Source: Marinoscillum pacificum (GTDB lineage Bacteria > Bacteroidota > Bacteroidia > Cytophagales > Cyclobacteriaceae). From it: a DNA stretch of 64,000 bases. Location of the stretch: assembly GCF_024714495.1 (NCBI RefSeq), contig NZ_JAMZMJ010000013.1, forward strand, positions 62,001-126,000, in the 5' to 3' direction. The translations under genes were made by a program, and so were the position numbers. The notes beneath the pieces were generated by a model that was not told the origin of the DNA, made no database searches, and worked only from the letters and a program-made list of their open reading frames with translations. This document shows positions 1 to 64,000 of the stretch, piece by piece; positions within the stretch are counted from its first letter, which is position 1; every line of letters starts with the position of its first letter.

Positions 1-177
1 AGCCAAGAAATACAATGTCATTGGCTCAAGGAAGACAGTTATAATGGCCCCAACTATTCCAATGACTATCAGAATATCATAGATTAGATACTTGATGGTT
101 TTTGCCTTATTTGGTTGAAATATGAAGGTTTTAAATTCCCATTTGTCCATTTTCTCAAATATCGTCATCTTAATCAT
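1..177 (-). CDS. membrane protein, N-terminal fragment (cut by window edge)
   Basis: An open frame begins with ATG at 177 on the minus strand and stays open for 59 codons to the left edge. The protein starts with a charged segment containing MDKWEFK and FQPNKAKTIKY, followed by a long hydrophobic stretch (about residues 33-59) with IVIGIVGAIITV, so it looks like a membrane protein with a short cytosolic lead. The length and layout would fit the first segment of an ion-channel or small transporter protein, but too little is present for a family call. It is divergent from the secreted nuclease gene that starts at 272. The start is a guess, since other in-frame ATGs occur at residues 4 and 10. 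Confidence 0.5.
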   Translation of the reverse strand, partial: MIKMTIFEKMDKWEFKTFIFQPNKAKTIKYLIYDILIVIGIVGAIITVFLEPMTLYFLA

Positions 178-271
178 TTGATCAAACTTCACATAACCTT
201 AAACTACAACCATTAGGGTATCAGCGATTTAAATGCGATTTTTGCGGTTGAATTAAACTCACACTTCAACA

Positions 272-3200
272 ATGAAAAAACTCGTCATGTTAGCCGCATT
301 GCTATGCGGTGTTGGGCTTGGTGTGCATTCTTCCATCGCACAAACAGTCTTTATCAACGAAATTCACTACGACAATGCCAGTACAGACACTGGTGAAGGT
401 ATCGAAATAGCTGGTCCAGCTGGTACTGATTTGTCACAATACACTTTGGTACTTTACAATGGTAGCAATGGTGCTGTGTACAACACGACAGTATTGTCGG
501 GCACATTGACCGATCAATCCAATGGATTCGGAACGGCCTTTTTTGCGATCTCTGGAATTCAAAATGGATCACCTGATGGTATAGCTTTGGTACAGGATAC
601 TACGGTCATTCAGTTCTTAAGCTATGAAGGTACACTTACTGCAGTAGGTGGTGCAGCGGATGGTATGCTAAGTACGGATATCGTAGTTAGTGAAACCAGC
701 TCTACACCAGAAGGCTTCTCTTTACAGCTGACAGGTTCAGGATCAGAGTATACTGACTTTGCCTGGGTTGCTCCAGATAGTTCTTCATACGATTTGATTA
801 ATGCTACTCAAGAGTTTATAGGAGCTGCACCTGAGGCAGTCGTTTTCATCAACGAAATCCACTATGACAATGATGGTGGCGATGTGGGCGAAGCTATTGA
901 GCTTGCTGGTACAGAAGGTATTGATCTTACAGATTGGGAATTGGTGCTTTACAATGGCAGCAATGGCCTGGTTTACAATACAGTTTCACTTTCAGGTGTA
1001 TTCACCAATGAAGTAGGGGGCTATGGATTTATTTCATTCGCTATTTCTGGTATTCAGAATGGTTCACCAGATGGTATCGCTTTAGTTAATGCTGAAGACA
1101 CCGTAGTACAGTTCTTGAGCTATGAAGGTACGCTGATTGCTAACGATGGTCCTGCTGTTGGTTTGGAAAGTACTGATATTGGTATTGCTGAAACCAGTTC
1201 TACGTTGGTTGGCAACTCCTTACAGCTAACAGGTACAGGATATTATTTTGAAGACTTTATCTGGGTAGAAAGTGCTAATACATTCGATGCTGTAAACATT
1301 GACCAGGTAATAGGCAATCCATCTGACACCACAGGAAATGGAGATGATACCACAATTGTTGTGACTCCAGGTGTGGTAGATCTATGGATCAACGAATTGC
1401 ACTATGACAATGCAAGTGCAGATGTCAATGAAGGTGTAGAAGTTGCTGGTACTGCAGGAACAGATTTGTCTGGTTATTCTTTAGTGCTTTACAATGGAAA
1501 TGGTGGTTCTGTTTACAATACTGTTTCACTGAGTGGTGTTTTAGCTGATCAGCAAAGTGGATTCGGAACGAAGTTTTTTGCTATTTCTGGATTGCAAAAT
1601 GGAAGCCCAGATGGAGTTGCATTGGTTTCTCCTGAAAATGCTGTGATTCAATTCCTAAGCTACGAAGGGTCATTCGATGCAGTAGGCGGAGCGGCTGATG
1701 GTTTGACTTCAGAAGATATTTTGGTTGTAGAAGGTGGTTCTACGGCTGCAGGTTTTTCACTACAGCTTCAAGGAACAGGAAGCTCTTATGCTGATTTTAC
1801 GTGGGCTGCAGATGTAGCTAGTACGTATGATCTGATAAACGATGGACAAACATTTATTCCAGCAGCAGAAATTGCCTTTATTAACGAGATACACTATGAC
1901 AATGCAAGTGGCGATGTAGACGAAGCAGTTGAGATTGCCGGTACAGCAGGTTTAGACCTTGCTGGATGGTCACTCGTTTTATACAATGGCAATGGTGGCG
2001 GATCTTATAATACGACTTCATTATCAGGGATTATTCCTAACCAACAAAATGGATTCGGAACATTGTATTTCTCAATTTCAGGCATTCAGAACGGATCTCC
2101 TGATGGTGTTGCTCTTGTGAACGCAGAGGATACCGTAGTGCAATTTGTAAGCTACGAAGGTTCATTTGTGGCTACAGATGGTCCTGCTGTTGGTATGACA
2201 TCAGAAGACATTGGTGTGGCAGAGACAGGATCTACTCCAGTAGGATTCTCTTTGCAATTGATAGGAAGTGGTTTTGCTTACACAGACTTTACCTGGTCTG
2301 AGGCTATTGCTGCTACTTTTGGAGCGATCAACACTGGACAATCTTTTGGTTCTGGTGGAGTTGATCCAGGCCCTGGTTCAGATTCATTGGTGTTGATTTC
2401 TATTGCGGAAGCACGTGCTAAGAGCCTTGGAGATTCAATCATCATTGCGGGTATCTTAACGGCAACCGATCAATTTGCTGGACCTGCATACATTCAGGAT
2501 AGCACAGGAGGTATTGGTATTTACGATACATCGGTACATGGGATAGGAGTTTTTCAAATTGGTGATCAAATTCAGGTTCAAGGTGTTTTGAGCGAATTTG
2601 GTCAAATGCTACAGGTGACTAACATTACTTCTTTAGATACACTTTCTCTAGGCAATCCGGTTTATGCAGATACATTAACAATCAGTGAATTGGCAGACCA
2701 TGAAGGTGAGTTGGTGACTATTACCAATGTGACTTTTGATGATGGAGGCTTATTCTACCCAGGCTCCAACTATGGAATATCTGATGGATCAGGAAGCACT
2801 CAGTTGAGAATAGATGCTGAAGTGGAAAGCCTAATTGGAAAGTTGAAGCCACAGGGAGTAACTACAGTGACTGGCGTGATTGGTAGCTATAATGGAGCTA
2901 TTCAGTTGTTGCCTCGTTTCGAAGCGGATATTCCAGATGCTCAGGATTACACTCCTGGAGGAACGGATATTTCTACAGACAGCACTTTTGATGTGGTCAC
3001 CTGGAACATGGAGTTCTTTGGATCTACTTTGCCAAACTACGGTCCTTCTGACGTGGCGCTTCAGCTTCAAAATGCCATCACCATGATTCAAGCGATCGAT
3101 GCTGATATCATCGCTGTACAGGAAGTGTCTGATACAGGTCTATTGGACGCTTTGGTTGATTCCTTAGGAAATTATGCGAGAGTTTGTTCAGATGTGTATT

Positions 3201-4519
3201 CTTATTCATTTGAACCAGCAGATCCTAATTTCCCTGCGCAACAATTATGCTTCATCTATAACACGAATACAGTAACTATCACTGACGAGCAAGTATTGTT
3301 CGAGCAATTCTATACAGATGCAAGAACCGGCGTGACTACCGATATGAGCGATTACCCGACAGGAAGTGCTTCATCTTTCTGGGCTAGTGGAAGATTGCCA
3401 TACATGGTAACTGCTGATGTAAACGTTCAGGGCATGCCAGCAACTGTTCGTCTTGTAAACATACATGCTAAGTCTGGTGGCGGATCTTCCGATATTGCTC
3501 GTAAGACTTATGACGCTCAGGCATTGAAAGATACGTTGGATGCGTATTATGCAAACGACATGGTGATCGTATTGGGTGATTACAATGATGATGTAGACGT
3601 GTCAATCGGTGGTGGTGGTGTAACGCCTTATGCCAACTTCGTAAACGACACTGCAGCATATACTCCAGTATCTCAGATATTGAGTGAAGCAGGATTTAGA
3701 TCGTATGTATTCTCTGACAACATGATTGATCATATCACCATTACAGATGAGTTATACGATTCTTACATTGACAACTCAGTTTACACGTTCATTCCGTTCA
3801 ATCTGATTGACAACTACTCTGGAACAACTTCAGATCACTTGCCAGTCGTTTCACGATTTGATGTGTTTGAATTTGTGACTCCTTTGGTTGTAGAGTCTTT
3901 ATCTGATATTAGTTTGACGAAAGGTTATAATGAAGAAGTTGTTACCGTTTCTCCAATTGTTTCAGGTGGATTAGAGCCTTACTATTTCTCATGGAGCAAT
4001 GGTTCAGTTGAAGCTTCAGTTGAGATCACTCCAGACTTTACAGATTCACTGATTGCAGTGACTATCACAGATGCTGCTGGTCAGGTTGCTTCGGTAGCAG
4101 CACAAGTATTTATCGATGATATTGGATGTGAAAAAGGTTATGGTAGATGGGCCAGAACAGGTGTTCAGATGTGCAATGGTCGAGTGACCTTGTGTGTGGA
4201 TGAGCATTTTGTGGATCACTTCCTAAGCAAAGGATGGACTTTGGGAACTTGTGAAAATGTGGTAAGAAGATCATGTAAGTCTACAAACAATCCATGGAGT
4301 TCTTCTCAGGATTTGATGTTTGACTTTAGCAATGCTTTGGATGTGAATGTGACCATTCATGATTTCTTCGGGAATGTCATCTCCACACAGGAGGTTGCTG
4401 TTCCATCAGGTGAATCTACTCATACCGTATCACTTCCATACAAGGGTATTTTCTATGTAAAAGTATATGATGATGGTGGTGCGTTTACAGCATCTTTCGT
4501 GATGGTAAGAGCATTCTAA
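272..4519 (+). CDS. secreted nuclease: four lamin-tail repeats, OB-like domain, EEP nuclease domain, C-terminal surface module
   Basis: Probable extracellular DNase of the ExeM/NucH type. An N-terminal signal peptide (MKKLVMLAALLCGVGLG, ending near SSIAQ) is followed by four tandem lamin-tail-domain repeats, each opening with a variant of FINEIHYDN (about residues 26, 191, 370 and 534). A nucleic-acid-binding OB-like segment follows (about 705-870). The endonuclease/exonuclease/phosphatase domain (about 906-1196) shows TWNMEFF, VQEVSD, NIHAKSGG, GDYNDD and SDHLPV, the usual catalytic Asn, Glu, His, Asp and His motifs. The tail carries a PKD-like segment, a cysteine-containing module (CNGRVTLCV...LGTC) and a beta-rich end resembling a type A T9SS sorting domain but without the usual YPNP start. 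A bidirectional terminator follows the stop. Role as DNA scavenging or biofilm nuclease is inferred from the family. Confidence 0.85.
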   Translation: MKKLVMLAALLCGVGLGVHSSIAQTVFINEIHYDNASTDTGEGIEIAGPAGTDLSQYTLVLYNGSNGAVYNTTVLSGTLTDQSNGFGTAFFAISGIQNGSPDGIALVQDTTVIQFLSYEGTLTAVGGAADGMLSTDIVVSETSSTPEGFSLQLTGSGSEYTDFAWVAPDSSSYDLINATQEFIGAAPEAVVFINEIHYDNDGGDVGEAIELAGTEGIDLTDWELVLYNGSNGLVYNTVSLSGVFTNEVGGYGFISFAISGIQNGSPDGIALVNAEDTVVQFLSYEGTLIANDGPAVGLESTDIGIAETSSTLVGNSLQLTGTGYYFEDFIWVESANTFDAVNIDQVIGNPSDTTGNGDDTTIVVTPGVVDLWINELHYDNASADVNEGVEVAGTAGTDLSGYSLVLYNGNGGSVYNTVSLSGVLADQQSGFGTKFFAISGLQNGSPDGVALVSPENAVIQFLSYEGSFDAVGGAADGLTSEDILVVEGGSTAAGFSLQLQGTGSSYADFTWAADVASTYDLINDGQTFIPAAEIAFINEIHYDNASGDVDEAVEIAGTAGLDLAGWSLVLYNGNGGGSYNTTSLSGIIPNQQNGFGTLYFSISGIQNGSPDGVALVNAEDTVVQFVSYEGSFVATDGPAVGMTSEDIGVAETGSTPVGFSLQLIGSGFAYTDFTWSEAIAATFGAINTGQSFGSGGVDPGPGSDSLVLISIAEARAKSLGDSIIIAGILTATDQFAGPAYIQDSTGGIGIYDTSVHGIGVFQIGDQIQVQGVLSEFGQMLQVTNITSLDTLSLGNPVYADTLTISELADHEGELVTITNVTFDDGGLFYPGSNYGISDGSGSTQLRIDAEVESLIGKLKPQGVTTVTGVIGSYNGAIQLLPRFEADIPDAQDYTPGGTDISTDSTFDVVTWNMEFFGSTLPNYGPSDVALQLQNAITMIQAIDADIIAVQEVSDTGLLDALVDSLGNYARVCSDVYSYSFEPADPNFPAQQLCFIYNTNTVTITDEQVLFEQFYTDARTGVTTDMSDYPTGSASSFWASGRLPYMVTADVNVQGMPATVRLVNIHAKSGGGSSDIARKTYDAQALKDTLDAYYANDMVIVLGDYNDDVDVSIGGGGVTPYANFVNDTAAYTPVSQILSEAGFRSYVFSDNMIDHITITDELYDSYIDNSVYTFIPFNLIDNYSGTTSDHLPVVSRFDVFEFVTPLVVESLSDISLTKGYNEEVVTVSPIVSGGLEPYYFSWSNGSVEASVEITPDFTDSLIAVTITDAAGQVASVAAQVFIDDIGCEKGYGRWARTGVQMCNGRVTLCVDEHFVDHFLSKGWTLGTCENVVRRSCKSTNNPWSSSQDLMFDFSNALDVNVTIHDFFGNVISTQEVAVPSGESTHTVSLPYKGIFYVKVYDDGGAFTASFVMVRAF
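345..2345 (+). repeat. four tandem lamin-tail-domain repeats in an A-B-A-B order
   Basis: Four in-frame repeats of roughly 160-170 codons start near 345, 840, 1378 and 1870. All share FINE(I/L)HYDN, SLVLYNG, ISG(I/L)QNGSPDG and SYEG blocks. Repeats 1 and 3 share AVGGAADG after SYEG, while repeats 2 and 4 share DGPAVG and LVNAEDTVVQF, so the array looks like a duplicated two-domain unit rather than four equal copies. A short spacer containing PSDTTGNGDDTT separates repeat 2 from repeat 3. Confidence 0.85.
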
Positions 4520-4540
4520 TAGCTTATTAGCTAATGCAAT

Positions 4541-4578
4541 AAAAAAGGATCGGCTGACAAGCTGATCCTTTTTTTATT
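4541..4578. terminator. bidirectional Rho-independent terminator
   Basis: The arms AAAAAGGATCGGCT and AGCTGATCCTTTTT pair with one G-T wobble around a short loop. A-runs on the left and T-runs on the right let it serve both the nuclease gene on the plus strand and the lipoprotein gene on the minus strand, whose 3' ends face each other. Confidence 0.85.
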
Positions 4579-4595
4579 TGTATTCTATTCACAGG

Positions 4596-5891
4596 TTAAT
4601 TAAGGTAATAATTCAGGGTATCTAATAGATTGTCGCCTCTTAGATTTTTAGCAACAATATTTCCTTTCACATCGATTAGTAAGGAAGTTGGATAGTCTTC
4701 AATACTATAATCAGCTATAATTCCCTCTGAGCTGTTTCTGAGTATTTGATCCCATTCAATACCTTTATCTAATAATAGCTCATGAAGGCTAGTTGAATCA
4801 TCTTTTGCAATACCAAGGAACTTGATTTTTGAGCTATCTAAATTGGAGTATGCGTGCTTTAAATTTGGGATTTCTTTTATGCAAGGTGCACACCAACTTC
4901 CCCAAAATTCCATGTATAAGTACTTGCCTTTGTATTTATCCAGAGATACCTTTTTGTCAGTGATAAATGTATTCTCTTCGAATGGGATGGCGTGAAAACC
5001 TACCTGGGTAGAGTTTACTAAACTGTCAGATGGTATTTTGTAAAGCAAAAGATTTCTAGTATTGGCTTCTAGCCCCAGATTTACATAGCGGCTATTATTG
5101 ATGACGATATATTCATTTTTTTCTGTTGGTTGATCAATTCTGCTAGCTCCCGCTAATTTAAGACTGCTTTTATTGTTAAATGTCAATAGTCTAAAGCCAA
5201 AATTGATAAGAATATCTGTGCCTTCTAGTGTACTTTTTAAATGCAAAGGAGTTCCAATAAGAAGATTTTTGTGCGCATCTGAATTCAAAATAAGAACTGG
5301 AACTTTCATACTTTGTACTTCACCATCTTTTATGTATTCATAATCAACTAATATTGAATGTCTTGAGAGGGAGTCTTGTTTACTCCAATCATTGAATGGA
5401 ATTGGTTGATGAATCTCTTCATCAGAAAAATCTAAATCACCATTGGTGTCAATAATGAACTCTAGTTCTGGAGAGCCAGTATTAACAACTACGCTGGCGG
5501 TACAGATAATTGGTGTGTCAGAGAATTCAGTATTGTCAAGGTTAATATTCCAGGACTCAACTAAATAATAGAAAAAAGCAGAGTCTAGTTTGCCAGCTTT
5601 ATAATTTTGGTAAACGAATTGATCAGAATTTAGCCAGTACTCATCTGTAAAATAGCTCTCCCAATTGTTCGGTATACCTGTCACTTCAGAACTGGTTCTA
5701 TACCAGGAGCTGGTTGAATCTTTCTCTGAATAGCTAAGGCTTGTCATTCCACCACTGAATGGGCCATATCCTTTAATGAACTCTGTTTCGAGTTTTATCA
5801 AATTGGCATTTGTTTTAATCTGTTTCTTTTCCGTACATGAGAAGGTGAAGGAAGAAATTAAAATGAAAAATGGAATTATTTTTCTAGTCAT
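4596..5891 (-). CDS. TlpA-like thioredoxin-fold lipoprotein
   Basis: Exported lipoprotein with a C-terminal thiol-disulfide domain. The N-terminus is a lipoprotein signal peptide with lipobox FTFSC, so the mature protein is probably membrane-anchored in the periplasm. The last ~140 residues form a TlpA/ResA-type thioredoxin fold with active site WCAPC (about residues 333-337) preceded by YMEFWGS, and the cis-proline region DYPTSLLID. The N-terminal ~300 residues are not recognised but carry an EF-hand-like acidic loop, DTNGDLDFSDEE (about 148-159), that could bind calcium. Start: ATG at 5891 is preferred; an in-frame TTG two codons upstream would also work. It probably reduces or isomerises disulfides of exported proteins, though the partner is unknown. 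The next gene upstream on this strand begins the same-direction run 5953-7487. Confidence 0.8.
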   Translation of the reverse strand: MTRKIIPFFILISSFTFSCTEKKQIKTNANLIKLETEFIKGYGPFSGGMTSLSYSEKDSTSSWYRTSSEVTGIPNNWESYFTDEYWLNSDQFVYQNYKAGKLDSAFFYYLVESWNINLDNTEFSDTPIICTASVVVNTGSPELEFIIDTNGDLDFSDEEIHQPIPFNDWSKQDSLSRHSILVDYEYIKDGEVQSMKVPVLILNSDAHKNLLIGTPLHLKSTLEGTDILINFGFRLLTFNNKSSLKLAGASRIDQPTEKNEYIVINNSRYVNLGLEANTRNLLLYKIPSDSLVNSTQVGFHAIPFEENTFITDKKVSLDKYKGKYLYMEFWGSWCAPCIKEIPNLKHAYSNLDSSKIKFLGIAKDDSTSLHELLLDKGIEWDQILRNSSEGIIADYSIEDYPTSLLIDVKGNIVAKNLRGDNLLDTLNYYLN

Positions 5892-5952
5892 AGTCAATCA
5901 TTAAGTTGGATATTTAAATATAACTGATTGACTATTGAAATTATTACATGTG

Positions 5953-6312
5953 TCAATAAAACTCCCCGATATGCCAAAGGATCCCAGAAGGATCATGTAC
6001 AAAGTATTCTTCTCCCCAGTCGTTTTTGACGATTTCTGAGATGCGAACTTTAGGGAATTGTTTCTTAAGGTTCAAAGCAAGAATAGCGTTTCTATGTTGT
6101 TCAGTGTTTTCCACTTCCAAAAAGATCATGGAGTTATCCACCCAATCTTTGACATATGCATTTTGAAGGTAAAAACCGAAATTGCCTTGCTTGAACAATG
6201 ACATATTGCCTAAAGGTACTTCTTCAAAACCAAAAGCAGTGTAAAAAGCACGTGATTCATTAAAGTCCTTGGCTCCTATAAATGTGCGGATGGATTGGAT
6301 GTGGTGGTTCAT
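5953..6312 (-). CDS. VOC (glyoxalase/bleomycin-resistance fold) family protein
   Basis: Small soluble protein of 119 residues with the vicinal oxygen chelate fold. The opening IRTFIGAKDFNESRAFY (first beta-strand plus helix) and the closing YFVHDPSGILWHIGEF are typical of the family, where the C-terminal strand supplies a metal or substrate ligand. Its length equals a single VOC module pair. The substrate cannot be told from sequence; members act as lyases, dioxygenases or simple binding proteins. The start is an ATG at 6312. It is separated by only 17 bases from the leucine-rich-repeat gene upstream on the same strand, so the two are likely co-transcribed, though no functional link is evident. 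Confidence 0.8.
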   Translation of the reverse strand: MNHHIQSIRTFIGAKDFNESRAFYTAFGFEEVPLGNMSLFKQGNFGFYLQNAYVKDWVDNSMIFLEVENTEQHRNAILALNLKKQFPKVRISEIVKNDWGEEYFVHDPSGILWHIGEFY

Positions 6313-6329
6313 AGTATAGGATTGCTTGT

Positions 6330-7487
6330 CTAGAAAATTATTTTTGTTGATGTTAAGTTTTTTTGTATTTCTTCAATTTCAGACTGAGAATAATCATTTC
6401 CTTCAATATTTAGATAGCTTAAATTTTTTAGTGTCAATAACTCTTTAGGTATTGTCTTTAGCTTATTGTATGAAAGATTTAAAGTTTTAAGGTTATGAAG
6501 TTCTGAAATTGAATTCGGAATATGAGATAAATAGTTGAAACTGAGATCCAAATACTCTAGATTTTTAAGTTTTTTAAAGTTTATATCAAGTTGGGTGAGT
6601 TGATTGTTGCTTATGCTAAGAGCCCATAGATTCTTATATTTTTCAAAATCTTTTGACAAAATTTTGAATGAGTTGTTGTTTAGGTTGATGTATTTTAAAT
6701 AAGATGAGAATTTGAACACTGGAATCCTGTCGAAATTATTATCATCTAGTATTATTGCGTGTAATTGTTTATTTAATATCGGACCTTCGAGTTTATCTAA
6801 TTCTAGATGTGACAGGTTTATTTGCTCTGGATAAATATGACGTTTGTAAGGTGTTGAATTCGCTGCAGTACTTTTTGTAATTACAATTTCTTTCATCATA
6901 TTATAATCATCTAGCTGCAGTTTTAGAGGAGTTGAAGAGCTTACTGATTGAATTACAAACGGTATGGCAAAACGAGTAGTGAAATGAACATTTTTAAATT
7001 GTACGGGAATCCATAGATCCGGTAATGTTGATGATACCGCATTTAGAGCGTTCATCGCTAACTCTGCATCGAAACCATTTTCAATCTTGAAGTTTTTTGG
7101 TGTACCAATACTGTCTATTTCGAAGGTTACATAAAAAACACCAGTGCGATTACTGTTTGATATTTCTAAATTACTGGAGATTTGCGAATAAAATTTACCT
7201 TCACTTCCGACCATTCTGGGATTAACCTCTGGAATGACTAATTGCCAGATGTTTTCAATTTTCAAGTAGCATGGTTTCGGTTGTTCTTTTAGGTATACAA
7301 CTGATCCATTGTTATAGTTAAATTTGAGAGATAGATCTGTTCCATTGTCAGAATATTGCCAATAACTAACTTTGACTTCATTCTTGAAATATCCTTTTTC
7401 AAACCCGCTATCTACATGCCGTGTTTGACCAAAGGCTACAGTCGAAGTAAATAATAACAGGAATATTGGAGAAAGAAATTTATTCAT
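6330..7487 (-). CDS. secreted leucine-rich-repeat protein with a TonB-C-like domain
   Basis: Exported protein of 385 residues. A signal peptide (MNKFLSPIFLLLFTSTVAFG, cleavage near GQT) is followed by a domain (about residues 115-182) with GVFYVTFEIDSIG and PVQFKN, which resembles the TonB C-terminal fold often found in Bacteroidota periplasmic proteins. From about residue 210 there are roughly seven leucine-rich repeats with the pattern LxxLxLxxNxL, for example LEYLDLSFNYLSHIP and LKTLNLSYNKLKTIP, a surface suited to protein binding. No sorting signal or membrane anchor is visible, so a periplasmic location is likely. Base composition is AT-richer than the genes at 15-19 kb. Function unknown; a binding or scaffold role is inference. 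Confidence 0.7.
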   Translation of the reverse strand: MNKFLSPIFLLLFTSTVAFGQTRHVDSGFEKGYFKNEVKVSYWQYSDNGTDLSLKFNYNNGSVVYLKEQPKPCYLKIENIWQLVIPEVNPRMVGSEGKFYSQISSNLEISNSNRTGVFYVTFEIDSIGTPKNFKIENGFDAELAMNALNAVSSTLPDLWIPVQFKNVHFTTRFAIPFVIQSVSSSTPLKLQLDDYNMMKEIVITKSTAANSTPYKRHIYPEQINLSHLELDKLEGPILNKQLHAIILDDNNFDRIPVFKFSSYLKYINLNNNSFKILSKDFEKYKNLWALSISNNQLTQLDINFKKLKNLEYLDLSFNYLSHIPNSISELHNLKTLNLSYNKLKTIPKELLTLKNLSYLNIEGNDYSQSEIEEIQKNLTSTKIIF

Positions 7488-7571
7488 GATTTATGAAGTG
7501 TTAATTAGTTATTTACAATTTAAAAAGAAATCTTCTGTTGACTCATGCAGAATGGATAGTAACAAAACGCA

Positions 7572-7811
7572 ATGTTTGGCTTATTTAGAAAGAAAAAGAA
7601 AGAAGACGGCCCTCGACCAATTTTGGATATCAACGGCATGCCGGTAGAAGTAGGAGGGAAGGTGAAAGCACTCAGATACGATCTAGGAGTCTGTACGGTA
7701 GAGCTAGAAGGAAAGGAATATTTCTACGTCTCTGATGAAACCGGGCAAAAAGTAAGCTTTACCAAATTCTTTGACGCTGCCACTAAGAATCAGAAAGTAG
7801 AGGTGGTTTAG
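7572..7811 (+). CDS. small conserved-looking hypothetical protein
   Basis: A 79-residue protein that begins MFGLFRKKKKEDGP, a basic lead, and continues with a compact beta-rich segment (GMPVEVGGKVKALRYDLG, ELEGKEYFYVS) that reads like a small beta-barrel of the SH3 or KOW kind. No membrane segment or signal peptide. GC content and codon use look more like the housekeeping genes than the AT-rich neighbours. The gene is divergent from the LRR gene and its stop overlaps the stop of the convergent membrane-protein gene by 4 bases. Family not recognised; the coding call rests on a good start, normal composition and the folded look of the protein. Confidence 0.6.
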   Translation: MFGLFRKKKKEDGPRPILDINGMPVEVGGKVKALRYDLGVCTVELEGKEYFYVSDETGQKVSFTKFFDAATKNQKVEVV

Positions 7812-9373
7812 TTAGTTATGTCATAAATCATGAAACTCTCATTGATGTAATAATTATCAAGAAAATATATCGCTTGAAGTTTGATGGTAATTGAGTCAAC
7901 AGCAGTTTTATTGTTAATTAGGGTTTCTGCACAATCAGTGCGCGAGTGTGGTGTTTTTTTTCCTTTCCCAATAAGTTGTATTAAGTTTTCTTGTGCTTCA
8001 CTTCGGTTTCTTTTACTTCTATCTAATTCAATAATGTATGTGATGTTATTCTGAATAAGTGAGTTTTGAATGGCTTGACATAATAGTTCGTCTCCTAAGA
8101 AAGCTTCTTCATAAGGAAGAAAATTTGTGAGTTTTGATGGGTTTTTTGATTCTGTTACCGCATAATAGTTAGTAGTTCCTATGGATAGTCCATTACCGTA
8201 TTGTTCGTTTAGTTTTCGATAAGTTTGTAGTTGATCCTGAAAAGTAAAAGGTAGGTTCAAACCAATAAGATTGTAAAAATTATAAGCTACAATTAAACAG
8301 TAAGCGATAGGTGTTGTTTTCGAGTTTTTATCAGACTGAATTAGTATAGAATACACTATTCCCATGCCAATTATTACCACAGGTATTAAGGGGATAAGAT
8401 CCACATTAGATTGAAATTCAAGAGAATTGAATAGTGCCCAAATCGAACAATAAATAACAATGAATAGGCCATCAGTTTGTCTGAATTTCATGACAGCAGC
8501 TTTTTTTCTTGTTATGAAAAGTACTGTCATTAAAATTATAACCCCAATTAATCCAATAATGAAATGTAAAGATTCAGTTAGATATGCTGGATATATACCC
8601 TTTTGAATCCATATAAATATAGATTCCCCCAATTCTTCTCCTTCAATAGTCAGTTTTCTCAAAACAGCCTGATTCCAGAAGTCAGTCCATTGGCCAGTTA
8701 CTGATAAGTATAAAAGTACTGGTAGAGTTCCTGCTAAAGTTCCTGCAAATACTTTGAGTAAGTTTTTAAGTTTGGATTTGAAAGTTATTAGAAGTGTGAT
8801 GCCACAGGCAATTAATGATAAAACGTCTACATGCCAGCACATGGCGCCAAGGCTAAAATATAAGCCAACAAGAAACCATCTAGATTGTATAAAGCTCTTT
8901 AGTCCCAATATTGTAAATAGTAAAACCCATAATTTAGGTTCTGCATTTACAGAACTCAAAATTCCAAAATAATCTAGCCCAATGAAGGATATAGTTGTAA
9001 GGTTGATTACGTGCTTGTTATCAAACACTGTAAGACAAAGTCGGTAGAAATTGACGGAGATTATTCCATAAAAGAAGATTCCAAATATTCTTGCTGATTC
9101 AATAGTGTTGAGCTGAAAAAATCGCCCAAACTTCATTACAAATCCAATAAACAATGTTGATAATGGAGTGTACCCAAATGTGGTTGAAGTATAAAGTTTA
9201 TCTCCTCGCTCTACCACTTGAGACATGAACAATAGGTAAGCTCTATCAAATAAAATAGGCTGTTGAAATGGTTGATAAAAGGCTAAGACAATTCCTACTG
9301 GAATTAAAAACCATATGAAATATGGTATGATGGATTCTTGAGCTAATTTAGTCTTCAGCATATTATTATTCAT
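7808..9373 (-). CDS. polytopic membrane protein, probable GT-C type glycosyltransferase
   Basis: About 521 residues with ten or more hydrophobic segments, beginning near IIPYFIWFLIPVGIVLAFY, then a first extracytoplasmic loop containing LLFMSQVVERGDKLY. That loop after the first membrane span, with acidic residues and a D/E near the membrane, is the usual place of the catalytic acid in PMT/ArnT-like GT-C enzymes; the C-terminal soluble ~120 residues also fit. The match is by architecture only. It sits next to a GT2 of the polyprenyl-phosphate-sugar synthase type, which would supply the lipid-linked donor for such an enzyme. Start: ATG at 9373 is chosen; ATG at 9361 or a GTG at 9391 are alternatives. 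The gap to the divergent epimerase gene is only about 20 bases. Confidence 0.55.
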   Translation of the reverse strand: MNNNMLKTKLAQESIIPYFIWFLIPVGIVLAFYQPFQQPILFDRAYLLFMSQVVERGDKLYTSTTFGYTPLSTLFIGFVMKFGRFFQLNTIESARIFGIFFYGIISVNFYRLCLTVFDNKHVINLTTISFIGLDYFGILSSVNAEPKLWVLLFTILGLKSFIQSRWFLVGLYFSLGAMCWHVDVLSLIACGITLLITFKSKLKNLLKVFAGTLAGTLPVLLYLSVTGQWTDFWNQAVLRKLTIEGEELGESIFIWIQKGIYPAYLTESLHFIIGLIGVIILMTVLFITRKKAAVMKFRQTDGLFIVIYCSIWALFNSLEFQSNVDLIPLIPVVIIGMGIVYSILIQSDKNSKTTPIAYCLIVAYNFYNLIGLNLPFTFQDQLQTYRKLNEQYGNGLSIGTTNYYAVTESKNPSKLTNFLPYEEAFLGDELLCQAIQNSLIQNNITYIIELDRSKRNRSEAQENLIQLIGKGKKTPHSRTDCAETLINNKTAVDSITIKLQAIYFLDNYYINESFMIYDITN

Positions 9374-9393
9374 ATCACCGCGTTTGCACACGA

Positions 9394-10359
9394 ATGCTTT
9401 TTAAAACCCATTTTTTTAATAAAACTATCCTTGTTACAGGAGGGACTGGATTTATTGGTTCGAATTTAGTTCATAGATTGGTTTCGTATGGAGCAAATGT
9501 CCATGTAATAGTTAGGACCACATCTCATTTAAATAGAATTGAAGCCGTAAAAAGTCAAATAAACCTAATTGATGTTACAGGTTTATCAGCGAATTTATTA
9601 ACAACTAAAATAATCGATTTATCTCCGGAGTATATTTTTAATCTCGCACAGCCGGCTTATAAAGAACTTATTTCTATCGATGTATTTGCAGATCAGCTGA
9701 GAAGTACTTCAAGTCTGTTGATGACATTATTACATGCCTCATGTACCTCTTCTAATCTGCGGGCTTTTGTGCATGGCTGTAGTTCGACAATATATCATTG
9801 GAACGAAGAAAGTTATATTTTATCAGAGAAAACCATTTTGAAACCAGCTACAGAGCGTGGCTTAATTAAACTTAATGAGAGAAACTTATGTGTGTTTGGT
9901 GCAGAGGTATTGAATTTGCCGATCAGGATAGCAAGAATTTTTAGAGCATATGGTCCAAGAGATCACAGCTATAAGTTAATCATCAAGGTTATCGAGTGTA
10001 TTATGAACAATCAACCAATGAGTGTTACTAATGATCGTTACAAAAGAGATTATATCTATATCGAAGATCTCATTGATGGGTTGTTGCTTATGGCAATTAA
10101 TAAAATTGAAAATGGTTGTGAGGTGAATTTTGGTTCTTCAAAGCAGTATTCTGCAAGGGAAATAATATGTCTTATTGAATCCGTGATTGGAAAAGATTTA
10201 GTAAAATCTGGAGAGCTTAAGCCATCTGTTTATGATAGAGGTGAATATGTGGCTGATATTTCAAAAGCCGAAGAATTATTAGGTTGGAAGAATAGCCGGA
10301 GCATTGAAAAAGGTCTAGACGAAACTATAAAGTGGTATTTTGAAGAATATGGATTATAA
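9394..10359 (+). CDS. NAD-dependent epimerase/dehydratase homologue lacking the catalytic Tyr
   Basis: Extended short-chain dehydrogenase of 321 residues, family of UDP-glucose 4-epimerase and nucleotide-sugar dehydratases. The Rossmann motif TGGTGFIG lies at residues 15-22, the serine strand reads HGCSSTIY (Ser130/131), and RIARIFRAYGPRD plus RDYIYIEDLIDGL match the family. The usual active-site YxxxK is changed: the segment reads ERGLIK, putting Arg155 where Tyr is expected while Lys159 is kept. The enzyme may therefore be inactive in classical hydride-transfer chemistry or use another acid/base. Its 3' end overlaps the GT2 gene, so the two form one transcript. A role in making a nucleotide sugar for the local surface glycan is inferred from context. 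Confidence 0.75.
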   Translation: MLFKTHFFNKTILVTGGTGFIGSNLVHRLVSYGANVHVIVRTTSHLNRIEAVKSQINLIDVTGLSANLLTTKIIDLSPEYIFNLAQPAYKELISIDVFADQLRSTSSLLMTLLHASCTSSNLRAFVHGCSSTIYHWNEESYILSEKTILKPATERGLIKLNERNLCVFGAEVLNLPIRIARIFRAYGPRDHSYKLIIKVIECIMNNQPMSVTNDRYKRDYIYIEDLIDGLLLMAINKIENGCEVNFGSSKQYSAREIICLIESVIGKDLVKSGELKPSVYDRGEYVADISKAEELLGWKNSRSIEKGLDETIKWYFEEYGL

Positions 10360-11050
10360 GTTAAGTGTTGTTATCCCACTGTATAACAATGCATTAGCAA
10401 TACTTGAGCTAACTGAACGGATTTATAAGCAGGTGAACGATGTGATTTCCTATGAATTGATATTTGTTAATGACTGCTCTACTGACAATACTCATGATGT
10501 TTTAAAAAATTTAGCTAATGGGTATAGCTCTTTAAGAATTATAAGTCTTGAGAAGAATGTTGGCCAGCAAAGTGCTACTCTCGAAGGAATAAGAAAAGCC
10601 AGAGGAGAAATGATAATTGTTATGGATGGTGACCTTCAGGATCAGCCAGAGCTTATTCCAAATCTTTTGAAGGTATATTCAAGTAGTGGGATTTCCATAT
10701 TTGTAAAAAGATTGGGAGCTTATCAATCCAGATCAAGAATGCTAACTTCCAGGTTGTTCAAATTCATTTTGCAAATCTTTACGGGCTTACACCCCAATGC
10801 TGGTTCATTTTATTTGATTGATTCTCAAGTGAAAGAACGTTTGTTAGCAGCTTGTGGTCAGTTAAAAAAACCTTATTTAACTGTAATGATTGCCTTATTG
10901 TCAGATAGGATTGAATATTTGGAAGCTATTCGAGATATTTCGCAATACCCTTCCTCATTTACGTTTTCAAAAAGATTGAAATATGCCTACATAGCAGCAT
11001 TTTGTGCAATCAAAACTCGGAGAATTAAAAAGCAGCATTTGAAATTGTAA
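10349..11050 (+). CDS. family 2 glycosyltransferase, polyprenyl-phosphate-sugar synthase type
   Basis: GT-A fold enzyme of about 233 residues. LSVVIPLYNN opens the fold, VNDCSTDNT is the nucleotide-binding region, and MDGDLQDQPE is the DxD-like motif in the form seen in DPM1/ArnC/GtrB enzymes, which transfer a sugar onto polyprenyl phosphate. Unlike GtrB or ArnC there is no clear pair of C-terminal membrane helices; the protein ends in a basic tail (KTRRIKKQHLKL), as in the shorter soluble DPM1 form. The ATG at 10349 overlaps the epimerase gene by 11 bases; a TTG at 10340 is also in frame. Its last 26 bases overlap the convergent aldolase gene. Likely supplies the lipid-linked sugar for the GT-C-like protein at 7808-9373 (inference). 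Confidence 0.75.
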   Translation: MDYKLSVVIPLYNNALAILELTERIYKQVNDVISYELIFVNDCSTDNTHDVLKNLANGYSSLRIISLEKNVGQQSATLEGIRKARGEMIIVMDGDLQDQPELIPNLLKVYSSSGISIFVKRLGAYQSRSRMLTSRLFKFILQIFTGLHPNAGSFYLIDSQVKERLLAACGQLKKPYLTVMIALLSDRIEYLEAIRDISQYPSSFTFSKRLKYAYIAAFCAIKTRRIKKQHLKL

Positions 11051-11801
11051 ATTTATCGGACATCCATTGACTTTGGAGATCAGAGTCTAATTCATTGTGG
11101 CAAAAGTGGTTGCTTAAACTTTCAAGAATTTCTTGCGCGTCATATTGGTTGAGATCACGATAAAATGAACGTCTGAGGATTCCAAAGTGACACCCATGAC
11201 GTTTCATAGCTCTAATGATAACTTCACACGGTATTGGAGCACCAAGTGATGGGTGAGTAAGGCCTGCTAATCCAAATTTTTTATTAACTTTTCTAGCTAT
11301 TAATTCTAAAGAGCCATCAATCATAGGGGTGAAAATATTTGCTCTATGATTGCAAATTGCTAAGTCATTTAACCCCACATAAAATCTGGTTAAAGGCAGT
11401 GTGTTCAACTCTTCAACAGCTGATAATGATTCATTTGTTTCCAACATAATGCTTAATCTGCATCTGTTGTTAATGTAATTCAATACTCTTTCAACTTCAC
11501 TGACCGATCGTACCATAGGTAAAAGTATCTCATCTGCACCTTCACCAATGACATTGTCAATTTCAGATGTATTTATTGGCGACTGAGGATTAATTCGACA
11601 AATGATATCTTTTTTGGTGTTGTTTCTTGCAGTAGTCAGGTCATCAAGATGGTGTTCTGTTATTTGAGTGTCATACAGGGACTGACGCAATTCTTTGCCT
11701 TTTTTCTCTAAATCCACAATATAACCTGTCAGGAGTGGGGAGTCTATTTTGTGAAGAAGTTCGAGAGATGAATAGAAAGCCCAGAGTTCAAACTTGCTCA
11801 T
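11025..11801 (-). CDS. HpcH/HpaI aldolase / citrate lyase beta-like protein
   Basis: TIM-barrel enzyme of 258 residues. The core matches HpcH/HpaI and citrate lyase beta family proteins: CRINPQSP (substrate-binding Arg), GADEILLPMVRS, then IMLETNESL with the metal-binding Glu and FYVGLNDLAI with the metal-binding Asp. Family members split or form C-C bonds between pyruvate- or acetyl-type nucleophiles and aldehydes. Placed after two methyltransferases and facing sugar-synthesis genes, it may build or modify a keto-acid sugar or an acyl decoration; that is inference. The ATG overlaps the stop of the upstream methyltransferase in an ATGA arrangement, which suggests translational coupling. It is the last gene of the minus-strand operon 13347 to 11025. 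Confidence 0.65.
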   Translation of the reverse strand: MSKFELWAFYSSLELLHKIDSPLLTGYIVDLEKKGKELRQSLYDTQITEHHLDDLTTARNNTKKDIICRINPQSPINTSEIDNVIGEGADEILLPMVRSVSEVERVLNYINNRCRLSIMLETNESLSAVEELNTLPLTRFYVGLNDLAICNHRANIFTPMIDGSLELIARKVNKKFGLAGLTHPSLGAPIPCEVIIRAMKRHGCHFGILRRSFYRDLNQYDAQEILESLSNHFCHNELDSDLQSQWMSDKFTISNAAF

Positions 11802-12616
11802 TTGGATTCTTTTTTAGCTACAACTAAACACGTGGATCCGAAGGGGATATGCATCTTTTTTGAAATCATATAAGATTCAATTCTTAAAATGAACTTTAAG
11901 ATTATCCCAATGAATGACGACTTATCAATGTGTCCAAATTTTCTCCTTTTTGTTTCTTTTTTCTGAAGCTTGTAAAATTTTCTAACCGGCCAGATGACAA
12001 ATGGGAGAAGAAAAAACAGATATGACTTATACTGTACATTGAATCCTGCTTCCTTTAAAATCGTCGTTAATTCAGTTAAATTATATCTCCTAAAATGACC
12101 GACCTCTTTATCGAATTCAGAATAGAGAAATTGCCATGCAGGCACGGTGATCCAAAGCGTTCCATTTTGCAATAGAATATCATGTATGCTTGCTATTATA
12201 TCCTTATCATTCTCTATGTGTTCTAATACATCAAATAGGCCAACAGATTCAATGCTATTGGGTTTAAAGTCTATATTTTGAAGTGAACCCCATATTATTT
12301 GTTCAATACCTCTTTTTTGGGCGTTCTTCACTCCACTTAACCTGGGTTCTAAAAGTATGGTTTGAATGTGTTTTGACTGAAGAAATTCGGAGATTTGCCC
12401 ATTTCCACCTCCAATATCCATCATGTGTTTAATGGGGTATAACTTGATTAGCTCATTTAAGCAAGTTAAACGGTGATTAAACCAGAATGAATTTTCCTCA
12501 CTCTCTTTGATAAGTTCATGACCATTTTTAGTGTAAGAAACCTTTTCTTTCTCTTCAGTTACCCAATACTTATTCTCTGATAAGGTTATGTTGGACGCTA
12601 ATTCAGCAACTTTCAT
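11798..12616 (-). CDS. class I SAM-dependent methyltransferase (first of a pair)
   Basis: A 272-residue methyltransferase. The SAM-binding motif I reads MMDIGGGNGQ, followed by ILLEPR (motif II acidic end) and SIESVGLFDVLEHIEND (motif IV), then LLQNGTLWITVPAW. The region VGHFRRYNLTELTTILKEAGF is typical of bacterial glycan- and lipid-modifying methyltransferases. A hydrophobic stretch near residues 198-212 (YLFFLLPFVIWPV) may let it touch the membrane. It overlaps both neighbours by ATGA junctions and thus belongs to a tight three-gene operon. The acceptor is unknown; a sugar or polyprenyl-linked intermediate is likely from context. Confidence 0.75.
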   Translation of the reverse strand: MKVAELASNITLSENKYWVTEEKEKVSYTKNGHELIKESEENSFWFNHRLTCLNELIKLYPIKHMMDIGGGNGQISEFLQSKHIQTILLEPRLSGVKNAQKRGIEQIIWGSLQNIDFKPNSIESVGLFDVLEHIENDKDIIASIHDILLQNGTLWITVPAWQFLYSEFDKEVGHFRRYNLTELTTILKEAGFNVQYKSYLFFLLPFVIWPVRKFYKLQKKETKRRKFGHIDKSSFIGIILKFILRIESYMISKKMHIPFGSTCLVVAKKESK

Positions 12617-13347
12617 TTTGTTACCGAGATTGATAAAAATGCAGATATACTATTAAATATTCTGGTCTTCTCTATTATTTGTTCGGTTTTCTGACCGAAT
12701 TTATTATTTACAGCAAATGGAGGAAAAAAACCATACTTATCTAGATGAAGGTTTTTCAATCCTGCATAGTCTATTGCTCTTTTGAATTTGGTATGTGTCA
12801 TTTGAGCTACACCTTTATCTCCAGCCCATGACATTCCTGGTGTGCAAGCTATTTGAACATAGTATAGAGGGTTATACGCATTAGGTTCAATGAAGCAAAT
12901 TTTTCCACCTGGCTTTAGAACTCTGGCCATAGCCTGGTAATAAGTTTCCAATTGTAGGAAGTGGTGAAGTGTGAAGAATCCAATAACATAGTCAAATTGC
13001 TCGTCATATTCTGAAGGTATTTCTAGAATATCAGAACAGATCAGATCGATGTTGAATAAATTATTATTGTGCTCAAGTAGCTTTTGAAGAAGGAATGGGG
13101 AAAGGTCTAGCCCTGTAACTTTAAATCCTCTTTTTAATAATGGGAAAGTGAATTTTCCCATACCACAACCTACTTCTAAGATTTTGTCGGTTTGTTTTAT
13201 ACCAGATAGTTCAATCATCTTATCGGCATGTCTGTTGACATAATAGCTATCAACAGGAACCATTGTTTTCTTTATCTTTTGACCGAAATAATCCAGCTGT
13301 GTTTGATTGTGATTCTTTATAGATGATTTAACTATTTGACTACTCAT
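12613..13347 (-). CDS. class I SAM-dependent methyltransferase (second of a pair)
   Basis: A 244-residue enzyme with motif I LEVGCGMGKF, motif II VTGLDLS, motif IV FDYVIGFFTLHHF and motif post-I LKPGGKICFIEPNAYNP, characteristic of the Methyltransf_11/25 group. It opens the minus-strand operon that continues with a second methyltransferase and an HpcH-type aldolase through ATGA overlaps. The coding sequence is visibly AT-rich. Possible acceptors are sugar hydroxyls, carboxylates or lipid intermediates; the sequence does not decide. The ATG at 13347 is the only good start. Confidence 0.75.
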   Translation of the reverse strand: MSSQIVKSSIKNHNQTQLDYFGQKIKKTMVPVDSYYVNRHADKMIELSGIKQTDKILEVGCGMGKFTFPLLKRGFKVTGLDLSPFLLQKLLEHNNNLFNIDLICSDILEIPSEYDEQFDYVIGFFTLHHFLQLETYYQAMARVLKPGGKICFIEPNAYNPLYYVQIACTPGMSWAGDKGVAQMTHTKFKRAIDYAGLKNLHLDKYGFFPPFAVNNKFGQKTEQIIEKTRIFNSISAFLSISVTK

Positions 13348-13496
13348 TAAAATTGACTCAAAGCTTGATGTTCTAACTAAATTATGAGATTTGAAAGTTA
13401 TGTGGTCAATTTAGTTGAAAAATCTTCGGCAAAGCAGCTTTTTAATTTGCATACTAATCTAATCCCATTGATCAGATTCCAGACTAAAGGGAGGAC

Positions 13497-14606
13497 TTAC
13501 TCAATAGTAGAATTAGTCACCTTAATGTCAGTGTCCGCATGCATCGATATGCCTGGGTAGACAGGATACCAGGATCCACCGATGTTGTTTCGAATGATAG
13601 ATTGATCGATGATAATGTTTCCTGTATGATTGTTAGTCACAAAAAAGATCGCTGAGCCATAGGCATTGACTTCATTCTCTTCAATGATTGATCCAAAAAT
13701 GGATAGGGTCATTTCATTCCCATCATTGTAGATAGCACCACCACTTCCACCGCCAGGAGTATTGTCTTGAGCCGGATTGCCTCCATTGCCGACAGCAGTA
13801 TTGTGTGAAAACATGGAGTTGATGATCGTCCAGGAAACGCCTATACTACTAAGTGCTCCACCGTTGGAGCCAGAATTACCAAAACCTTCTGCTCCACCAA
13901 AGGTGCTATTGACTACATATACAGGACGATCCTCAAATTGATCAAACACTCTGATGGCGCCACCTCCTAAGTCAGGCCCTGTAGAAGCACAGGTATTGTT
14001 GAAAAAGCGACTATTAACTACTTTAAGCTGACCACCACGAGCCCAAATAGCTCCACCACCGGTGTATTCCGATTCAGAACTAGAGTTGCCATTGATGAAG
14101 GTGATGTTTTGAATGGTCACTTTAGGGTATTCCTGATCATTGCAGTGTGATGTGGTCCAGGTAAGGCTCTGATCACACGTGTTCATGTATAGTATTCGTC
14201 TTTTACCATCACCACTGAGTGTGATAAGTCCACCACCATCTATCACCACCTCATCGGTGGCATCGTTGTATATTTTAGCTGTTTCTGGTAAGGTGATCGT
14301 TAGGGGTTCAGCTCCACAATTAAATACTATTTTGCCTCCTTTGGAAATGGCATCAATGACCAGTTGACCAGTGCAGATCTCAGGGGTACCATCACCAATT
14401 ACTTGATCTGGATTAGTTACATCTTCAGGCCGTGCTGCGGAAGGTATGGAATAGTTGCCATCTGGATTACCTGCTACAGGCCCATCTTCCGGATTTTCTA
14501 ATAAGTTGATTACTTCGGTATCATTATCATCCTTTTTACAACCTGAAAAAGGAAATATCAAAGAGGAAGTAATTATGATGAGTAAGAGTCTGCTAGTTAG
14601 TGACAT
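13497..14606 (-). CDS. lipoprotein with right-handed beta-helix (polymorphic outer-membrane-type) repeats
   Basis: Surface or periplasmic lipoprotein of 369 residues with lipobox FPFSGC followed by KKDDND. From about residue 100 it shows repeating beta-helix rungs with GGGAIWA, NSRFFNNT, GGGAIRV, NGGALSS, NSMFSHNT, GGAIYND and NSIIE-like elements, the pattern of polymorphic outer-membrane and right-handed parallel beta-helix proteins. No T9SS tail is seen; the protein ends right after a rung (VTNSTIE). Helix repeats often form adhesins or polysaccharide lyases, but I see no catalytic signature. It is transcribed after the thioredoxin gene but a strong terminator separates them, so it probably has its own promoter. 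Confidence 0.7.
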   Translation of the reverse strand: MSLTSRLLLIIITSSLIFPFSGCKKDDNDTEVINLLENPEDGPVAGNPDGNYSIPSAARPEDVTNPDQVIGDGTPEICTGQLVIDAISKGGKIVFNCGAEPLTITLPETAKIYNDATDEVVIDGGGLITLSGDGKRRILYMNTCDQSLTWTTSHCNDQEYPKVTIQNITFINGNSSSESEYTGGGAIWARGGQLKVVNSRFFNNTCASTGPDLGGGAIRVFDQFEDRPVYVVNSTFGGAEGFGNSGSNGGALSSIGVSWTIINSMFSHNTAVGNGGNPAQDNTPGGGSGGAIYNDGNEMTLSIFGSIIEENEVNAYGSAIFFVTNNHTGNIIIDQSIIRNNIGGSWYPVYPGISMHADTDIKVTNSTIE

Positions 14607-14662
14607 AGGAGCCTGGAGGGAGTGTGTTTTCCTGATGTAAACTAGCTTAACATTGCCTTAAA

Positions 14663-14698
14663 TAAAAAAAAATCTCAACCATAACGGTTGAGATTTTA
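14663..14698 (-). terminator. Rho-independent terminator of the thioredoxin gene
   Basis: Read on the minus strand, AAAATCTCAACC and GGTTGAGATTTT form a perfect 12-base-pair stem around GTTAT, followed by a run of T. It lies just after the trxA stop and before the next lipoprotein gene. Confidence 0.9.
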
Positions 14699-14720
14699 AC
14701 TTCTTTTTATGCTTTCTTGA

Positions 14721-15044
14721 TTAAGCTAATTGCTTGTCGATTTTCTCGCTCAATGCCGTTTTTGGCACCGCACCAATTTGCTTATCTACTACTTCTCCGT
14801 TTTTGAATACCAACAATGTTGGGATAGAACGGATACCAAATTTTGCAGAAACTTCTGGGTTAGAATCAACATCTACCTTGCCGATTACCGCTTTGCCGTC
14901 ATAGTCTGCAGCAAGCTCCTCAACAACTGGGCCTATCATTTTACATGGTCCGCACCACTCAGCCCAAAAATCTACTAGTACGGGTTTATCTGTGTTGATT
15001 ACTTCTTCGAAGTTCTGATCGGTTAATTCTAATGGTTTTGCCAT
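14721..15044 (-). CDS. trxA: thioredoxin
   Basis: Classical cytosolic thioredoxin, 107 residues. The active site WCGPC sits in FWAEWCGPCKMIGP, the conserved Asp of VDVDSNPEVS and the cis-proline in RSIPTLLVFKNG are present, and there is no signal peptide. It keeps protein disulfides reduced and donates electrons to ribonucleotide reductase and peroxiredoxins. The length is the usual one for the family. It is followed by its own terminator, and a TATCTTTG minus-7 box lies about 40 bases upstream of the start, so it looks monocistronic. It lies 124 bases downstream of dnaE on the same strand. Confidence 0.95.
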   Translation of the reverse strand: MAKPLELTDQNFEEVINTDKPVLVDFWAEWCGPCKMIGPVVEELAADYDGKAVIGKVDVDSNPEVSAKFGIRSIPTLLVFKNGEVVDKQIGAVPKTALSEKIDKQLA

Positions 15045-15084
15045 TTTGTATATCAGTTTATGTATTCAGTCTATGAGATAACGG

Positions 15085-15121
15085 CAAAGATAGATTTTTT
15101 GTTGATGCTATTTCCGACAAA
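15085..15121 (-). promoter_or_regulatory. candidate promoter of trxA
   Basis: On the minus strand a TATCTTTG box (15085-15092) matches the Bacteroidota minus-7 consensus TAnnTTTG. A TTTG lies at 15118-15121, but the spacing is 25 rather than about 19, so only the minus-7 element is convincing. Confidence 0.4.
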
Positions 15122-15168
15122 CTCTTGATTTGTTAGCTGTCTGACAATTAGCTCATAACTTAAAATTA

Positions 15169-18100
15169 TCAAGCTGTTATTACTCTGTAATTTATCCCGT
15201 CTAGCTGATCGAGATGTTTCAAGAAATCATCTTCTAGACCAATGGTCATTTTCCTACTGGACATTTCCAATGCAATTGGCCGATCCTCGTAGATTCCAGT
15301 GATGCTCACTTTCAGTTGACAGCTCCCAGGATATTTCTTAGTATAACTCTCCAGATCATTTACCAACATGCGTGTGACGTCTGCTAGGTGCATTTGTAAC
15401 TCTATTCCTTTCGCCATTTTATCACGAATTTCACCCAAAGGCTCCATTTGCATGATTTTAAGCTCCAGATCTACTCCATTCCATCTAGGTTGTACCATGC
15501 CGACCACATACATGAACCACCCTGTTTCTAGCAATGGCTTGAAGTTGATGTAGTCAGGTCCAAACAGGAAGAAGGAATAACTATCGTTAAAATCCTCTAA
15601 GGTGAATTGACCGAAAGGCTTACCTTTTTTCGTGGTTCTATGAGCCACACTGGTGATGATTCCTCCAAAGCGCAATTCCCGACCCTTAATAGCTTCTAAA
15701 TCTTTAAGGTCTGAAACTGTACAATTCGTCAGGTAATTCATTTCAAACTTGTATTGATCCAGAGGATGACCTGTGATGTACAGACCTACCATTTCTTTCT
15801 CAATATTCAGCTTTTCGATATCTCCATAAGGCTCTATTCGGCCAATTTTAGGACGCATGACCACAGTAGAATCACCTTCACCACCGCCACCAAAGAGAGA
15901 AACCTGATTGCTTTCTTCTTCTTGTTGCATCTTGTTGGCGTAGCGAATTGCTTTTTCTACTACTGTAGACCCTTCATCATCTGGATCGATGTATTGACGT
16001 CTATGGAATTCTTCAAAACAGTCAAATCCACCAGCCTTCGCTAAACTTTCGAAGGACTTTTTGTTAACCGCTCTAAGATTAACTCTTGACGCAAAATCAA
16101 AAATGTCTTTGAACGGTCCATTTTCTTTACGCTCCTCGATAATAGCTTGTACTGCAGATTCACCAGTACCTTTAATTGCACCGAGTCCGAAACGAATTTC
16201 TCCTTCAGCATTCACCTCGAAATTCATTCCTGATTCGTTCACGTGTGGTCCCAATACTTTGATGCCCAAACTCTTACATTCCTCCATGAAGAAGCTGACC
16301 TTCTCAATGTTGGACTGGTTGTGGGTAAGCACTGAGGCCATGTATTCCGCAGGGTAGTTGGCTTTCAGATACCCTGTGTGGTAAGCTACTACAGAATAAC
16401 ATGTACTGTGTGATTTGTTGAAAGCGTAGGCTGCGAATGCTTCCCAGTCTTTCCAAATCTTTTCTAGTTTGTCCTGTGCATGGCCTTTTTCCTTTGCTTG
16501 CTCTACAAACTTCGGCTTCATCTTATCAAGAACGGCACGCTGCTTCTTACCCATGGCCTTACGTAATACGTCGGCCTCACCTTTGGTAAATCCTGCAAGC
16601 TTCTGTGAAAGAAGCATTACTTGCTCCTGATATACCGTAATACCGTAGGTTTCTGCAAGGTACTCCTCCATGTCAGCCAAATCGTAGACGATCTCGGCTT
16701 TACCGTGCTTACGGTTGATGAAGTCTGGAATGTATTCCATCGGCCCTGGACGGTACAAGGCGTTCATGGCAATAAGGTCTTCCAGCTTATCGGGTTTCAG
16801 TGCGCGCAAGTGCTTCTGCATACCTGGAGACTCAAACTGGAACGTTCCGTTCGTTTCTCCTCGCTGGTATAGGTCATAGGTCACTTTATCATCTAAAGGA
16901 ACCTTGTCAATGTCAATTTCAATGCCATGTCGTTTTCTGACATTATCAATAGCTGTTTTAATAATGGATAGGGTTTTAAGACCCAAAAAGTCCATTTTCA
17001 ACATCCCAGCGGACTCTACTACACTGTTGTCAAACTGTGTAACATAAAGGTCAGAGTCTTTGGCTTTAGAAAGCGGAACGAACTTCGTCAGGTCATCGGG
17101 TGTGATGATTACACCACACGCATGAACACCTGTATTTCGTACAGATCCTTCCAAAACTACCGCCTGATTCAATACCTGAGAAGGTAAGTCTTTCCCATGG
17201 CGCATCCGTTCCAAATCAGGAACTTCTCCCCAGATTTTGGAGAATTTTGCGCCTGGTTTTTCTGGAATCAGTTTGGCGATAGCATCAGTCTCGGGTAGAG
17301 GAAGTTCCATCACACGTCCAGCATCTCGAATAGCTGATTTTGGCGCCATAGTACCGTAGGTAATGATCTGAGCTACCTGAGTAGCGCCATATTTATCTAC
17401 CACGTACTTGATTACACGCTCTCGACCTTCATTGTCAAAGTCAATATCAATATCGGGAAGTGATACCCTGTCTGGATTTAGGAAACGCTCAAATAGGAGA
17501 TCGTAAGCGATAGGGTCAACGTTGGTAATTCCAATACAATATGCAACCGCAGATCCTGCTGCAGATCCTCTTCCGGGTCCTACAGAAACGCCCATGTTTC
17601 GAGCTTCTGTGGTAAAATCCTGTACAATTAGGAAGTAACCTGGATATCCAGTGTTCTCGATTGTTGCTAATTCGAAATCTAACCGCTCCTTTATTTCGGG
17701 AGTGATCTCCTCGTATCGCTTTTTAGCTCCTTCGTAGGTTAAGTGACGCAAAAAGGCGTTTTCGCCTCGTTTACCACCATCTTCATCATCCAGTGGATCT
17801 TTGAATTCTTCCGGAATTTCAAAAGCAGGAAGTAATACATCACGTTCGAGCTTATATTCTTCTACCTTATCGATGAGCTCCTTGATATTCTCAATCGCCT
17901 CCGGAAGATCCGTAAAGGCTGATTTCATCTCATGCTCGCTCTTGAAGTAATAGCTTGAGTTTTTTAGTCCTGGTCTAAAGCCACGTCCACGACCAATTGG
18001 AGTACTTTGCTTTTCGTTTTCTTTGATACAAATAAGTACGTCATGTGCTTTGGACTCTTCTTCATCCAGGTAGAAGAGTTCATTGGCTGCAATGACCTTA

Positions 18101-19401
18101 ATGTTATACTTTCTAGCAAAGCCAATTAATACTTCATTGAGGTGATTTTCTTCGTCCAGGTTGTGACGGTTGATTTCAAGATAGAAATCATCACCAAAAA
18201 GGTCTAACCACCATTGTAAGGCTTCTTCAGCTTGATGCTCACCTACGTTTAAGACTAGATTCGGGATTTCACCGGCAAGTCCACCACTGGTAGCAATTAC
18301 ACCTTCTTTGTATTGTTCTATGAGTGCCTTGTCAATACGTGGATAGAGGCCGTAAAGACCTTCCATGTGTCCAAGTGAACAAAGCTTGATCAGGTTATTA
18401 TAACCGGTTTTGTTTTTAGCTAATAATACTTGTTGAAATCGTCTGTCTGGGTCATCTTTTGTAAACTGAAGTCTAGTACGATTTTCTGCTACATAAAACT
18501 CACAACCTACAATTGGCTTGATACCCTCTGCAAGAGCTGATCTTACAAATTTGAAGGCCCCAAACATGTTACCAAGATCCGTAAGGGCAACAGCGGGCAT
18601 TTCCAAAGCCTTCGCTTTGGCTACAATGGACTCAACATTTGGCGTAGCTTGTAGAACGGAGAATTGTGAGTGAACGTGCAAATGACAGAAAGGACCATTA
18701 ATCTCTTCTACAGATACTTTTCGATCAGTTAATTGACCTCCGGATTTTTCTCTAGCCCAGGCAAAGTTAGCTGCTTCCAGATCAGGAGCTTCATACTTGA
18801 TCGACTTAGGATCAGTACCATCATGAGTAGGAATGATTTCCCTACGCAAACACTCCATGAAGGCTTGAGCTGTGGCATCTACGTCATAGGCAGCATCGTG
18901 GGCATCATCAAAAGGCTTGCCGAAAAGTTTCTCATACAATTCGATAAGTCGAGGCATCTTAAGACGCCCGTTACCCATTCGTATGTCACAAAATTCTTTG
19001 GTGTCAAGACCCGTATCGATGTTTGGATACCCTTCTAACAGGTTTTCTTGCTCCATTCGCAAGTATTCCGCACCGATGATCTTGTTATCAAACTCAATGT
19101 TGTGTCCAATCAGGACTTCTGCACGCCTAACATCCTCAGAGAAGATGTCTAGTACTTCTTTGAGGTCTTTACCAACTTCTAAGGCACGGTCTGTAGATAT
19201 TCCGTGGACCTTCTGAGAGTTGAAGGGAATGGTAAATCCATCAGGCCTAATGATATGATTTCCTTGAGATATTAGATTTCCCTCAGGACCATGAAGCTGC
19301 CAGGCAATCTGGACAAGTCTTGGCCAGTTGTCAAAGTCAGTTAATGGAGCATTCTGATTTCTTGGTAAACCAGTAGTTTCCGTATCAAAGATTAAGTACA
19401 T
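15169..19401 (-). CDS. dnaE: DNA polymerase III alpha subunit with fused N-terminal DEDDh exonuclease
   Basis: Replicative polymerase of 1410 residues. Residues 1-~190 are a DnaQ-like proofreading exonuclease (FDTETTGLP with Asp6 and Glu8, GHNIEFDN, and AHDAAYDVDAT at the end). A PHP domain starts near residue 238 (HLHVHSQFS) and looks degenerate: Leu276 stands in TDLGNMFG where His is usual. The polymerase core contains PDIDIDFDNEGR near 649-660 and GPGRGSAAGS, then a helix-hairpin-helix and an OB fold (about 1235-1300, GGIITSVAHRT). The exonuclease-polymerase fusion is, to my knowledge, usual in Bacteroidota. ATG at 19401 is preferred because it matches the usual MYLIFDTET start; an in-frame TTG 12 codons upstream exists. 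Confidence 0.95.
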   Translation of the reverse strand: MYLIFDTETTGLPRNQNAPLTDFDNWPRLVQIAWQLHGPEGNLISQGNHIIRPDGFTIPFNSQKVHGISTDRALEVGKDLKEVLDIFSEDVRRAEVLIGHNIEFDNKIIGAEYLRMEQENLLEGYPNIDTGLDTKEFCDIRMGNGRLKMPRLIELYEKLFGKPFDDAHDAAYDVDATAQAFMECLRREIIPTHDGTDPKSIKYEAPDLEAANFAWAREKSGGQLTDRKVSVEEINGPFCHLHVHSQFSVLQATPNVESIVAKAKALEMPAVALTDLGNMFGAFKFVRSALAEGIKPIVGCEFYVAENRTRLQFTKDDPDRRFQQVLLAKNKTGYNNLIKLCSLGHMEGLYGLYPRIDKALIEQYKEGVIATSGGLAGEIPNLVLNVGEHQAEEALQWWLDLFGDDFYLEINRHNLDEENHLNEVLIGFARKYNIKVIAANELFYLDEEESKAHDVLICIKENEKQSTPIGRGRGFRPGLKNSSYYFKSEHEMKSAFTDLPEAIENIKELIDKVEEYKLERDVLLPAFEIPEEFKDPLDDEDGGKRGENAFLRHLTYEGAKKRYEEITPEIKERLDFELATIENTGYPGYFLIVQDFTTEARNMGVSVGPGRGSAAGSAVAYCIGITNVDPIAYDLLFERFLNPDRVSLPDIDIDFDNEGRERVIKYVVDKYGATQVAQIITYGTMAPKSAIRDAGRVMELPLPETDAIAKLIPEKPGAKFSKIWGEVPDLERMRHGKDLPSQVLNQAVVLEGSVRNTGVHACGVIITPDDLTKFVPLSKAKDSDLYVTQFDNSVVESAGMLKMDFLGLKTLSIIKTAIDNVRKRHGIEIDIDKVPLDDKVTYDLYQRGETNGTFQFESPGMQKHLRALKPDKLEDLIAMNALYRPGPMEYIPDFINRKHGKAEIVYDLADMEEYLAETYGITVYQEQVMLLSQKLAGFTKGEADVLRKAMGKKQRAVLDKMKPKFVEQAKEKGHAQDKLEKIWKDWEAFAAYAFNKSHSTCYSVVAYHTGYLKANYPAEYMASVLTHNQSNIEKVSFFMEECKSLGIKVLGPHVNESGMNFEVNAEGEIRFGLGAIKGTGESAVQAIIEERKENGPFKDIFDFASRVNLRAVNKKSFESLAKAGGFDCFEEFHRRQYIDPDDEGSTVVEKAIRYANKMQQEEESNQVSLFGGGGEGDSTVVMRPKIGRIEPYGDIEKLNIEKEMVGLYITGHPLDQYKFEMNYLTNCTVSDLKDLEAIKGRELRFGGIITSVAHRTTKKGKPFGQFTLEDFNDSYSFFLFGPDYINFKPLLETGWFMYVVGMVQPRWNGVDLELKIMQMEPLGEIRDKMAKGIELQMHLADVTRMLVNDLESYTKKYPGSCQLKVSITGIYEDRPIALEMSSRKMTIGLEDDFLKHLDQLDGINYRVITA

Positions 19402-19590
19402 GCAGCGTGGTGGTTTGCTTTTCTTAACAACCAACAAAATAAAAAAAATCCCACCACCTATTCTCTTTTGAGGACGATCAATTTAGTGTATGTGGAAAAC
19501 TTTTTGGTCAAAAGTCAAGGGGTGTTTATCTAATTGAAAGGCGTATTTGAATGAACAATTACATAGCTTTTGTCATCATCAATCTTAATA

Positions 19591-19992
19591 ATGAAAATGG
19601 ATTTAGAATACGATCAAAAACATTGTAAAATATATTATCATCCAGATATTCAGGCTGTTCACTTAGAATGGAATGGATTTTCTACACCGGCCCAATTCAA
19701 AGAGGCTTGTGGAAGAGCCTTGGAGTTAATTGTAGCTAAAAAGTCTAGTAAGGTTATCGCTGATAACAGAAAGTCCAGTGTAGTAAGCCAAGAGAATCAG
19801 GATTATCTAACCAATGTGTGGTTTCCTGCTGCTTTTGAAAAAGGATATAGGTCTTCAGCAATAGTTGTGGCGGAGAATGTCTTAAACCAGATGTCGGTAA
19901 AGAACATCGTTCAAAAAATGGATCAAGGAAAATTCGAGGTTCAGCATTGTCAGTCAGTAGATGAAGCAAGAGATTGGCTGGCATCAAAATAG
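19591..19992 (+). CDS. small hypothetical protein, possible STAS/SpoIIAA-like fold
   Basis: About 133 residues, soluble, without signal peptide. The opening (HCKIYYHPDIQAVHLEWNG, then FKEACGRALELIVAKKSSKVIADNRK) reads like a strand-helix-strand unit in which a short statement of strand, a Lys-rich helix and an Asp-containing strand resemble the STAS/SpoIIAA-like proteins found in Bacteroidota. NVWFPAAFEKGYRSSAIVV and ARDWLASK continue the pattern. Function unknown; signalling or binding roles are typical. ATG at 19591 is chosen; TTG at 19570 and ATG at 19597 are alternatives. It is divergent from dnaE. Confidence 0.6.
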   Translation: MKMDLEYDQKHCKIYYHPDIQAVHLEWNGFSTPAQFKEACGRALELIVAKKSSKVIADNRKSSVVSQENQDYLTNVWFPAAFEKGYRSSAIVVAENVLNQMSVKNIVQKMDQGKFEVQHCQSVDEARDWLASK

Positions 19993-20000
19993 TTAATAGG

Positions 20001-20024
20001 GCATCAGACTAAACTATCTGATGC
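20001..20024. repeat. hairpin after the small hypothetical gene
   Basis: GCATCAGA and TCTGATGC form a perfect 8-base-pair stem with an 8-base loop ten bases after the stop. No T-run follows, so it may be a weak terminator or an mRNA 3'-end stabiliser. Confidence 0.45.
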
Positions 20025-20289
20025 TCGTATTTCTGCTCATTTACTTTAACAATCAGCTGAAATTTGATACAACAAACCCTTGTTTTTCTTCCTTAATCGA
20101 TTTCGCATTTACTGATTTTTCAGTTCAGAGTTGATTCTTGTACTGGAATGATACCCACCCAATACCACTTATGCAAACCAGGTATTGATATGTTATTCAT
20201 AGAGATTTTCTGGATTTTGCGATTTACTGTACTCTAAAAAACCTGCATTTAAATGTGAATTGAGCCGATATGCTCATGATATTGTTGTA

Positions 20290-20325
20290 AAACCGTTAGG
20301 GGATTTGAAAAATAGCTAACGGTTT
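20290..20325. repeat. 10-bp inverted repeat in the ABC operon promoter
   Basis: AAACCGTTAG (20290-20299) and CTAACGGTTT (20316-20325) are perfect inverted repeats 16 bases apart. They bracket the TTTG minus-33 element at 20304-20307, so they could be a second regulator site or an older terminator. The rest of the 385-base gap from 19993 to here shows nothing else I can name. Confidence 0.55.
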
Positions 20326-20335
20326 ATTACTATTG
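20304..20335 (+). promoter_or_regulatory. promoter of the ABC transporter-GntR operon
   Basis: TTTG at 20304-20307 is followed after 20 bases by TACTATTG (20328-20335), one mismatch from the Bacteroidota minus-7 consensus TAnnTTTG. Transcription would start near 20341-20343, about 35 bases before the first ATG. Confidence 0.65.
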
Positions 20336-20361
20336 TACTGTTATACATAAGTAATACAGTA
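20336..20361. promoter_or_regulatory. palindromic operator, probable GntR/YtrA site
   Basis: TACTGTTATAC (20336-20346) and GTAATACAGTA (20351-20361) are inverted repeats matching at 9 of 11 positions around the spacer ATAA. The site begins at the base after the minus-7 box and covers the expected transcription start, the place a repressor would bind. The operon's third gene encodes a GntR-type regulator, so autoregulation is the simplest reading (inference). Confidence 0.65.
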
Positions 20362-20377
20362 AAACATTATAGTCATT

Positions 20378-21196
20378 ATGATTAAAATACAATCACTTAG
20401 GTATTCGCATAGCAAGAAAACAAAGCTGTATGAAGACCTCTCCTTTGAAATGACTCCAGGGAGTATTACAGGAGTGCTCGGTAAAAATGGTGCTGGGAAA
20501 ACCACCTTGTTGAAGATTATTGTCGGAATGCTTTATCCCAAATCAGGCAAAGTGCAAGTAGGTGAATACATCCCAGCAGATCGGAAGCCGTCATTTTTAG
20601 AAGGAGTCTATTATTTGCCAGAGGAATTCTATCTGCCAGGAATTTCAGTGACTAATTATATTAAGGCCAATGCAGGTTTTTACCCAAAGTTTGATCATCA
20701 ACAGATGAATAGTCATCTAGCGGAGTTTGAAATTCCGACTAATGTGAAGTTGAGTAACATGTCTTATGGTCAGAAGAAGAAGTTTCTGATTGCTTTTGCA
20801 TTGGCTACCAAGTGTGATCTACTAGTTCTTGATGAACCAACAAATGGGTTGGATATTCCATCCAAGGCATTGTTCAGAAAACTAATTGCCGGTTCAATCG
20901 AAGAAAATCAGTTAGTCCTAATCTCTACTCATCAGGTGAAAGATGTCGAAAATCTGATCGATCGAATTATGATAATTGATGATGGCAATGTGGTGATGGA
21001 AAAAGAGATGTTGGACATCTCTGAGCGCTTAAGGTTTGCATCGGTGAAGGATTTGGATGGTATAAATCCATTGTATTCAGAAGTTAGTCCAGGCGGATAT
21101 CGGGTGATTTTGCCTGAAGGCGATTTAGAGTCTTCTGTGGATATTGAATTATTGTTTAACGCCATTACTAAAGGCATAAAACTAGACGGGAAATGA
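20378..21196 (+). CDS. ABC transporter ATP-binding protein
   Basis: Cytosolic ATPase of 272 residues. Walker A is GKNGAGKTT, the signature reads MSYGQKKKF (a variant of LSGGQ), Walker B with catalytic Glu is LLVLDEPTNGLD, and the switch His is in LISTHQVKD. The organisation matches the YtrB/CcmA-like exporters that pair with small membrane proteins and a YtrA-type GntR regulator. It is first in an operon: the next ATG overlaps its stop (ATGA). The likely role is export of, or resistance to, an envelope-active compound, or envelope stress response; the substrate is unknown. The operon carries its own promoter and palindrome upstream. Confidence 0.9.
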   Translation: MIKIQSLRYSHSKKTKLYEDLSFEMTPGSITGVLGKNGAGKTTLLKIIVGMLYPKSGKVQVGEYIPADRKPSFLEGVYYLPEEFYLPGISVTNYIKANAGFYPKFDHQQMNSHLAEFEIPTNVKLSNMSYGQKKKFLIAFALATKCDLLVLDEPTNGLDIPSKALFRKLIAGSIEENQLVLISTHQVKDVENLIDRIMIIDDGNVVMEKEMLDISERLRFASVKDLDGINPLYSEVSPGGYRVILPEGDLESSVDIELLFNAITKGIKLDGK

Positions 21197-22038
21197 AAAC
21201 AAGTAATGTGTTTAGTACGGGTAGGTTTGGTGAACTAATTCGGCAATTTGTTTTACACAATTACCAGTCGCTTTTGATGGGAATGCTCGTAGTGTTGGGG
21301 TTATCTACAATTATTACGGGGATTTTTAAAATAATGGGAGGTGTAAGTCAGACGAGTGATAGTTTCCATTTTGCTTTATTTCTATTTGGTTATTTTATTC
21401 TGGGCGGATTTTATATCAGCTCTGCTTTTTCATCATTTAGATCAAAAGAGAAAGCATTTGGATATCTGATGACTCCAGGTTCTGTACTAGAGAAATATAT
21501 TGTGGAATTTATATTCTACCCTCTACTTTTTGTTGTGTTGTATCCTGTACTTTTTATGTTAGGATACGAACTAAGTACATTCATAGCGTCGGTTATTCGG
21601 TCTAATCCATTTCAGCCATTTGATATGATCGGCTTCACAGATCAGGTTTTTTACCTTAGGGATTTTGAAATTGTGGAAGGCGAAATAAGAGAAGTTTCTA
21701 GCACAAACGTTGTTGGACTTGGCTTTTCCATCATATTCGCTATAGCGATGATGTTCTTTTTAGGTGCGGTTAGTTTTTCCAAATATCCTTTATTGAAAAC
21801 GCTGTTCTTCAGTGTGGTTTATGTAGGTGTCTGTACCTGGTTAGTGTATTTTTTTATGGGATACCTGGAGTGGGGTAGGCATTTTCGGTTGACAAGTGAG
21901 GATGCATTTTTTTCACCTATTGGATCCGAAGGAGTTGATAATCTTACTAAGGTCACTTTTTTTGGTTTGTTTCTGTTGTTATTCGGAATAGTGTTTATGG
22001 TGGTTTCATTTATGAAACTCAAGGAAAAGGAGGTGTGA
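21193..22038 (+). CDS. ABC transporter membrane subunit (probable)
   Basis: A 281-residue protein with about six hydrophobic segments, for example SLLMGMLVVLGLSTIITGIF, ALFLFGYFILGGFYIS, FYPLLFVVLYPVLFML, IIFAIAMMFFLGAV and LFGIVFMVVSF. No family signature was recognised, but its start overlaps the ATPase stop (ATGA) and the regulator begins one base after its stop, so it is almost certainly the permease partner. The first cytosolic segment (FRSKEKAFGYLMTPGSVLEKYIVE) is the usual contact loop for the ATPase in ABC-2-like permeases. Confidence 0.7.
   Translation: MKTSNVFSTGRFGELIRQFVLHNYQSLLMGMLVVLGLSTIITGIFKIMGGVSQTSDSFHFALFLFGYFILGGFYISSAFSSFRSKEKAFGYLMTPGSVLEKYIVEFIFYPLLFVVLYPVLFMLGYELSTFIASVIRSNPFQPFDMIGFTDQVFYLRDFEIVEGEIREVSSTNVVGLGFSIIFAIAMMFFLGAVSFSKYPLLKTLFFSVVYVGVCTWLVYFFMGYLEWGRHFRLTSEDAFFSPIGSEGVDNLTKVTFFGLFLLLFGIVFMVVSFMKLKEKEV
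22027..22034 (+). promoter_or_regulatory. strong Shine-Dalgarno sequence before the GntR gene
   Basis: AAGGAGGT lies five bases before the ATG at 22040, inside the end of the permease gene. Such a perfect site is rare in this window, where almost all starts lack one, and it may boost regulator translation from the polycistronic message. Confidence 0.7.
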
Positions 22039-22039
22039 A

Positions 22040-22390
22040 ATGGAGTTTGAAAGCAGTCAGAGTATTTTTTCTCAGATAGCAGAGAGTCTGTCAGAAAAGA
22101 TATTAAAACAACAGTATGAAGTCGGTGAGAAAATACCGTCGGTCCGAGAATTGGCCGCTGAGGTGGGAGTAAATCCGGTAACCATTATGCGTACTTTCAA
22201 TGAATTGCAATCAAAAGGCATCATTGAGAACAAACGAGGTATTGGATATTTTGTCACAGAAAAAGCAATAGATCTCATTCGAAATGAGAAAAAGGCGGTC
22301 TTTTTCGAAAAAGTGCTTCCTGATTTTATTCATCAATCTGAGCTTCTCGGCATTTCAAAAGAAGAGCTCAAGTCACACCTCAATCTCTAA
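22040..22390 (+). CDS. GntR family transcriptional regulator, YtrA subfamily
   Basis: A short regulator of 116 residues. The N-terminal winged helix is clear: QIAESLSEKIL, EKIPSVRELAAEVGVNPVTIMRTFNELQ and the wing GIGYFV. The C-terminal part is only about 40 residues of helix, as in the YtrA subgroup, which lacks a large ligand domain and normally controls a neighbouring ABC transporter gene set. It follows the permease gene at once, and a 26-base palindrome sits on the operon promoter, so repression of its own operon is likely. What relieves repression is unknown; in the subfamily it is often an envelope-active antibiotic. Confidence 0.9.
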   Translation: MEFESSQSIFSQIAESLSEKILKQQYEVGEKIPSVRELAAEVGVNPVTIMRTFNELQSKGIIENKRGIGYFVTEKAIDLIRNEKKAVFFEKVLPDFIHQSELLGISKEELKSHLNL

Positions 22391-22406
22391 CTAAAAACAG
22401 AATCAA

Positions 22407-23144
22407 ATGAAAACGAGCAATATTGTATTAACTATTTTTCTAGTAGGGTTCCTCTTTTATTGGATTGGCGTATTTGCCGAAATCAGAGTGAGAGGTGAAT
22501 ATATTGGCGATAGTTATGTGAGAAATAGTGAAGTGATTTGTAAGGAATCACAAGCTATTACTTTGCCTTCTTTTGAAGTCATTAATCTTAGTGGCCTCAA
22601 ATTCAATGGTTTCATTGAGCTAAAAGGTGTTGGTCCATCGACTATTGAGGTTTATGCTACGGAAGAGATAAAAACTGAAGTTTACTATCGAGTGGCTAAT
22701 GATACGCTGTATATCGATCGGGTAGATCCTATGCCTGTGTGTGAGTCATTTCAGTTGAGTCTGGGAACAATGAAACCATCCATTGTGATGGACTCCATGT
22801 CAGTGAATTTGATCTTTAAGGACAGCCTGGAGCAATTATCTATATCTGGACGGGCAATGAAGGTTGTGACTCAGGTATTGCCTGATTCATCACTATTTAT
22901 TAAGGAAATGAAAGTTTCACTGGATTTCCAATCCGATATTTTTATGAATCAGCCTTTTATTATTGATCAGTTGACAGGGACTGTGAATAATAGCTCGAAA
23001 TTTCACCTTAATTCGTGTATGCTAAAATCCGCTAATGTTGGGTTAGGAAGACGTTCATCGATCATTCGTGGAGAAACCTATATGAATCCATCCTACATGG
23101 GTGGTGTAACTTTGAGCTATCAGCAGGGGCAAGTGAATCAATGA
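22407..23144 (+). CDS. membrane-anchored protein, DUF2807/GIN-like beta-helix region
   Basis: A 245-residue protein with one N-terminal membrane helix (IVLTIFLVGFLFYWIGVFA) and a beta-rich exported part with repeating features such as FEVINLSGLKFNGFIELKG, TIEVYATEEI, LNLIFKD-like turns and NNSSKFHLNSC. This resembles the head (GIN) domain DUF2807, putative autotransporter-like adhesins common in Bacteroidota. It lies 16 bases after the GntR gene, so it belongs to the ABC operon. It may be an extracytoplasmic accessory of the exporter; the link is inferred from position only. A terminator follows. Confidence 0.55.
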   Translation: MKTSNIVLTIFLVGFLFYWIGVFAEIRVRGEYIGDSYVRNSEVICKESQAITLPSFEVINLSGLKFNGFIELKGVGPSTIEVYATEEIKTEVYYRVANDTLYIDRVDPMPVCESFQLSLGTMKPSIVMDSMSVNLIFKDSLEQLSISGRAMKVVTQVLPDSSLFIKEMKVSLDFQSDIFMNQPFIIDQLTGTVNNSSKFHLNSCMLKSANVGLGRRSSIIRGETYMNPSYMGGVTLSYQQGQVNQ

Positions 23145-23161
23145 GATAAGTAGCAAAATAT

Positions 23162-23193
23162 AAGGCCTTAAGGATTTCCTCAAGGCCTTTTTT
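23162..23193. terminator. bidirectional terminator
   Basis: AAGGCCTTAAGG and CCTCAAGGCCTT form a 12-position stem with one A-C mismatch around ATTT, followed by a T-run. It lies between the ABC-GntR operon and the convergent permease gene. Confidence 0.75.
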
Positions 23194-23195
23194 CG

Positions 23196-25622
23196 TTATT
23201 CATTTCTAAGAGAGGAAACCGGATTGGCTCTGGCAGCCTTCCAGCTTTGGATGCTCATGGTCAGCCAGGCTATTGCACAAGCAGCAATACCTGCTGCTAA
23301 GAATACCCAAACCTTAATATCGGTTCTGTAAACAAAATCATCAAGCCATGCTTTCATCGCAAAGTATGAGATAGGGGAAGCTATCAAGAAAGCAACTGCT
23401 ACTAGTTTGATGAAGCTCATGGATAGTCTGTTTACGATATGTGCTACCGTAGCCCCTAGCACTTTTCGGATACCTATTTCTTTGCGTTTTTGTTCTGCAG
23501 TAAATGAGGCTAGGCCAAATAGTCCTAAACAAGCAATGAAAATTGCCAGAAAGGCAAATACTCCAAAAATCTGACCTACTTTTTGTTCGTTAGCATAGAT
23601 ACGGTCAAATCGCTCATCCATAAAACTGTAAGCAAAAGGTTGACCTGGAGCCATTCTATCCCATATTTCTTCGAGGTATTTAATGGTTGCTTCAGTTTCA
23701 GTAGGCTCTACTTTCAACGCAACATATCCAGTTCTTTTACCAATGTGGAAGACTAGCGGATTGATATTTGATCTAAGAGATTCGTAATGGAAGTCCTCTA
23801 CTATTCCAATTACACGGTAGCTTACAGCATACATGGAGTCCTGATCTCCACCATGATTGGAAATGAAATCACCAACTTTGATATTCATCTGATTGGCAGC
23901 AGTTTGGTTAAGAATTGCCGCTGTAGAATCGGTTGGATATTCTTTCGAAAAGGCTCTTCCACCCACGATTTTCATATCCAAAGTGCTCAGATAATCGAAA
24001 TCAATGTAGTGATTGCTTAGAATATGAGTTTCATTGGTATTAACGTTCTTTCCTGGATAATAAACGTTGTTATTATTCGTCGTTCCAACTGGTAGGAAAG
24101 AAGCTACAGTTGCAGCTTTTACTCTGGAATCTCTTAGTGCTTCATTTTTAAATGCTTGAACATTGTCTCTTAGAATCCATGCATCATTGATCATTAAGAT
24201 CTGGTTTTTATCAAAGCCCAATTTCTTATTTTGAATATAGGAGAGCTGATTGAATACAATAGCTGTCCCAACAATCATGATGATTGAAACGGTAAACTGC
24301 ATCACCACCAATACACTTCTTAACCCGCCACTTTTAAAACCTAAATTAAGTTTGCCTTTTAGGGTCTCTGCAGGTCTGAATTTGGATAGATAAAATGCAG
24401 GGTAGCTACCTGATAATAACCCAACTACTATCATGATTAAAGCTATAATAGCTAAAAATTGAGTGGAGAATAGTTGTGAGATTTGAAGGCTTTTTCCTGC
24501 TAAATCATTGAAATAGGTCATTAGCAGTGAAGTGAGGCCAAGTGCTAAAATGGTTGAGATCAAGGAAATTAACATGGCTTCAGAGATAAACTGCTTGATC
24601 AGCTGTCCTCTGAAGGCACCCATTACTTTTCTTATTCCAACTTCTTTCGCCCGATTAGCTGATCGAGCTGTGGCTAAATTCATGAAGTTGATACACGCTA
24701 AAATCAAGATGAATAATCCAATTGCAGAGAAGATATATACATATTTGATATCTCCATTAGCCTCTAATTCACCTAGTTTATCGCTGTATAAATGGATGTC
24801 TAATAGTGGAACCAGATACAAGCCAGCATAATCGCCCTGAGCTTGAAATTGTTCCATATCCAGATTCATAAATTGCTTAATTTCTGGGCCAAGTTTGGTG
24901 TCTATCAAATCTGGAAATTTAGCTGTAAGTTCTTCAGGTTGAGTTCCTTCTGAGAGTTTTAAGTACGTGTTGAAGTTAAAACTCATCCACATTTTACCTT
25001 TAGCTTCCTCACGATCCAGCATTGTTAGCATGACATTATAATGGAAGTGATTATTATCTGGAAGGTCCTTGTATACACCTGTTACTTCATAATCCTCTTT
25101 GTTGTCAAGAACAACCATCTGTCCCACAGGATCCATCTTGCCAAATATTTTGGTAGCTGTGGTTTCGTCCAATACCAGAGTTTTTGGCCTGTTTAAGCAG
25201 GTTTCTGGATCTCCATAGAGTAAGTCTACTCCCCAGAATGTGAAGAAATTGGGGTCAGAGAATACCACATTTTCTTCTTTGAAAGTCAACTCTTGCCCTT
25301 TTCGTTTGATGAACCAGTTGCCAGAAGTTCTGAACCGAAAAGCATCTTCCACTTCAGGATAGTCCGCTTTCATGGTTTCTGCGGCTGGAGCACTCATCAG
25401 CGCGGTGATGAATTCATTCCCATTGATGGATCCACTGAAATCCATTCGGTAAATGTTTTGAGAAAATGGCGATGCTTTGTCATAGCTGAATTCATCTGAT
25501 ACAAAAAGTGAGATGAATAAAAAGCAAGTAAGCCCGATGGATAGTCCTAGAATGTTGATAGCACTGTAGAACTTTTGCTTCCGGAGATTTCGGAAAGCAA
25601 CAACTATGTAATTGCGAATCAT
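23196..25622 (-). CDS. MacB-type ABC transporter permease (FtsX family)
   Basis: A large membrane protein of about 808 residues typical of Bacteroidota, made of two FtsX/MacB halves. The N-terminus AFRNLRKQKFYSAINILGLSIGL is the family's opening membrane helix, followed by a large extracytoplasmic MacB core domain. EVGIRKVMGAFRGQLIKQFISE in the middle and EIGIRKVLGATVAHIVNRLS near the end are the coupling-helix motifs of the two halves. It carries no ATPase domain and no ATPase gene is adjacent, so it must pair with a remote ATPase. Start: ATG at 25622 fits the family; an in-frame ATG at 25697 would add 25 residues without homology. Substrate unknown. Confidence 0.85.
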   Translation of the reverse strand: MIRNYIVVAFRNLRKQKFYSAINILGLSIGLTCFLFISLFVSDEFSYDKASPFSQNIYRMDFSGSINGNEFITALMSAPAAETMKADYPEVEDAFRFRTSGNWFIKRKGQELTFKEENVVFSDPNFFTFWGVDLLYGDPETCLNRPKTLVLDETTATKIFGKMDPVGQMVVLDNKEDYEVTGVYKDLPDNNHFHYNVMLTMLDREEAKGKMWMSFNFNTYLKLSEGTQPEELTAKFPDLIDTKLGPEIKQFMNLDMEQFQAQGDYAGLYLVPLLDIHLYSDKLGELEANGDIKYVYIFSAIGLFILILACINFMNLATARSANRAKEVGIRKVMGAFRGQLIKQFISEAMLISLISTILALGLTSLLMTYFNDLAGKSLQISQLFSTQFLAIIALIMIVVGLLSGSYPAFYLSKFRPAETLKGKLNLGFKSGGLRSVLVVMQFTVSIIMIVGTAIVFNQLSYIQNKKLGFDKNQILMINDAWILRDNVQAFKNEALRDSRVKAATVASFLPVGTTNNNNVYYPGKNVNTNETHILSNHYIDFDYLSTLDMKIVGGRAFSKEYPTDSTAAILNQTAANQMNIKVGDFISNHGGDQDSMYAVSYRVIGIVEDFHYESLRSNINPLVFHIGKRTGYVALKVEPTETEATIKYLEEIWDRMAPGQPFAYSFMDERFDRIYANEQKVGQIFGVFAFLAIFIACLGLFGLASFTAEQKRKEIGIRKVLGATVAHIVNRLSMSFIKLVAVAFLIASPISYFAMKAWLDDFVYRTDIKVWVFLAAGIAACAIAWLTMSIQSWKAARANPVSSLRNE

Positions 25623-25803
25623 GATTCTATTAGTTTGGTTTGAGTTGATCTTTAGGTTTCTATGCATTAGATGCAAAGAGTTGGTGACAGGTTGCATCAG
25701 TATAATACTATTTATTAAATGGTATTATGTAATGCAAGGTTGTGATTGAGAGGGATATTGTGATGAATGGTTCGAAAATGTGATGAAGGGAAATTATTGG
25801 AGA

Positions 25804-26499
25804 TTAATTTTCTTTCAACTTAAGTTCTTCAAACTCAGGATGATTGAAAATGATTTTGTTGTAGTCCAGGATGTACTGATCGTCTTTTCCTTGCCGAATA
25901 TTGACACGGTTGAACAATGGGACTTCATTGTTAAATTTCCAGTCTTCAAAATGGACACAAATGACTTCACCTTTTTTATATGGATTGGCTTGAGCAATTC
26001 CTGCCATTAGGTGAGTCTTTTTATCGAAGTACAGGCGTACTGGAAGTCCTAAATGATCGGATCCAATTATTTGCGTACATTGTTGATCAAAGAAAACAGT
26101 GTCTTCCAGTTGTTTTAAGTCGAAATATCGCTGATCGGGTTGCAGCATCATCTCATGAAATTCATGCGCTTTCAACACCGCAATGATGGCATTGGATAAT
26201 GGTCCCTGATTGGTGAAATTAGTATCTAATCCAAAGCCTTTTTCTTTTGTCTTAATTAAAGCATAAAATGGATTAGGCTTGTAGTCATAGTCCTGTAAAA
26301 ACAATAGGTAATCATCTGTAAACGAGGACTTTGTGATTGTTTTGTAAGATCCATCCGGACCCTGGCAATCAGCTTTTGTGATAATATTCTCTATAGTAGA
26401 AATATCACCTAAAGCCTGATGATGTTTATGTATTACATCATCAGCTGATTCTGAGCAGCTGAACAGGCCAATGGAAATAAGGATGATTAAGTTGCGCAT
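25804..26499 (-). CDS. conserved-looking lipoprotein
   Basis: A 231-residue lipoprotein with lipobox GLFSC followed by SESADD. The body shows segments such as IHKHHQALG near the start, VKAHEFHEMM-like and VRLYFDKKTHLMAGI, a pattern seen in uncharacterised Bacteroidota proteins with an LolA/DUF6503-like half-barrel; this is a tentative match. Its start codon overlaps the stop of the M28 peptidase gene by one base, so the two are co-expressed. Function unknown; a periplasmic carrier role would fit an LolA-like fold. Confidence 0.55.
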   Translation of the reverse strand: MRNLIILISIGLFSCSESADDVIHKHHQALGDISTIENIITKADCQGPDGSYKTITKSSFTDDYLLFLQDYDYKPNPFYALIKTKEKGFGLDTNFTNQGPLSNAIIAVLKAHEFHEMMLQPDQRYFDLKQLEDTVFFDQQCTQIIGSDHLGLPVRLYFDKKTHLMAGIAQANPYKKGEVICVHFEDWKFNNEVPLFNRVNIRQGKDDQYILDYNKIIFNHPEFEELKLKEN

Positions 26500-27725
26500 T
26501 AAAAAGTAATGTCAAAGATAAGCTCTTCTCCGTTTCTATCAATAACAACTTTAGTTTCATCTCCCTTATAGAATGCAGATAATGCTTGCATATAGCTCAT
26601 CATATCAGTAATGGTGCTATCTCCCATTTGTAAAACCACATCACCTTTTTCAAGTCCTGCTTTCTGTGCAGGTTTATCCTCACTCACTCCATCTATTTTC
26701 ATTCCCTTTCCATCAAATAAATAATCAGGAACAACACCCAGAGTTACTGTAAATCGAGGGCCTTGAGTTGATTCGTCTTTTGTCTTTTGAAAAGCAAGTT
26801 TCGGCTCATTATCCAGATTGGAAATGATGTTTTCTATATGTGTAGCAATCTTCTGTATTCCATCAATATTGATCAAGTCAGCATCGTCAGTAGGTTTGTG
26901 ATAATCAGAATGTTGACCAGTGAAGAAATGAAGTACTGGGATATCCTGTAGGTAAAATGAAGTGTGATCTGATGGTCCCACTCCAGATTCTTTTTTAATC
27001 ACCTTCAGACCTACAGTATTAGATTGATCAATTACCTCAGACCAAACCGGTGCAGTTCCTGTGCCATGAATGGCAATTCCTTTGGCCGTATCCAATCTGC
27101 CAACCATGTCCATGTTGATCATGAAATTGGCATTTGTAAGATCTATAGTCGGGTTTTTAACGAAATAGTTTGATCCCCAAAGACCTTTCTCTTCTCCAGA
27201 GAAAGCAATGTATAGAAGGTCTGAATTGGGAGGATTCTTTTTAAAATATTGGGCAATTGCCAGCATAGCGGCTACACCACTAGCGTTATCATCAGCTCCA
27301 TTATGAATTGCCGTGTCACCTCTATGAAGAGAGGAGAAGCCTCCATAGCCTAAGTGATCATAATGAGCACCAACGATAATAAGATTATCTCCAGGGTTAT
27401 CCTGAAAAGCAATTACGTTTCTTCCTTCAATTCCTTTGATTGAGTCAACTGCAGACATCTTGGCTTGTTCATGAGGATTATCAGCGTCTTTCACAAAGAA
27501 AGATTGGAGGTAATCATTTGTACCCTTTGGCTCTAACCCTATAGACTTAAATCGACTCACCAAATAGGCTGCTGCCATTCGTTCTCCCTCTGTTCCCACC
27601 TCTCGGCCTTGAAGTGAATCACTTGCCAGGACTTGAATGTCGTCATAAATGGATGTAGTGGATTCAGGTTGTTGTTGACAGGATATTAAAAAAGATCCTA
27701 GTATTAAAGCTGAGATGAACCTCAT
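26499..27725 (-). CDS. M28 family metallopeptidase lipoprotein with PDZ domain
   Basis: Exported zinc aminopeptidase of 408 residues. The lipobox is LISC. The di-zinc site reads HYDHLG (His), GADDNASG (Asp), FSGEEKG (Glu pair), INMDMVGR (Asp) and HSDYHKPTDD (His). The last ~85 residues form a PDZ domain (GVSEDKPAQKAGLEKGDVVLQMG). Both parts are common in Bacteroidota peptidases that trim peptides in the periplasm or at the cell surface. The gene is divergent from the TolB-like gene at 27774 and is followed by a co-transcribed lipoprotein gene. Confidence 0.9.
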   Translation of the reverse strand: MRFISALILGSFLISCQQQPESTTSIYDDIQVLASDSLQGREVGTEGERMAAAYLVSRFKSIGLEPKGTNDYLQSFFVKDADNPHEQAKMSAVDSIKGIEGRNVIAFQDNPGDNLIIVGAHYDHLGYGGFSSLHRGDTAIHNGADDNASGVAAMLAIAQYFKKNPPNSDLLYIAFSGEEKGLWGSNYFVKNPTIDLTNANFMINMDMVGRLDTAKGIAIHGTGTAPVWSEVIDQSNTVGLKVIKKESGVGPSDHTSFYLQDIPVLHFFTGQHSDYHKPTDDADLINIDGIQKIATHIENIISNLDNEPKLAFQKTKDESTQGPRFTVTLGVVPDYLFDGKGMKIDGVSEDKPAQKAGLEKGDVVLQMGDSTITDMMSYMQALSAFYKGDETKVVIDRNGEELIFDITF

Positions 27726-27773
27726 AATAAAGAAGTTATATTTAGTTTTAGTCCGTGTTTAAAGTTAATTGTT

Positions 27774-28871
27774 ATGAAATACATTACAGGTATTGTTTCA
27801 GTCTTAATATTATTTTCATGTAATGGTCCTAAGTCGACCTCTCAGGAAGCAGCAGAGGTAGAAGGGTTAAGCGATTCTCTTCGATATGAACAAGAGTCTC
27901 ACCTGAAGAATATTCGACAGCTCACCTGGGGAGGAAATAATGCCGAAGCATATTGGTCATTTGGTGGTGACCAATTGGTATTTCAGTCTGACTTCTCGGA
28001 ATGGGGTGTCTCTTGTGATCAGATATTTACATTGGATGTCAATAAAGCACAACCAGGACAAAGACCGCCAATGATCAGTACAAGTCTGGGTCGAACTACT
28101 TGTGCTTATTTCTTGCCTGGGGATTCTACCATTGTCTACGGATCTACACACCTTGGAGATTCCTTGTGTCCAGCAAATCCACCTAGATCAGTAGGAGGGA
28201 AGTATGTATGGCCGATTTATGATACCTATGATATATTCGTTGCTGATCTGGAAGGTAATATCATCAATCAATTAACTAATACAGAAGGATATGACGCAGA
28301 GGCTACTGTATCTCCGACGGGTGATAAAATAGTGTTTACATCTACACGGTCTGGTGATTTAGAATTGTACACCATGAACATCGATGGTTCTGACGTGAAG
28401 CAAGTGACTAATGAACTTGGCTACGATGGAGGTGCTTTTTTCTCTCCTGATGGTACCAAGTTGATCTTCAGAGCTTCTCGTCCACAATCGGAAGAAGAGA
28501 TCAAAGAATACAAAGATTTGTTGGCTCAAGGCTTGGTTCAGCCAACTCAAATGGAGCTTTTCATTTGTAATGTTGATGGCTCTGATTTGAAGCAAATTAC
28601 CAATCTTGGCAATGCTAATTGGGCACCTTATTTTCATCCATCGGGAGAGAAAGTGGTTTTCTCTTCTAATCATGAGTCCAAAAGAGGATTTCCTTTCAAC
28701 CTGTATATGATCAACGTTGATGGCACTGGTCTTGAACGAATTACTTACGATGAAGTATTCGATTCATTCGCCATGTTCAGCCCAGACGGGAAGCAATTAG
28801 TTTGGGCCTCCAATAGATTTAATGGAGGCAACAGAGACACTAATTTGTTTGTGGCAGAATGGGAAGATTAA
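27774..28871 (+). CDS. lipoprotein with TolB/WD40-like beta-propeller
   Basis: A 365-residue lipoprotein (lipobox LFSC, then NGPK). The body contains several TolB/PD40-type propeller blades, each with a core like VSPTGDKIVFTSTRSGDLELYTMN, FFSPDGTKLIFRASRP and HPSGEKVVFSSNHESKRGFPFNLYMI. It matches Bacteroidota proteins annotated as TolB-like translocation or dipeptidyl-peptidase IV N-terminal relatives, but no peptidase domain follows. It may bind glycans or proteins at the outer membrane. The 3' end overlaps the convergent gene by 4 bases. Confidence 0.75.
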   Translation: MKYITGIVSVLILFSCNGPKSTSQEAAEVEGLSDSLRYEQESHLKNIRQLTWGGNNAEAYWSFGGDQLVFQSDFSEWGVSCDQIFTLDVNKAQPGQRPPMISTSLGRTTCAYFLPGDSTIVYGSTHLGDSLCPANPPRSVGGKYVWPIYDTYDIFVADLEGNIINQLTNTEGYDAEATVSPTGDKIVFTSTRSGDLELYTMNIDGSDVKQVTNELGYDGGAFFSPDGTKLIFRASRPQSEEEIKEYKDLLAQGLVQPTQMELFICNVDGSDLKQITNLGNANWAPYFHPSGEKVVFSSNHESKRGFPFNLYMINVDGTGLERITYDEVFDSFAMFSPDGKQLVWASNRFNGGNRDTNLFVAEWED

Positions 28872-29416
28872 AGTGTCGTTTGAAGAGCTAGTCTTTCAGA
28901 TAAGTAAGAAGTAACTGCTCCAACTGATGATTCGCTTTCTTTTCTGAATACCAGATTCAAAAGTTTGTGGCTATTTCTCCCAATTTGCACCTTAAAAGTG
29001 TAAATGAAGTCTTGATATCCATCTTTGAAAGGACTGACATCACTAGTCACGATAGATTCATCTACTTCTAGTGCACTGATATCATTAAATCGATAGACTC
29101 TCGTAACTGTATATCCTGACTTGAGTGTCATTTCTTTGGTTTCACAGTTGATGATAATCGTATTTGGATATTTGTATCGCTCATAGATTAATGGCACTCC
29201 CAGAAAAACCAATCCACTTAAGATAGTAGTGGCATGTAGTCCTATGTATATGCCAGCAGTTAGTAAGGTTAATCCAATAATTCCAAAAATGATGAAGGTG
29301 GTTAGGCTACCAGTGCTGGGCTTTTTTAGGACAGTTGATGAACCTCGTTCAGTGATTTTGTATCCATTTTCTTTCAAAATACTGACGATATTCATTGAGT
29401 GAGTAGTGGAGTTCAT
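28868..29416 (-). CDS. hypothetical membrane protein
   Basis: A 182-residue protein with two adjacent membrane segments (FIIFGIIGLTLLTAGIYIGLH and TTILSGLVFLGVPLIY) and flanking soluble parts. The C-terminal part (EMTLKSGYTVTRVYRFNDISALEVDES) looks like a PH-domain-style membrane-associated fold often found in such two-helix proteins. No family name is offered. An alternative ATG lies 7 codons in. It converges with the propeller gene and overlaps it by 4 bases. Confidence 0.55.
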   Translation of the reverse strand: MNSTTHSMNIVSILKENGYKITERGSSTVLKKPSTGSLTTFIIFGIIGLTLLTAGIYIGLHATTILSGLVFLGVPLIYERYKYPNTIIINCETKEMTLKSGYTVTRVYRFNDISALEVDESIVTSDVSPFKDGYQDFIYTFKVQIGRNSHKLLNLVFRKESESSVGAVTSYLSERLALQTTL

Positions 29417-29452
29417 GATGGTATTTAATTGAATATCAGTCTTCTAAGATAC

Positions 29453-29485
29453 AAAAAATCCCATCACGGCAAGCGATGGGATTAA
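29453..29485 (-). terminator. Rho-independent terminator after the lipoprotein gene
   Basis: On the minus strand, AATCCCATC and GATGGGATT form a perfect 9-base-pair stem followed by a T-run, just past the stop of the lipoprotein gene at 29508. Confidence 0.8.
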
Positions 29486-29507
29486 AATATTGTAATTGCA
29501 GGTGAGT

Positions 29508-30320
29508 TTATTCTGCTATAGTCACCATTCTTTCAACTGTATTGTATGGTCCTGGGATGTTGTTTCCATCTTTGTCAATCAATTCTAATTTGATCGAAAC
29601 CTGACCTTTTTCTAATCCTTCTATATAATAAGGAGCCCATTCTGTGATCATATGTTCTTCTCCGTTGATTGTGGCTCTTACTTTATTGCCATCTGGAGAA
29701 ATCGAAGTATTGAATAGGAAGAAATCCAGCATCAATTTTTCAGTGTCCGTTCCACTGTATGTTCCTTTTGGTCTACTATAGAACAAATGCTGAGCTGATT
29801 CATCAAATGAAGGAGTACTTTCATCAGGAGATCCTACAACTAATTCTTTTAATATATAAGAAGAACCATTTTTTACAGCCTCATGATAAGACCTGGAAAG
29901 AAATGCTAAAATCACATGCTTTCCTTCAGGAAGGCTTTTGGTAAATTCAGGCTCGTAATGAGCGGAATATGGATCATTATTCACAATGAAGTGAATGTGT
30001 TGGCCTTTTCCTGAATTAGCGATCCCTCTTGTGCCGGCATCAGGTGTTTGAATGCCCAACTCGTAATTAGTTACCTCAAATTTGAATGCTGTTTTACCTG
30101 TATCAAGTGGAGATGATGGCTCTATCATTTCTAATGAAGCTTCATGGTACTCATATGAAGTTGGAGCCTTGTAAATAGTGTATTTTTTAGGGCCTAGATC
30201 TTTAGCAGCTTCTTCTACTTTTTCTTCGCCTGTAGTTTCTTTAGATTTTTTTGGAGAGCTGCACGAAAAGATGGTTATGGCTAATAAAAGTGTTAATGCT
30301 TGTAAACTGTTACGTTTCAT
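29508..30320 (-). CDS. conserved lipoprotein, DUF4399-like
   Basis: A 270-residue lipoprotein: lipobox IFSC, then a charged linker rich in Lys and Glu. The core carries TPDAGTRGIANSGKGQHIHFIV, NNDPYSAHYEPEF and LPEGKHVILAFLSRSYHE, a pattern related to DUF4399/CHRD-like proteins in which the paired histidines (GQHIHF) suggest metal or ligand binding. NCBI-type annotation of similar proteins as phosphopeptide-binding is known but the basis is weak. No operon partner is evident: a terminator follows and the upstream transporter gene is 43 bases away on the same strand. Confidence 0.55.
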   Translation of the reverse strand: MKRNSLQALTLLLAITIFSCSSPKKSKETTGEEKVEEAAKDLGPKKYTIYKAPTSYEYHEASLEMIEPSSPLDTGKTAFKFEVTNYELGIQTPDAGTRGIANSGKGQHIHFIVNNDPYSAHYEPEFTKSLPEGKHVILAFLSRSYHEAVKNGSSYILKELVVGSPDESTPSFDESAQHLFYSRPKGTYSGTDTEKLMLDFFLFNTSISPDGNKVRATINGEEHMITEWAPYYIEGLEKGQVSIKLELIDKDGNNIPGPYNTVERMVTIAE

Positions 30321-30363
30321 GTGTGAGTTTTTATTTTGTTTAACTAGTTAAGCTGACTTTGGT

Positions 30364-31428
30364 TTAGTTATTCTCTTCATCCAGGTTTTTGAGTTGACCT
30401 TTCTCTGATAGTAGTATGGCTACATTTCTTAATTGTGGAATTTCTTCAAAAACAACAATCATAATAACAGTAATAGGCACACTTAAGATCATTCCCATTA
30501 CACCCCAGAGTGCTCCCCAAATGGTTAATGATAAAATAACAACAAGCGAACTAATGTTAAGGGAGTCACCCATGATTTTAGGCTCCACAATATTTCCTAC
30601 TATAACTTGTATGATTCCTACGGAAATAAGTACCATGAACATCGGCCCAAATTCTCCAAACTGAACTACAGCGAATGCTGCAGGGAACAGTGTTGCTATC
30701 AACGATCCAATGGTAGGAATATAATTCAAAACAAAAATTAGTATGGCCCAAAATATAGGAGCATCCACACCTATTATAAGAAGAGCGATGTAACTAAGAA
30801 TACCTGTTATAAGACTTACTATTGTTTTTAAGGTTAGGTACTTACTAATGCTGTGGTCCATTTTTTGAAAAAGCGCCACAATTTTCTTTTTACGTTTCTC
30901 ATCAGAATATAGGGCATTGAGTTTATGTTCGAAAACAGATTCTTCTAATAATAGGAACAATACATATATAAGTATAAGGAATGAGTTACCTAGTAATACA
31001 GAGATATGTTCGAAGAGGGTAGAGGCTGTTGCCGCCAAATCTAATTCCTGTATGTATTTCAACGCTTGATCACTTATATCTACTCCTGTCAGAGTATTAA
31101 TCTGCAACAGACTTTTATCAAGATTACTTTCATAGAGTTCGATAGAGAGTAAAAGATCAGACATACTAACATAGAGTAACTCTAGAAGTAGTAAGATCAC
31201 AGCATTAATAACAATAAACCCAATGGTACTTTGTAGCCACATTGGACAATTTTTTCTTAACCAAGGTACTTGTTGAATATTTTCTCTCAATTCATGAATG
31301 ATGAACCAGATGAGGAGTGCAATTATAAATGGTATGGCATATTCTCGAGCATAGACGAGAAATACAGTTAATCCAATTAGGATAATAAGGAAATGTGACA
31401 CTTTCCTGATGTCCAGATTTTTATTCAT
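30364..31428 (-). CDS. AI-2E family transporter (PerM-like)
   Basis: A 354-residue inner-membrane protein with about eight helices. FLVYAREYAIPFIIALLIWFII opens it, and the family motif NYIPTIGSLIATLFPAAFAVVQFG together with GNIVEPKIMGDSLNISSLVVILSLTIWGALWGVMGMILSVPIT closes it. Substrates of the family vary (AI-2, Na+/H+ exchange); the sequence does not decide. A second member of the family lies at 56470-57561. Confidence 0.85.
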   Translation of the reverse strand: MNKNLDIRKVSHFLIILIGLTVFLVYAREYAIPFIIALLIWFIIHELRENIQQVPWLRKNCPMWLQSTIGFIVINAVILLLLELLYVSMSDLLLSIELYESNLDKSLLQINTLTGVDISDQALKYIQELDLAATASTLFEHISVLLGNSFLILIYVLFLLLEESVFEHKLNALYSDEKRKKKIVALFQKMDHSISKYLTLKTIVSLITGILSYIALLIIGVDAPIFWAILIFVLNYIPTIGSLIATLFPAAFAVVQFGEFGPMFMVLISVGIIQVIVGNIVEPKIMGDSLNISSLVVILSLTIWGALWGVMGMILSVPITVIMIVVFEEIPQLRNVAILLSEKGQLKNLDEENN

Positions 31429-31736
31429 CCAGAAAAGTTAGCATTCTATCGGTCGAATATGTAGGCTGTCAGAATTTTTTTTCCTTTCTAATGAAATATT
31501 AAATTTTTATGATGAAATTGTAAAAATGAGCTTAAGAAAAGTTGATGCGGTTGATAATATTGAAAAATTACAACCAATATTGTTAATAATGCAATAATTC
31601 AGGGTCTCTACCTAAAATTGGGTATGGTATCTAAGTTAGATTTTTCCTAGGTTTGTTGTGGTTTTATAAGGAGCCGCCTTTTTCCCTTCTTTAAAAACCG
31701 CCAAAATTGATTTTTCAACCCTAACCATTTACACTT
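31429..31736. other. 308-base divergent intergenic region
   Basis: Separates the AI-2E transporter gene from the outer-membrane-protein operon and must hold both promoters. A TAGGTTTG element at 31648-31655 fits the minus-7 consensus for the rightward operon, but the expected minus-33 position reads TGGT, so the promoter is weakly supported. That would leave a leader of about 75 bases containing no obvious hairpin. I see nothing else recognisable here. Confidence 0.4.
31648..31655 (+). promoter_or_regulatory. candidate minus-7 box for the surface-protein operon
   Basis: TAGGTTTG matches TAnnTTTG exactly; no good minus-33 TTTG is found 19-20 bases upstream. Confidence 0.35.
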
Positions 31737-32405
31737 ATGCGAAAATGTGTTTTGGTCTCTCTAGCTATTTTGCTGAGTTGGGGTACGCTATTTGCTCAAG
31801 ACGAAGATTCATCGTCTGGTAGCGAAGGAGGGTACTTTGATGCAGGAGATTTAGCCTTCGAGATCACAGGAACTCCATTTACAGGAGGATCCTTACTTGA
31901 CTTTGGCTCGTTCAGAGCAAGGTATGCGGTTACTACAAACATTGTTCCCAGACTTGGGATCAATATGGATTTGAGTAATACGCAAACCACGCCCGATGCT
32001 GTAACTAATTACAGCACTTACACTTTGAGACCAGGTTGTGAGTACCATTTCGGTATTCAGGACGGATTCAGGTCTTATGCAGCATTTGATTTTATTGTAG
32101 GTCAAAGGATTACCAGTAGGGAGTCCACTACAGACTACAGTATCGACGGTGCTACTGATGTGAGTTTCAGCGGTGGAACGACTTCTAATAGAAGTTATTT
32201 CCAGTTTGGGATTGGTGCTGGAGTAGGTGCAGAGTACCACTTTGGTTCCAGATTTTACATTGGTACAGAAGTCGGATTCAATTTGTATCAGCAGTACAAC
32301 AAAGAGGTTACTGTTAACGGAGAGCTTTTTCAAGAAAAGACTAAAAATAGCTTCGGTAACATCAATACCATGAATTCTGTACGAGTTGGATTTAAATTTC
32401 TTTAA
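31737..32405 (+). CDS. outer-membrane beta-barrel protein
   Basis: A 222-residue protein with a signal peptide (VLVSLAILLSWGTLFA, cleavage before QDEDSSS) and alternating polar/hydrophobic strands with aromatic ends typical of OmpA/PorT-like small barrels, for example FRARYAVTTNIVPRLGINM, YFQFGIGAGVGAEYHF and RVGFKFL, the last ending in a C-terminal Phe-Leu. It lies 17 bases before the giant surface-protein gene and is probably its transcript partner. Some giant T9SS adhesins have a dedicated barrel partner (SprF-type for SprB), but this one is shorter and not of that family; a partner role is inference. Confidence 0.7.
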   Translation: MRKCVLVSLAILLSWGTLFAQDEDSSSGSEGGYFDAGDLAFEITGTPFTGGSLLDFGSFRARYAVTTNIVPRLGINMDLSNTQTTPDAVTNYSTYTLRPGCEYHFGIQDGFRSYAAFDFIVGQRITSRESTTDYSIDGATDVSFSGGTTSNRSYFQFGIGAGVGAEYHFGSRFYIGTEVGFNLYQQYNKEVTVNGELFQEKTKNSFGNINTMNSVRVGFKFL

Positions 32406-32422
32406 TTAAATCACTGCAAAAA

Positions 32423-35400
32423 ATGATAAATAATTACAAACAATATTTTATGCGGAATGTAAAAGCTTTGCTTATCGTAATGATAGGCTGTTTTGCTTTC
32501 GTAGCGAACGGACAAGAGGTCTCCCTGGATGGGGCATCGATTGTTATTAATTCGTTGGACCCAGCAATTGGGCCTTATTATCCTCTTGATGAAGTTGATG
32601 TGAATTATTCAGCTACTGGTTTCCCTACAGGAACTCAGTATTCTGTTATTATGGATATCAATGGCAATAATGAATACGATGATGAAGATATATTACTTGG
32701 CTCAAGTACAACTGCATCTGATGTAATCACTATTACTATTCCTATGAGCAACTATGCAATTGAAGAGTTCAACCCTGGAGCACTCTATGTTATCGCTGGA
32801 AAAGCAGGTGATGCTGGTGACCGTTGGGATGATTTTTCTGTATCTGCGGATTACAGTGACCTTGATGATGTATTTGGAGAGTCTAATGGTACTTTTCCTG
32901 CAACTTTTGATATAGGTGGAGGAACAAATGTGAGATCAGCAACTGTGGGTTATGACTTCAGTGAAGATGAAGATGCGGCTGATTATAACAGTCAGCTCCA
33001 AATTACTTTAGATGCTTCTGCTGTTACCACAGATAATCCAATAGTAGTTGAGTACTCTGTTGATAATGAAGAAACATATACTGCATTAACCGATGTTAAT
33101 GGGGATGATGAATTTGAAGGAACCAATGGTGGAGTGATTTTTGATTTGCCTGCTGATGTTGAAGAATCAGTTGTGTTTTTCAGAATATCTCAACCTGGTA
33201 GTGATACTTTCGCTATTGCTACTGATAAGGCTTGGTCATTATCAGAACTATACATTGTACGTTCTACAGGAGATTATGTAGCTTACGGAAGCGAACAGGA
33301 ATTGACATTTGATATATCAGCTCCTTCATTTTCTTTAACAAATGAAGAGCTTGCTGATTTTGTTGGTGAAGACTTCTCGGTAGACTATGAAGCATTTGGT
33401 TTCTCATCAGATGCAACATTCTATTATTATTATGGTGAGAAGGATTCGGTAATACTTGATCCAGAGACTAGAGTTGTTTATGATAATGCAACTGCTAGTG
33501 ATGGTACATTGGAAGGAACATGGCCTTTAGAAAATGCTAATGACCTTACAGATGATCTTTTTGTAGCCGGATTTTATGGAAACTTTGAAGACCCAACTTA
33601 CCAATTTGAAAATTCTGTTGTAACAGTTAGTGGTTCTAATGAGTCAGATTTTACTTATACGTTCGATCAAAATACGACAAGAAGCATTACTACAAATGCT
33701 GTTGATTTAAGTGGAGAGGAATACGTAACACTAGTTATCGGTTTTGGAGATGTAAATCAAACCAATAGCCAGGGGGATATTTTACTACAGTATAATACTG
33801 GTTCTGGATGGGTGACAATTGATGAAATTGAGAGCTTTGCTGACGATGAGACTCTATCTTATGTTTTGGAAAGTGCTGCAATATCTGCAACATCTATGTT
33901 CAGATTGAAACAAGTTGGAGTAGCGCTAGGAAGTAGTCAATCTTGGCAAGTTAAATCTTTGGAGATTCAGAAATATTTGTTCCAGGGTGCTATTGCTCAA
34001 GTTTCTCCTGTGTCTATTGACAACTACTTAGTTAATATTGATTCGGTTGAGCTTGCAAACGGTGACAATATTGCAAACTCTAATCAAGACTTTTATCCAG
34101 GTGATGAAATTTCAATATACGCACACGTTGAAGGTTTTGATCCCGACGGAGATAATTATACAGCTCTTTTAGGAGGTGAATACTTCTTAGAAGATGAAGA
34201 TTTAACTGTCAATGACGACAGTACAATCGTAATTACCGGGACAATTACCAGAGATATTGTGTATGATGATGATATCACATTGGAAATTGTGAAGTATGAA
34301 GGTACTGAAGCCATTCTCGGAACCGACGAAGACATCTTCAATGATTACGATGAGGATGATCTTTTAATTGAAGGAGGAGATTACGAGGGTTCTTATGTAT
34401 TCTTTGAGCAAAGTGGAAGTCGTTCATTTACCACTCCAGAAATTGAAATTGCATCGAACTCAGGATTGATGGTTTCTTTTGATTTAGAAAGAGAGAATAA
34501 TGTAAGAAGTCCAGAAGGTACAGAAATTGTCTTAGAGTTTTCTACCGATGGTAGTACTTATACAGTAATTGAAACATTCAACTTGAATGAAGCTGCTGGA
34601 GGAGAGTCTTTTGAGGTAACAGAATTTGTTGCAGACGTAGCATCTAATTCTACAACCTTTAGATGGAGACAATTAAGCAACAATGGTTTTGAATTAGATT
34701 CATGGTATTTGTGGAACATTCAAATTGAAGGTGCATCTACACTATTTACTCCAGATTATTTGGATTATGAACCAGATTATGAAATCGACGTGTTAGCTCC
34801 AGAAATCTCTTTATCTGAAATTCCAGAGGCGAGTGGAGATTTATTCTACGATGATGCGTTCTCTGCTACATTAACTATTGATAATGGAGCACTTCCGGAT
34901 GGAACCAACTTTTATTTAATGTTAGAGAGAGATGAGCCATTTGATATCATTTTGGATACATTAACTGCTGCGGGTACGTTTAGTGCTACTGTTCCAGCTA
35001 TCGTTGCAGGAAACTACAACGTTTATGTTATGGTTGATTTTGCAGGAGTTGCTAACTCTAACAGTGTTGTTCTTCCAGTAACTGGTATTTCTATTAATAA
35101 CATTGTGATATCATCTGATGATGCTATTACAGAAGGAGAAAGCAGTTTCATCTACCCTGCAAGTGATTTAGATATTTCGTATACAATTGTTGGAGATATT
35201 GAATTTACAGGAGTTACTTTAACTCTTGAAGTAAAGGATAATGATTTGTCAGCTCCGAATGATTATGTCGTATTAGAATCAGGACTCGCAGCATCTGCAT
35301 CTGGTACAATAGAAACAAATCTTCCAATAGGGTATAATTACAATGGAGATCCTGAATTTAGATTATCATTAGTAAATGGCAATAGAGAAACAGTTGTATC

Positions 35401-38400
35401 AGTAATTGATGCCACATGGGGAAGTACTGTAGCCGGAACCTCTCAAGACAACTTCCCTCTTGCAATGAGAGAAGGAGAATATGGTTCAGGAGATGAAAAT
35501 ATTTTTGGTGATACTGATGGAGAAAGATATGCTGAATCAGTTGAATTTGACTTCTCTGATGCATCAGGTGCTGCTGTTAAGTTCGAACTTGATGTTGATA
35601 ATTATGAAGAAGACGATTGGGTTTTCTTTGAGTATTCTATTGATGAGGGTGATACTTGGGTAGCATTTGATAGTGTTGAATTTGAAGGTAATGGAAGCTT
35701 TATTGAAGAGTATTCTGATTTACCTGAGGAAGCTTTGACATCAGCAACTTATTTGAGATTCATTTATAACACTTCTAGTGTTGTAGGATCAGGCGATAAC
35801 GAAATTTTGTTTGAAGGTATTAGTCTCAGAATGACAGAATTGAACGCCATTGCTATTGCAGATTTTTCATTATCACAAGACTTGCAGTTTGAGAACCTTT
35901 CTTTGAGTGTATCTGATTTGGGAGATCCAGATCCAGAATATTCTCTTGGTGAGGAATTTGTTGTAGAGTACAATGCAGATGGACCTTTCCCTTCAGATGT
36001 TAGCTTTGCTGTCGTACTAGAAGGTGATCAAGGATACATGGTATTAGATGAGTCAACAGCTACTGGCGCTGCTCAAGTGACTGTTAACTTCCCATCAACT
36101 GTTGAAGAGTTAGAAGAAATTGATGATGATTTCGATGACTATCTAATTAAGGTTATTCCTTTCTACAAATCAGGTGATGCTACTTATATGAATGAGGCCA
36201 TCACTACTAATTTAGACGAAGAAGATTATTTTCTCGCTGTAGATGGTAGAGATGCAAGTGAAACTTCATATGCAGGAACCTTTACTTTCAATGAAGCGGG
36301 AGATCGTTCATTGTTAACCTCTGCACTAGACTTAACTGCTACTGATACAGTTACATTGAACTTTACATTTGGTTATACAGGTGGTACTCCTTCAACTTTC
36401 TTGACGTTACCTCAGTTGTTGGTATCAACAGATGGAGGTACTTCTTTTGATACATTATCAGTAGGTGAAGACTATTCGTCGTATGATGGTTATTTGTACG
36501 AAGGAGCAGCAATTTCAATTGGTATACCTAGCGAATATTTAACTGAAGCTACACATTTCATGTGGGCTCAAGCATTGAATAGAGGTGCAGGGGAAACGAC
36601 TTGGACTTTAAGTGGAATAAGTATAGTTGAGGGTGAGACTAATGAATTCCCTACAAGCTATTATACACAAGGACCTAATGTTTCTCAAGATGTTGAGTAC
36701 TTGCAGCCAGATTTGAATAACTACGTTTGGAAGCAAAATGTAATGACTGATCCAGTATTTAATGGTGATACGTTTGATTATTTGTGGACAATTGATTCAA
36801 CTAAGATTAATGAAACAGAATTCCCTGAAGGAACAGTATTTACTTTCTCTTTAGATGGAGTTACAGACCCTGATACAAACGAAGATGTAATTATTGGAAC
36901 AACATCGGAGTATGGCGTGAGTTCTGCTTCAGTACCATTTTACGCTAAAAACGGTCAGTATGATATTGGTTTTGTAGCTACTTTAACGGTTGATGAAGTA
37001 GAATATGAATTGATGACTGCTGATAGCGTAGGTACGTTAGACATATTCTTGAAATCAATTACTACAATTTATGAGGGGGATGTTACGGATGTTCTATACG
37101 CTGGAAATTCTGCTACTTTCTCTATTGACGTAGAAAATGACGAAACAGATAATGCAAGTTTCGACAATCTTTTTGCTACTCTATTGGTTAAAGACTTCTC
37201 TGGTGGTGAAGATTTGGTCTTAGCTACTCAGCAAGGTATAGCTGATATCACTGTGGATCTTCCTCCATACGTACGAGGTGGTAGCTTTGAATTCAGAGTA
37301 GAATTGACAGAAGATGTTGCACTTGGAGAGGTAGGAGATTTAGTAAGTGAAAATTCGTTTGCAGACTTAGAAATCTATGAAACAGAGTTTGTAAGCAGTG
37401 CTATGACTAACTATAATTTCTACGAGTCGTATTTGAATGGTGCAAGCTATTTTAGGACTCGTGTTGATAATAGAGATGGTCAGCAGTCCGTAGATTTATA
37501 TTACAGAGTTAATGGAGGTGCATGGGTTTATTTTAATACAACTCCGGCAGGTTCAAATTCTTATGAATATTTGAATCTAGATTCAACAACGCCTGATATG
37601 CATGATTGGTATGACAATAATGCTAATTCAAATGATAGAATTGAATTTAAATATGAGTATGCTACTGAGGACGGAATTTCGAATTTCTCTGTTACTGAGT
37701 TGTATTTCTACAGTGGTGGTACAGCGACTTATGATGCAGATTCTTATATTGATTACACAACATATAGTGGTGTTAGACAATTCCCTAATGATTATGGTAG
37801 AGGTTTAATAACTACTCGTGATTTTGAAGTTGGAGAATTGGAAGGCGCTGCTTTGGTTACGTTTGATTTGACTTTTGATGAAACGTTAGAGAATCTAGGA
37901 CCAAATCAACAATTGATATTTGAATATTCAATTGATGAAGGAGTTTCTTATGTTCAATTGGATACTTTCCCTACCTTGGATTATTACGATGATCCAGAAA
38001 TGCAATCAAATATCTCCGATTCCTTCACTTATCAATTAAATGATGATATAAGAGGTAATGCAACTAGATTCAGATTTAGACAAGAAGAGCGCAATGGAAT
38101 TAATGTTGTAATAAGCAACTTTGAATTCCTCTCAGGTGAAAGTCTTCCATTCGAATATGTATCTAGCAGTGTTAATGTAGTTAACCAAGCAGTGTTGATT
38201 TCATCTGTTAGTACTGATGATGCATGTGCAAGTGAGGAGATTGAATTATCATATGAAATCAGAGGTAAGTTTGATTCGGACAATGTAATGTCTGTTTATT
38301 ACTCTACTGGTTCAGGATATACAATGTTGAGTGGGTATGAGTTTGAAGCAACTGAAGGTACAGGAACTGAAACTGTAAGTATTCCAACAAGTATTATCGA

Positions 38401-40723
38401 AGGTTTGTCAAATAATACTAATATCTGGTTTAGACTAGATTATGACAATGATGGAGATGACTACATGGATGTTAATGGTTCTGGAACTCCATCTGAGAGA
38501 TCTGTGGAGCTTATAGCATTAATAGATCAAGATGCTGAGTTTAGTTTTGATGATGTATTAGAATGTGAAGGTGGTGACGTGATCGTTAATGTTGACGATG
38601 TACAAGATTACTTCATGTATGAAATCATCAATTCTGCTGATGCATCTGTACTTGGAAGTCTTACTTATGACCCAGATCTTGATGATACGGAGATTAATAT
38701 TGGCACTATCTCAGAAACAACTGAATTGGAAATGAGAATTACTGCTATGTCTTCGAATGGAACTACTTGTAGTTCTTATACATCAGATTATACAGACAGA
38801 CTTGATTATTTACCTAATTACGCTCTTTACAGAGAAACTGTTAATGGTAGTGAATATGTGCTAGTTGGTGCTGGTGAATCTTACACAGTATGTGAGGATG
38901 CAACTGGAATTCTAGAATTAAGTGCTAGAAGATTAGTAGATGCTAGTCTTTCAGGAGCTTACGGTTCTGTAGAGTGGTTTAGAGATGATTTGTCTAACCC
39001 AGTTAGTACCGACGCAACTCTTGGTGATAATGAAGGATTCAGAGTTTCTGGTACTTATTTTGCAAGGGTTACAACTTCAAGTTGTATTTATATGACTGAT
39101 AGTGTCGAAGTAGAAGTATTAGATGCTCCAGATAGACCTGCTATTACTGTTGTAAGTGGAGCTCTTACATTCTGTGATGGTGACGGTGAAGTGGTATTGG
39201 AAGCACCAGCAGGATTCAATCATTATATGTGGTCTACAGGTGCAACAACACAATCTATCACAGTTGATGAAGATGGAGCTTACTCTGTAAGTGTTTCTAA
39301 CATTTCATTTGATCTATCATGTGGTAGCCCATATTCTGAAGAAGTGGTTGTTGAATCAATTTCTTCACCAGATTTCAACGTGATGAATACTTCATTCTAT
39401 GATGAGGATAATATCATTGATGAAGGATCTGTAATTGAGTCATGTGATAATGCATACTTGTATTTCTTTGAAAATACTGGATATGGTAACTCAGGAACTG
39501 TAACTGTTTATTCAGTGGCAGATGATGGTACAGAAACCGTTTATGCAACAACTACAGGTAATAACCTGGAGGTTACAGCTTCAGGCATGTATCGTGCTGA
39601 TAGATTTAGTTCTGATGTGAACGCTACTTGTGTTGAATCTACAGGAGTATTTGAAGTAGTTATAAATGACATACCTGTTGGAACTCCAACTTTGGAAGTT
39701 ACTGGAGACCTGGCTTTCTGTACTGGTGAAGGTAGTGCTACATTAACTGCGCCTGCTGGATTTGATTATTATCAATGGTATAGAAACGGTGGTACAATCA
39801 ATTCGAACCAAAGTGGATTTGCAAATACTACCAATACTATTACGGTAGCTGAAGGTGGAATTTATTCTGTGAAAGTTGGTAATGCAGCTGGATGTTATGG
39901 AAGAATCTCAAATACCATTGAGATTAAGGAACGTTCACTTCCTTCTTTACCTAGTTTGACTCAAACAGATGCAACTTGTGGTGAAGGGGTAATAGAGTTT
40001 AGAATTAATTCATCTAGTTCGTCTTACTCATATCAGTTGATCAATGCTGAAACTGGTCTTGCTTCGGGAGCACCTGTAAAAGGTAACTCTTCAACGACTA
40101 CATATATTTATTCTGATGCTGTAAGTGAAGCAACTCCGTTCTATGTTGAGGTGACATATTTCGACGGTTCTGGATGTGTGAACTTTAATGAGTTCTCAAC
40201 TTATACTGGACAGCCTAATAATGTTCATCTAGAATTGGATGGAGCTACTATTGACGCGATAATATCTAGTTATTCAGGATGGCAGGAAATCAGATGGTAC
40301 AGAAATGGAGTAGAACTTAGAAATAAGACTAACTCTTCTAGTGTTACTGTTCTTGATAATGCTGAATATATGGTTGAAGTTGATTTTGAAGGTACTGGAG
40401 GTGTTTGTACTGTTTCATCTAACGCAGTTTCTGCTGATGGAGGAGGAAGAACAACCTTACCTGATGGTGCTTCAATTGTAGCAAGTACTTATCCGAATCC
40501 TACAACTGATGTTGTGAACTTAGAAATACCAGGTGAAGAACTTGGTTCTGTTAGAGTTCAAATAATGACATTGTCAGGTCAGATCGTTATGGACCAAACT
40601 TTCGAGAAGAATGCTGAGCAGTTTACACAACAAATCAATATTTCTACTTTCGAGACTGGTATTTACAACATGACTGTAAGTCAAGGTTCAAAAGTTGAGA
40701 ACATCAGAATCGTAAAACAATAA
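32423..40723 (+). CDS. giant multidomain T9SS surface protein with reelin-like repeating modules
   Basis: A 2766-residue secreted protein. The signal peptide is near MRNVKALLIVMIGCFAFVANG; the ATG at 32450 would give the same signal directly. The mature protein is very acidic and Lys-poor. At least five to seven modules share a core such as TRSITTNAVDLSG, SRSFTTPEIEI, DRSLLTSALDLT and GRGLITTRDFEV followed by hydrophobic strands (VSFDLE, LNFTFGYTG, VTFDLTF) and YSIDEG, which resembles reelin-type subrepeats or sialidase/jelly-roll folds. Later come Ig-like repeats beginning LTFCDGDGEVVLEAPAGF and LAFCTGEGSATLTAPAGF. The last ~80 residues (STYPNPTTDVVNLEIPG ... ENIRIVKQ) are a type A T9SS sorting domain. 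Likely a cell-surface adhesin or matrix protein; no enzyme motif seen. Confidence 0.8.
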   Translation: MINNYKQYFMRNVKALLIVMIGCFAFVANGQEVSLDGASIVINSLDPAIGPYYPLDEVDVNYSATGFPTGTQYSVIMDINGNNEYDDEDILLGSSTTASDVITITIPMSNYAIEEFNPGALYVIAGKAGDAGDRWDDFSVSADYSDLDDVFGESNGTFPATFDIGGGTNVRSATVGYDFSEDEDAADYNSQLQITLDASAVTTDNPIVVEYSVDNEETYTALTDVNGDDEFEGTNGGVIFDLPADVEESVVFFRISQPGSDTFAIATDKAWSLSELYIVRSTGDYVAYGSEQELTFDISAPSFSLTNEELADFVGEDFSVDYEAFGFSSDATFYYYYGEKDSVILDPETRVVYDNATASDGTLEGTWPLENANDLTDDLFVAGFYGNFEDPTYQFENSVVTVSGSNESDFTYTFDQNTTRSITTNAVDLSGEEYVTLVIGFGDVNQTNSQGDILLQYNTGSGWVTIDEIESFADDETLSYVLESAAISATSMFRLKQVGVALGSSQSWQVKSLEIQKYLFQGAIAQVSPVSIDNYLVNIDSVELANGDNIANSNQDFYPGDEISIYAHVEGFDPDGDNYTALLGGEYFLEDEDLTVNDDSTIVITGTITRDIVYDDDITLEIVKYEGTEAILGTDEDIFNDYDEDDLLIEGGDYEGSYVFFEQSGSRSFTTPEIEIASNSGLMVSFDLERENNVRSPEGTEIVLEFSTDGSTYTVIETFNLNEAAGGESFEVTEFVADVASNSTTFRWRQLSNNGFELDSWYLWNIQIEGASTLFTPDYLDYEPDYEIDVLAPEISLSEIPEASGDLFYDDAFSATLTIDNGALPDGTNFYLMLERDEPFDIILDTLTAAGTFSATVPAIVAGNYNVYVMVDFAGVANSNSVVLPVTGISINNIVISSDDAITEGESSFIYPASDLDISYTIVGDIEFTGVTLTLEVKDNDLSAPNDYVVLESGLAASASGTIETNLPIGYNYNGDPEFRLSLVNGNRETVVSVIDATWGSTVAGTSQDNFPLAMREGEYGSGDENIFGDTDGERYAESVEFDFSDASGAAVKFELDVDNYEEDDWVFFEYSIDEGDTWVAFDSVEFEGNGSFIEEYSDLPEEALTSATYLRFIYNTSSVVGSGDNEILFEGISLRMTELNAIAIADFSLSQDLQFENLSLSVSDLGDPDPEYSLGEEFVVEYNADGPFPSDVSFAVVLEGDQGYMVLDESTATGAAQVTVNFPSTVEELEEIDDDFDDYLIKVIPFYKSGDATYMNEAITTNLDEEDYFLAVDGRDASETSYAGTFTFNEAGDRSLLTSALDLTATDTVTLNFTFGYTGGTPSTFLTLPQLLVSTDGGTSFDTLSVGEDYSSYDGYLYEGAAISIGIPSEYLTEATHFMWAQALNRGAGETTWTLSGISIVEGETNEFPTSYYTQGPNVSQDVEYLQPDLNNYVWKQNVMTDPVFNGDTFDYLWTIDSTKINETEFPEGTVFTFSLDGVTDPDTNEDVIIGTTSEYGVSSASVPFYAKNGQYDIGFVATLTVDEVEYELMTADSVGTLDIFLKSITTIYEGDVTDVLYAGNSATFSIDVENDETDNASFDNLFATLLVKDFSGGEDLVLATQQGIADITVDLPPYVRGGSFEFRVELTEDVALGEVGDLVSENSFADLEIYETEFVSSAMTNYNFYESYLNGASYFRTRVDNRDGQQSVDLYYRVNGGAWVYFNTTPAGSNSYEYLNLDSTTPDMHDWYDNNANSNDRIEFKYEYATEDGISNFSVTELYFYSGGTATYDADSYIDYTTYSGVRQFPNDYGRGLITTRDFEVGELEGAALVTFDLTFDETLENLGPNQQLIFEYSIDEGVSYVQLDTFPTLDYYDDPEMQSNISDSFTYQLNDDIRGNATRFRFRQEERNGINVVISNFEFLSGESLPFEYVSSSVNVVNQAVLISSVSTDDACASEEIELSYEIRGKFDSDNVMSVYYSTGSGYTMLSGYEFEATEGTGTETVSIPTSIIEGLSNNTNIWFRLDYDNDGDDYMDVNGSGTPSERSVELIALIDQDAEFSFDDVLECEGGDVIVNVDDVQDYFMYEIINSADASVLGSLTYDPDLDDTEINIGTISETTELEMRITAMSSNGTTCSSYTSDYTDRLDYLPNYALYRETVNGSEYVLVGAGESYTVCEDATGILELSARRLVDASLSGAYGSVEWFRDDLSNPVSTDATLGDNEGFRVSGTYFARVTTSSCIYMTDSVEVEVLDAPDRPAITVVSGALTFCDGDGEVVLEAPAGFNHYMWSTGATTQSITVDEDGAYSVSVSNISFDLSCGSPYSEEVVVESISSPDFNVMNTSFYDEDNIIDEGSVIESCDNAYLYFFENTGYGNSGTVTVYSVADDGTETVYATTTGNNLEVTASGMYRADRFSSDVNATCVESTGVFEVVINDIPVGTPTLEVTGDLAFCTGEGSATLTAPAGFDYYQWYRNGGTINSNQSGFANTTNTITVAEGGIYSVKVGNAAGCYGRISNTIEIKERSLPSLPSLTQTDATCGEGVIEFRINSSSSSYSYQLINAETGLASGAPVKGNSSTTTYIYSDAVSEATPFYVEVTYFDGSGCVNFNEFSTYTGQPNNVHLELDGATIDAIISSYSGWQEIRWYRNGVELRNKTNSSSVTVLDNAEYMVEVDFEGTGGVCTVSSNAVSADGGGRTTLPDGASIVASTYPNPTTDVVNLEIPGEELGSVRVQIMTLSGQIVMDQTFEKNAEQFTQQINISTFETGIYNMTVSQGSKVENIRIVKQ

Positions 40724-40728
40724 GAATC

Positions 40729-41145
40729 ATGAACAAAGTATTAAGTTATATATTTCTAGCAGGGATGGCGCTTTTTGCCATCTCCTGTGCAGAACCTGTA
40801 GCACCAAATGCTGGTGGAGTTAGAGCAGGTGACTGGATTGTTCAGGAATATTATGTAGATGGTCAATTAGCTGCCGGTGGTGGTAATGATATCATCTATC
40901 GATTAACTCTTGAGCTGGATGACTCATTCCTGCTGACAGATCAAAACGGTGTTTTGACTATTGGTACATGGGATGCTACTGAGACTACACTTACCTTAAC
41001 TGGTGAGGATGGTACAGTCTTAGATTTTGCAATCGTTTATAATGGGTATAGTAAGATGCATCTATTACAGACAATAAGCGGGTCTACTACTGGTACAATT
41101 GAAATCCGTTATTTGATGGATTGGAATAATGCAAATGATTATTAA
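40729..41145 (+). CDS. small lipoprotein, lipocalin-like
   Basis: A 138-residue lipoprotein with lipobox FAISC, followed by one compact beta domain (GDWIVQEYYVDGQL ... YRLTLELDDSFLLTD ... GTWDATETTLTLTG ... MHLLQTISGSTTGTIEIRYLM) that reads like the lipocalin-like domains common in Bacteroidota lipoproteins. It begins 5 bases after the giant gene's stop and precedes a strong terminator, so it is the last gene of the operon. It may assist the giant protein or the barrel; this is inferred from position. Confidence 0.65.
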   Translation: MNKVLSYIFLAGMALFAISCAEPVAPNAGGVRAGDWIVQEYYVDGQLAAGGGNDIIYRLTLELDDSFLLTDQNGVLTIGTWDATETTLTLTGEDGTVLDFAIVYNGYSKMHLLQTISGSTTGTIEIRYLMDWNNANDY

Positions 41146-41164
41146 TATTATTTGAATAAAATAT

Positions 41165-41196
41165 AAAAGCCCTGGCGTTTACGCCAGGGCTTTTTT
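41165..41196. terminator. strong bidirectional terminator
   Basis: AAAAGCCCTGGCGT and ACGCCAGGGCTTTT form a 14-base-pair perfect stem with a two-base loop and a T-run. It ends the surface-protein operon and faces the convergent aconitase gene. Confidence 0.95.
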
Positions 41197-41234
41197 GTTT
41201 AAGGTATCTCGTGAAGGGTTTAGAGCAGTGAGGC

Positions 41235-43967
41235 TTAATCCTTTAGGAAACTTCTAAGTACATAGTTTAAGATGCCTCCATGCTTATAGTAAGCTACATC
41301 CACACTAGAGTCCAGTCTTACTTTCGCTTTGAATTCAATCTTATCTCCATTTGACTTAGTGGCAATGACTTCTACTTCTTGTGCTGCTTTCAAATCAGAT
41401 AGACCAAGAATATCGAAGCTTTCATCTCCTTGTAGTCCTAAGGTGTTTTGAGTTTCGCCTTCCAGGAATTGGAGTGGTAATACACCCATACCAACCAGGT
41501 TGGAGCGGTGAATACGCTCGTAGCTTTCAGTGATTACGGCTTTTACTCCCAGTAAAGTCGTTCCTTTTGCAGCCCAGTCCCTTGATGAACCGGAACCGTA
41601 CTCCTTACCTCCAATAACAACTAGCGGAGTGTTGTCTGCTTGATATTTCATAGCAGCATCGTATACCGGCATTTCTTCTCCAGTTGGATGATATGTAGTC
41701 CATCCTCCTTCTCTTGAGGCTAATTTGTTTTTAATACGTACATTGGCAAAGGTTCCGCGCATCATCACCTCATGATTTCCTCTTCTGGATCCATAGGAGT
41801 TAAAGTCTCGCTGTTGTACACCATGCTCTGTAAGATATTGCCCTGCAGGATGTTCTGGTTGGAACTTACCGGCTGGTGAAATGTGGTCAGTTGTAACCAT
41901 ATCTCCTAACTGTAACAAAACTTTAGCTCCTGTGATGTCTTCAGGCTCAGGCACTTCTTCAGAGATATTTTTAAAGAATGGTGCTTCCTGGATATATGTA
42001 GATTCATTATCCCATTCATAGATATTGCCTTCTGGGGCATTTAGTTCTTTCCATGTCTCATCACCATCAAAGATTTTCTCATAAGAAATTTTATAATCTT
42101 CTGGAGTTACTACCACGTCCATTAGTTCGTTAATCTCAGCTTGTGTTGGCCAGATATCTTTTAAGTATATTTCGACACCATTGGAGTCAATTCCTAAAGG
42201 CTCGTTGTTCATATCAAAATCCATTCTTCCAGCTATAGCGTAGGCCACAACTAACATTGGGGAAGCCAGGAAATTCATTTTAATATTTGGGTGAATTCTA
42301 GCTTCAAAGTTTCTATTTCCAGAAAGTGCTGAACAAACAACCAGATCATTCTCAATTACGGCTTTCTGCACTTCAGGCATCATATCACCGGAGTTACCAA
42401 TACAGGTGGTACACCCGTATCCCACAGTATGGAATTTCAATGCTTCTAGATAAGGTAGAAGTTCAGATTTCTTTAGATAGTCTGTTACTACTCTGGATCC
42501 TGGTGCTAAAGAAGTTTTGACCCATGGCTTCACATCTAATCCCAATTCTACCGCCTTCTTAGCAACCAGTCCTGCACCGATCATTACGCTTGGGTTTGAG
42601 GTATTGGTGCAAGAAGTTATAGCCGCAATTACCACTGCTCCATCAGATAGATTATATCTAATGTCACCTTTTTTCATAGTGACGCTTTTTATCTCACCAT
42701 CCACTGTAATTGGCTCTGCTACAGCTCCGCCTTCATTTAGCCATACACCGGTTCTTTCCTGAACTGGAATGTAGGTTCTACTATGAGTCTCTTTCAATAA
42801 ACCAATAACCTGCTCTTTAGCATTGCGAAGTAGAATTTTGTCTTGTGGTCTTTTTGGACCACTTATGGTAGGTTCTACCGTGCTCAAATCCAGTTCAATT
42901 ACATCTGTGTATTCGATTTGATCTTCTGGGTTTCTCCAGAATAGATTTTCTTTAGCGTAGGATTCGACCATGTCCACATGCTCTTTTGATCGATTTGTTT
43001 TAAGCATGTATGCGAGCGTCTGATCATCTATTGGCCAGTGAGTGTCTGTACAACCAAACTCGGGAGACATGTTACTAATGGTTCCTCTATCCGGAACGGT
43101 TAAGTGTTCCAAACCAGGACCAAAAATTTCAACCATTTTACCAACTACTCCATAGTCTCTCAACAGTCGGGTAACTGTCAGAACAAGGTCTGTAGACGTA
43201 GCACCTTCCGGTAATGCCCCTGTTAACTTAAGTCCAATTACTTCAGGGAGTATCATGTAGATAGGCTGACCAAGCATGGCAGCTTCAGCTTCTATTCCTC
43301 CGACTCCCCAACCAAGTACTCCAATTCCATTGACCATTGGGGTATGTGAATCAGTACCTACCAAAGTGTCAGGAAACAGATAGCCATCTCTGTCAATGAC
43401 TCCTTTAGCCAAATATTCCAGGTTTACCTGGTGACAAATTCCCATGCCAGGAGGTACTACAGAGAAATTGGTGAATGCTTTCTGAGCCCATTTTAGAAGT
43501 TTGTAACGCTCCTCATTTCGTTGATATTCTAGATCTACATTTTTTTTGTACGAATTCAGTGTTCCAAAATATTCAACCATTACCGAGTGGTCAATGACCA
43601 TGTCGGCAGGAACTACTGGATTCGTTTTGCCAGTGTCTTTTCCTTTTCTGGCTACTTCAGAGCGAATGCTAGCTATATCAACTACTGCAGGTACTCCAGT
43701 GAAGTCCTGCATCAATACTCTCGCAGGAGTGTATGGGATGTCTTTTTTGCCCGCTGTGCTTTTCCAATTTAGGAGAGTTTCTAAATGCTCTTCAGTAACT
43801 GCAAAGTCATCGTAATTTCGAATGGCATTTTCTAATAATATTCTGATTGAGTAAGGAAGAGTTTTAACTTCAGGTCGCTTTTCTGCTAGTTGCTGAAGCG
43901 AGTAATATTTACGCTTCCCTAAGGGAGTGGTAAGTTCCTTTTCGATACCAAAAAAATCTTGTGGCAT
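41235..43967 (-). CDS. acnA: aconitate hydratase, AcnA (iron-regulatory-protein-like) type
   Basis: A 910-residue [4Fe-4S] aconitase of the AcnA/IRP class. The cluster ligands are Cys453 (SCTNTSNP), Cys519 and Cys522 (GYGCTTCIGNSG). VLMQDFTGVPAVVDIAS, DSHTPMVNGIGVLGWGVGG and KEYGSGSSRDWAAKGT are the family blocks. It interconverts citrate and isocitrate in the TCA cycle; AcnA types can also bind RNA when the cluster is lost. Start: ATG at 43967 matches the family (MPQDFFGIEKEL); an in-frame TTG 11 codons upstream exists. It is divergent from the AcnB-type gene, sharing a 378-base promoter region. Confidence 0.95.
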   Translation of the reverse strand: MPQDFFGIEKELTTPLGKRKYYSLQQLAEKRPEVKTLPYSIRILLENAIRNYDDFAVTEEHLETLLNWKSTAGKKDIPYTPARVLMQDFTGVPAVVDIASIRSEVARKGKDTGKTNPVVPADMVIDHSVMVEYFGTLNSYKKNVDLEYQRNEERYKLLKWAQKAFTNFSVVPPGMGICHQVNLEYLAKGVIDRDGYLFPDTLVGTDSHTPMVNGIGVLGWGVGGIEAEAAMLGQPIYMILPEVIGLKLTGALPEGATSTDLVLTVTRLLRDYGVVGKMVEIFGPGLEHLTVPDRGTISNMSPEFGCTDTHWPIDDQTLAYMLKTNRSKEHVDMVESYAKENLFWRNPEDQIEYTDVIELDLSTVEPTISGPKRPQDKILLRNAKEQVIGLLKETHSRTYIPVQERTGVWLNEGGAVAEPITVDGEIKSVTMKKGDIRYNLSDGAVVIAAITSCTNTSNPSVMIGAGLVAKKAVELGLDVKPWVKTSLAPGSRVVTDYLKKSELLPYLEALKFHTVGYGCTTCIGNSGDMMPEVQKAVIENDLVVCSALSGNRNFEARIHPNIKMNFLASPMLVVAYAIAGRMDFDMNNEPLGIDSNGVEIYLKDIWPTQAEINELMDVVVTPEDYKISYEKIFDGDETWKELNAPEGNIYEWDNESTYIQEAPFFKNISEEVPEPEDITGAKVLLQLGDMVTTDHISPAGKFQPEHPAGQYLTEHGVQQRDFNSYGSRRGNHEVMMRGTFANVRIKNKLASREGGWTTYHPTGEEMPVYDAAMKYQADNTPLVVIGGKEYGSGSSRDWAAKGTTLLGVKAVITESYERIHRSNLVGMGVLPLQFLEGETQNTLGLQGDESFDILGLSDLKAAQEVEVIATKSNGDKIEFKAKVRLDSSVDVAYYKHGGILNYVLRSFLKD

Positions 43968-44345
43968 GTGTAGGTATGTTTTAGTTTTTTCTATCAACAA
44001 GTTCTATTGAACTGTTTATTAACCTAACCAGCAATCAGGGTTAATGTTCTTTTGATCAGTACCTAATTAGGGAATGATATAAGTTATTCTTATTAAATCA
44101 GATGAATCATAATTAAGTCTTCATAAGTCCACCTCATATAATTTGAATTGAATGAAAGGGTATAATGGTGGTTTATTTAACTTTGGCTCGCAATTCTCAA
44201 TTTGGAATTTTTAAGGTTATAGAGTTGACCTTCCTTCTGAAGAATTGTGCTCACAGCTTGAGAATGGTTTTTCATTCATTAGTTATTATAAACGGGCAGT
44301 TATGTGAGTTGAAATTTTGCCTTTAATACTGAAAAGACGTCTGTT
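43968..44345. other. 378-base divergent region between two aconitase genes
   Basis: Holds the promoters of acnA (leftward) and acnB (rightward). A TAACTTTG element at 44178-44185 fits the minus-7 consensus for acnB, though the nearest TTTG (44142-44145) is 32 bases away. Two 8-base inverted repeats (ATTCTCAA near 44195 and TTGAGAAT near 44258) are about 58 bases apart; I attach little weight to them. No coding sequence is seen. Confidence 0.4.
44178..44185 (+). promoter_or_regulatory. candidate minus-7 box for acnB
   Basis: TAACTTTG matches TAnnTTTG exactly; the minus-33 element is not clear. Confidence 0.3.
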
Positions 44346-47123
44346 ATGAACATCTACAACGATTACCTAAAGGAGATCGAAGAAAGAAAAGCACAAGGGC
44401 TGCACCCAAAGCCAATTGATGATGCTGAATTATTAAGTGAGATTATTTCTCAAATCAAAGATGCAGGAAATGAGCATAGAGAAGATTCTCTAAAATTTTT
44501 CATTTACAATACACTACCAGGTACAACAAGTGCCGCAGGTGTCAAGGCAAAATTTTTAAAGGAGATCATCCTTGGTAAGTCTGTTGTAGAAGAAATTTCA
44601 TCAGATTTCGCATTCGAATTGCTTTCGCATATGAAAGGTGGTCCATCTATCGAAGTGCTATTGGATTTGGCGCTTGGTAATGATGAAGCTATTGCTAAGA
44701 GTGCGGCCAAAGTCTTAAAGACTCAGGTGTTCTTATACGATGCAGATTACGATAGATTAAAAGAGGCTTTCAAAGCAGGAAATGCAATCGCTAAAGAGTT
44801 GCTTGAAAGTTATGCGAAGGCAGAGTTCTTTACAGAATTACCTGAGGTAGAAGAAGAAATCAAGATCGTAACCTTCATAGCAGGTACAGGCGATATCTCT
44901 ACAGACTTATTGTCTCCTGGTGCTGATGCACACTCTAGATCAGATCGTGAGCTTCATGGTCAATGTATCTTTGAGCACAATAAAGACATGCAAAAGGCGC
45001 TTACTGAATTGAAAGCGCAGCACCCAGATAAGCGAGTAATGTTGATCGCTGAAAAAGGAACCATGGGTGTAGGTTCATCTAGAATGTCAGGTGTTAACAA
45101 TGTTGCTTTGTGGACAGGAATCCCGGGTAGTCCATATGTGCCATTTGTCAACATTGCTCCAATCATTGCTGGTACTAATGGTATCTCTCCAATCTTCTTG
45201 ACTACTGTTGGTGTAACTGGTGGAATCGGTATCGATTTAAAGAACTGGGTGAAGAAAACCGATGCGGAAGGTAATGTGGTGAAAGATGCTGATGGTGAGC
45301 CTATTTTGGAAGAAGCATATTCTGTTGCTACAGGTACTGTTTTGACGATCAATACCAAAGAGAAAAAATTATACAATGGTGATCAGGAGTTGATTGATAT
45401 TTCGTCATCATTGACCCCACAAAAAGTGGAGTTTATCAAAGCGGGTGGCTCTTATGCCGTAGTATTCGGTAAGAAGTTGCAGACTTTTGCTGCTAAGACT
45501 TTAGGAATCGAAGCTCCAGTAGTATTTGCTCCATCTAAAGAGATTTCTAATGACGGTGTAGGTCTTACAGCCGTAGAGAAAATATTCAACAAAAACGCTG
45601 TAGGAAATACTCCTGGTAAGGTTCTTCATGCTGGTTCAGATGTTCGTGTGGAAGTGAATATCGTAGGATCTCAGGATACTACAGGTTTGATGACTGCTCA
45701 GGAGTTGGAATCAATGGCAGCTACTGTTATCTCCCCAATTGTGGATGCAGGATACCAGTCTGGTTGTCACACTGCATCAGTTTGGGATTCAAAAGCCCAG
45801 GCAAATATCCCGAAATTGATGAAGTTCATGAATGATTTCGGTTTGATTACTGGTCGTGATCCAAAAGGTCAATATCCAGCTATGACTGATGTAATTCACA
45901 AAGTGCTGAATGACATCACTGTAAATGATTGGGATATCACAATTGGTGGTGACTCTCACACCAGAATGTCTAAAGGAGTTGCTTTCGGAGCTGACTCAGG
46001 TACCGTAGCACTAGCATTAGCTACAGGAGAGGCTTCTATGCCAATTCCTCAGTCGGTGAAAGTAACTTTCAAAGGTGAGATGAAAAGTTACATGGACTTC
46101 CGTGATGTAGTTCATGCTACTCAAGCTCAAATGTTGAAGCAATTTAGCGGAGAGAATGTATTCCAGGGTAGAGTGATTGAAGTACATATTGGGACTTTGA
46201 CGGCTGACCAGGCATTCACATTTACCGATTGGACAGCTGAAATGAAAGCGAAAGCTTCTATCTGTATTTCTGAAGATGAGACGTTGATCGAATCTCTTGA
46301 AATCGCTAAAGGTAGGATTCAGATCATGATCGAGAAGGGCATGGACAATGAAGGTAAGGTACTTCAAGGGTTGATCGATAAAGCTGATAAGCGTATTGCT
46401 GAAATCAAATCTGGTGAGAACCCTACATTGAAGCCTGATGCCAATGCGAAATATTATGCTGAAGTAGAGGTGGATCTTGATATCGTAGGTGAGCCGATGA
46501 TTGCTGATCCAGATGTGAATAACATTGACGTATCGAAGCGATACACGCACGATACCATCAGACCACTTTCTTTCTACGGTGGTGAGAAAAAAGTAGATCT
46601 TGGATTTGTGGGATCATGCATGGTTCACAAAGGTGATATGAAGATTCTTGCTCAAATGTTGAAAAACGTAGAGGCACAGCAAGGTAAAGTAGAATTTAAA
46701 GCGCCATTGGTAGTAGCACCTCCAACATACAATATCGTTGACGAGTTGAAAGCAGAGGGAGACTGGGAAGTATTGGAAAAATACTCTGGTTTCGTATTTG
46801 ATGATAATAACCCGAAAGCTGCTGCTCGTACCAAGTACGACAACATGTTGTACTTAGAGCGTCCAGGTTGTAACCTATGTATGGGTAACCAGGAAAAAGC
46901 GGAGCCAGGTGATACGGTGATGGCAACTTCAACTCGTTTGTTCCAGGGTAGAGTAGTGAAGGATTCTAATGAGAAAAAAGGAGAGTCTTTACTTTCTTCC
47001 ACTCCAGTGGTTGTACTTTCTACCATTCTTGGAAGAACTCCTAAGATGGATGAATATGAAGCTGCTGTAAAAGGCATCGATTTGACCAAATTCAAGCCTA
47101 GCGGCAAAGCATTGGTTAGATAA
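44346..47123 (+). CDS. acnB: bifunctional aconitate hydratase 2 / 2-methylisocitrate dehydratase (AcnB)
   Basis: A 925-residue AcnB. The N-terminal HEAT-like domain (KGGPSIEVLLDLALG) is followed by the swivel and catalytic parts. Cluster ligands are Cys758 (GSCMVHKGDMK), Cys842 and Cys845 (ERPGCNLCMGNQ). It interconverts citrate and isocitrate and can also dehydrate 2-methylisocitrate in the methylcitrate cycle. The length is somewhat more than the E. coli enzyme, as is usual in Bacteroidota. It is followed by a strong terminator and then by a third aconitase gene on the same strand. Confidence 0.95.
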   Translation: MNIYNDYLKEIEERKAQGLHPKPIDDAELLSEIISQIKDAGNEHREDSLKFFIYNTLPGTTSAAGVKAKFLKEIILGKSVVEEISSDFAFELLSHMKGGPSIEVLLDLALGNDEAIAKSAAKVLKTQVFLYDADYDRLKEAFKAGNAIAKELLESYAKAEFFTELPEVEEEIKIVTFIAGTGDISTDLLSPGADAHSRSDRELHGQCIFEHNKDMQKALTELKAQHPDKRVMLIAEKGTMGVGSSRMSGVNNVALWTGIPGSPYVPFVNIAPIIAGTNGISPIFLTTVGVTGGIGIDLKNWVKKTDAEGNVVKDADGEPILEEAYSVATGTVLTINTKEKKLYNGDQELIDISSSLTPQKVEFIKAGGSYAVVFGKKLQTFAAKTLGIEAPVVFAPSKEISNDGVGLTAVEKIFNKNAVGNTPGKVLHAGSDVRVEVNIVGSQDTTGLMTAQELESMAATVISPIVDAGYQSGCHTASVWDSKAQANIPKLMKFMNDFGLITGRDPKGQYPAMTDVIHKVLNDITVNDWDITIGGDSHTRMSKGVAFGADSGTVALALATGEASMPIPQSVKVTFKGEMKSYMDFRDVVHATQAQMLKQFSGENVFQGRVIEVHIGTLTADQAFTFTDWTAEMKAKASICISEDETLIESLEIAKGRIQIMIEKGMDNEGKVLQGLIDKADKRIAEIKSGENPTLKPDANAKYYAEVEVDLDIVGEPMIADPDVNNIDVSKRYTHDTIRPLSFYGGEKKVDLGFVGSCMVHKGDMKILAQMLKNVEAQQGKVEFKAPLVVAPPTYNIVDELKAEGDWEVLEKYSGFVFDDNNPKAAARTKYDNMLYLERPGCNLCMGNQEKAEPGDTVMATSTRLFQGRVVKDSNEKKGESLLSSTPVVVLSTILGRTPKMDEYEAAVKGIDLTKFKPSGKALVR

Positions 47124-47159
47124 TCCGATTTTCTGAATAAAATTCAGAGTTTAGGCAAC

Positions 47160-47209
47160 AAAATGGTTAGTGTCTGATGTTTACATTTCAGGTGCTAACC
47201 ATTTTTTAT
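47160..47209 (+). terminator. terminator after acnB
   Basis: AAAATGGTTAG and CTAACCATTTT form an 11-base-pair perfect outer stem around a 24-base loop containing a short inner CTGA/TCAG pair, followed by a T-run. Confidence 0.8.
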
Positions 47210-47251
47210 TTGGGCACACCTTTGTAAATTTTGAATTCAATTCAATTAGAT

Positions 47252-49519
47252 ATGGCATTTGATATAGATATGATCAAAAAGGTCTATGAAACCATAGGTC
47301 AAAGAGTAAAAAAAGCTAAAGAGGTAACCGGTAAACCGCTTACGCTTTCTGAAAAGATATTATACAGTCATTTGTATGAAAGTGAGCCTACAGAGGCTTA
47401 CAAACGTGGAGAGTCTTACGTGGATTTTGCTCCAGACAGAATTGCATGTCAGGATGCTACGGCCCAAATGGCTTTGTTGCAATTCATGCAAGCTGGTAAA
47501 GACAAGGTTGCTGTACCAACTACGGTTCACTGTGATCATTTGATCCAGGCGAAAATTGGAGCTGCTGCAGACTTACAGAATGCTATCAACAATTCTAATG
47601 AAGTATTCAACTTCCTGGAGTCTGTGTCCAATAAGTACGGAATAGGATTCTGGAAGCCAGGTGCTGGGATTATTCATCAGGTAGTATTGGAGAATTATGC
47701 CTTCCCTGGGGGTGTGATGATTGGTACCGATTCTCACACGGTAAATGCTGGTGGTCTTGGTATGGTCGCTATTGGTGTTGGTGGTGCTGATGCAGTAGAC
47801 GTGATGGCAGGAATGGCCTGGGAACTTAAATTCCCAAAGTTGATCGGTGTAAAACTGACCGGTAAGCTGAATGGGTGGACTGCACCAAAAGATGTAATCT
47901 TGAAAGTAGCAGGTATTCTGACCGTAAAAGGAGGTACTGGGGCTATTGTGGAATACTTTGGTGAAGGTGCAGAAAGCATGTCATGTACGGGTAAAGGAAC
48001 AATCTGTAACATGGGAGCAGAGATTGGAGCTACGACTTCTACTTTCGGTTACGATGAGTCAATGGAGCGTTACTTGAGAGCTACAGGACGTGACGAAGTA
48101 GCTGACTTAGCGAATGGTGTGAAAGAACACTTAACGGGAGACCCGGAAGTCTATGCCAACCCTGAGCAATACTTCGATCAGGTGATCGAAATAAATCTAT
48201 CTACTTTGGAACCACATGTAAATGGTCCGTTTACTCCGGATTTGGCAACTCCTATTTCTGAAATGAGTGCTAAAGCACAGGAAAATGGCTGGCCTGAGAA
48301 AGTAGAATGGGGGCTTATCGGATCGTGTACTAATTCTTCATATGAAGATATTTCCAGAGCTGCTTCTATAGCTGAACAGGCGTTAGCAAAAGGGTTAAAA
48401 CCAGCCGCTGAGTTCGGGATCAATCCTGGTTCAGAACAAGTGCGATTTACTATAGAGCGCGATGGCTTTATCAATACTTTTGAAAAGCTAGGTACTAAAG
48501 TGTTTACCAATGCTTGTGGTCCTTGTATCGGGCAGTGGGATAGAGCAGGTGCCGACAAGAAGGAAAAAAACACCATTGTTCACTCGTTCAATAGAAACTT
48601 TGCAAAGCGAGCAGATGGTAACCCAAATACTCACGCTTTTGTGACATCTCCTGAGATGGTTGCAGCCATTGCTATATCGGGTAATCTTGGGTTTAACCCA
48701 ATTACGGATACTTTAACCAACGACAAAGGAGAGCAAGTGAAATTAGATCCTCCAACTGGATGGGAGCTGCCTCCGAAAGGATTTGATGTAGAAGATCCAG
48801 GATATCTAGCTCCTGCGGAAGATGGATCTAATGTAGAGGTGAAAGTCAATCCTGAGTCGAAGCGGCTTCAATTATTGGAAGGCTTTAAACCTTGGGATGG
48901 ACAAAATATCACAGGAGCCAAGCTCTTGATCAAAGCACAAGGAAAATGTACTACAGACCATATCTCAATGGCAGGTCCATGGTTAAGATATAGAGGGCAT
49001 TTGGATAATATCGCCAATAACACTTTAACCGGAGCTGTTAATGCCTACAATGGCGAAACTGATAAAGTGAAGAGTCAGTTGACTGGTGAGTATGGTGGAG
49101 TACCTGATGTACAAAGAGGATATAAAGCGCAAGGTATACCTACGATTGTGGTAGGAGATCATAACTACGGTGAAGGATCATCTAGAGAGCATGCAGCCAT
49201 GCAACCTCGTCATTTGGGAGTGAGAGCTGTTTTGGTGAAATCTTTCGCTCGTATTCACGAAACCAACTTGAAGAAGCAAGGCATGTTGGCGTTAACTTTT
49301 GCAAATGAGGCTGACTATGATAAGATTCAAGAAGATGATACCATCAATTTCCTTGACTTAACTGATTTTGCGCCAGGTAAATCCTTGATTTTAGAATTTG
49401 TTCACGCAGATGGCTCTAAAGATGAGATTGTAACGAATCATACCTACAATGAAGGTCAGATTGCCTGGTTTAAGGCAGGTTCCGCATTGAACCTGATCAA
49501 GCAGCAGAATAAAGGCTAA
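47252..49519 (+). CDS. aconitate hydratase, mitochondrial type
   Basis: A 755-residue aconitase of the mitochondrial/eukaryotic class, a different family from its two neighbours. Cluster ligands are Cys359 ([11 protein letters not shown]), Cys422 and Cys425 ([11 protein letters not shown]); [14 protein letters not shown] is the substrate-binding block. [22 protein letters not shown] opens it; the ATG at 47252 is preferred over a TTG at 47231. It performs the citrate/isocitrate step. A 14-base-pair terminator follows. Which of the three enzymes carries TCA flux cannot be told from sequence. Confidence 0.95.
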
Positions 49520-49542
49520 ACTTTAATAGTGTCATTCGCAGT

Positions 49543-49578
49543 AAAGCTCTTCTGACTCTTATGTCAGAAGAGCTTTTT
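49543..49578 (+). terminator. Rho-independent terminator after the mitochondrial-type aconitase
   Basis: AAAGCTCTTCTGAC and GTCAGAAGAGCTTT form a perfect 14-base-pair stem with a six-base loop, followed by T-rich DNA. An ATG at 49561 lies inside it and is therefore not a credible start for the next gene. Confidence 0.9.
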
Positions 49579-49623
49579 GTTTTTGTGATGATTGTTGTTA
49601 AATTCCTTGATAACCACCGCTTT

Positions 49624-50721
49624 ATGCTATTCCTACTCCGTAACATCCGCCGTAAGCTATTGTCTTCAGACAATAAAGTCATTTCTTATCTGCTTTATGC
49701 TATTGGTGAAATCATCCTTGTCGTTGCCGGGATTTTGATTGCAGTGGCTATTGATGATTGGAACGAACGGAAAAAGAACTATGCAAACTATGTGGAGGTG
49801 TTAAAGGAGGTTCAAGAAGATATAATCATTACAGTGAATTCTGTGCCTTTGGAATACTTAGCTCGTAAAGATTCTATGATAGAGATGATTCTTGCCACTG
49901 ATCCTGACGCGACTGTTTATAGAAGGTTCGGGGAATTATCTTCTGTTTTGATGCTTCATTTCCCAATTCTGGTTGAGCAGGGAGGGTTTCAAAAACTGAA
50001 GAAGCTTGGAGAAGTACCAGAAGAGTATAAAGAAATCATCAGCCAATTGAATGTTCTATACGGCACCTGGACGACCACAATGCTAAAGGTGGATGAAAAA
50101 AATGATGACCTCATCACTTTCCATAGACAAAATATCCGGGAGACATACCCATGGGCCAGCACCATAGAAAGTGTCCACTTTGTGGATTCTCTGGACGAGC
50201 GGTATATCGACTACCTGGTCAATGACCCTATCTACAGAAATCGCTTGGTTGCGTATCACATGGATTTATTGAGGTGGGAGCTCTGGAATTTAAGGCTCTG
50301 GCAAAATACGGCCGTAAAAGACTATTATGCCATTAATAAACTGATTGGTGCTAATGAAGTCTCTGATAACTATATGAGGAAAATATCTCCTCCAGCAGAG
50401 GATATTGATTTAAAATATGAGGGAGTGTATGTAGCTGAATCGGTTTCGGATACACTTACTTTCAAAATAGTGTCTGATTCTATTCTGCTAAAGGCCACAG
50501 AAGAAATGGCGAAAGCGTATTATGAAGGAGATTCAATATTGCACCTTGTTGCTTTATCTGCGAATAGGTTTCGGTATGAATCAGTTATTGAAATTGAATT
50601 TGATTCGTTGGCAGAGGAGATGGTTCTGACCAACTACATTCCAAAATACAGTCCTTCAGGGAAAAAGCAGCTTATTTACAAACGAGTGGAAGAATCTGGC
50701 CGCGGCTCTGGAATAAAATAA
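49624..50721 (+). CDS. DUF6090-family membrane protein
   Basis: About 365 residues. The opening LLRNIRRKLLSSDNKVISYLLYAIGEIILVVAGILIAVAIDDWNE is the family signature: a basic, membrane-near segment, one membrane helix and a WNE motif. The rest is a long soluble helical region, presumably extracytoplasmic. The family is widespread in Bacteroidota and usually occurs in tandem; function is unknown. The ATG at 49624 is chosen because the upstream ATG at 49561 lies in the terminator stem. It forms a tandem with a shorter homologue 14 bases downstream. Confidence 0.75.
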   Translation: MLFLLRNIRRKLLSSDNKVISYLLYAIGEIILVVAGILIAVAIDDWNERKKNYANYVEVLKEVQEDIIITVNSVPLEYLARKDSMIEMILATDPDATVYRRFGELSSVLMLHFPILVEQGGFQKLKKLGEVPEEYKEIISQLNVLYGTWTTTMLKVDEKNDDLITFHRQNIRETYPWASTIESVHFVDSLDERYIDYLVNDPIYRNRLVAYHMDLLRWELWNLRLWQNTAVKDYYAINKLIGANEVSDNYMRKISPPAEDIDLKYEGVYVAESVSDTLTFKIVSDSILLKATEEMAKAYYEGDSILHLVALSANRFRYESVIEIEFDSLAEEMVLTNYIPKYSPSGKKQLIYKRVEESGRGSGIK

Positions 50722-50735
50722 AACCCCATTCCAAT

Positions 50736-51446
50736 ATGAAACGACTAATCACTACACTAAAAACCAAATGGCCAGAATACTTCTTTGAGATATTTGTGCT
50801 GGTCATCGGTATCTATGGAGCCTTGGAGCTCGAAAACTGGAATGAAGATCAGAAACGGCAGAAGGACGAAATAGAAATGTTAGGTGAAATTGCCAATAGC
50901 CTGGAGCAATCCTTATCCAGGATTGATAACACGATGGGTTTTATGAATCAGAATATTGAGCAGCTTCACCTCATTGGATCCTATATCGAAAATGGCTCTG
51001 CCTATGATGAGGATTTTTCTAAGGCTCTAGCAGCAATTGGCACTGGCTCAAGTATGGAGTTTGACCAGTCAGCTTATGAAAATCTGAAAGTAAAGGGACT
51101 TGATTTGATCTCAAATGAAAACCTCAGAAGAAAAATCATTGCTACCTATGAAAACGAAATCGCTTATTTGGAAAAATATGTACACCTCACTTATGAGAGG
51201 ATACATAAAAATGCAGAATCTGTCCTGGGAATGCATAATTCTGAAGTATTCATTCAAAAGGATCCATTTGCGATATGTATTATTCCTAATAACTATGAAG
51301 AGCTTATCAAAAGTCGAGAATTCAAAAATACCGTAACTCATGTAGAAGCTATAAATGTGTTTTTCATTGAATATTTGGTGAGTTATAGAAATAGCATTGA
51401 TTCGGTAAGAGTTAATACTCAATCAGAAATACTCAGATTAAAATAA
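50736..51446 (+). CDS. DUF6090-family membrane protein, shorter paralogue
   Basis: A 236-residue protein. The N-terminus contains EYFFEIFVLVIGIYGALELENWNE, one membrane helix ending in the WNE motif of the family, followed by a helical soluble domain (EIEMLGEIANSLEQSL). It follows the first DUF6090 gene closely and its stop overlaps the ATG of a decayed copy (TAATG). Function unknown. Confidence 0.7.
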   Translation: MKRLITTLKTKWPEYFFEIFVLVIGIYGALELENWNEDQKRQKDEIEMLGEIANSLEQSLSRIDNTMGFMNQNIEQLHLIGSYIENGSAYDEDFSKALAAIGTGSSMEFDQSAYENLKVKGLDLISNENLRRKIIATYENEIAYLEKYVHLTYERIHKNAESVLGMHNSEVFIQKDPFAICIIPNNYEELIKSREFKNTVTHVEAINVFFIEYLVSYRNSIDSVRVNTQSEILRLK

Positions 51447-51590
51447 TGCAGCGACTAATCACTACACTAAAAACCAAAAGGCCGGAAGCGGCAAACGGAT
51501 GAAATAGAAATGCTGGGCGAAATAGCTAGTAGTCTATAACAAATTATCCAGAGTTGATTTTGCAATTGGATACTGCCCAGATTAATGATT
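51446..51590 (+). pseudogene. decayed third DUF6090 copy
   Basis: The first 45 bases are nearly identical to the start of the gene at 50736 (ACTAATCACTACACTAAAAA in both). At about 51490 the match jumps to the equivalent of 50855 of the parent, a deletion of about 77 bases that removes the membrane helix and shifts the frame, then continues (GAAATAGAAATG) and fades by about 51575. A stop (TAA) appears soon after. This is a truncated remnant of a tandem duplication. The rest of the gap to 51735 shows no gene. Confidence 0.75.
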
Positions 51591-51696
51591 GAACTCATAA
51601 CAGAAGAGATTTGAATGTTGATTCTAATTGTTCAGATACTCTGAATTCGAGTAGAAAAAATACTCGTCCAGTTTTCGGTTGCTAAGAGAGAATGGA

Positions 51697-51727
51697 TTTG
51701 ACTCTTTTGTAATGATCTTTATATTGT
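51697..51727 (+). promoter_or_regulatory. candidate promoter of the ada gene
   Basis: TTTG (51697-51700), 19 bases, then TATATTGT (51720-51727), close to TAnnTTTG. The transcript would have a leader of only a few bases before the ATG at 51736. Confidence 0.4.
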
Positions 51728-51735
51728 CTTAGCAA

Positions 51736-52803
51736 ATGAGAGTTACAGAATCAAAAACCATTGATACTTATTACAACGCACTCGTCAATAGGGAAGAGAG
51801 CTATACTGGGATCTTCTTTGTTGGAGTGAAAACAACCTCTATTTTTTGCATTGCAACTTGTAGAGCACGTAAGCCAAAGCGTGAGAATGTTGAGTTTTTT
51901 ACGGATTTTAAGGATGCATTGGATAATGGATATCGGCCATGTAAAATCTGTAAGCCGACTGAAAATGCGAATGAAGCACCTGACTTTGTAGAGCAAGCCA
52001 TTCAGTTAGTGAAAGATCACCCCAAAGAGAAAATCAAAGACTACCAACTCAAACAAAATGGGATTAGCCCTGAAGGTGTTCGACGCTGGTTCAACAAGCA
52101 TTATGGGATGACCTTTCAAGCCTTCCAAAGGATGTATAGGATCAACAATGCATATCAAGAACTAAAAACAGGATCGAGTACCACTAGTACGGCCTTTAAA
52201 AGTGGCTATGAGTCCTTAAGTGGATTTGGGTATACCTACAAGAAAATTATGGGAGATTCACCTTCAAGCAAGCAATCAAGCGATGTGATTTTAATGAGTC
52301 GGTTCACCACTCCACTTGGACCTATGTTCGTGTGTGCAACTGATCAAGGAGTCTGTTTACTGGAATTTGTGGATAGAAGGATGCTCGAATCGGAGTTTAA
52401 GGATCTGCAGAAAAGGCTTAATTCTCAAATCATCACAGGAGAGAATCATCACATTAAACTAGCCATTAAAGAAGTTCAGGAATACTTCGAAGGAACTAGA
52501 AAAGAATTCACCATTCCCTTAATCACTCCAGGTACAGACTTCCAGCAATCTGTATGGAAGGCTCTTCATGACATTCCGTATGGTACCACAGCTACTTATC
52601 AGCAGCAGGCCAACAGATTGGATAACCCAAATGGAGTGCGCGCTGTAGCGTCTGCAAATGGCATGAATCGAATAGCTATCGTTATTCCATGTCATAGAGT
52701 TATTGGATCTGATGGTAAACTAACTGGCTATGCCGGTGGGCTCGAGCGCAAGAAATGGCTTTTAGATCATGAAGCTGTCCATAGCGGACAGCAATTGTTT
52801 TAA
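51736..52803 (+). CDS. ada: Ada: methylphosphotriester-DNA / O6-alkylguanine-DNA alkyltransferase and activator
   Basis: A 355-residue DNA repair protein with both halves of Ada. The N-terminal zinc site uses Cys38, Cys42, Cys69 and Cys72 (FCIATCRAR and RPCKICKP), the same positions as in E. coli, with Cys38 the methyl acceptor that turns it into an activator. An AraC-type helix-turn-helix follows. The C-terminal alkyltransferase has the acceptor Cys319 in IVIPCHRVIG. It removes methyl groups from phosphotriesters and from O6-methylguanine and, once methylated, is expected to activate its own transcription. Confidence 0.95.
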   Translation: MRVTESKTIDTYYNALVNREESYTGIFFVGVKTTSIFCIATCRARKPKRENVEFFTDFKDALDNGYRPCKICKPTENANEAPDFVEQAIQLVKDHPKEKIKDYQLKQNGISPEGVRRWFNKHYGMTFQAFQRMYRINNAYQELKTGSSTTSTAFKSGYESLSGFGYTYKKIMGDSPSSKQSSDVILMSRFTTPLGPMFVCATDQGVCLLEFVDRRMLESEFKDLQKRLNSQIITGENHHIKLAIKEVQEYFEGTRKEFTIPLITPGTDFQQSVWKALHDIPYGTTATYQQQANRLDNPNGVRAVASANGMNRIAIVIPCHRVIGSDGKLTGYAGGLERKKWLLDHEAVHSGQQLF

Positions 52804-53802
52804 TTATAGACTTTTCAAGAATTCAATAGTATCCACATTATCGGCATAATCCCAAGGTTCAGGAAGTTGTCCACTGCCAAATGGAATACGACCTTTTCCA
52901 ATTACACACTGAAGCTTATCTCCATAGCTTTCGATGATAGCTTCTAGCTCTTCATTACTTGCATATTCCTGTGCATGAAGAATGGATATAGGAGATACTA
53001 GATTGTCTGTAGGTAACCAAAGAAGGAACCCATTGTCCAGGTGTTTAGTGCCATTTACTAATAAAATCGACTTGTGATAGTCGTAGTTGTTGCGGTATTT
53101 GTAATGATCTCCAATGAATGAATAATCTTCAACAGCTTCAAAGAAAGTAGCCGCATCATAGCCTTTCGGAACAAGTACTTTTGACACATTGCGACAACCT
53201 AATCCGAAATACCAGAATATGTCTTTTCCTAGTTCATGAAGCTCTTCTGGTGTTTCTGAGCCATCCAGTACAGCAATAGACGTTCTGTTTTTACGAACAA
53301 TTTTTGGTTGATCCTTAAAATAATATTCAAAATAGCGAGCTGTATTGTCACTGCCTGTCGCAATTAATGCTTCTACACTATTTAGTCTTTCTCTGAGCTC
53401 CAGATTCTTTTTGAGTCGTGGTTCTATTTCCAGTAGCCAATTAATGATCAACTTAGTCAGGAAACTGTCTTGAGAACTAGCTTTTATCGCTGCGAAATGC
53501 CCTGAAATCAAAACACACATCAAATCATGAAAACCGACTAACGGAATATTCCCTGCCATGATAATCCCAATGATTTTTGGAACCTCCGGATCTAGGTTTT
53601 CATATCGGTTGACCCACTCTTCCAACTTTGGTTTTTCGAGCATATATCGTTTACCTTCAAACGCTCTTTTGACATTGTCTTCTGTAAACCACTGGTTTTC
53701 GGATTGCGCACGATAGGCGAATTCGGTCATTTCTTCAGTCGAAATATTTCCGATTTTCTCACCTAATGCAGCAAATGCTTCAATTCTTTCGCTTAGAGTC
53801 AT
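52804..53802 (-). CDS. acyl-CoA reductase (LuxC-like)
   Basis: A 332-residue soluble enzyme of the acyl-CoA reductase/LuxC family, aldehyde dehydrogenase superfamily. GIIMAGNIPLVGFHDLMCVLISGH is the family's nucleotide-binding part, GSDNTARYFEYYF the next block, and GLGCRNVSKVLVPKGYD carries the catalytic Cys. It reduces a fatty acyl thioester to the aldehyde. It converges with ada, whose stop lies one base away, and is divergent from a ferredoxin-type gene with which it is commonly paired in Bacteroidota (family knowledge). A minus-7-like TAAGTTTG at 53829-53836 on this strand may serve it. Confidence 0.85.
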   Translation of the reverse strand: MTLSERIEAFAALGEKIGNISTEEMTEFAYRAQSENQWFTEDNVKRAFEGKRYMLEKPKLEEWVNRYENLDPEVPKIIGIIMAGNIPLVGFHDLMCVLISGHFAAIKASSQDSFLTKLIINWLLEIEPRLKKNLELRERLNSVEALIATGSDNTARYFEYYFKDQPKIVRKNRTSIAVLDGSETPEELHELGKDIFWYFGLGCRNVSKVLVPKGYDAATFFEAVEDYSFIGDHYKYRNNYDYHKSILLVNGTKHLDNGFLLWLPTDNLVSPISILHAQEYASNEELEAIIESYGDKLQCVIGKGRIPFGSGQLPEPWDYADNVDTIEFLKSL

Positions 53803-53820
53803 TTAATTGTATCAATATTA

Positions 53821-53851
53821 TTTGCACGCAAACTTATTGTAGATAATTTTG
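53821..53851 (+). promoter_or_regulatory. consensus promoter of the ferredoxin gene
   Basis: TTTG (53821-53824), exactly 19 bases, then TAATTTTG (53844-53851): a perfect match to the Bacteroidota promoter. The leader to the ATG at 53887 would be about 30 bases. Confidence 0.75.
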
Positions 53852-53874
53852 TTCACTGTTGTTGTACGACATAA

Positions 53875-54234
<360 letters not shown>

Positions 54235-54250
54235 TCACCTAAAGATATGA

Positions 54251-54277
54251 AAAAAGCGGGCTTGACCCGCTTTTTTT
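54251..54277 (+). terminator. terminator of the ferredoxin gene
   Basis: AAAAAGCGGG and CCCGCTTTTT form a perfect 10-base-pair stem around CTTGA, with a T-run. Confidence 0.9.
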
Positions 54278-54299
54278 ATGTCTATCATTTTCTTATCGG

Positions 54300-54330
54300 T
54301 TTGAATTTATTGTACGTATAATTATATTTG
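54300..54330 (+). promoter_or_regulatory. consensus promoter of the toxin-antitoxin pair
   Basis: TTTG (54300-54303), exactly 19 bases, then TATATTTG (54323-54330), a perfect match. The start site would fall within a few bases of the ATG at 54342, so the message is nearly leaderless. Confidence 0.75.
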
Positions 54331-54341
54331 AATTAATACGT

Positions 54342-54590
54342 ATGTCTACAAAACTAACATTGTCTATTGATGAAGAAGTAGTTCGTAAGGCGAAGGAATA
54401 TTCAAAAGCCAGCGGACGAAGCCTTTCTAGTTTAATAGAGTCCTACTTAATTGGTTTGACCTCTTCTGGAGATGCAAATAATGAAGTAAGTACTCCGTTG
54501 ACATCTAGATTACTTGGATCCATCAAAGGAAATGGTTCTGTAGATATTGAAAAAGTACTAACTGATAATTGGAAAGCCACTGATGATTAA
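54342..54590 (+). CDS. DUF6364-like antitoxin
   Basis: An 82-residue protein whose first half, KLTLSIDEEVVRKAKEYSKASGRSLSSLIESYL, is a ribbon-helix-helix DNA-binding domain of the DUF6364 antitoxin kind; the second half is the toxin-binding tail. It overlaps the PIN-domain gene by 8 bases and has a strong promoter directly before it. As in other RHH antitoxins it should repress its own promoter and neutralise the toxin (family knowledge). Confidence 0.8.
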   Translation: MSTKLTLSIDEEVVRKAKEYSKASGRSLSSLIESYLIGLTSSGDANNEVSTPLTSRLLGSIKGNGSVDIEKVLTDNWKATDD

Positions 54591-54993
54591 AGCGTTTATT
54601 GATCCAGACCTGATACTTGAGTTTTTAATGGATAAGCAGCCTCAATCAAGAGAATCTGCTAAGATATTTACATTGGCTGAGCGTAACGAAGTGAAGCTTT
54701 TGGTTTCAGCACAGGCGTTCAGTAATCTGTATTTGATCCTAAAGCAATATGCGAGCCATGAGAAGGTGGTAGAGAAACTACAGCTCTTAACGCAACTAGT
54801 AGAAGTAGGGACTTTGGATCAAAAAGCCGTCTTAAGTGCACTAAATTCTAACTTTAATAACCTGATAGATGGCATTCAGAATTATTGTGTGGAAAGTAAT
54901 AACGTAAAAGTGTTAATTACTCGGCGACATAAGGATTACAAGAATAGTGGTTTGTCTATCATGAGTCCTGCACTTTTTCTAGAAATGGTCTAG
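54583..54993 (+). CDS. PIN-domain toxin-like protein, altered active site
   Basis: A 136-residue VapC-like ribonuclease homologue. FIDPDLILEFLMD keeps the first Asp of the PIN active site but has DPD in place of the usual DTN. The region normally reading DFEDAIQ reads NLIDGIQ, so the conserved Glu is replaced by Ile, and VLITRRHKDYKNS covers the last motif. The protein may be weakly active or inactive as a nuclease. It is paired with the DUF6364-like antitoxin and overlaps the convergent DUF58 gene by 4 bases. Confidence 0.75.
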   Translation: MIKAFIDPDLILEFLMDKQPQSRESAKIFTLAERNEVKLLVSAQAFSNLYLILKQYASHEKVVEKLQLLTQLVEVGTLDQKAVLSALNSNFNNLIDGIQNYCVESNNVKVLITRRHKDYKNSGLSIMSPALFLEMV

Positions 54994-55895
54994 CGCATTC
55001 TTTTTCTTTTGATCAGATAAGCACCAAGTATTTTATCGAATGTGTCTGCTGTATTCGCCTCTATCATGTCGATTTTGTAAGTGCCACATTTGATTTTGAG
55101 TTCATGATATAGTTGACTCATTTTTTCCTTGTAAGCGTCCTTAATATCTCTAGGATTTAGCTTCACCACATCGTTTGATTCGATATCAATAAATCGATGT
55201 GGGCGATCATCAAAATCAAACTCTAGTTCTGTCGCATGGTCTGTAACATGGAATATAAGAATCTCATGTTTGTTATGTTTTAGGTGTTGTAAAGCCTTGA
55301 AGATTTCGTCCAGATCATTTGATTTCTGAAACATGTCACTAAATATGATCACAAGTGATCTTCGGTGGATTTTCTGAGCTATCTGATGCAATACTGCCGC
55401 TACGTCTGTTGCAGAATCCCCTTCGGAGTTTAGTTGTTCATTCAAGTGAGTTATCAGCTGACTTAGATGTGATTTAGTGGTTTTAAGTGCTGATTGGTAG
55501 ATAATTTTATCAGAAAAAGTGGTTAGCCCAACGGCATCTCGCTGTGACGATAGGAGGTAAGCAATAGCTGCGGCACAAACAACGGAGAACTGCAACTTAT
55601 CATTGCCAGGTTTAGGATAATGCATCGAATTGGAAACATCCAGCAGAATTTGAGCTCTTAGGTTGGTTTCTTCTTCGTATTGTTTGGTATACAACCGATC
55701 TGTTCTGGCATACACTTTCCAGTCTACATGTCTTGTGCTTTCACCAAAATTGTACAGTTTATGCTCTGCAAATTCAACTGAAAAGCCATGATAGGGAGAT
55801 TTGTGAAGACCCGTAATGAATCCTTCTACCAGCTGTTTGGCGAGTAGTTCCAGGTTTTCGAATTGCTTAATGTCCGCTAGTCTGATGTCCTTCAT
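54990..55895 (-). CDS. DUF58 domain protein
   Basis: About 301 residues, family often found with MoxR ATPases. FAEHKLYNFGESTRHVDWKVYARTDRLYTKQYEEETN is the DUF58 signature, followed by a von Willebrand A-like part with LLDVSNSMHYP (MIDAS-type DxSxS) and VIIFSDMFQ. ATG at 55895 (MKDIRLADIKQFENLELLAKQ) is preferred; a TTG start would add 20 residues. No MoxR gene is in the window. Role probably in assembly of a membrane complex; unknown here. Confidence 0.85.
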   Translation of the reverse strand: MKDIRLADIKQFENLELLAKQLVEGFITGLHKSPYHGFSVEFAEHKLYNFGESTRHVDWKVYARTDRLYTKQYEEETNLRAQILLDVSNSMHYPKPGNDKLQFSVVCAAAIAYLLSSQRDAVGLTTFSDKIIYQSALKTTKSHLSQLITHLNEQLNSEGDSATDVAAVLHQIAQKIHRRSLVIIFSDMFQKSNDLDEIFKALQHLKHNKHEILIFHVTDHATELEFDFDDRPHRFIDIESNDVVKLNPRDIKDAYKEKMSQLYHELKIKCGTYKIDMIEANTADTFDKILGAYLIKRKRMR

Positions 55896-56066
55896 TGTAC
55901 TTCCTAAACGATTTTTCTTTTCAATTGATCTCCAAAGTAACGATTTTCCTTGCAACTCTTATAAAGATTGAGGTTTGCATTTGTCAATTTTAAAATGCTA
56001 TATTTAACTGCAAATTGATTGAACCTATATCAGTAACAATTTAAGACCAAACAAACATTTAGAATT

Positions 56067-56414
56067 GTGGAAGAGAATAAGGAAAAAGGGAGAGACGAGA
56101 TTTATTCTGAGCGTGTGAGAGCGGGAAAGAGAACCTATTTTTTTGATGTGAAGTCTACTAGATCAAACGATTATTACTTGACAATCACTGAAAGCAAAAG
56201 AAGGTTCAAAGATGACGGCTTCTTCTATGAAAAACATAAAATCTTTTTGTACAAAGAGGATTTTCACAAATTCCTCGAGGCACTAAACGAAACTGTAAAT
56301 CACGTAAAATCAGAATTGCTACCAGATGTCGATTTTACACAATTTGAGAATGAAGAGTCTGATGCGGAAGAAATGAAAATCGCCGATGAGGATTCTGATC
56401 TTAAGTGGGATTAA
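56067..56414 (+). CDS. PUR-alpha-like nucleic acid-binding protein (DUF3276)
   Basis: A 115-residue protein starting with GTG. ERVRAGKRTYFFDVKSTRSNDYYLTITESKRRF is the single PUR repeat of Bacteroidota DUF3276 proteins, which dimerise to bind single-stranded DNA or RNA. The acidic tail (ENEESDAEEMKIADEDSD) is usual. It has its own terminator. Role probably in RNA metabolism or stress. Confidence 0.85.
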   Translation: MEENKEKGRDEIYSERVRAGKRTYFFDVKSTRSNDYYLTITESKRRFKDDGFFYEKHKIFLYKEDFHKFLEALNETVNHVKSELLPDVDFTQFENEESDAEEMKIADEDSDLKWD

Positions 56415-56432
56415 TACAATAGATGAAATAAT

Positions 56433-56460
56433 AAGCTCCAACCTAAGGAGCTTTTTTTAT
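56433..56460 (+). terminator. terminator of the PUR gene
   Basis: AAGCTCC and GGAGCTT form a 7-base-pair stem around AACCTAA, followed by TTTTTT. It ends ten bases before the next gene's ATG. Confidence 0.75.
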
Positions 56461-56469
56461 TTTTAGGCC

Positions 56470-57561
56470 ATGAATCGTACACTGGCCGCTATTATCGGAT
56501 TCGTTTTGTTACTAGGTGTAGCTATTTGGTATTTCTCTACCATTTTTGCTTACCTGACTATTTCGATAGTATTAGCCACCGTCTTGCGGCCATTAACTAA
56601 TCAGATCAATCGCTTTCAAGTATTCGGAGGAAAGATTCCACGATTTATCGCCATTATTACTTCTTACGCGGTGGTTGTTGCAGTGCTATCTCTATTCGTA
56701 TTGCTTTTTGTTCCTTTGATCTCTGAGCAAATTGAAGTACTCAGTACGCTCAATTTCAATGTGGTTTATGATTCAATGGTAGCACCATTGAAGTGGTTTG
56801 AGCAATACCTCGTTACGAATCATCTCACCGAGCAGGAGCCCGGTTTTATTGTCGATTCTACCAGACAAGGACTTCTTAAATTCATTCAAGGCATCAATTT
56901 TACAGATGTCGTTAATCAGTTGCTTAGTTTCACTGGGAGTTTCTTTGTGGGAGTGCTGGCCGTAACTTTCATCACATTCTTTTTGCTCTATGAAAACGGC
57001 TTGATCCGAAGACAGATCATTGCATTAATTCCCAATCAATATTTTGAGGTATTCATTTCAGCACTGTATAAGATCGAGCGATTACTTTCCAATTTCTTGC
57101 TTGGCATTCTGTTTCAGATGTTTTCCATATTCAGTTTGGCGTCGATTGGGTTATCAATAGCTGGAGTGAATTATGCGGTAACAATTGCGGTTTTTGCAGC
57201 CATTGCTAATTTGATTCCGTATTTAGGGCCATTGCTTGGAGGTAGTTTTGGTATTTTGGTGGCTTTTAGTACTTCTGGAGATTTTTCGTTTAGCAATGAG
57301 AACATCATTTTGATAGTCAAAGTCTTTTCAGTTTTTGCAGCTGTTCAAGCCATCGATAACATTGTCTTACAGCCACTTATTTTCTCGAAAAGTGTGAAAG
57401 CGCACCCTTTAGAAATATTTGTCATTATTTTTGTGGGCGCAACCATAGCCGGGATTCCGGGGATGGTAGCAGCTATTCCGGTGTATACTGTGTTAAGAGT
57501 CTCATCTACAGAGATTTATGCTGGATTTAATCAATACAGAGTATTTAAAAGTAAGAGCTGA
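56470..57561 (+). CDS. AI-2E family transporter, second copy
   Basis: A 363-residue membrane protein with about eight helices and the family motif NLIPYLGPLLGGSFGILVAFS, then AVQAIDNIVLQPLIFSKSVKAHPLEIFVIIFVGATIAGIPGMVAAIP. It is a distant relative of the protein at 30364. Four bases separate it from ychF, so they likely form one message. Substrate unknown. Confidence 0.8.
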   Translation: MNRTLAAIIGFVLLLGVAIWYFSTIFAYLTISIVLATVLRPLTNQINRFQVFGGKIPRFIAIITSYAVVVAVLSLFVLLFVPLISEQIEVLSTLNFNVVYDSMVAPLKWFEQYLVTNHLTEQEPGFIVDSTRQGLLKFIQGINFTDVVNQLLSFTGSFFVGVLAVTFITFFLLYENGLIRRQIIALIPNQYFEVFISALYKIERLLSNFLLGILFQMFSIFSLASIGLSIAGVNYAVTIAVFAAIANLIPYLGPLLGGSFGILVAFSTSGDFSFSNENIILIVKVFSVFAAVQAIDNIVLQPLIFSKSVKAHPLEIFVIIFVGATIAGIPGMVAAIPVYTVLRVSSTEIYAGFNQYRVFKSKS

Positions 57562-57564
57562 TCT

Positions 57565-58662
57565 ATGGGATTAAGATGTGGAATTGTAGGGCTTCCGAAT
57601 GTTGGAAAATCCACTTTGTTTAACGCGCTATCGAATGCTAAGGCAGAAGCGGCAAACTTTCCATTTTGTACGATTGAACCAAACGTAGGTGTGATAACAG
57701 TGCCAGATGAGCGTTTGGATGTGTTGAAAGGACTTGTAAATCCTCAAAAAGTAGTTCCAACCGTCATCGAGTTTGTGGACATAGCAGGATTGGTAAAAGG
57801 GGCAAGTAAAGGTGAAGGACTAGGTAATCAGTTTCTTGCAAACATCCGTGAAGTGGATGCGATCATTCACGTAGTAAGATGTTTTGAAAATGACAATATT
57901 GTACACGTTGAAGGACGTGTAGACCCGATAGAAGATAAGGATGTAATTGATACAGAACTTCAATTCAAAGATTTGGAGTCTGTTGATAAAAGAATACAGC
58001 GAGTAGAGAAAATAGCCAAGACTGGTGACGCCAAGGCTAAAAAGGAATTGGAGACCTTAGCGGCATTTAAAAAGCACCTGGAGTCTGGTCAGAATGCTCG
58101 TGCTTTGGAGATGGACAAAGAAGAACGTTCTGTAATTCGTGATTTGCAGTTACTTACAGATAAGCCAATTATCTATGTAGCGAACGTGGAGGAAGAGAAT
58201 GTGAATTCTGGAAATGAGCACAGCAAGAAATTTGAAGAGTTTGTTGCTCCAGAAAATGCTCAGGTTGTAAAAGTGTCTGCAGCGTTGGAAGCTCAAATTG
58301 CTGAATTTGACGATGAAGATGATAAGGCGATGTTCCTTGATGAATATGGACTGACTGAATCAGGTTTGAACCGTTTGATCAAAGCGGCTTATTCATTACT
58401 TGATTTGATTACCTACTTTACCGCAGGGGTGACGGAAGTTAGAGCATGGACGATCAAAAGAGGATGGAAAGCACCGCAAGCTGCGGGTGTGATTCACACG
58501 GACTTTGAACGTGGATTTATCAAGGCAGAAGTGATAAAACTTGCTGATTATGAGCAGTATGGATCAGAAAATGCTTGTAAAGAAGCTGGAAAGCTATCCA
58601 TAGAAGGTAAAGAATATGTGGTGCATGACGGTGATATAATGCACTTCAGGTTCAACGTGTAA
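57565..58662 (+). CDS. ychF: redox-regulated ATPase YchF
   Basis: A 365-residue OBG-like P-loop protein. GLPNVGKSTLFNALS is the nucleotide loop, FPFCTIEPNVGVI the switch region, and GAGKS-type specificity is that of YchF, which prefers ATP. DIAGLVKGASKGEGLGNQFLANIREVDAIIHVVRCF and the C-terminal TGS region (YFTAGVTEVRAWTIKRG) match. It binds ribosomes and acts in stress responses. It lies directly upstream of the Cas6 homologue (77 bases). Confidence 0.95.
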   Translation: MGLRCGIVGLPNVGKSTLFNALSNAKAEAANFPFCTIEPNVGVITVPDERLDVLKGLVNPQKVVPTVIEFVDIAGLVKGASKGEGLGNQFLANIREVDAIIHVVRCFENDNIVHVEGRVDPIEDKDVIDTELQFKDLESVDKRIQRVEKIAKTGDAKAKKELETLAAFKKHLESGQNARALEMDKEERSVIRDLQLLTDKPIIYVANVEEENVNSGNEHSKKFEEFVAPENAQVVKVSAALEAQIAEFDDEDDKAMFLDEYGLTESGLNRLIKAAYSLLDLITYFTAGVTEVRAWTIKRGWKAPQAAGVIHTDFERGFIKAEVIKLADYEQYGSENACKEAGKLSIEGKEYVVHDGDIMHFRFNV

Positions 58663-58739
58663 GTTTTTCGATAAATAGCCGAACAAAAAATCTTAACACT
58701 GTGTTGCGGTCGTAGTTATATTTTTTAAAGACTTGTGCC

Positions 58740-59549
58740 GTGAGAATAAGAATAACGTTCAATGTCAATAATAGAGGAGGACTGGTTCCTTTTCATCATC
58801 AATATCTGATTTCTGAGGTTATCAGAAATATTTTGGAAGAGGATAATTCCGATGAATTCAGGAATTATCCTTTTTATAGTTTCTCTGGATTAAAAGGTCA
58901 AACCAGACTTAGCAGAAATGGTTTGCGTTATAATTCTAAGAAAGTGACTATTGTTGTTTCCTCTGTTAGTGAACCATTTATTAGTCACCTGGTTGGATTG
59001 CTTTTAAAGCAGGATGCGATACAAATTGCTGATCTTAACATTACTCCAGAGCTTGCTGAAGAGGAAGTATCAGTAGGTTTGGATGGAGAAGCAAAATTTT
59101 TATGTATAAGTCCGCTAGTAGTTATCTCTCCAGAAGATGATCCAGCTTCAGCCAAAGAATTCATAGACCCGACATCGGATACCTTCTCAGATTATCTTTT
59201 TGAAGCCACGATCAATCGAATGACGAGTTATGGTATTGATGTAGATTCGATCCCAAATATTCAAAAATTTCAACTTGTTCCTGATAAAGAGTATTTGAAT
59301 AAGCTAAAATCTTCAAATAAGAAGTTTGCCAGAATTTATCCAATGTACAAGCATGGTGAGAAGCTGGAAGTTCGTGGATACACGTTTCCATTCACACTTT
59401 TTGCTGCGCCGGAGGTACAAGCTTTTGTGTACACCTGTGGTCTTGGCTCCATGTGCTGCAAAGGGTTCGGAATGCTGGATATTGCCAACTCCAATCCCGT
59501 GGAGCGTACAGTTCCTTTCATGAAAAAGTCAGAACTGGTTTCTGCTTGA
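58740..59549 (+). CDS. cas6: CRISPR-associated endoribonuclease Cas6 homologue (orphan)
   Basis: A 269-residue protein beginning with GTG. The opening RIRITFNVNN, followed by a loop with GGLVPFHHQYLISEVIRNIL, is the Cas6 N-terminal ferredoxin-like fold. His19 and His20 lie where the catalytic His of many Cas6 enzymes is found. The C-terminal glycine-rich loop (GLGSMCCKGFGML, residues 234-246) is the family's diagnostic GxGxxxxxGxG element. No CRISPR array and no other cas gene are present within this window, so it is an orphan here. Its 3' end overlaps the convergent plug gene by 21 bases. Either it processes arrays located elsewhere or it has been recruited to another RNA. Confidence 0.8.
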   Translation: MRIRITFNVNNRGGLVPFHHQYLISEVIRNILEEDNSDEFRNYPFYSFSGLKGQTRLSRNGLRYNSKKVTIVVSSVSEPFISHLVGLLLKQDAIQIADLNITPELAEEEVSVGLDGEAKFLCISPLVVISPEDDPASAKEFIDPTSDTFSDYLFEATINRMTSYGIDVDSIPNIQKFQLVPDKEYLNKLKSSNKKFARIYPMYKHGEKLEVRGYTFPFTLFAAPEVQAFVYTCGLGSMCCKGFGMLDIANSNPVERTVPFMKKSELVSA

Positions 59550-60821
59550 TATCAAACGGTATCCGATTAGCTGATCATAATTGTTGAAAGGACTTCTGTA
59601 ATACACCAGAATCTCATAATTATTGATGGCTTGAAAATGGCTGCCTTCAAAATAGGTGACAGGTAGTGACTCACTGCTTACCCAATACAGGTAATCATAA
59701 TACCCCTGTTTCAACAAAAGTTGACCTTTGTAGCTTCCTACGGCTTCATCATAATACATTCTATTATTTGGAGATAGATCCCAGTTATTGTGTCTTCCTG
59801 CTATATAAACGTCTCCATTGATAGGTTCTGTGATGAGTTCAAAGTGTACTTTGATATATTCACTTTCGAGTTGGCTGTCATTAGGATCTCTATTTTCCAG
59901 ATAGTATCCGCCATTCATATCATCCTGAAATTGGGTGTAAGCCAGGCCTTTTCTGGATTTGTCGAAGCTAAGGAAAGCATCCACTTCATTTTCCTTATAT
60001 TGAACATTGGCGACATTCATTCCACGATATTCAGTGGATCTGAGGTCAAAAAAGCGGAACTCATTCCAGGCCGGAAAATTATTTTCCCCATTAAAATGTT
60101 CGTAAATCAGCAATCCTTCAGACATTCTAATGTTGGTAGGTTGTAATCCGGTTATTTCTGTGTGCCAGTTGTGATTTTGTAACACGGTTACCTTGATGTC
60201 ATTATATGGGTTGATATTATCCAGGCCGTCATACTGCACTTGAAATTCAATTTGTTGATTTTGATTTCTTTTGGAGACCATGTTGCTGGCTCGTACAGAA
60301 CCTTCTATAGATACACCACCATCGTATACTAAAAACCTTCGGGTGAAGAGTAAATCTGATTTATCACTGTTTCTATATGCAACTAAAATGTAATTTCCTG
60401 ATTTTGTGGGGGTTGGAAGTGTTGCGCCATACTTCACATATTGCTCTCGAGCATTCTGGGAAAAATTGTATTCATCAACAGAGAACTCATTGTATTCATC
60501 TAAAAATTGAATGTCGTTAAGGTTTGATTTTCTCCAGTCATAGTTGCAATGAATGTATCGTACATTGACATAATCGGCGTTTTTTTGGAGTAAATCAAAT
60601 TCTAGTCGTAATCCGGATGTATTCGAAATCGGAAGGGTAGGATATTGTAGAGTGTTTGATAGATTTTCTCCATAAGGATACAATTGGACCATTCCAATAG
60701 CTGGCTCATAATTTAAATCGTCATGTACGAGTTTTTTTTGAGATTTTGTATCAGTAGTCGTACTAACTGGCACACAACTTGCTAGTACTAAGCTTATCAT
60801 AATGGATGGAAGATATTTCAT
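59529..60821 (-). CDS. T9SS plug-domain lipoprotein (DUF5103)
   Basis: A 430-residue lipoprotein (lipobox LASC). The family, DUF5103, includes the Plug protein that closes the SprA translocon of the type IX secretion system. Segments such as GRHNNWDLSPNNRMYYDEAVGSYKGQLLLKQGYYDYLYWV and NTLQYPTLPISN match it. The window also contains a T9SS cargo protein, which agrees with a working system. The sprA and sprE genes are not here. Confidence 0.85.
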   Translation of the reverse strand: MKYLPSIMISLVLASCVPVSTTTDTKSQKKLVHDDLNYEPAIGMVQLYPYGENLSNTLQYPTLPISNTSGLRLEFDLLQKNADYVNVRYIHCNYDWRKSNLNDIQFLDEYNEFSVDEYNFSQNAREQYVKYGATLPTPTKSGNYILVAYRNSDKSDLLFTRRFLVYDGGVSIEGSVRASNMVSKRNQNQQIEFQVQYDGLDNINPYNDIKVTVLQNHNWHTEITGLQPTNIRMSEGLLIYEHFNGENNFPAWNEFRFFDLRSTEYRGMNVANVQYKENEVDAFLSFDKSRKGLAYTQFQDDMNGGYYLENRDPNDSQLESEYIKVHFELITEPINGDVYIAGRHNNWDLSPNNRMYYDEAVGSYKGQLLLKQGYYDYLYWVSSESLPVTYFEGSHFQAINNYEILVYYRSPFNNYDQLIGYRLISSRNQF

Positions 60822-60987
60822 GTGTGATTGTAAGAGTTTATATAGTCACTTGGAATTGGTATAGAACCACTCTTAATCTTAGTTGAGAAATTAAAGAAAG
60901 GGTAGTTTGATACTCATTTCATAAATTTGTTATTGCGATTCCAACGATTTGCAAGATATCAGAGTCTATTGATTTAAACTATACTGA

Positions 60988-61548
60988 ATGAGTTTCAGTG
61001 ACGAAGACCTAATCGAAGCCTGCTCTAAAGGAAAACGTAAAGCACAGGAAGAATTGTATGCGAGATACAGTTCTAAGATGTATCCTATTGCCTTACGGTA
61101 TTCAAAAATGCAGCAGGAAGCAGAAGATATTCTGCAGGAAGCCTTTATTAAAGTGTTTAAGAACATTAAAGACTTTAGAAAAGACTCGTCATTGGCGTAT
61201 TGGATCAAGCGTATTGTCATCAATACCGCTTTGAACCATCAGCGTAGTAAGTTGTACCTCTACCCAATGGTAGATATCGGCGACTTAAGAAATCATACAG
61301 GCCCTGAGCTTACCCTTTCTAATTTTACTTACCAGGAACTATTGGCCATGATTCGTAGGTTGCCTACTGGCTGTCAGGTGATTTTTAACCTGTACGCAAT
61401 AGAAGGCTTTAAGCATCATGAGATAGCTGATAAGTTAAATATCAGTGAAGGGACTAGCAAATCTCAATATGCCAGGGCAAAGAGCTTGTTGAAAGAATGG
61501 ATATCAGAAAGTAACAACATCGATTATGACAGGGCGGGAGAATTCTGA
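60988..61548 (+). CDS. ECF-type RNA polymerase sigma factor
   Basis: A 186-residue sigma-70 family protein. Region 2 spans YARYSSKMYPIALRYSKMQQEAEDILQEAFIKVFKNIKDFR, and region 4 is LLAMIRRLPTGCQVIFNLYAIEGFKHHEIADKLNISEGTSKSQYARAKSLLKEWI. The next gene starts 23 bases before its stop, so they are co-translated. It is probably held inactive by the membrane protein encoded next. Target genes unknown. Confidence 0.9.
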   Translation: MSFSDEDLIEACSKGKRKAQEELYARYSSKMYPIALRYSKMQQEAEDILQEAFIKVFKNIKDFRKDSSLAYWIKRIVINTALNHQRSKLYLYPMVDIGDLRNHTGPELTLSNFTYQELLAMIRRLPTGCQVIFNLYAIEGFKHHEIADKLNISEGTSKSQYARAKSLLKEWISESNNIDYDRAGEF

Positions 61549-62917
61549 GGATAACTTTGAGCAGGAATGGCGAGGCGCCTTTGATGGGTGGAGCGAGGAA
61601 GCACCATCTGCCGTATGGCGTGATATAGATCGTCGTTTGGCTTATGAAGCTGTTAAAACCTACAAGACCAAGGTAGTTATTTATCAATGGGTAGCAGCTG
61701 CTGCTATATTGTTAAGTTTTTCATTTGGGACCATACAGTACTTTGGCGAGCAGCCAACCACTTACGTGATAAGTGCTGCAGCGGATATTGATTCGCCTAA
61801 TCAACTTAGAGTAGGTGCTATTGAACTTCAGGAAAACGAGGAAATCAGTAATGGAGTGAATCGTTTTAGGCGAGGTAATGGAATGGATGACTCATTTGGT
61901 CGTTCAGGGTCTACTTATCAGACTGGAATGATTACTTATGAGGATAATTCTTCAAATGAGTCCGGATCAAATACTATTGATTTTGCTAATACCGATGATT
62001 TTGAAAAAATAGAAGTAGCATTAATTGATTTGAATGCTATTGGATACAGTCCTGAAACGACCATTTCATCGAATCATGAAGAGAAGTTTATTTACTTTCT
62101 TCCTGTAAATTCTCGTGGTAAAAAATATCAAATGTCTGACGAACCAAAATATTGGGCAGGGATAGACGTTGGTTCTGGTAGTTTTAACCCTAACTATAAT
62201 ACTAATGTTAGTTCTTTGGAAAGTTTAGGAGTATCGTCAGCCAATGGTTTTTCTCAGAATTCCAATGGTTTGTTTGATAGTGAGTCGCCAAACTTAAGAG
62301 AGAATATGACACCAGGTGAGACAGTATCCATGGGAGTGAACTTTGGAATAATGCTTGGAGATCGCTGGAGATTGCACAGTGGGGTGCAATATGCTCGAGC
62401 TGGTGCTACAACTGAAACTAATATTTTGGTAAGAACATCTACACTTCAGGAAGGAATTCCAGCAACAGGGCAAGGAAAAAATATACCAGCAGTGGCTCAT
62501 TTAGTGGCTAGTGAAAACGTGGTAGAGTATGATTATGAAGACGTGGATATGAGTAATGTGTTTGAGTTTACTTCCATTCCTGTAAAAGCGGGTTATTTAA
62601 TTCTTGATCAAAAACTTAGTGTGGAAGTTAACGCTGGAGTGGTAACTAATATCTACTTAGGTAATAGGTTGACTACCGATAATCCAGATGTAGCTGAACT
62701 AACGATAGGGCCAGGAGATGCCTCTCCATATAGGGATTTGAGTTTCAGTGGATTGGCAGGGGTTCAACTAGGTTACCGTTTTATGAAAAAAATCGATGTA
62801 ATCGTAGAGCCGAACTATAGACAATCAATCAACACATTGACCAAGTCATCCAGTAATTTTTCCACTACACCATCAGGATTCGGATTTATGACGGGTCTTA
62901 GATATAATTTCAATTAA
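61526..62917 (+). CDS. anti-sigma-like membrane protein with C-terminal outer-membrane-type barrel
   Basis: A 463-residue protein. The cytosolic first ~45 residues contain WRGAFDGWSEEAPSAVWRDIDRRL, resembling the sigma-binding head of Bacteroidota anti-sigma factors. One membrane helix (YQWVAAAAILLSFSFGTIQYF, about 50-70) follows. After a polar linker the last ~270 residues look like a PorT-type beta-barrel: WAGIDVGSGSFNPNY, SMGVNFGIMLGDRWRLHSGVQY, FSGLAGVQLGYRFM and the ending FGFMTGLRYNFN with a terminal aromatic residue. One chain spanning the inner membrane and carrying a barrel is odd, so the barrel may be a periplasmic beta-domain instead. Start overlaps the sigma gene. Confidence 0.7.
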   Translation: MTGRENSEDNFEQEWRGAFDGWSEEAPSAVWRDIDRRLAYEAVKTYKTKVVIYQWVAAAAILLSFSFGTIQYFGEQPTTYVISAAADIDSPNQLRVGAIELQENEEISNGVNRFRRGNGMDDSFGRSGSTYQTGMITYEDNSSNESGSNTIDFANTDDFEKIEVALIDLNAIGYSPETTISSNHEEKFIYFLPVNSRGKKYQMSDEPKYWAGIDVGSGSFNPNYNTNVSSLESLGVSSANGFSQNSNGLFDSESPNLRENMTPGETVSMGVNFGIMLGDRWRLHSGVQYARAGATTETNILVRTSTLQEGIPATGQGKNIPAVAHLVASENVVEYDYEDVDMSNVFEFTSIPVKAGYLILDQKLSVEVNAGVVTNIYLGNRLTTDNPDVAELTIGPGDASPYRDLSFSGLAGVQLGYRFMKKIDVIVEPNYRQSINTLTKSSSNFSTTPSGFGFMTGLRYNFN

Positions 62918-62979
62918 CTTTACAACCATATAGATTCAACTAGGGTCTATAACATAATCGATAACTAATTACGCCAGAT

Positions 62980-63105
62980 ATGACAGAAGACAGACTAACC
63001 AGCACTGAGCAGGTGGAGGAGAAACCACGCGTGCTCGAATTGATTAGATTATCCACTTTGACTTTATTGGTTCTAATTTTCTTATCGCTACTTTATGTAG
63101 GTTAA
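62980..63105 (+). CDS. 41-residue single-pass membrane microprotein
   Basis: A small ORF of 41 codons starting with ATG. The protein has a charged head (MTEDRLTSTEQVEEKPRV) and one hydrophobic helix (LIRLSTLTLLVLIFLSLLYVG) that ends the protein. Downstream of it a possible terminator is found. It follows the anti-sigma-like gene by 62 bases on the same strand and may belong to the sigma operon. Coding status is inferred from the clean signal-anchor layout; it is too short for a family call. Confidence 0.5.
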   Translation: MTEDRLTSTEQVEEKPRVLELIRLSTLTLLVLIFLSLLYVG

Positions 63106-63126
63106 AAAATAGGATCTGAACGGATT

Positions 63127-63194
63127 GACCGGCTTGAGTTTATGATTTAATGTTAACCATTAGTCATTTATTTGGGCCGGTCATTCTTTTTTTT
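63127..63194 (+). terminator. possible terminator with long loop
   Basis: GACCGGC (63127-63133) and GCCGGTC (63176-63182) pair across a 42-base loop and are followed by a T-run (63187-63194). Confidence 0.45.
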
Positions 63195-63279
63195 GTAACC
63201 TGTGCGATTCAGAGGAGTATTTCGTTAGTAAGGCAACTAACTAAACTAAATTTCAGCGTAAGCTGATCTGACCCAACTA

Positions 63280-64000
63280 ATGAAATATCTGATAACCTAT
63301 CTGTTATTGGCTGGTGGCTTCATGTCGTTTGCTCAATCAGAAGACCCACGCAGAACCTATCAAACAGCAAGTATTGATGGAGAAGTTCCTGTAATAGACG
63401 GAAGACTTGACGATCCGGCATGGGAACAAGTAGAATGGGCTGGGGACTTTATTCAACGTCAACCAGTAGACGGTGCTGCTCCGTCACAGCAGACACAATT
63501 CAAAATACTTTACGATGCTAAATACCTTTACATAGGAATAAGGGCCTTCGATACAGAACCTGATAAGGTTGTTCGGCGGATGTCCAGACGAGATGGTTTT
63601 GAAGGTGATTTCGTTGAAGTAAATATAGATAGCTATGCTGATAAGCGTACCGCTTTCAGTTTTTCTGCTTCAGCTTCAGGAGTAAAAGGTGAAGAGTATA
63701 TCTCTAATAATGGGGAAAATTGGGATGCTACATGGGATCCTATTTGGTATTTAAAGACTAGTTTAGATGAGTTTGGTTGGATAGCTGAATTTAAAATTCC
63801 ACTATCTCAGTTAAGGTTTGCAGATAAGGAGTCCCATGTATGGGGAATCCAGGTAATGCGCATGCTTTTTAGAGAACAGGAACGTTCCTATTGGCAACCT
63901 ATCGAACAAGGAGCGCCAGGCTGGGTTCACCTGTTTGGAGAGATGCACGGCATTAGAGGCATAAAACCTCAAAAGCAACTTGAGATACAGCCGTATGTGC
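63280..64000 (+). CDS. DUF5916 protein with CBM9-like domain, N-terminal part (cut by window edge)
   Basis: The first 240 residues of a larger protein. A signal peptide (LITYLLLAGGFMSFA) is followed by a carbohydrate-binding-module family 9-like domain: VIDGRLDDPAWEQ, YDAKYLYIGIRAFD, DGFEGDFVEVNID, FSFSASASGVKGEE and WIAEFKIPLSQLRF. In Bacteroidota such proteins (DUF5916) continue with a large beta-barrel domain and sit in the outer membrane. The start at 63280 is an ATG. Substrate unknown. Confidence 0.85.
   Translation, partial: MKYLITYLLLAGGFMSFAQSEDPRRTYQTASIDGEVPVIDGRLDDPAWEQVEWAGDFIQRQPVDGAAPSQQTQFKILYDAKYLYIGIRAFDTEPDKVVRRMSRRDGFEGDFVEVNIDSYADKRTAFSFSASASGVKGEEYISNNGENWDATWDPIWYLKTSLDEFGWIAEFKIPLSQLRFADKESHVWGIQVMRMLFREQERSYWQPIEQGAPGWVHLFGEMHGIRGIKPQKQLEIQPYV

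Follow-up and report, generated by a model that had tools for sequence, protein, structure and literature searches.

A resident Cas6-family gene of Cytophagales chromosomes that lacks the usual active-site residues and often occurs in genomes without CRISPR genes

The window analyzed here, a stretch of DNA of 64,000 nucleotides, carries a Cas6-family gene on the forward strand at 58740..59549. This gene, the resident cas6, is a single open reading frame with a GTG start that encodes 269 amino acids. Three genes precede it on the same strand. A DUF3276 gene (56067..56414), whose product is presumably PUR-like, has a conserved GTG start and is often found three genes upstream of cas6; an AI-2E family transporter gene (56470..57561) is often found two genes upstream; and ychF (57565..58662), recognized by its YchF-GTPase_C domain, is the conserved upstream neighbor. 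The leader between ychF and cas6 (58663..58739, forward strand) contains a T-run and is a candidate regulatory site. On the reverse strand, the gene of a T9SS plug protein (59529..60821) is convergent to cas6. An earlier note on this DNA had placed the gene behind ychF and in overlap with the plug gene, and this placement holds, with a 77 nt gap on one side and 21 nt shared with the 3' end of cas6 on the other. The window holds no CRISPR array according to the same note, and a finder that requires at least three exact 20-mers spaced 50-90 nt apart also detects none there. An Rfam search gave zero matches at the gathering score. Elsewhere in the window, a DUF6364 protein with a weak ribbon-helix-helix match is followed by a PIN_3 protein (54342-54993), which is likely a toxin-antitoxin pair. 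The region 50736-51542 holds two direct-repeat pairs of 65 and 42 nt that are 74% and 90% alike and lie 633 and 710 nt apart, respectively.

The product of the resident gene scores 69.2 bits against Pfam Cas_Cas6_C, whose cut-off is 23 (E 7.5e-19), and matches PADLOC Cas6b with an E value of 1.4e-30 over residues 1-249. The match to NCBIfam cas_cas6 (TIGR01877) reaches 58.2 bits, which is 0.45 below the cut-off of 58.65. An AlphaFold2 model, for which 17 relatives were aligned, reaches a mean pLDDT of 88, and its nine top matches among solved structures are all Cas6 or Cas6-related proteins, with 3qjj, 5yi6 and 3ufc first. According to the model, the protein has two RAMP domains, and the fold matches span nearly its full length. 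The earlier note had recognized the gene as Cas6 and proposed a search with Cas6 profiles; the significant Pfam and PADLOC matches, with NCBIfam narrowly under its cut-off, and the matches to Cas6 folds bear this recognition out. Its C-terminal glycine-rich loop, also named in that note, is kept in the alignment and conserved in the clade described below. The stretch 58740-59549 is a full-length Cas6 homologue.

The resident gene is widely distributed in the sampled order, named here after the NCBI placement of Marinoscillum in Cytophagales. At E < 1e-30, it is present in 144 of 291 sampled Cytophagales genomes, the weakest carrier having an E value of 3.9e-40. Any match at all occurs in 150 of the 291, and the remaining six lie at 6.5e-10 or weaker. 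Identity among the resident Cas6 proteins of the order sample is 38-61%. A tree of 156 Cas6 sequences, made up of 115 from carriers (one genome, G037, twice), 20 encoded at further loci of the order and 21 taken from the rest of the phylum, recovers the carriers as one exact split with support 1.0. Among 395 genomes of the phylum, strong matches occur only in nine genomes of the window's own family, the others being 1.4e-22 or weaker. The genome of the window is 6.4 Mb in size, in 32 contigs, with a completeness of 100, and the nearest named relatives of its resident Cas6 are two. One, 72% identical, belongs to a Marinoscillum MAG; the other, 78% identical, is encoded at a Marinoscillum-like locus on a contig labelled as a Rickettsiales MAG (L051), which is probably mis-binned. 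The word "orphan" in the earlier note understates a gene that is conserved in about half of the order genomes sampled.

Two genomes of the same family have the slot without cas6: G268, with the order DUF3276, permease, ychF, plug, and G244, with DUF3276, ychF, plug. The gene is absent from other families too and is therefore dispensable. Another lone Cas6, different from the resident one and lacking the catalytic LH histidine, is encoded in G049 (L177:5545-6360), two genes from a beta-lactamase-family protein; that genome has no cas1, no RAMPs and no cas3 over cut-off. A viral origin of the resident Cas6 was considered and rejected, as two peptide patterns confirmed no relative in viral contigs and the one weak PHROG match (E 3.5e-4) is of unknown function.

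Conservation of the ychF-cas6 neighborhood, a check proposed in the earlier note, is found in both sets of loci that were compared. Among 41 genome-sampled loci, ychF immediately precedes cas6 in 17, and the plug gene immediately follows it in 12; among 74 loci from a similarity list of named records, which is biased to near kin, the counts are 72 and 65. The DUF3276 gene and the AI-2E permease gene precede ychF at many carrier loci. The trees of cas6 and ychF agree extensively over 87 loci, with a Mantel r of 0.68 (the best of 999 shuffles reached 0.18) and 37 of 84 splits in common (at most 2 in 200 shuffles). Conflict with ychF is seen in 6 of the 34 well-supported splits of the cas6 tree. 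These results support mainly vertical inheritance of the resident cas6, with or without CRISPR genes. The gene is under strong purifying selection in close pairs: six of 11 such pairs yielded a dN/dS for cas6, in the range 0.010-0.031, none of these values being for the window's own gene, and ychF gives 0.016-0.029 where a value was obtained. Over long distances, cas6 outpaces YchF, with a median tree distance of 2.28 vs 0.81; between the window and L052, dN is 0.198 for cas6 vs 0.071 for ychF.

Inheritance of this kind bears on whether the protein could be a stand-alone defense or guard factor, such as a sensor or silencer of mobile-element RNA. Defense genes are usually patchy and mobile. 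Descent from Cas6 and the absence of the gene from some lineages are in keeping with such a role, but the resident gene follows the phylogeny of ychF and in many genomes has stayed next to it, and the two peptide patterns confirmed no relative among viral contigs. We consider a defense role very improbable.

The relation of the gene to CRISPR systems can be examined at the level of whole genomes. Whole-genome profile searches of the window genome detect no cas1, no RAMP and no cas3_core over cut-off, and the resident gene is the sole Cas_Cas6_C match there. Weak helicase-like matches to cas3_core occur in all 47 genomes searched. Arrays with the repeat start GTYRYAATCC, which is the type III form of the order and the one repeat start searched for, number zero in the whole window genome. 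The earlier note had suggested that the gene may serve a remote array; this is disfavored because the genome has no cas1, no RAMP, no cas3 over cut-off, no GTYRYAATCC array and no second Cas_Cas6_C gene. The other suggestion of that note, recruitment outside CRISPR, is supported by retention of the gene in the 144 carriers, 65 of which, including the window genome, have no cas1 match. Further searches of 47 of the 65 (completeness >=95, contamination <=3) find RAMPs in two and cas3_core over cut-off in one. Among the carrier loci L031-L130 and L180-L199, the exact 20-mer finder detects an array in L191 only.

Across the sample, CRISPR genes are nevertheless more frequent in genomes with the resident gene. 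A cas1 match is found in 79 of 144 carriers vs 33 of 147 non-carriers (odds ratio 4.2, p 1.2e-8, uncorrected for phylogeny), and RAMPs are found in 24 of 144 vs 8 of 147 (p 0.0025, likewise uncorrected, with carrier status assigned by eye). The non-carriers include small genomes of 1-2 Mb. The resident gene of G037 has a 21-copy array and cas1 at a distance of about 9-11 kb; the RAMPs and a Cas6b of this genome lie at 4.05 Mb. The higher frequencies speak for a shared crRNA processor that would take on the remote or borrowed arrays of incoming CRISPR systems with no cas6 of their own. In the same direction, a count by eye gives the resident gene as the sole Cas_Cas6_C match in 15 of the 24 RAMP carriers, and a second Cas_Cas6_C is missing from 13 of the 15 carriers whose cas1 is middling. 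Of these 13, 11 are RAMP genomes; the other two, G124 and G153, lack a RAMP match.

Most of these genomes turn out to have a Cas6 of another kind. In the fetched type III pieces, a Cas6b_N/Cas6b_C-type protein is present in at least 12 of the 15 RAMP carriers with a sole Cas_Cas6_C match, the other three being G031, G111 and G141. The Cas_Cas6_C-type profiles missed these proteins of type III loci. In a Pfam scan of 66 proteins from type III loci, eight have both Cas6b_N and Cas6b_C, and an iterated profile detects the Cas6b family in 12 of these 15 carriers as well as in G123 and G233, the two non-carriers that have RAMPs and no Cas_Cas6_C. Proteins of two of these carrier loci match type III effectors, III-B in G003 and III-A in G077, and the fetched stretches also contain cas1 and arrays. 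Service in trans to type III systems without a Cas6 was thus set aside for 12 of the 15, as the fetched loci contained Cas6b-type proteins. Subtype I-C as an explanation of a missing Cas6 was also rejected, with a Cas5d match in 0 of 18 genomes. Among the 29 carriers with a strong, I-B-like cas1 (E < 1e-80), 28 have a second Cas_Cas6_C, and the remaining one, G121, has a Cas6b. In the carriers with a weak, type II-like cas1, 32 of 35 have no second Cas_Cas6_C; type II CRISPR is not known to need a Cas6. Together with the absence of cas1 from 65 of the carriers and the occurrence of arrays with the type III repeat start in three genomes that do not have the resident gene, these counts make crRNA service in trans improbable.

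The repeat start GTCG(C/T)AATCC is common to arrays of type III-bearing genomes (L191, L201, L207, L208, L211, L215 and L217), and its reverse complement ends in ATTGCGAC, a repeat end that we take to be like the type III crRNA tag. It was considered as a sign of the resident enzyme and rejected, being shared with the three genomes without the gene. A looser repeat pattern is found in 18 of 291 genomes, three of them with a single match, and a reversed control pattern gives single matches in 8 genomes. At the G003 locus, the protein of L201:3657-4418 matches cas2 at residues 155-252 only and has about 154 extra N-terminal residues. In G225 (L178, 1-6597 and 6920-11730), a Cas_Cas6_C protein lies between an array of 64 copies of a 46-nt repeat and a protein of at least 1893 amino acids with DUF4011, AAA and REase MTES_1575 domains.

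The reference for the active site of Cas6 is PfuCas6, which uses Tyr31, His46 and Lys52 as catalytic residues (PMC3652601). When carriers and other Cas6 are aligned together, all 115 carrier sequences have a gap at the His46 column, where 38 of 41 other Cas6 have a histidine. Tyr31 is matched by tyrosine in none of the 115 vs 37 of the 41, and the Lys52 column holds lysine in 5 and arginine in 1 of the carriers vs lysine or arginine in 39 of the 41. The loop that bears the histidine is about 12 residues shorter in carriers, with a median of 26 vs 38, and scattered histidines occur in the shortened loop in 20 of 115. The window protein has a Lys52 of its own; it was rejected as the counterpart of the PfuCas6 lysine, whose alignment column corresponds to residue 44 here. 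The resident Cas6 is therefore probably not a canonical nuclease, as judged from its residues, and the term "endoribonuclease" used in the earlier note is unsupported. The loss of the triad is no proof of inactivity, since SsoCas6 is described as cleaving although it has no catalytic histidine (PMC3652601).

Other positions are strictly kept. His20, Gln21, Lys52, Gln54, Lys194, Lys195, Arg198 and Arg212 are invariant in all 115 carriers, although some of them, Gln21 for instance, are also frequent outside the clade, and His19 is present in 108. The invariant basic residues (His20, Lys52, Lys194, Lys195, Arg198 and Arg212) appear to stand beside the glycine-rich loop. The paired His19-His20, which the earlier note took as a mark of Cas6, are indeed present and conserved and they mark the clade, but they are not the canonical catalytic residues of Cas6. 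They could instead belong to a relocated active site, formed by His19 and His20 together with Lys52, of a specific endoribonuclease acting on host RNA. The conservation of these residues would suit such an enzyme, as would their position, helix 1 being predicted to begin at residue 20. The catalytic histidines of TtCas6e and PaCas6f likewise lie in helix 1, and SsoCas6 serves as a precedent for activity without the usual histidine (PMC3652601). On the other hand, all three triad positions of PfuCas6 are lost, and the histidine of the NHQ motif in archaeal Cas6 (5yi6, 3pkm) aligns with His20, yet PfuCas6 uses His46, so that His20 may have a structural role. The window leader folds no better than shuffles, and the window has no Rfam match. 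A relocated active site is unlikely on this evidence.

The 5' end of the gene is also unusual. At the residue aligned with the window start, 65 of 114 carriers have GTG, 37 have TTG and 9 have ATG; the remaining three, two with TTA and one with TCT, probably have a misplaced start. The frame runs on upstream in 13 of the 114, and the true start may therefore differ in these. All 20 CRISPR cas6 genes and all 82 ychF genes compared start with ATG. Among 36 non-redundant carriers, the start is GTG or TTG in 27 and ATG in 7. A T-run, defined as five T in a row in the 40 nt that precede the start, is present in 24 of these 36, with 6.5 expected by shuffling, and is missing in 12. The same run is found in 16 of 82 ychF, 2 of 20 CRISPR cas6 and 29 of 45 permease genes. 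The T-runs of the permease mostly follow hairpins and those of cas6 rarely do. The 30 nt before the T-run have a mean folding energy of -1.4 kcal/mol at cas6 vs -7.3 at the permease, and on this difference the U-run was rejected as a terminator of ychF. Two other candidates were also rejected. A structured RNA in the leader is not indicated by folding of the window leader alone, which is like that of shuffles (z 1.33 and 0.89), and promoter-like sites number 17 vs 15.9 in shuffles. The DUF3276 gene (56067-56414) starts with GTG in 74 of 76 relatives, and the best-scored other neighbors start mostly with ATG. It has no excess of T-runs despite its GTG starts; therefore, start codon and T-run need not share a cause. 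The GTG or TTG start and the unstructured U-run of cas6 would fit translational self-control.

Loss of the usual cutting residues in a gene that is kept even by species without detected CRISPR genes suggests repurposing for the cell's own RNA. We favor, with somewhat better than even confidence, a domesticated Cas6 that binds host RNA, is probably not a canonical nuclease and possibly controls its own translation. In this scenario, the gene would descend from a CRISPR-linked Cas6. Trees, synteny and counts support its fixation in an ancestral chromosome from which many Cytophagales inherited it, often directly behind ychF. The clade has lost the canonical tyrosine, histidine and lysine and has retained the basic residues beside the glycine-rich loop. 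The protein would most likely bind single-stranded host RNA in the manner of PhCas6nc, and one likely target would be its own leader, where binding could repress translation through the GTG or TTG start and the U-run. A broader version of the domesticated Cas6 is more tentative and rather doubtful: an order-wide post-transcriptional regulator that would bind U-rich host RNAs, repress itself through the same start and U-run, and form a unit with the DUF3276 protein and YchF.

These findings have practical and conceptual consequences. An annotation as "Cas6" in Cytophagales need not imply a CRISPR system. Cas6 proteins have been suggested to act as RNA chaperones as much as enzymes (PMC3652601). 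An order-wide clade of Cas6, often without CRISPR genes or the usual active site, makes this question testable, and it makes equally testable what Cas6 does outside CRISPR. Examples of CRISPR exaptation described in the literature concern derived systems, effectors and crRNAs (PMC8730458). Among the open-access matches listed for such a Cas6 or for these bacteria, judged by title or the start of the abstract, none deals with a lone, inactive or CRISPR-free Cas6.

Cas6 proteins with Cas_Cas6_C are also encoded in CRISPR loci of Cytophagales, most of which look I-B-like from the sizes of their genes; these proteins belong to the same Pfam family as the resident Cas6 and have the same glycine-rich loop. 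However, the 20 examples, which were chosen because of a Cas6 match, share a mean identity of 20% with the carriers, form a separate clade, have the histidine in 17 of 20 and start with ATG in 20 of 20. The Cas6b_N/Cas6b_C proteins of type III loci are Cas6 by name but belong to other Pfam families (PF17955 and PF17262). PfuCas6 (3pkm, 3i4h) has the same two-RAMP fold and glycine-rich loop, but it uses Tyr31, His46 and Lys52 (PMC3652601), positions that the resident clade has lost. SsoCas6 (4ill, 4ilm), matched by the model with an E value of 7.6e-10, likewise has neither the catalytic histidine nor Tyr31 (PMC3652601); it is an active crRNA processor that retains the lysine, whereas the lysine position is lost in the resident Cas6. 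Among the best fold matches of the model are two archaeal proteins that are 18-20% identical to the resident Cas6, namely PH0350 of Pyrococcus horikoshii (3qjj; E 2.7e-16, TM-score 0.72) and, from P. furiosus, a Cas6-related protein (3ufc; E 2.0e-15, TM-score 0.72). We take PH0350 to be the protein known as PhCas6nc. The latter is an inactive, RNA-binding relative of PfuCas6 whose cleft between the domains grips about the first 10 nt of unstructured RNA (PMC3727216). With this protein as the probable top fold match, we read the resident Cas6 as a putative binder of single-stranded RNA. By analogy with PhCas6nc, the predicted fold and the loss of catalytic residues fit binding without cleavage.
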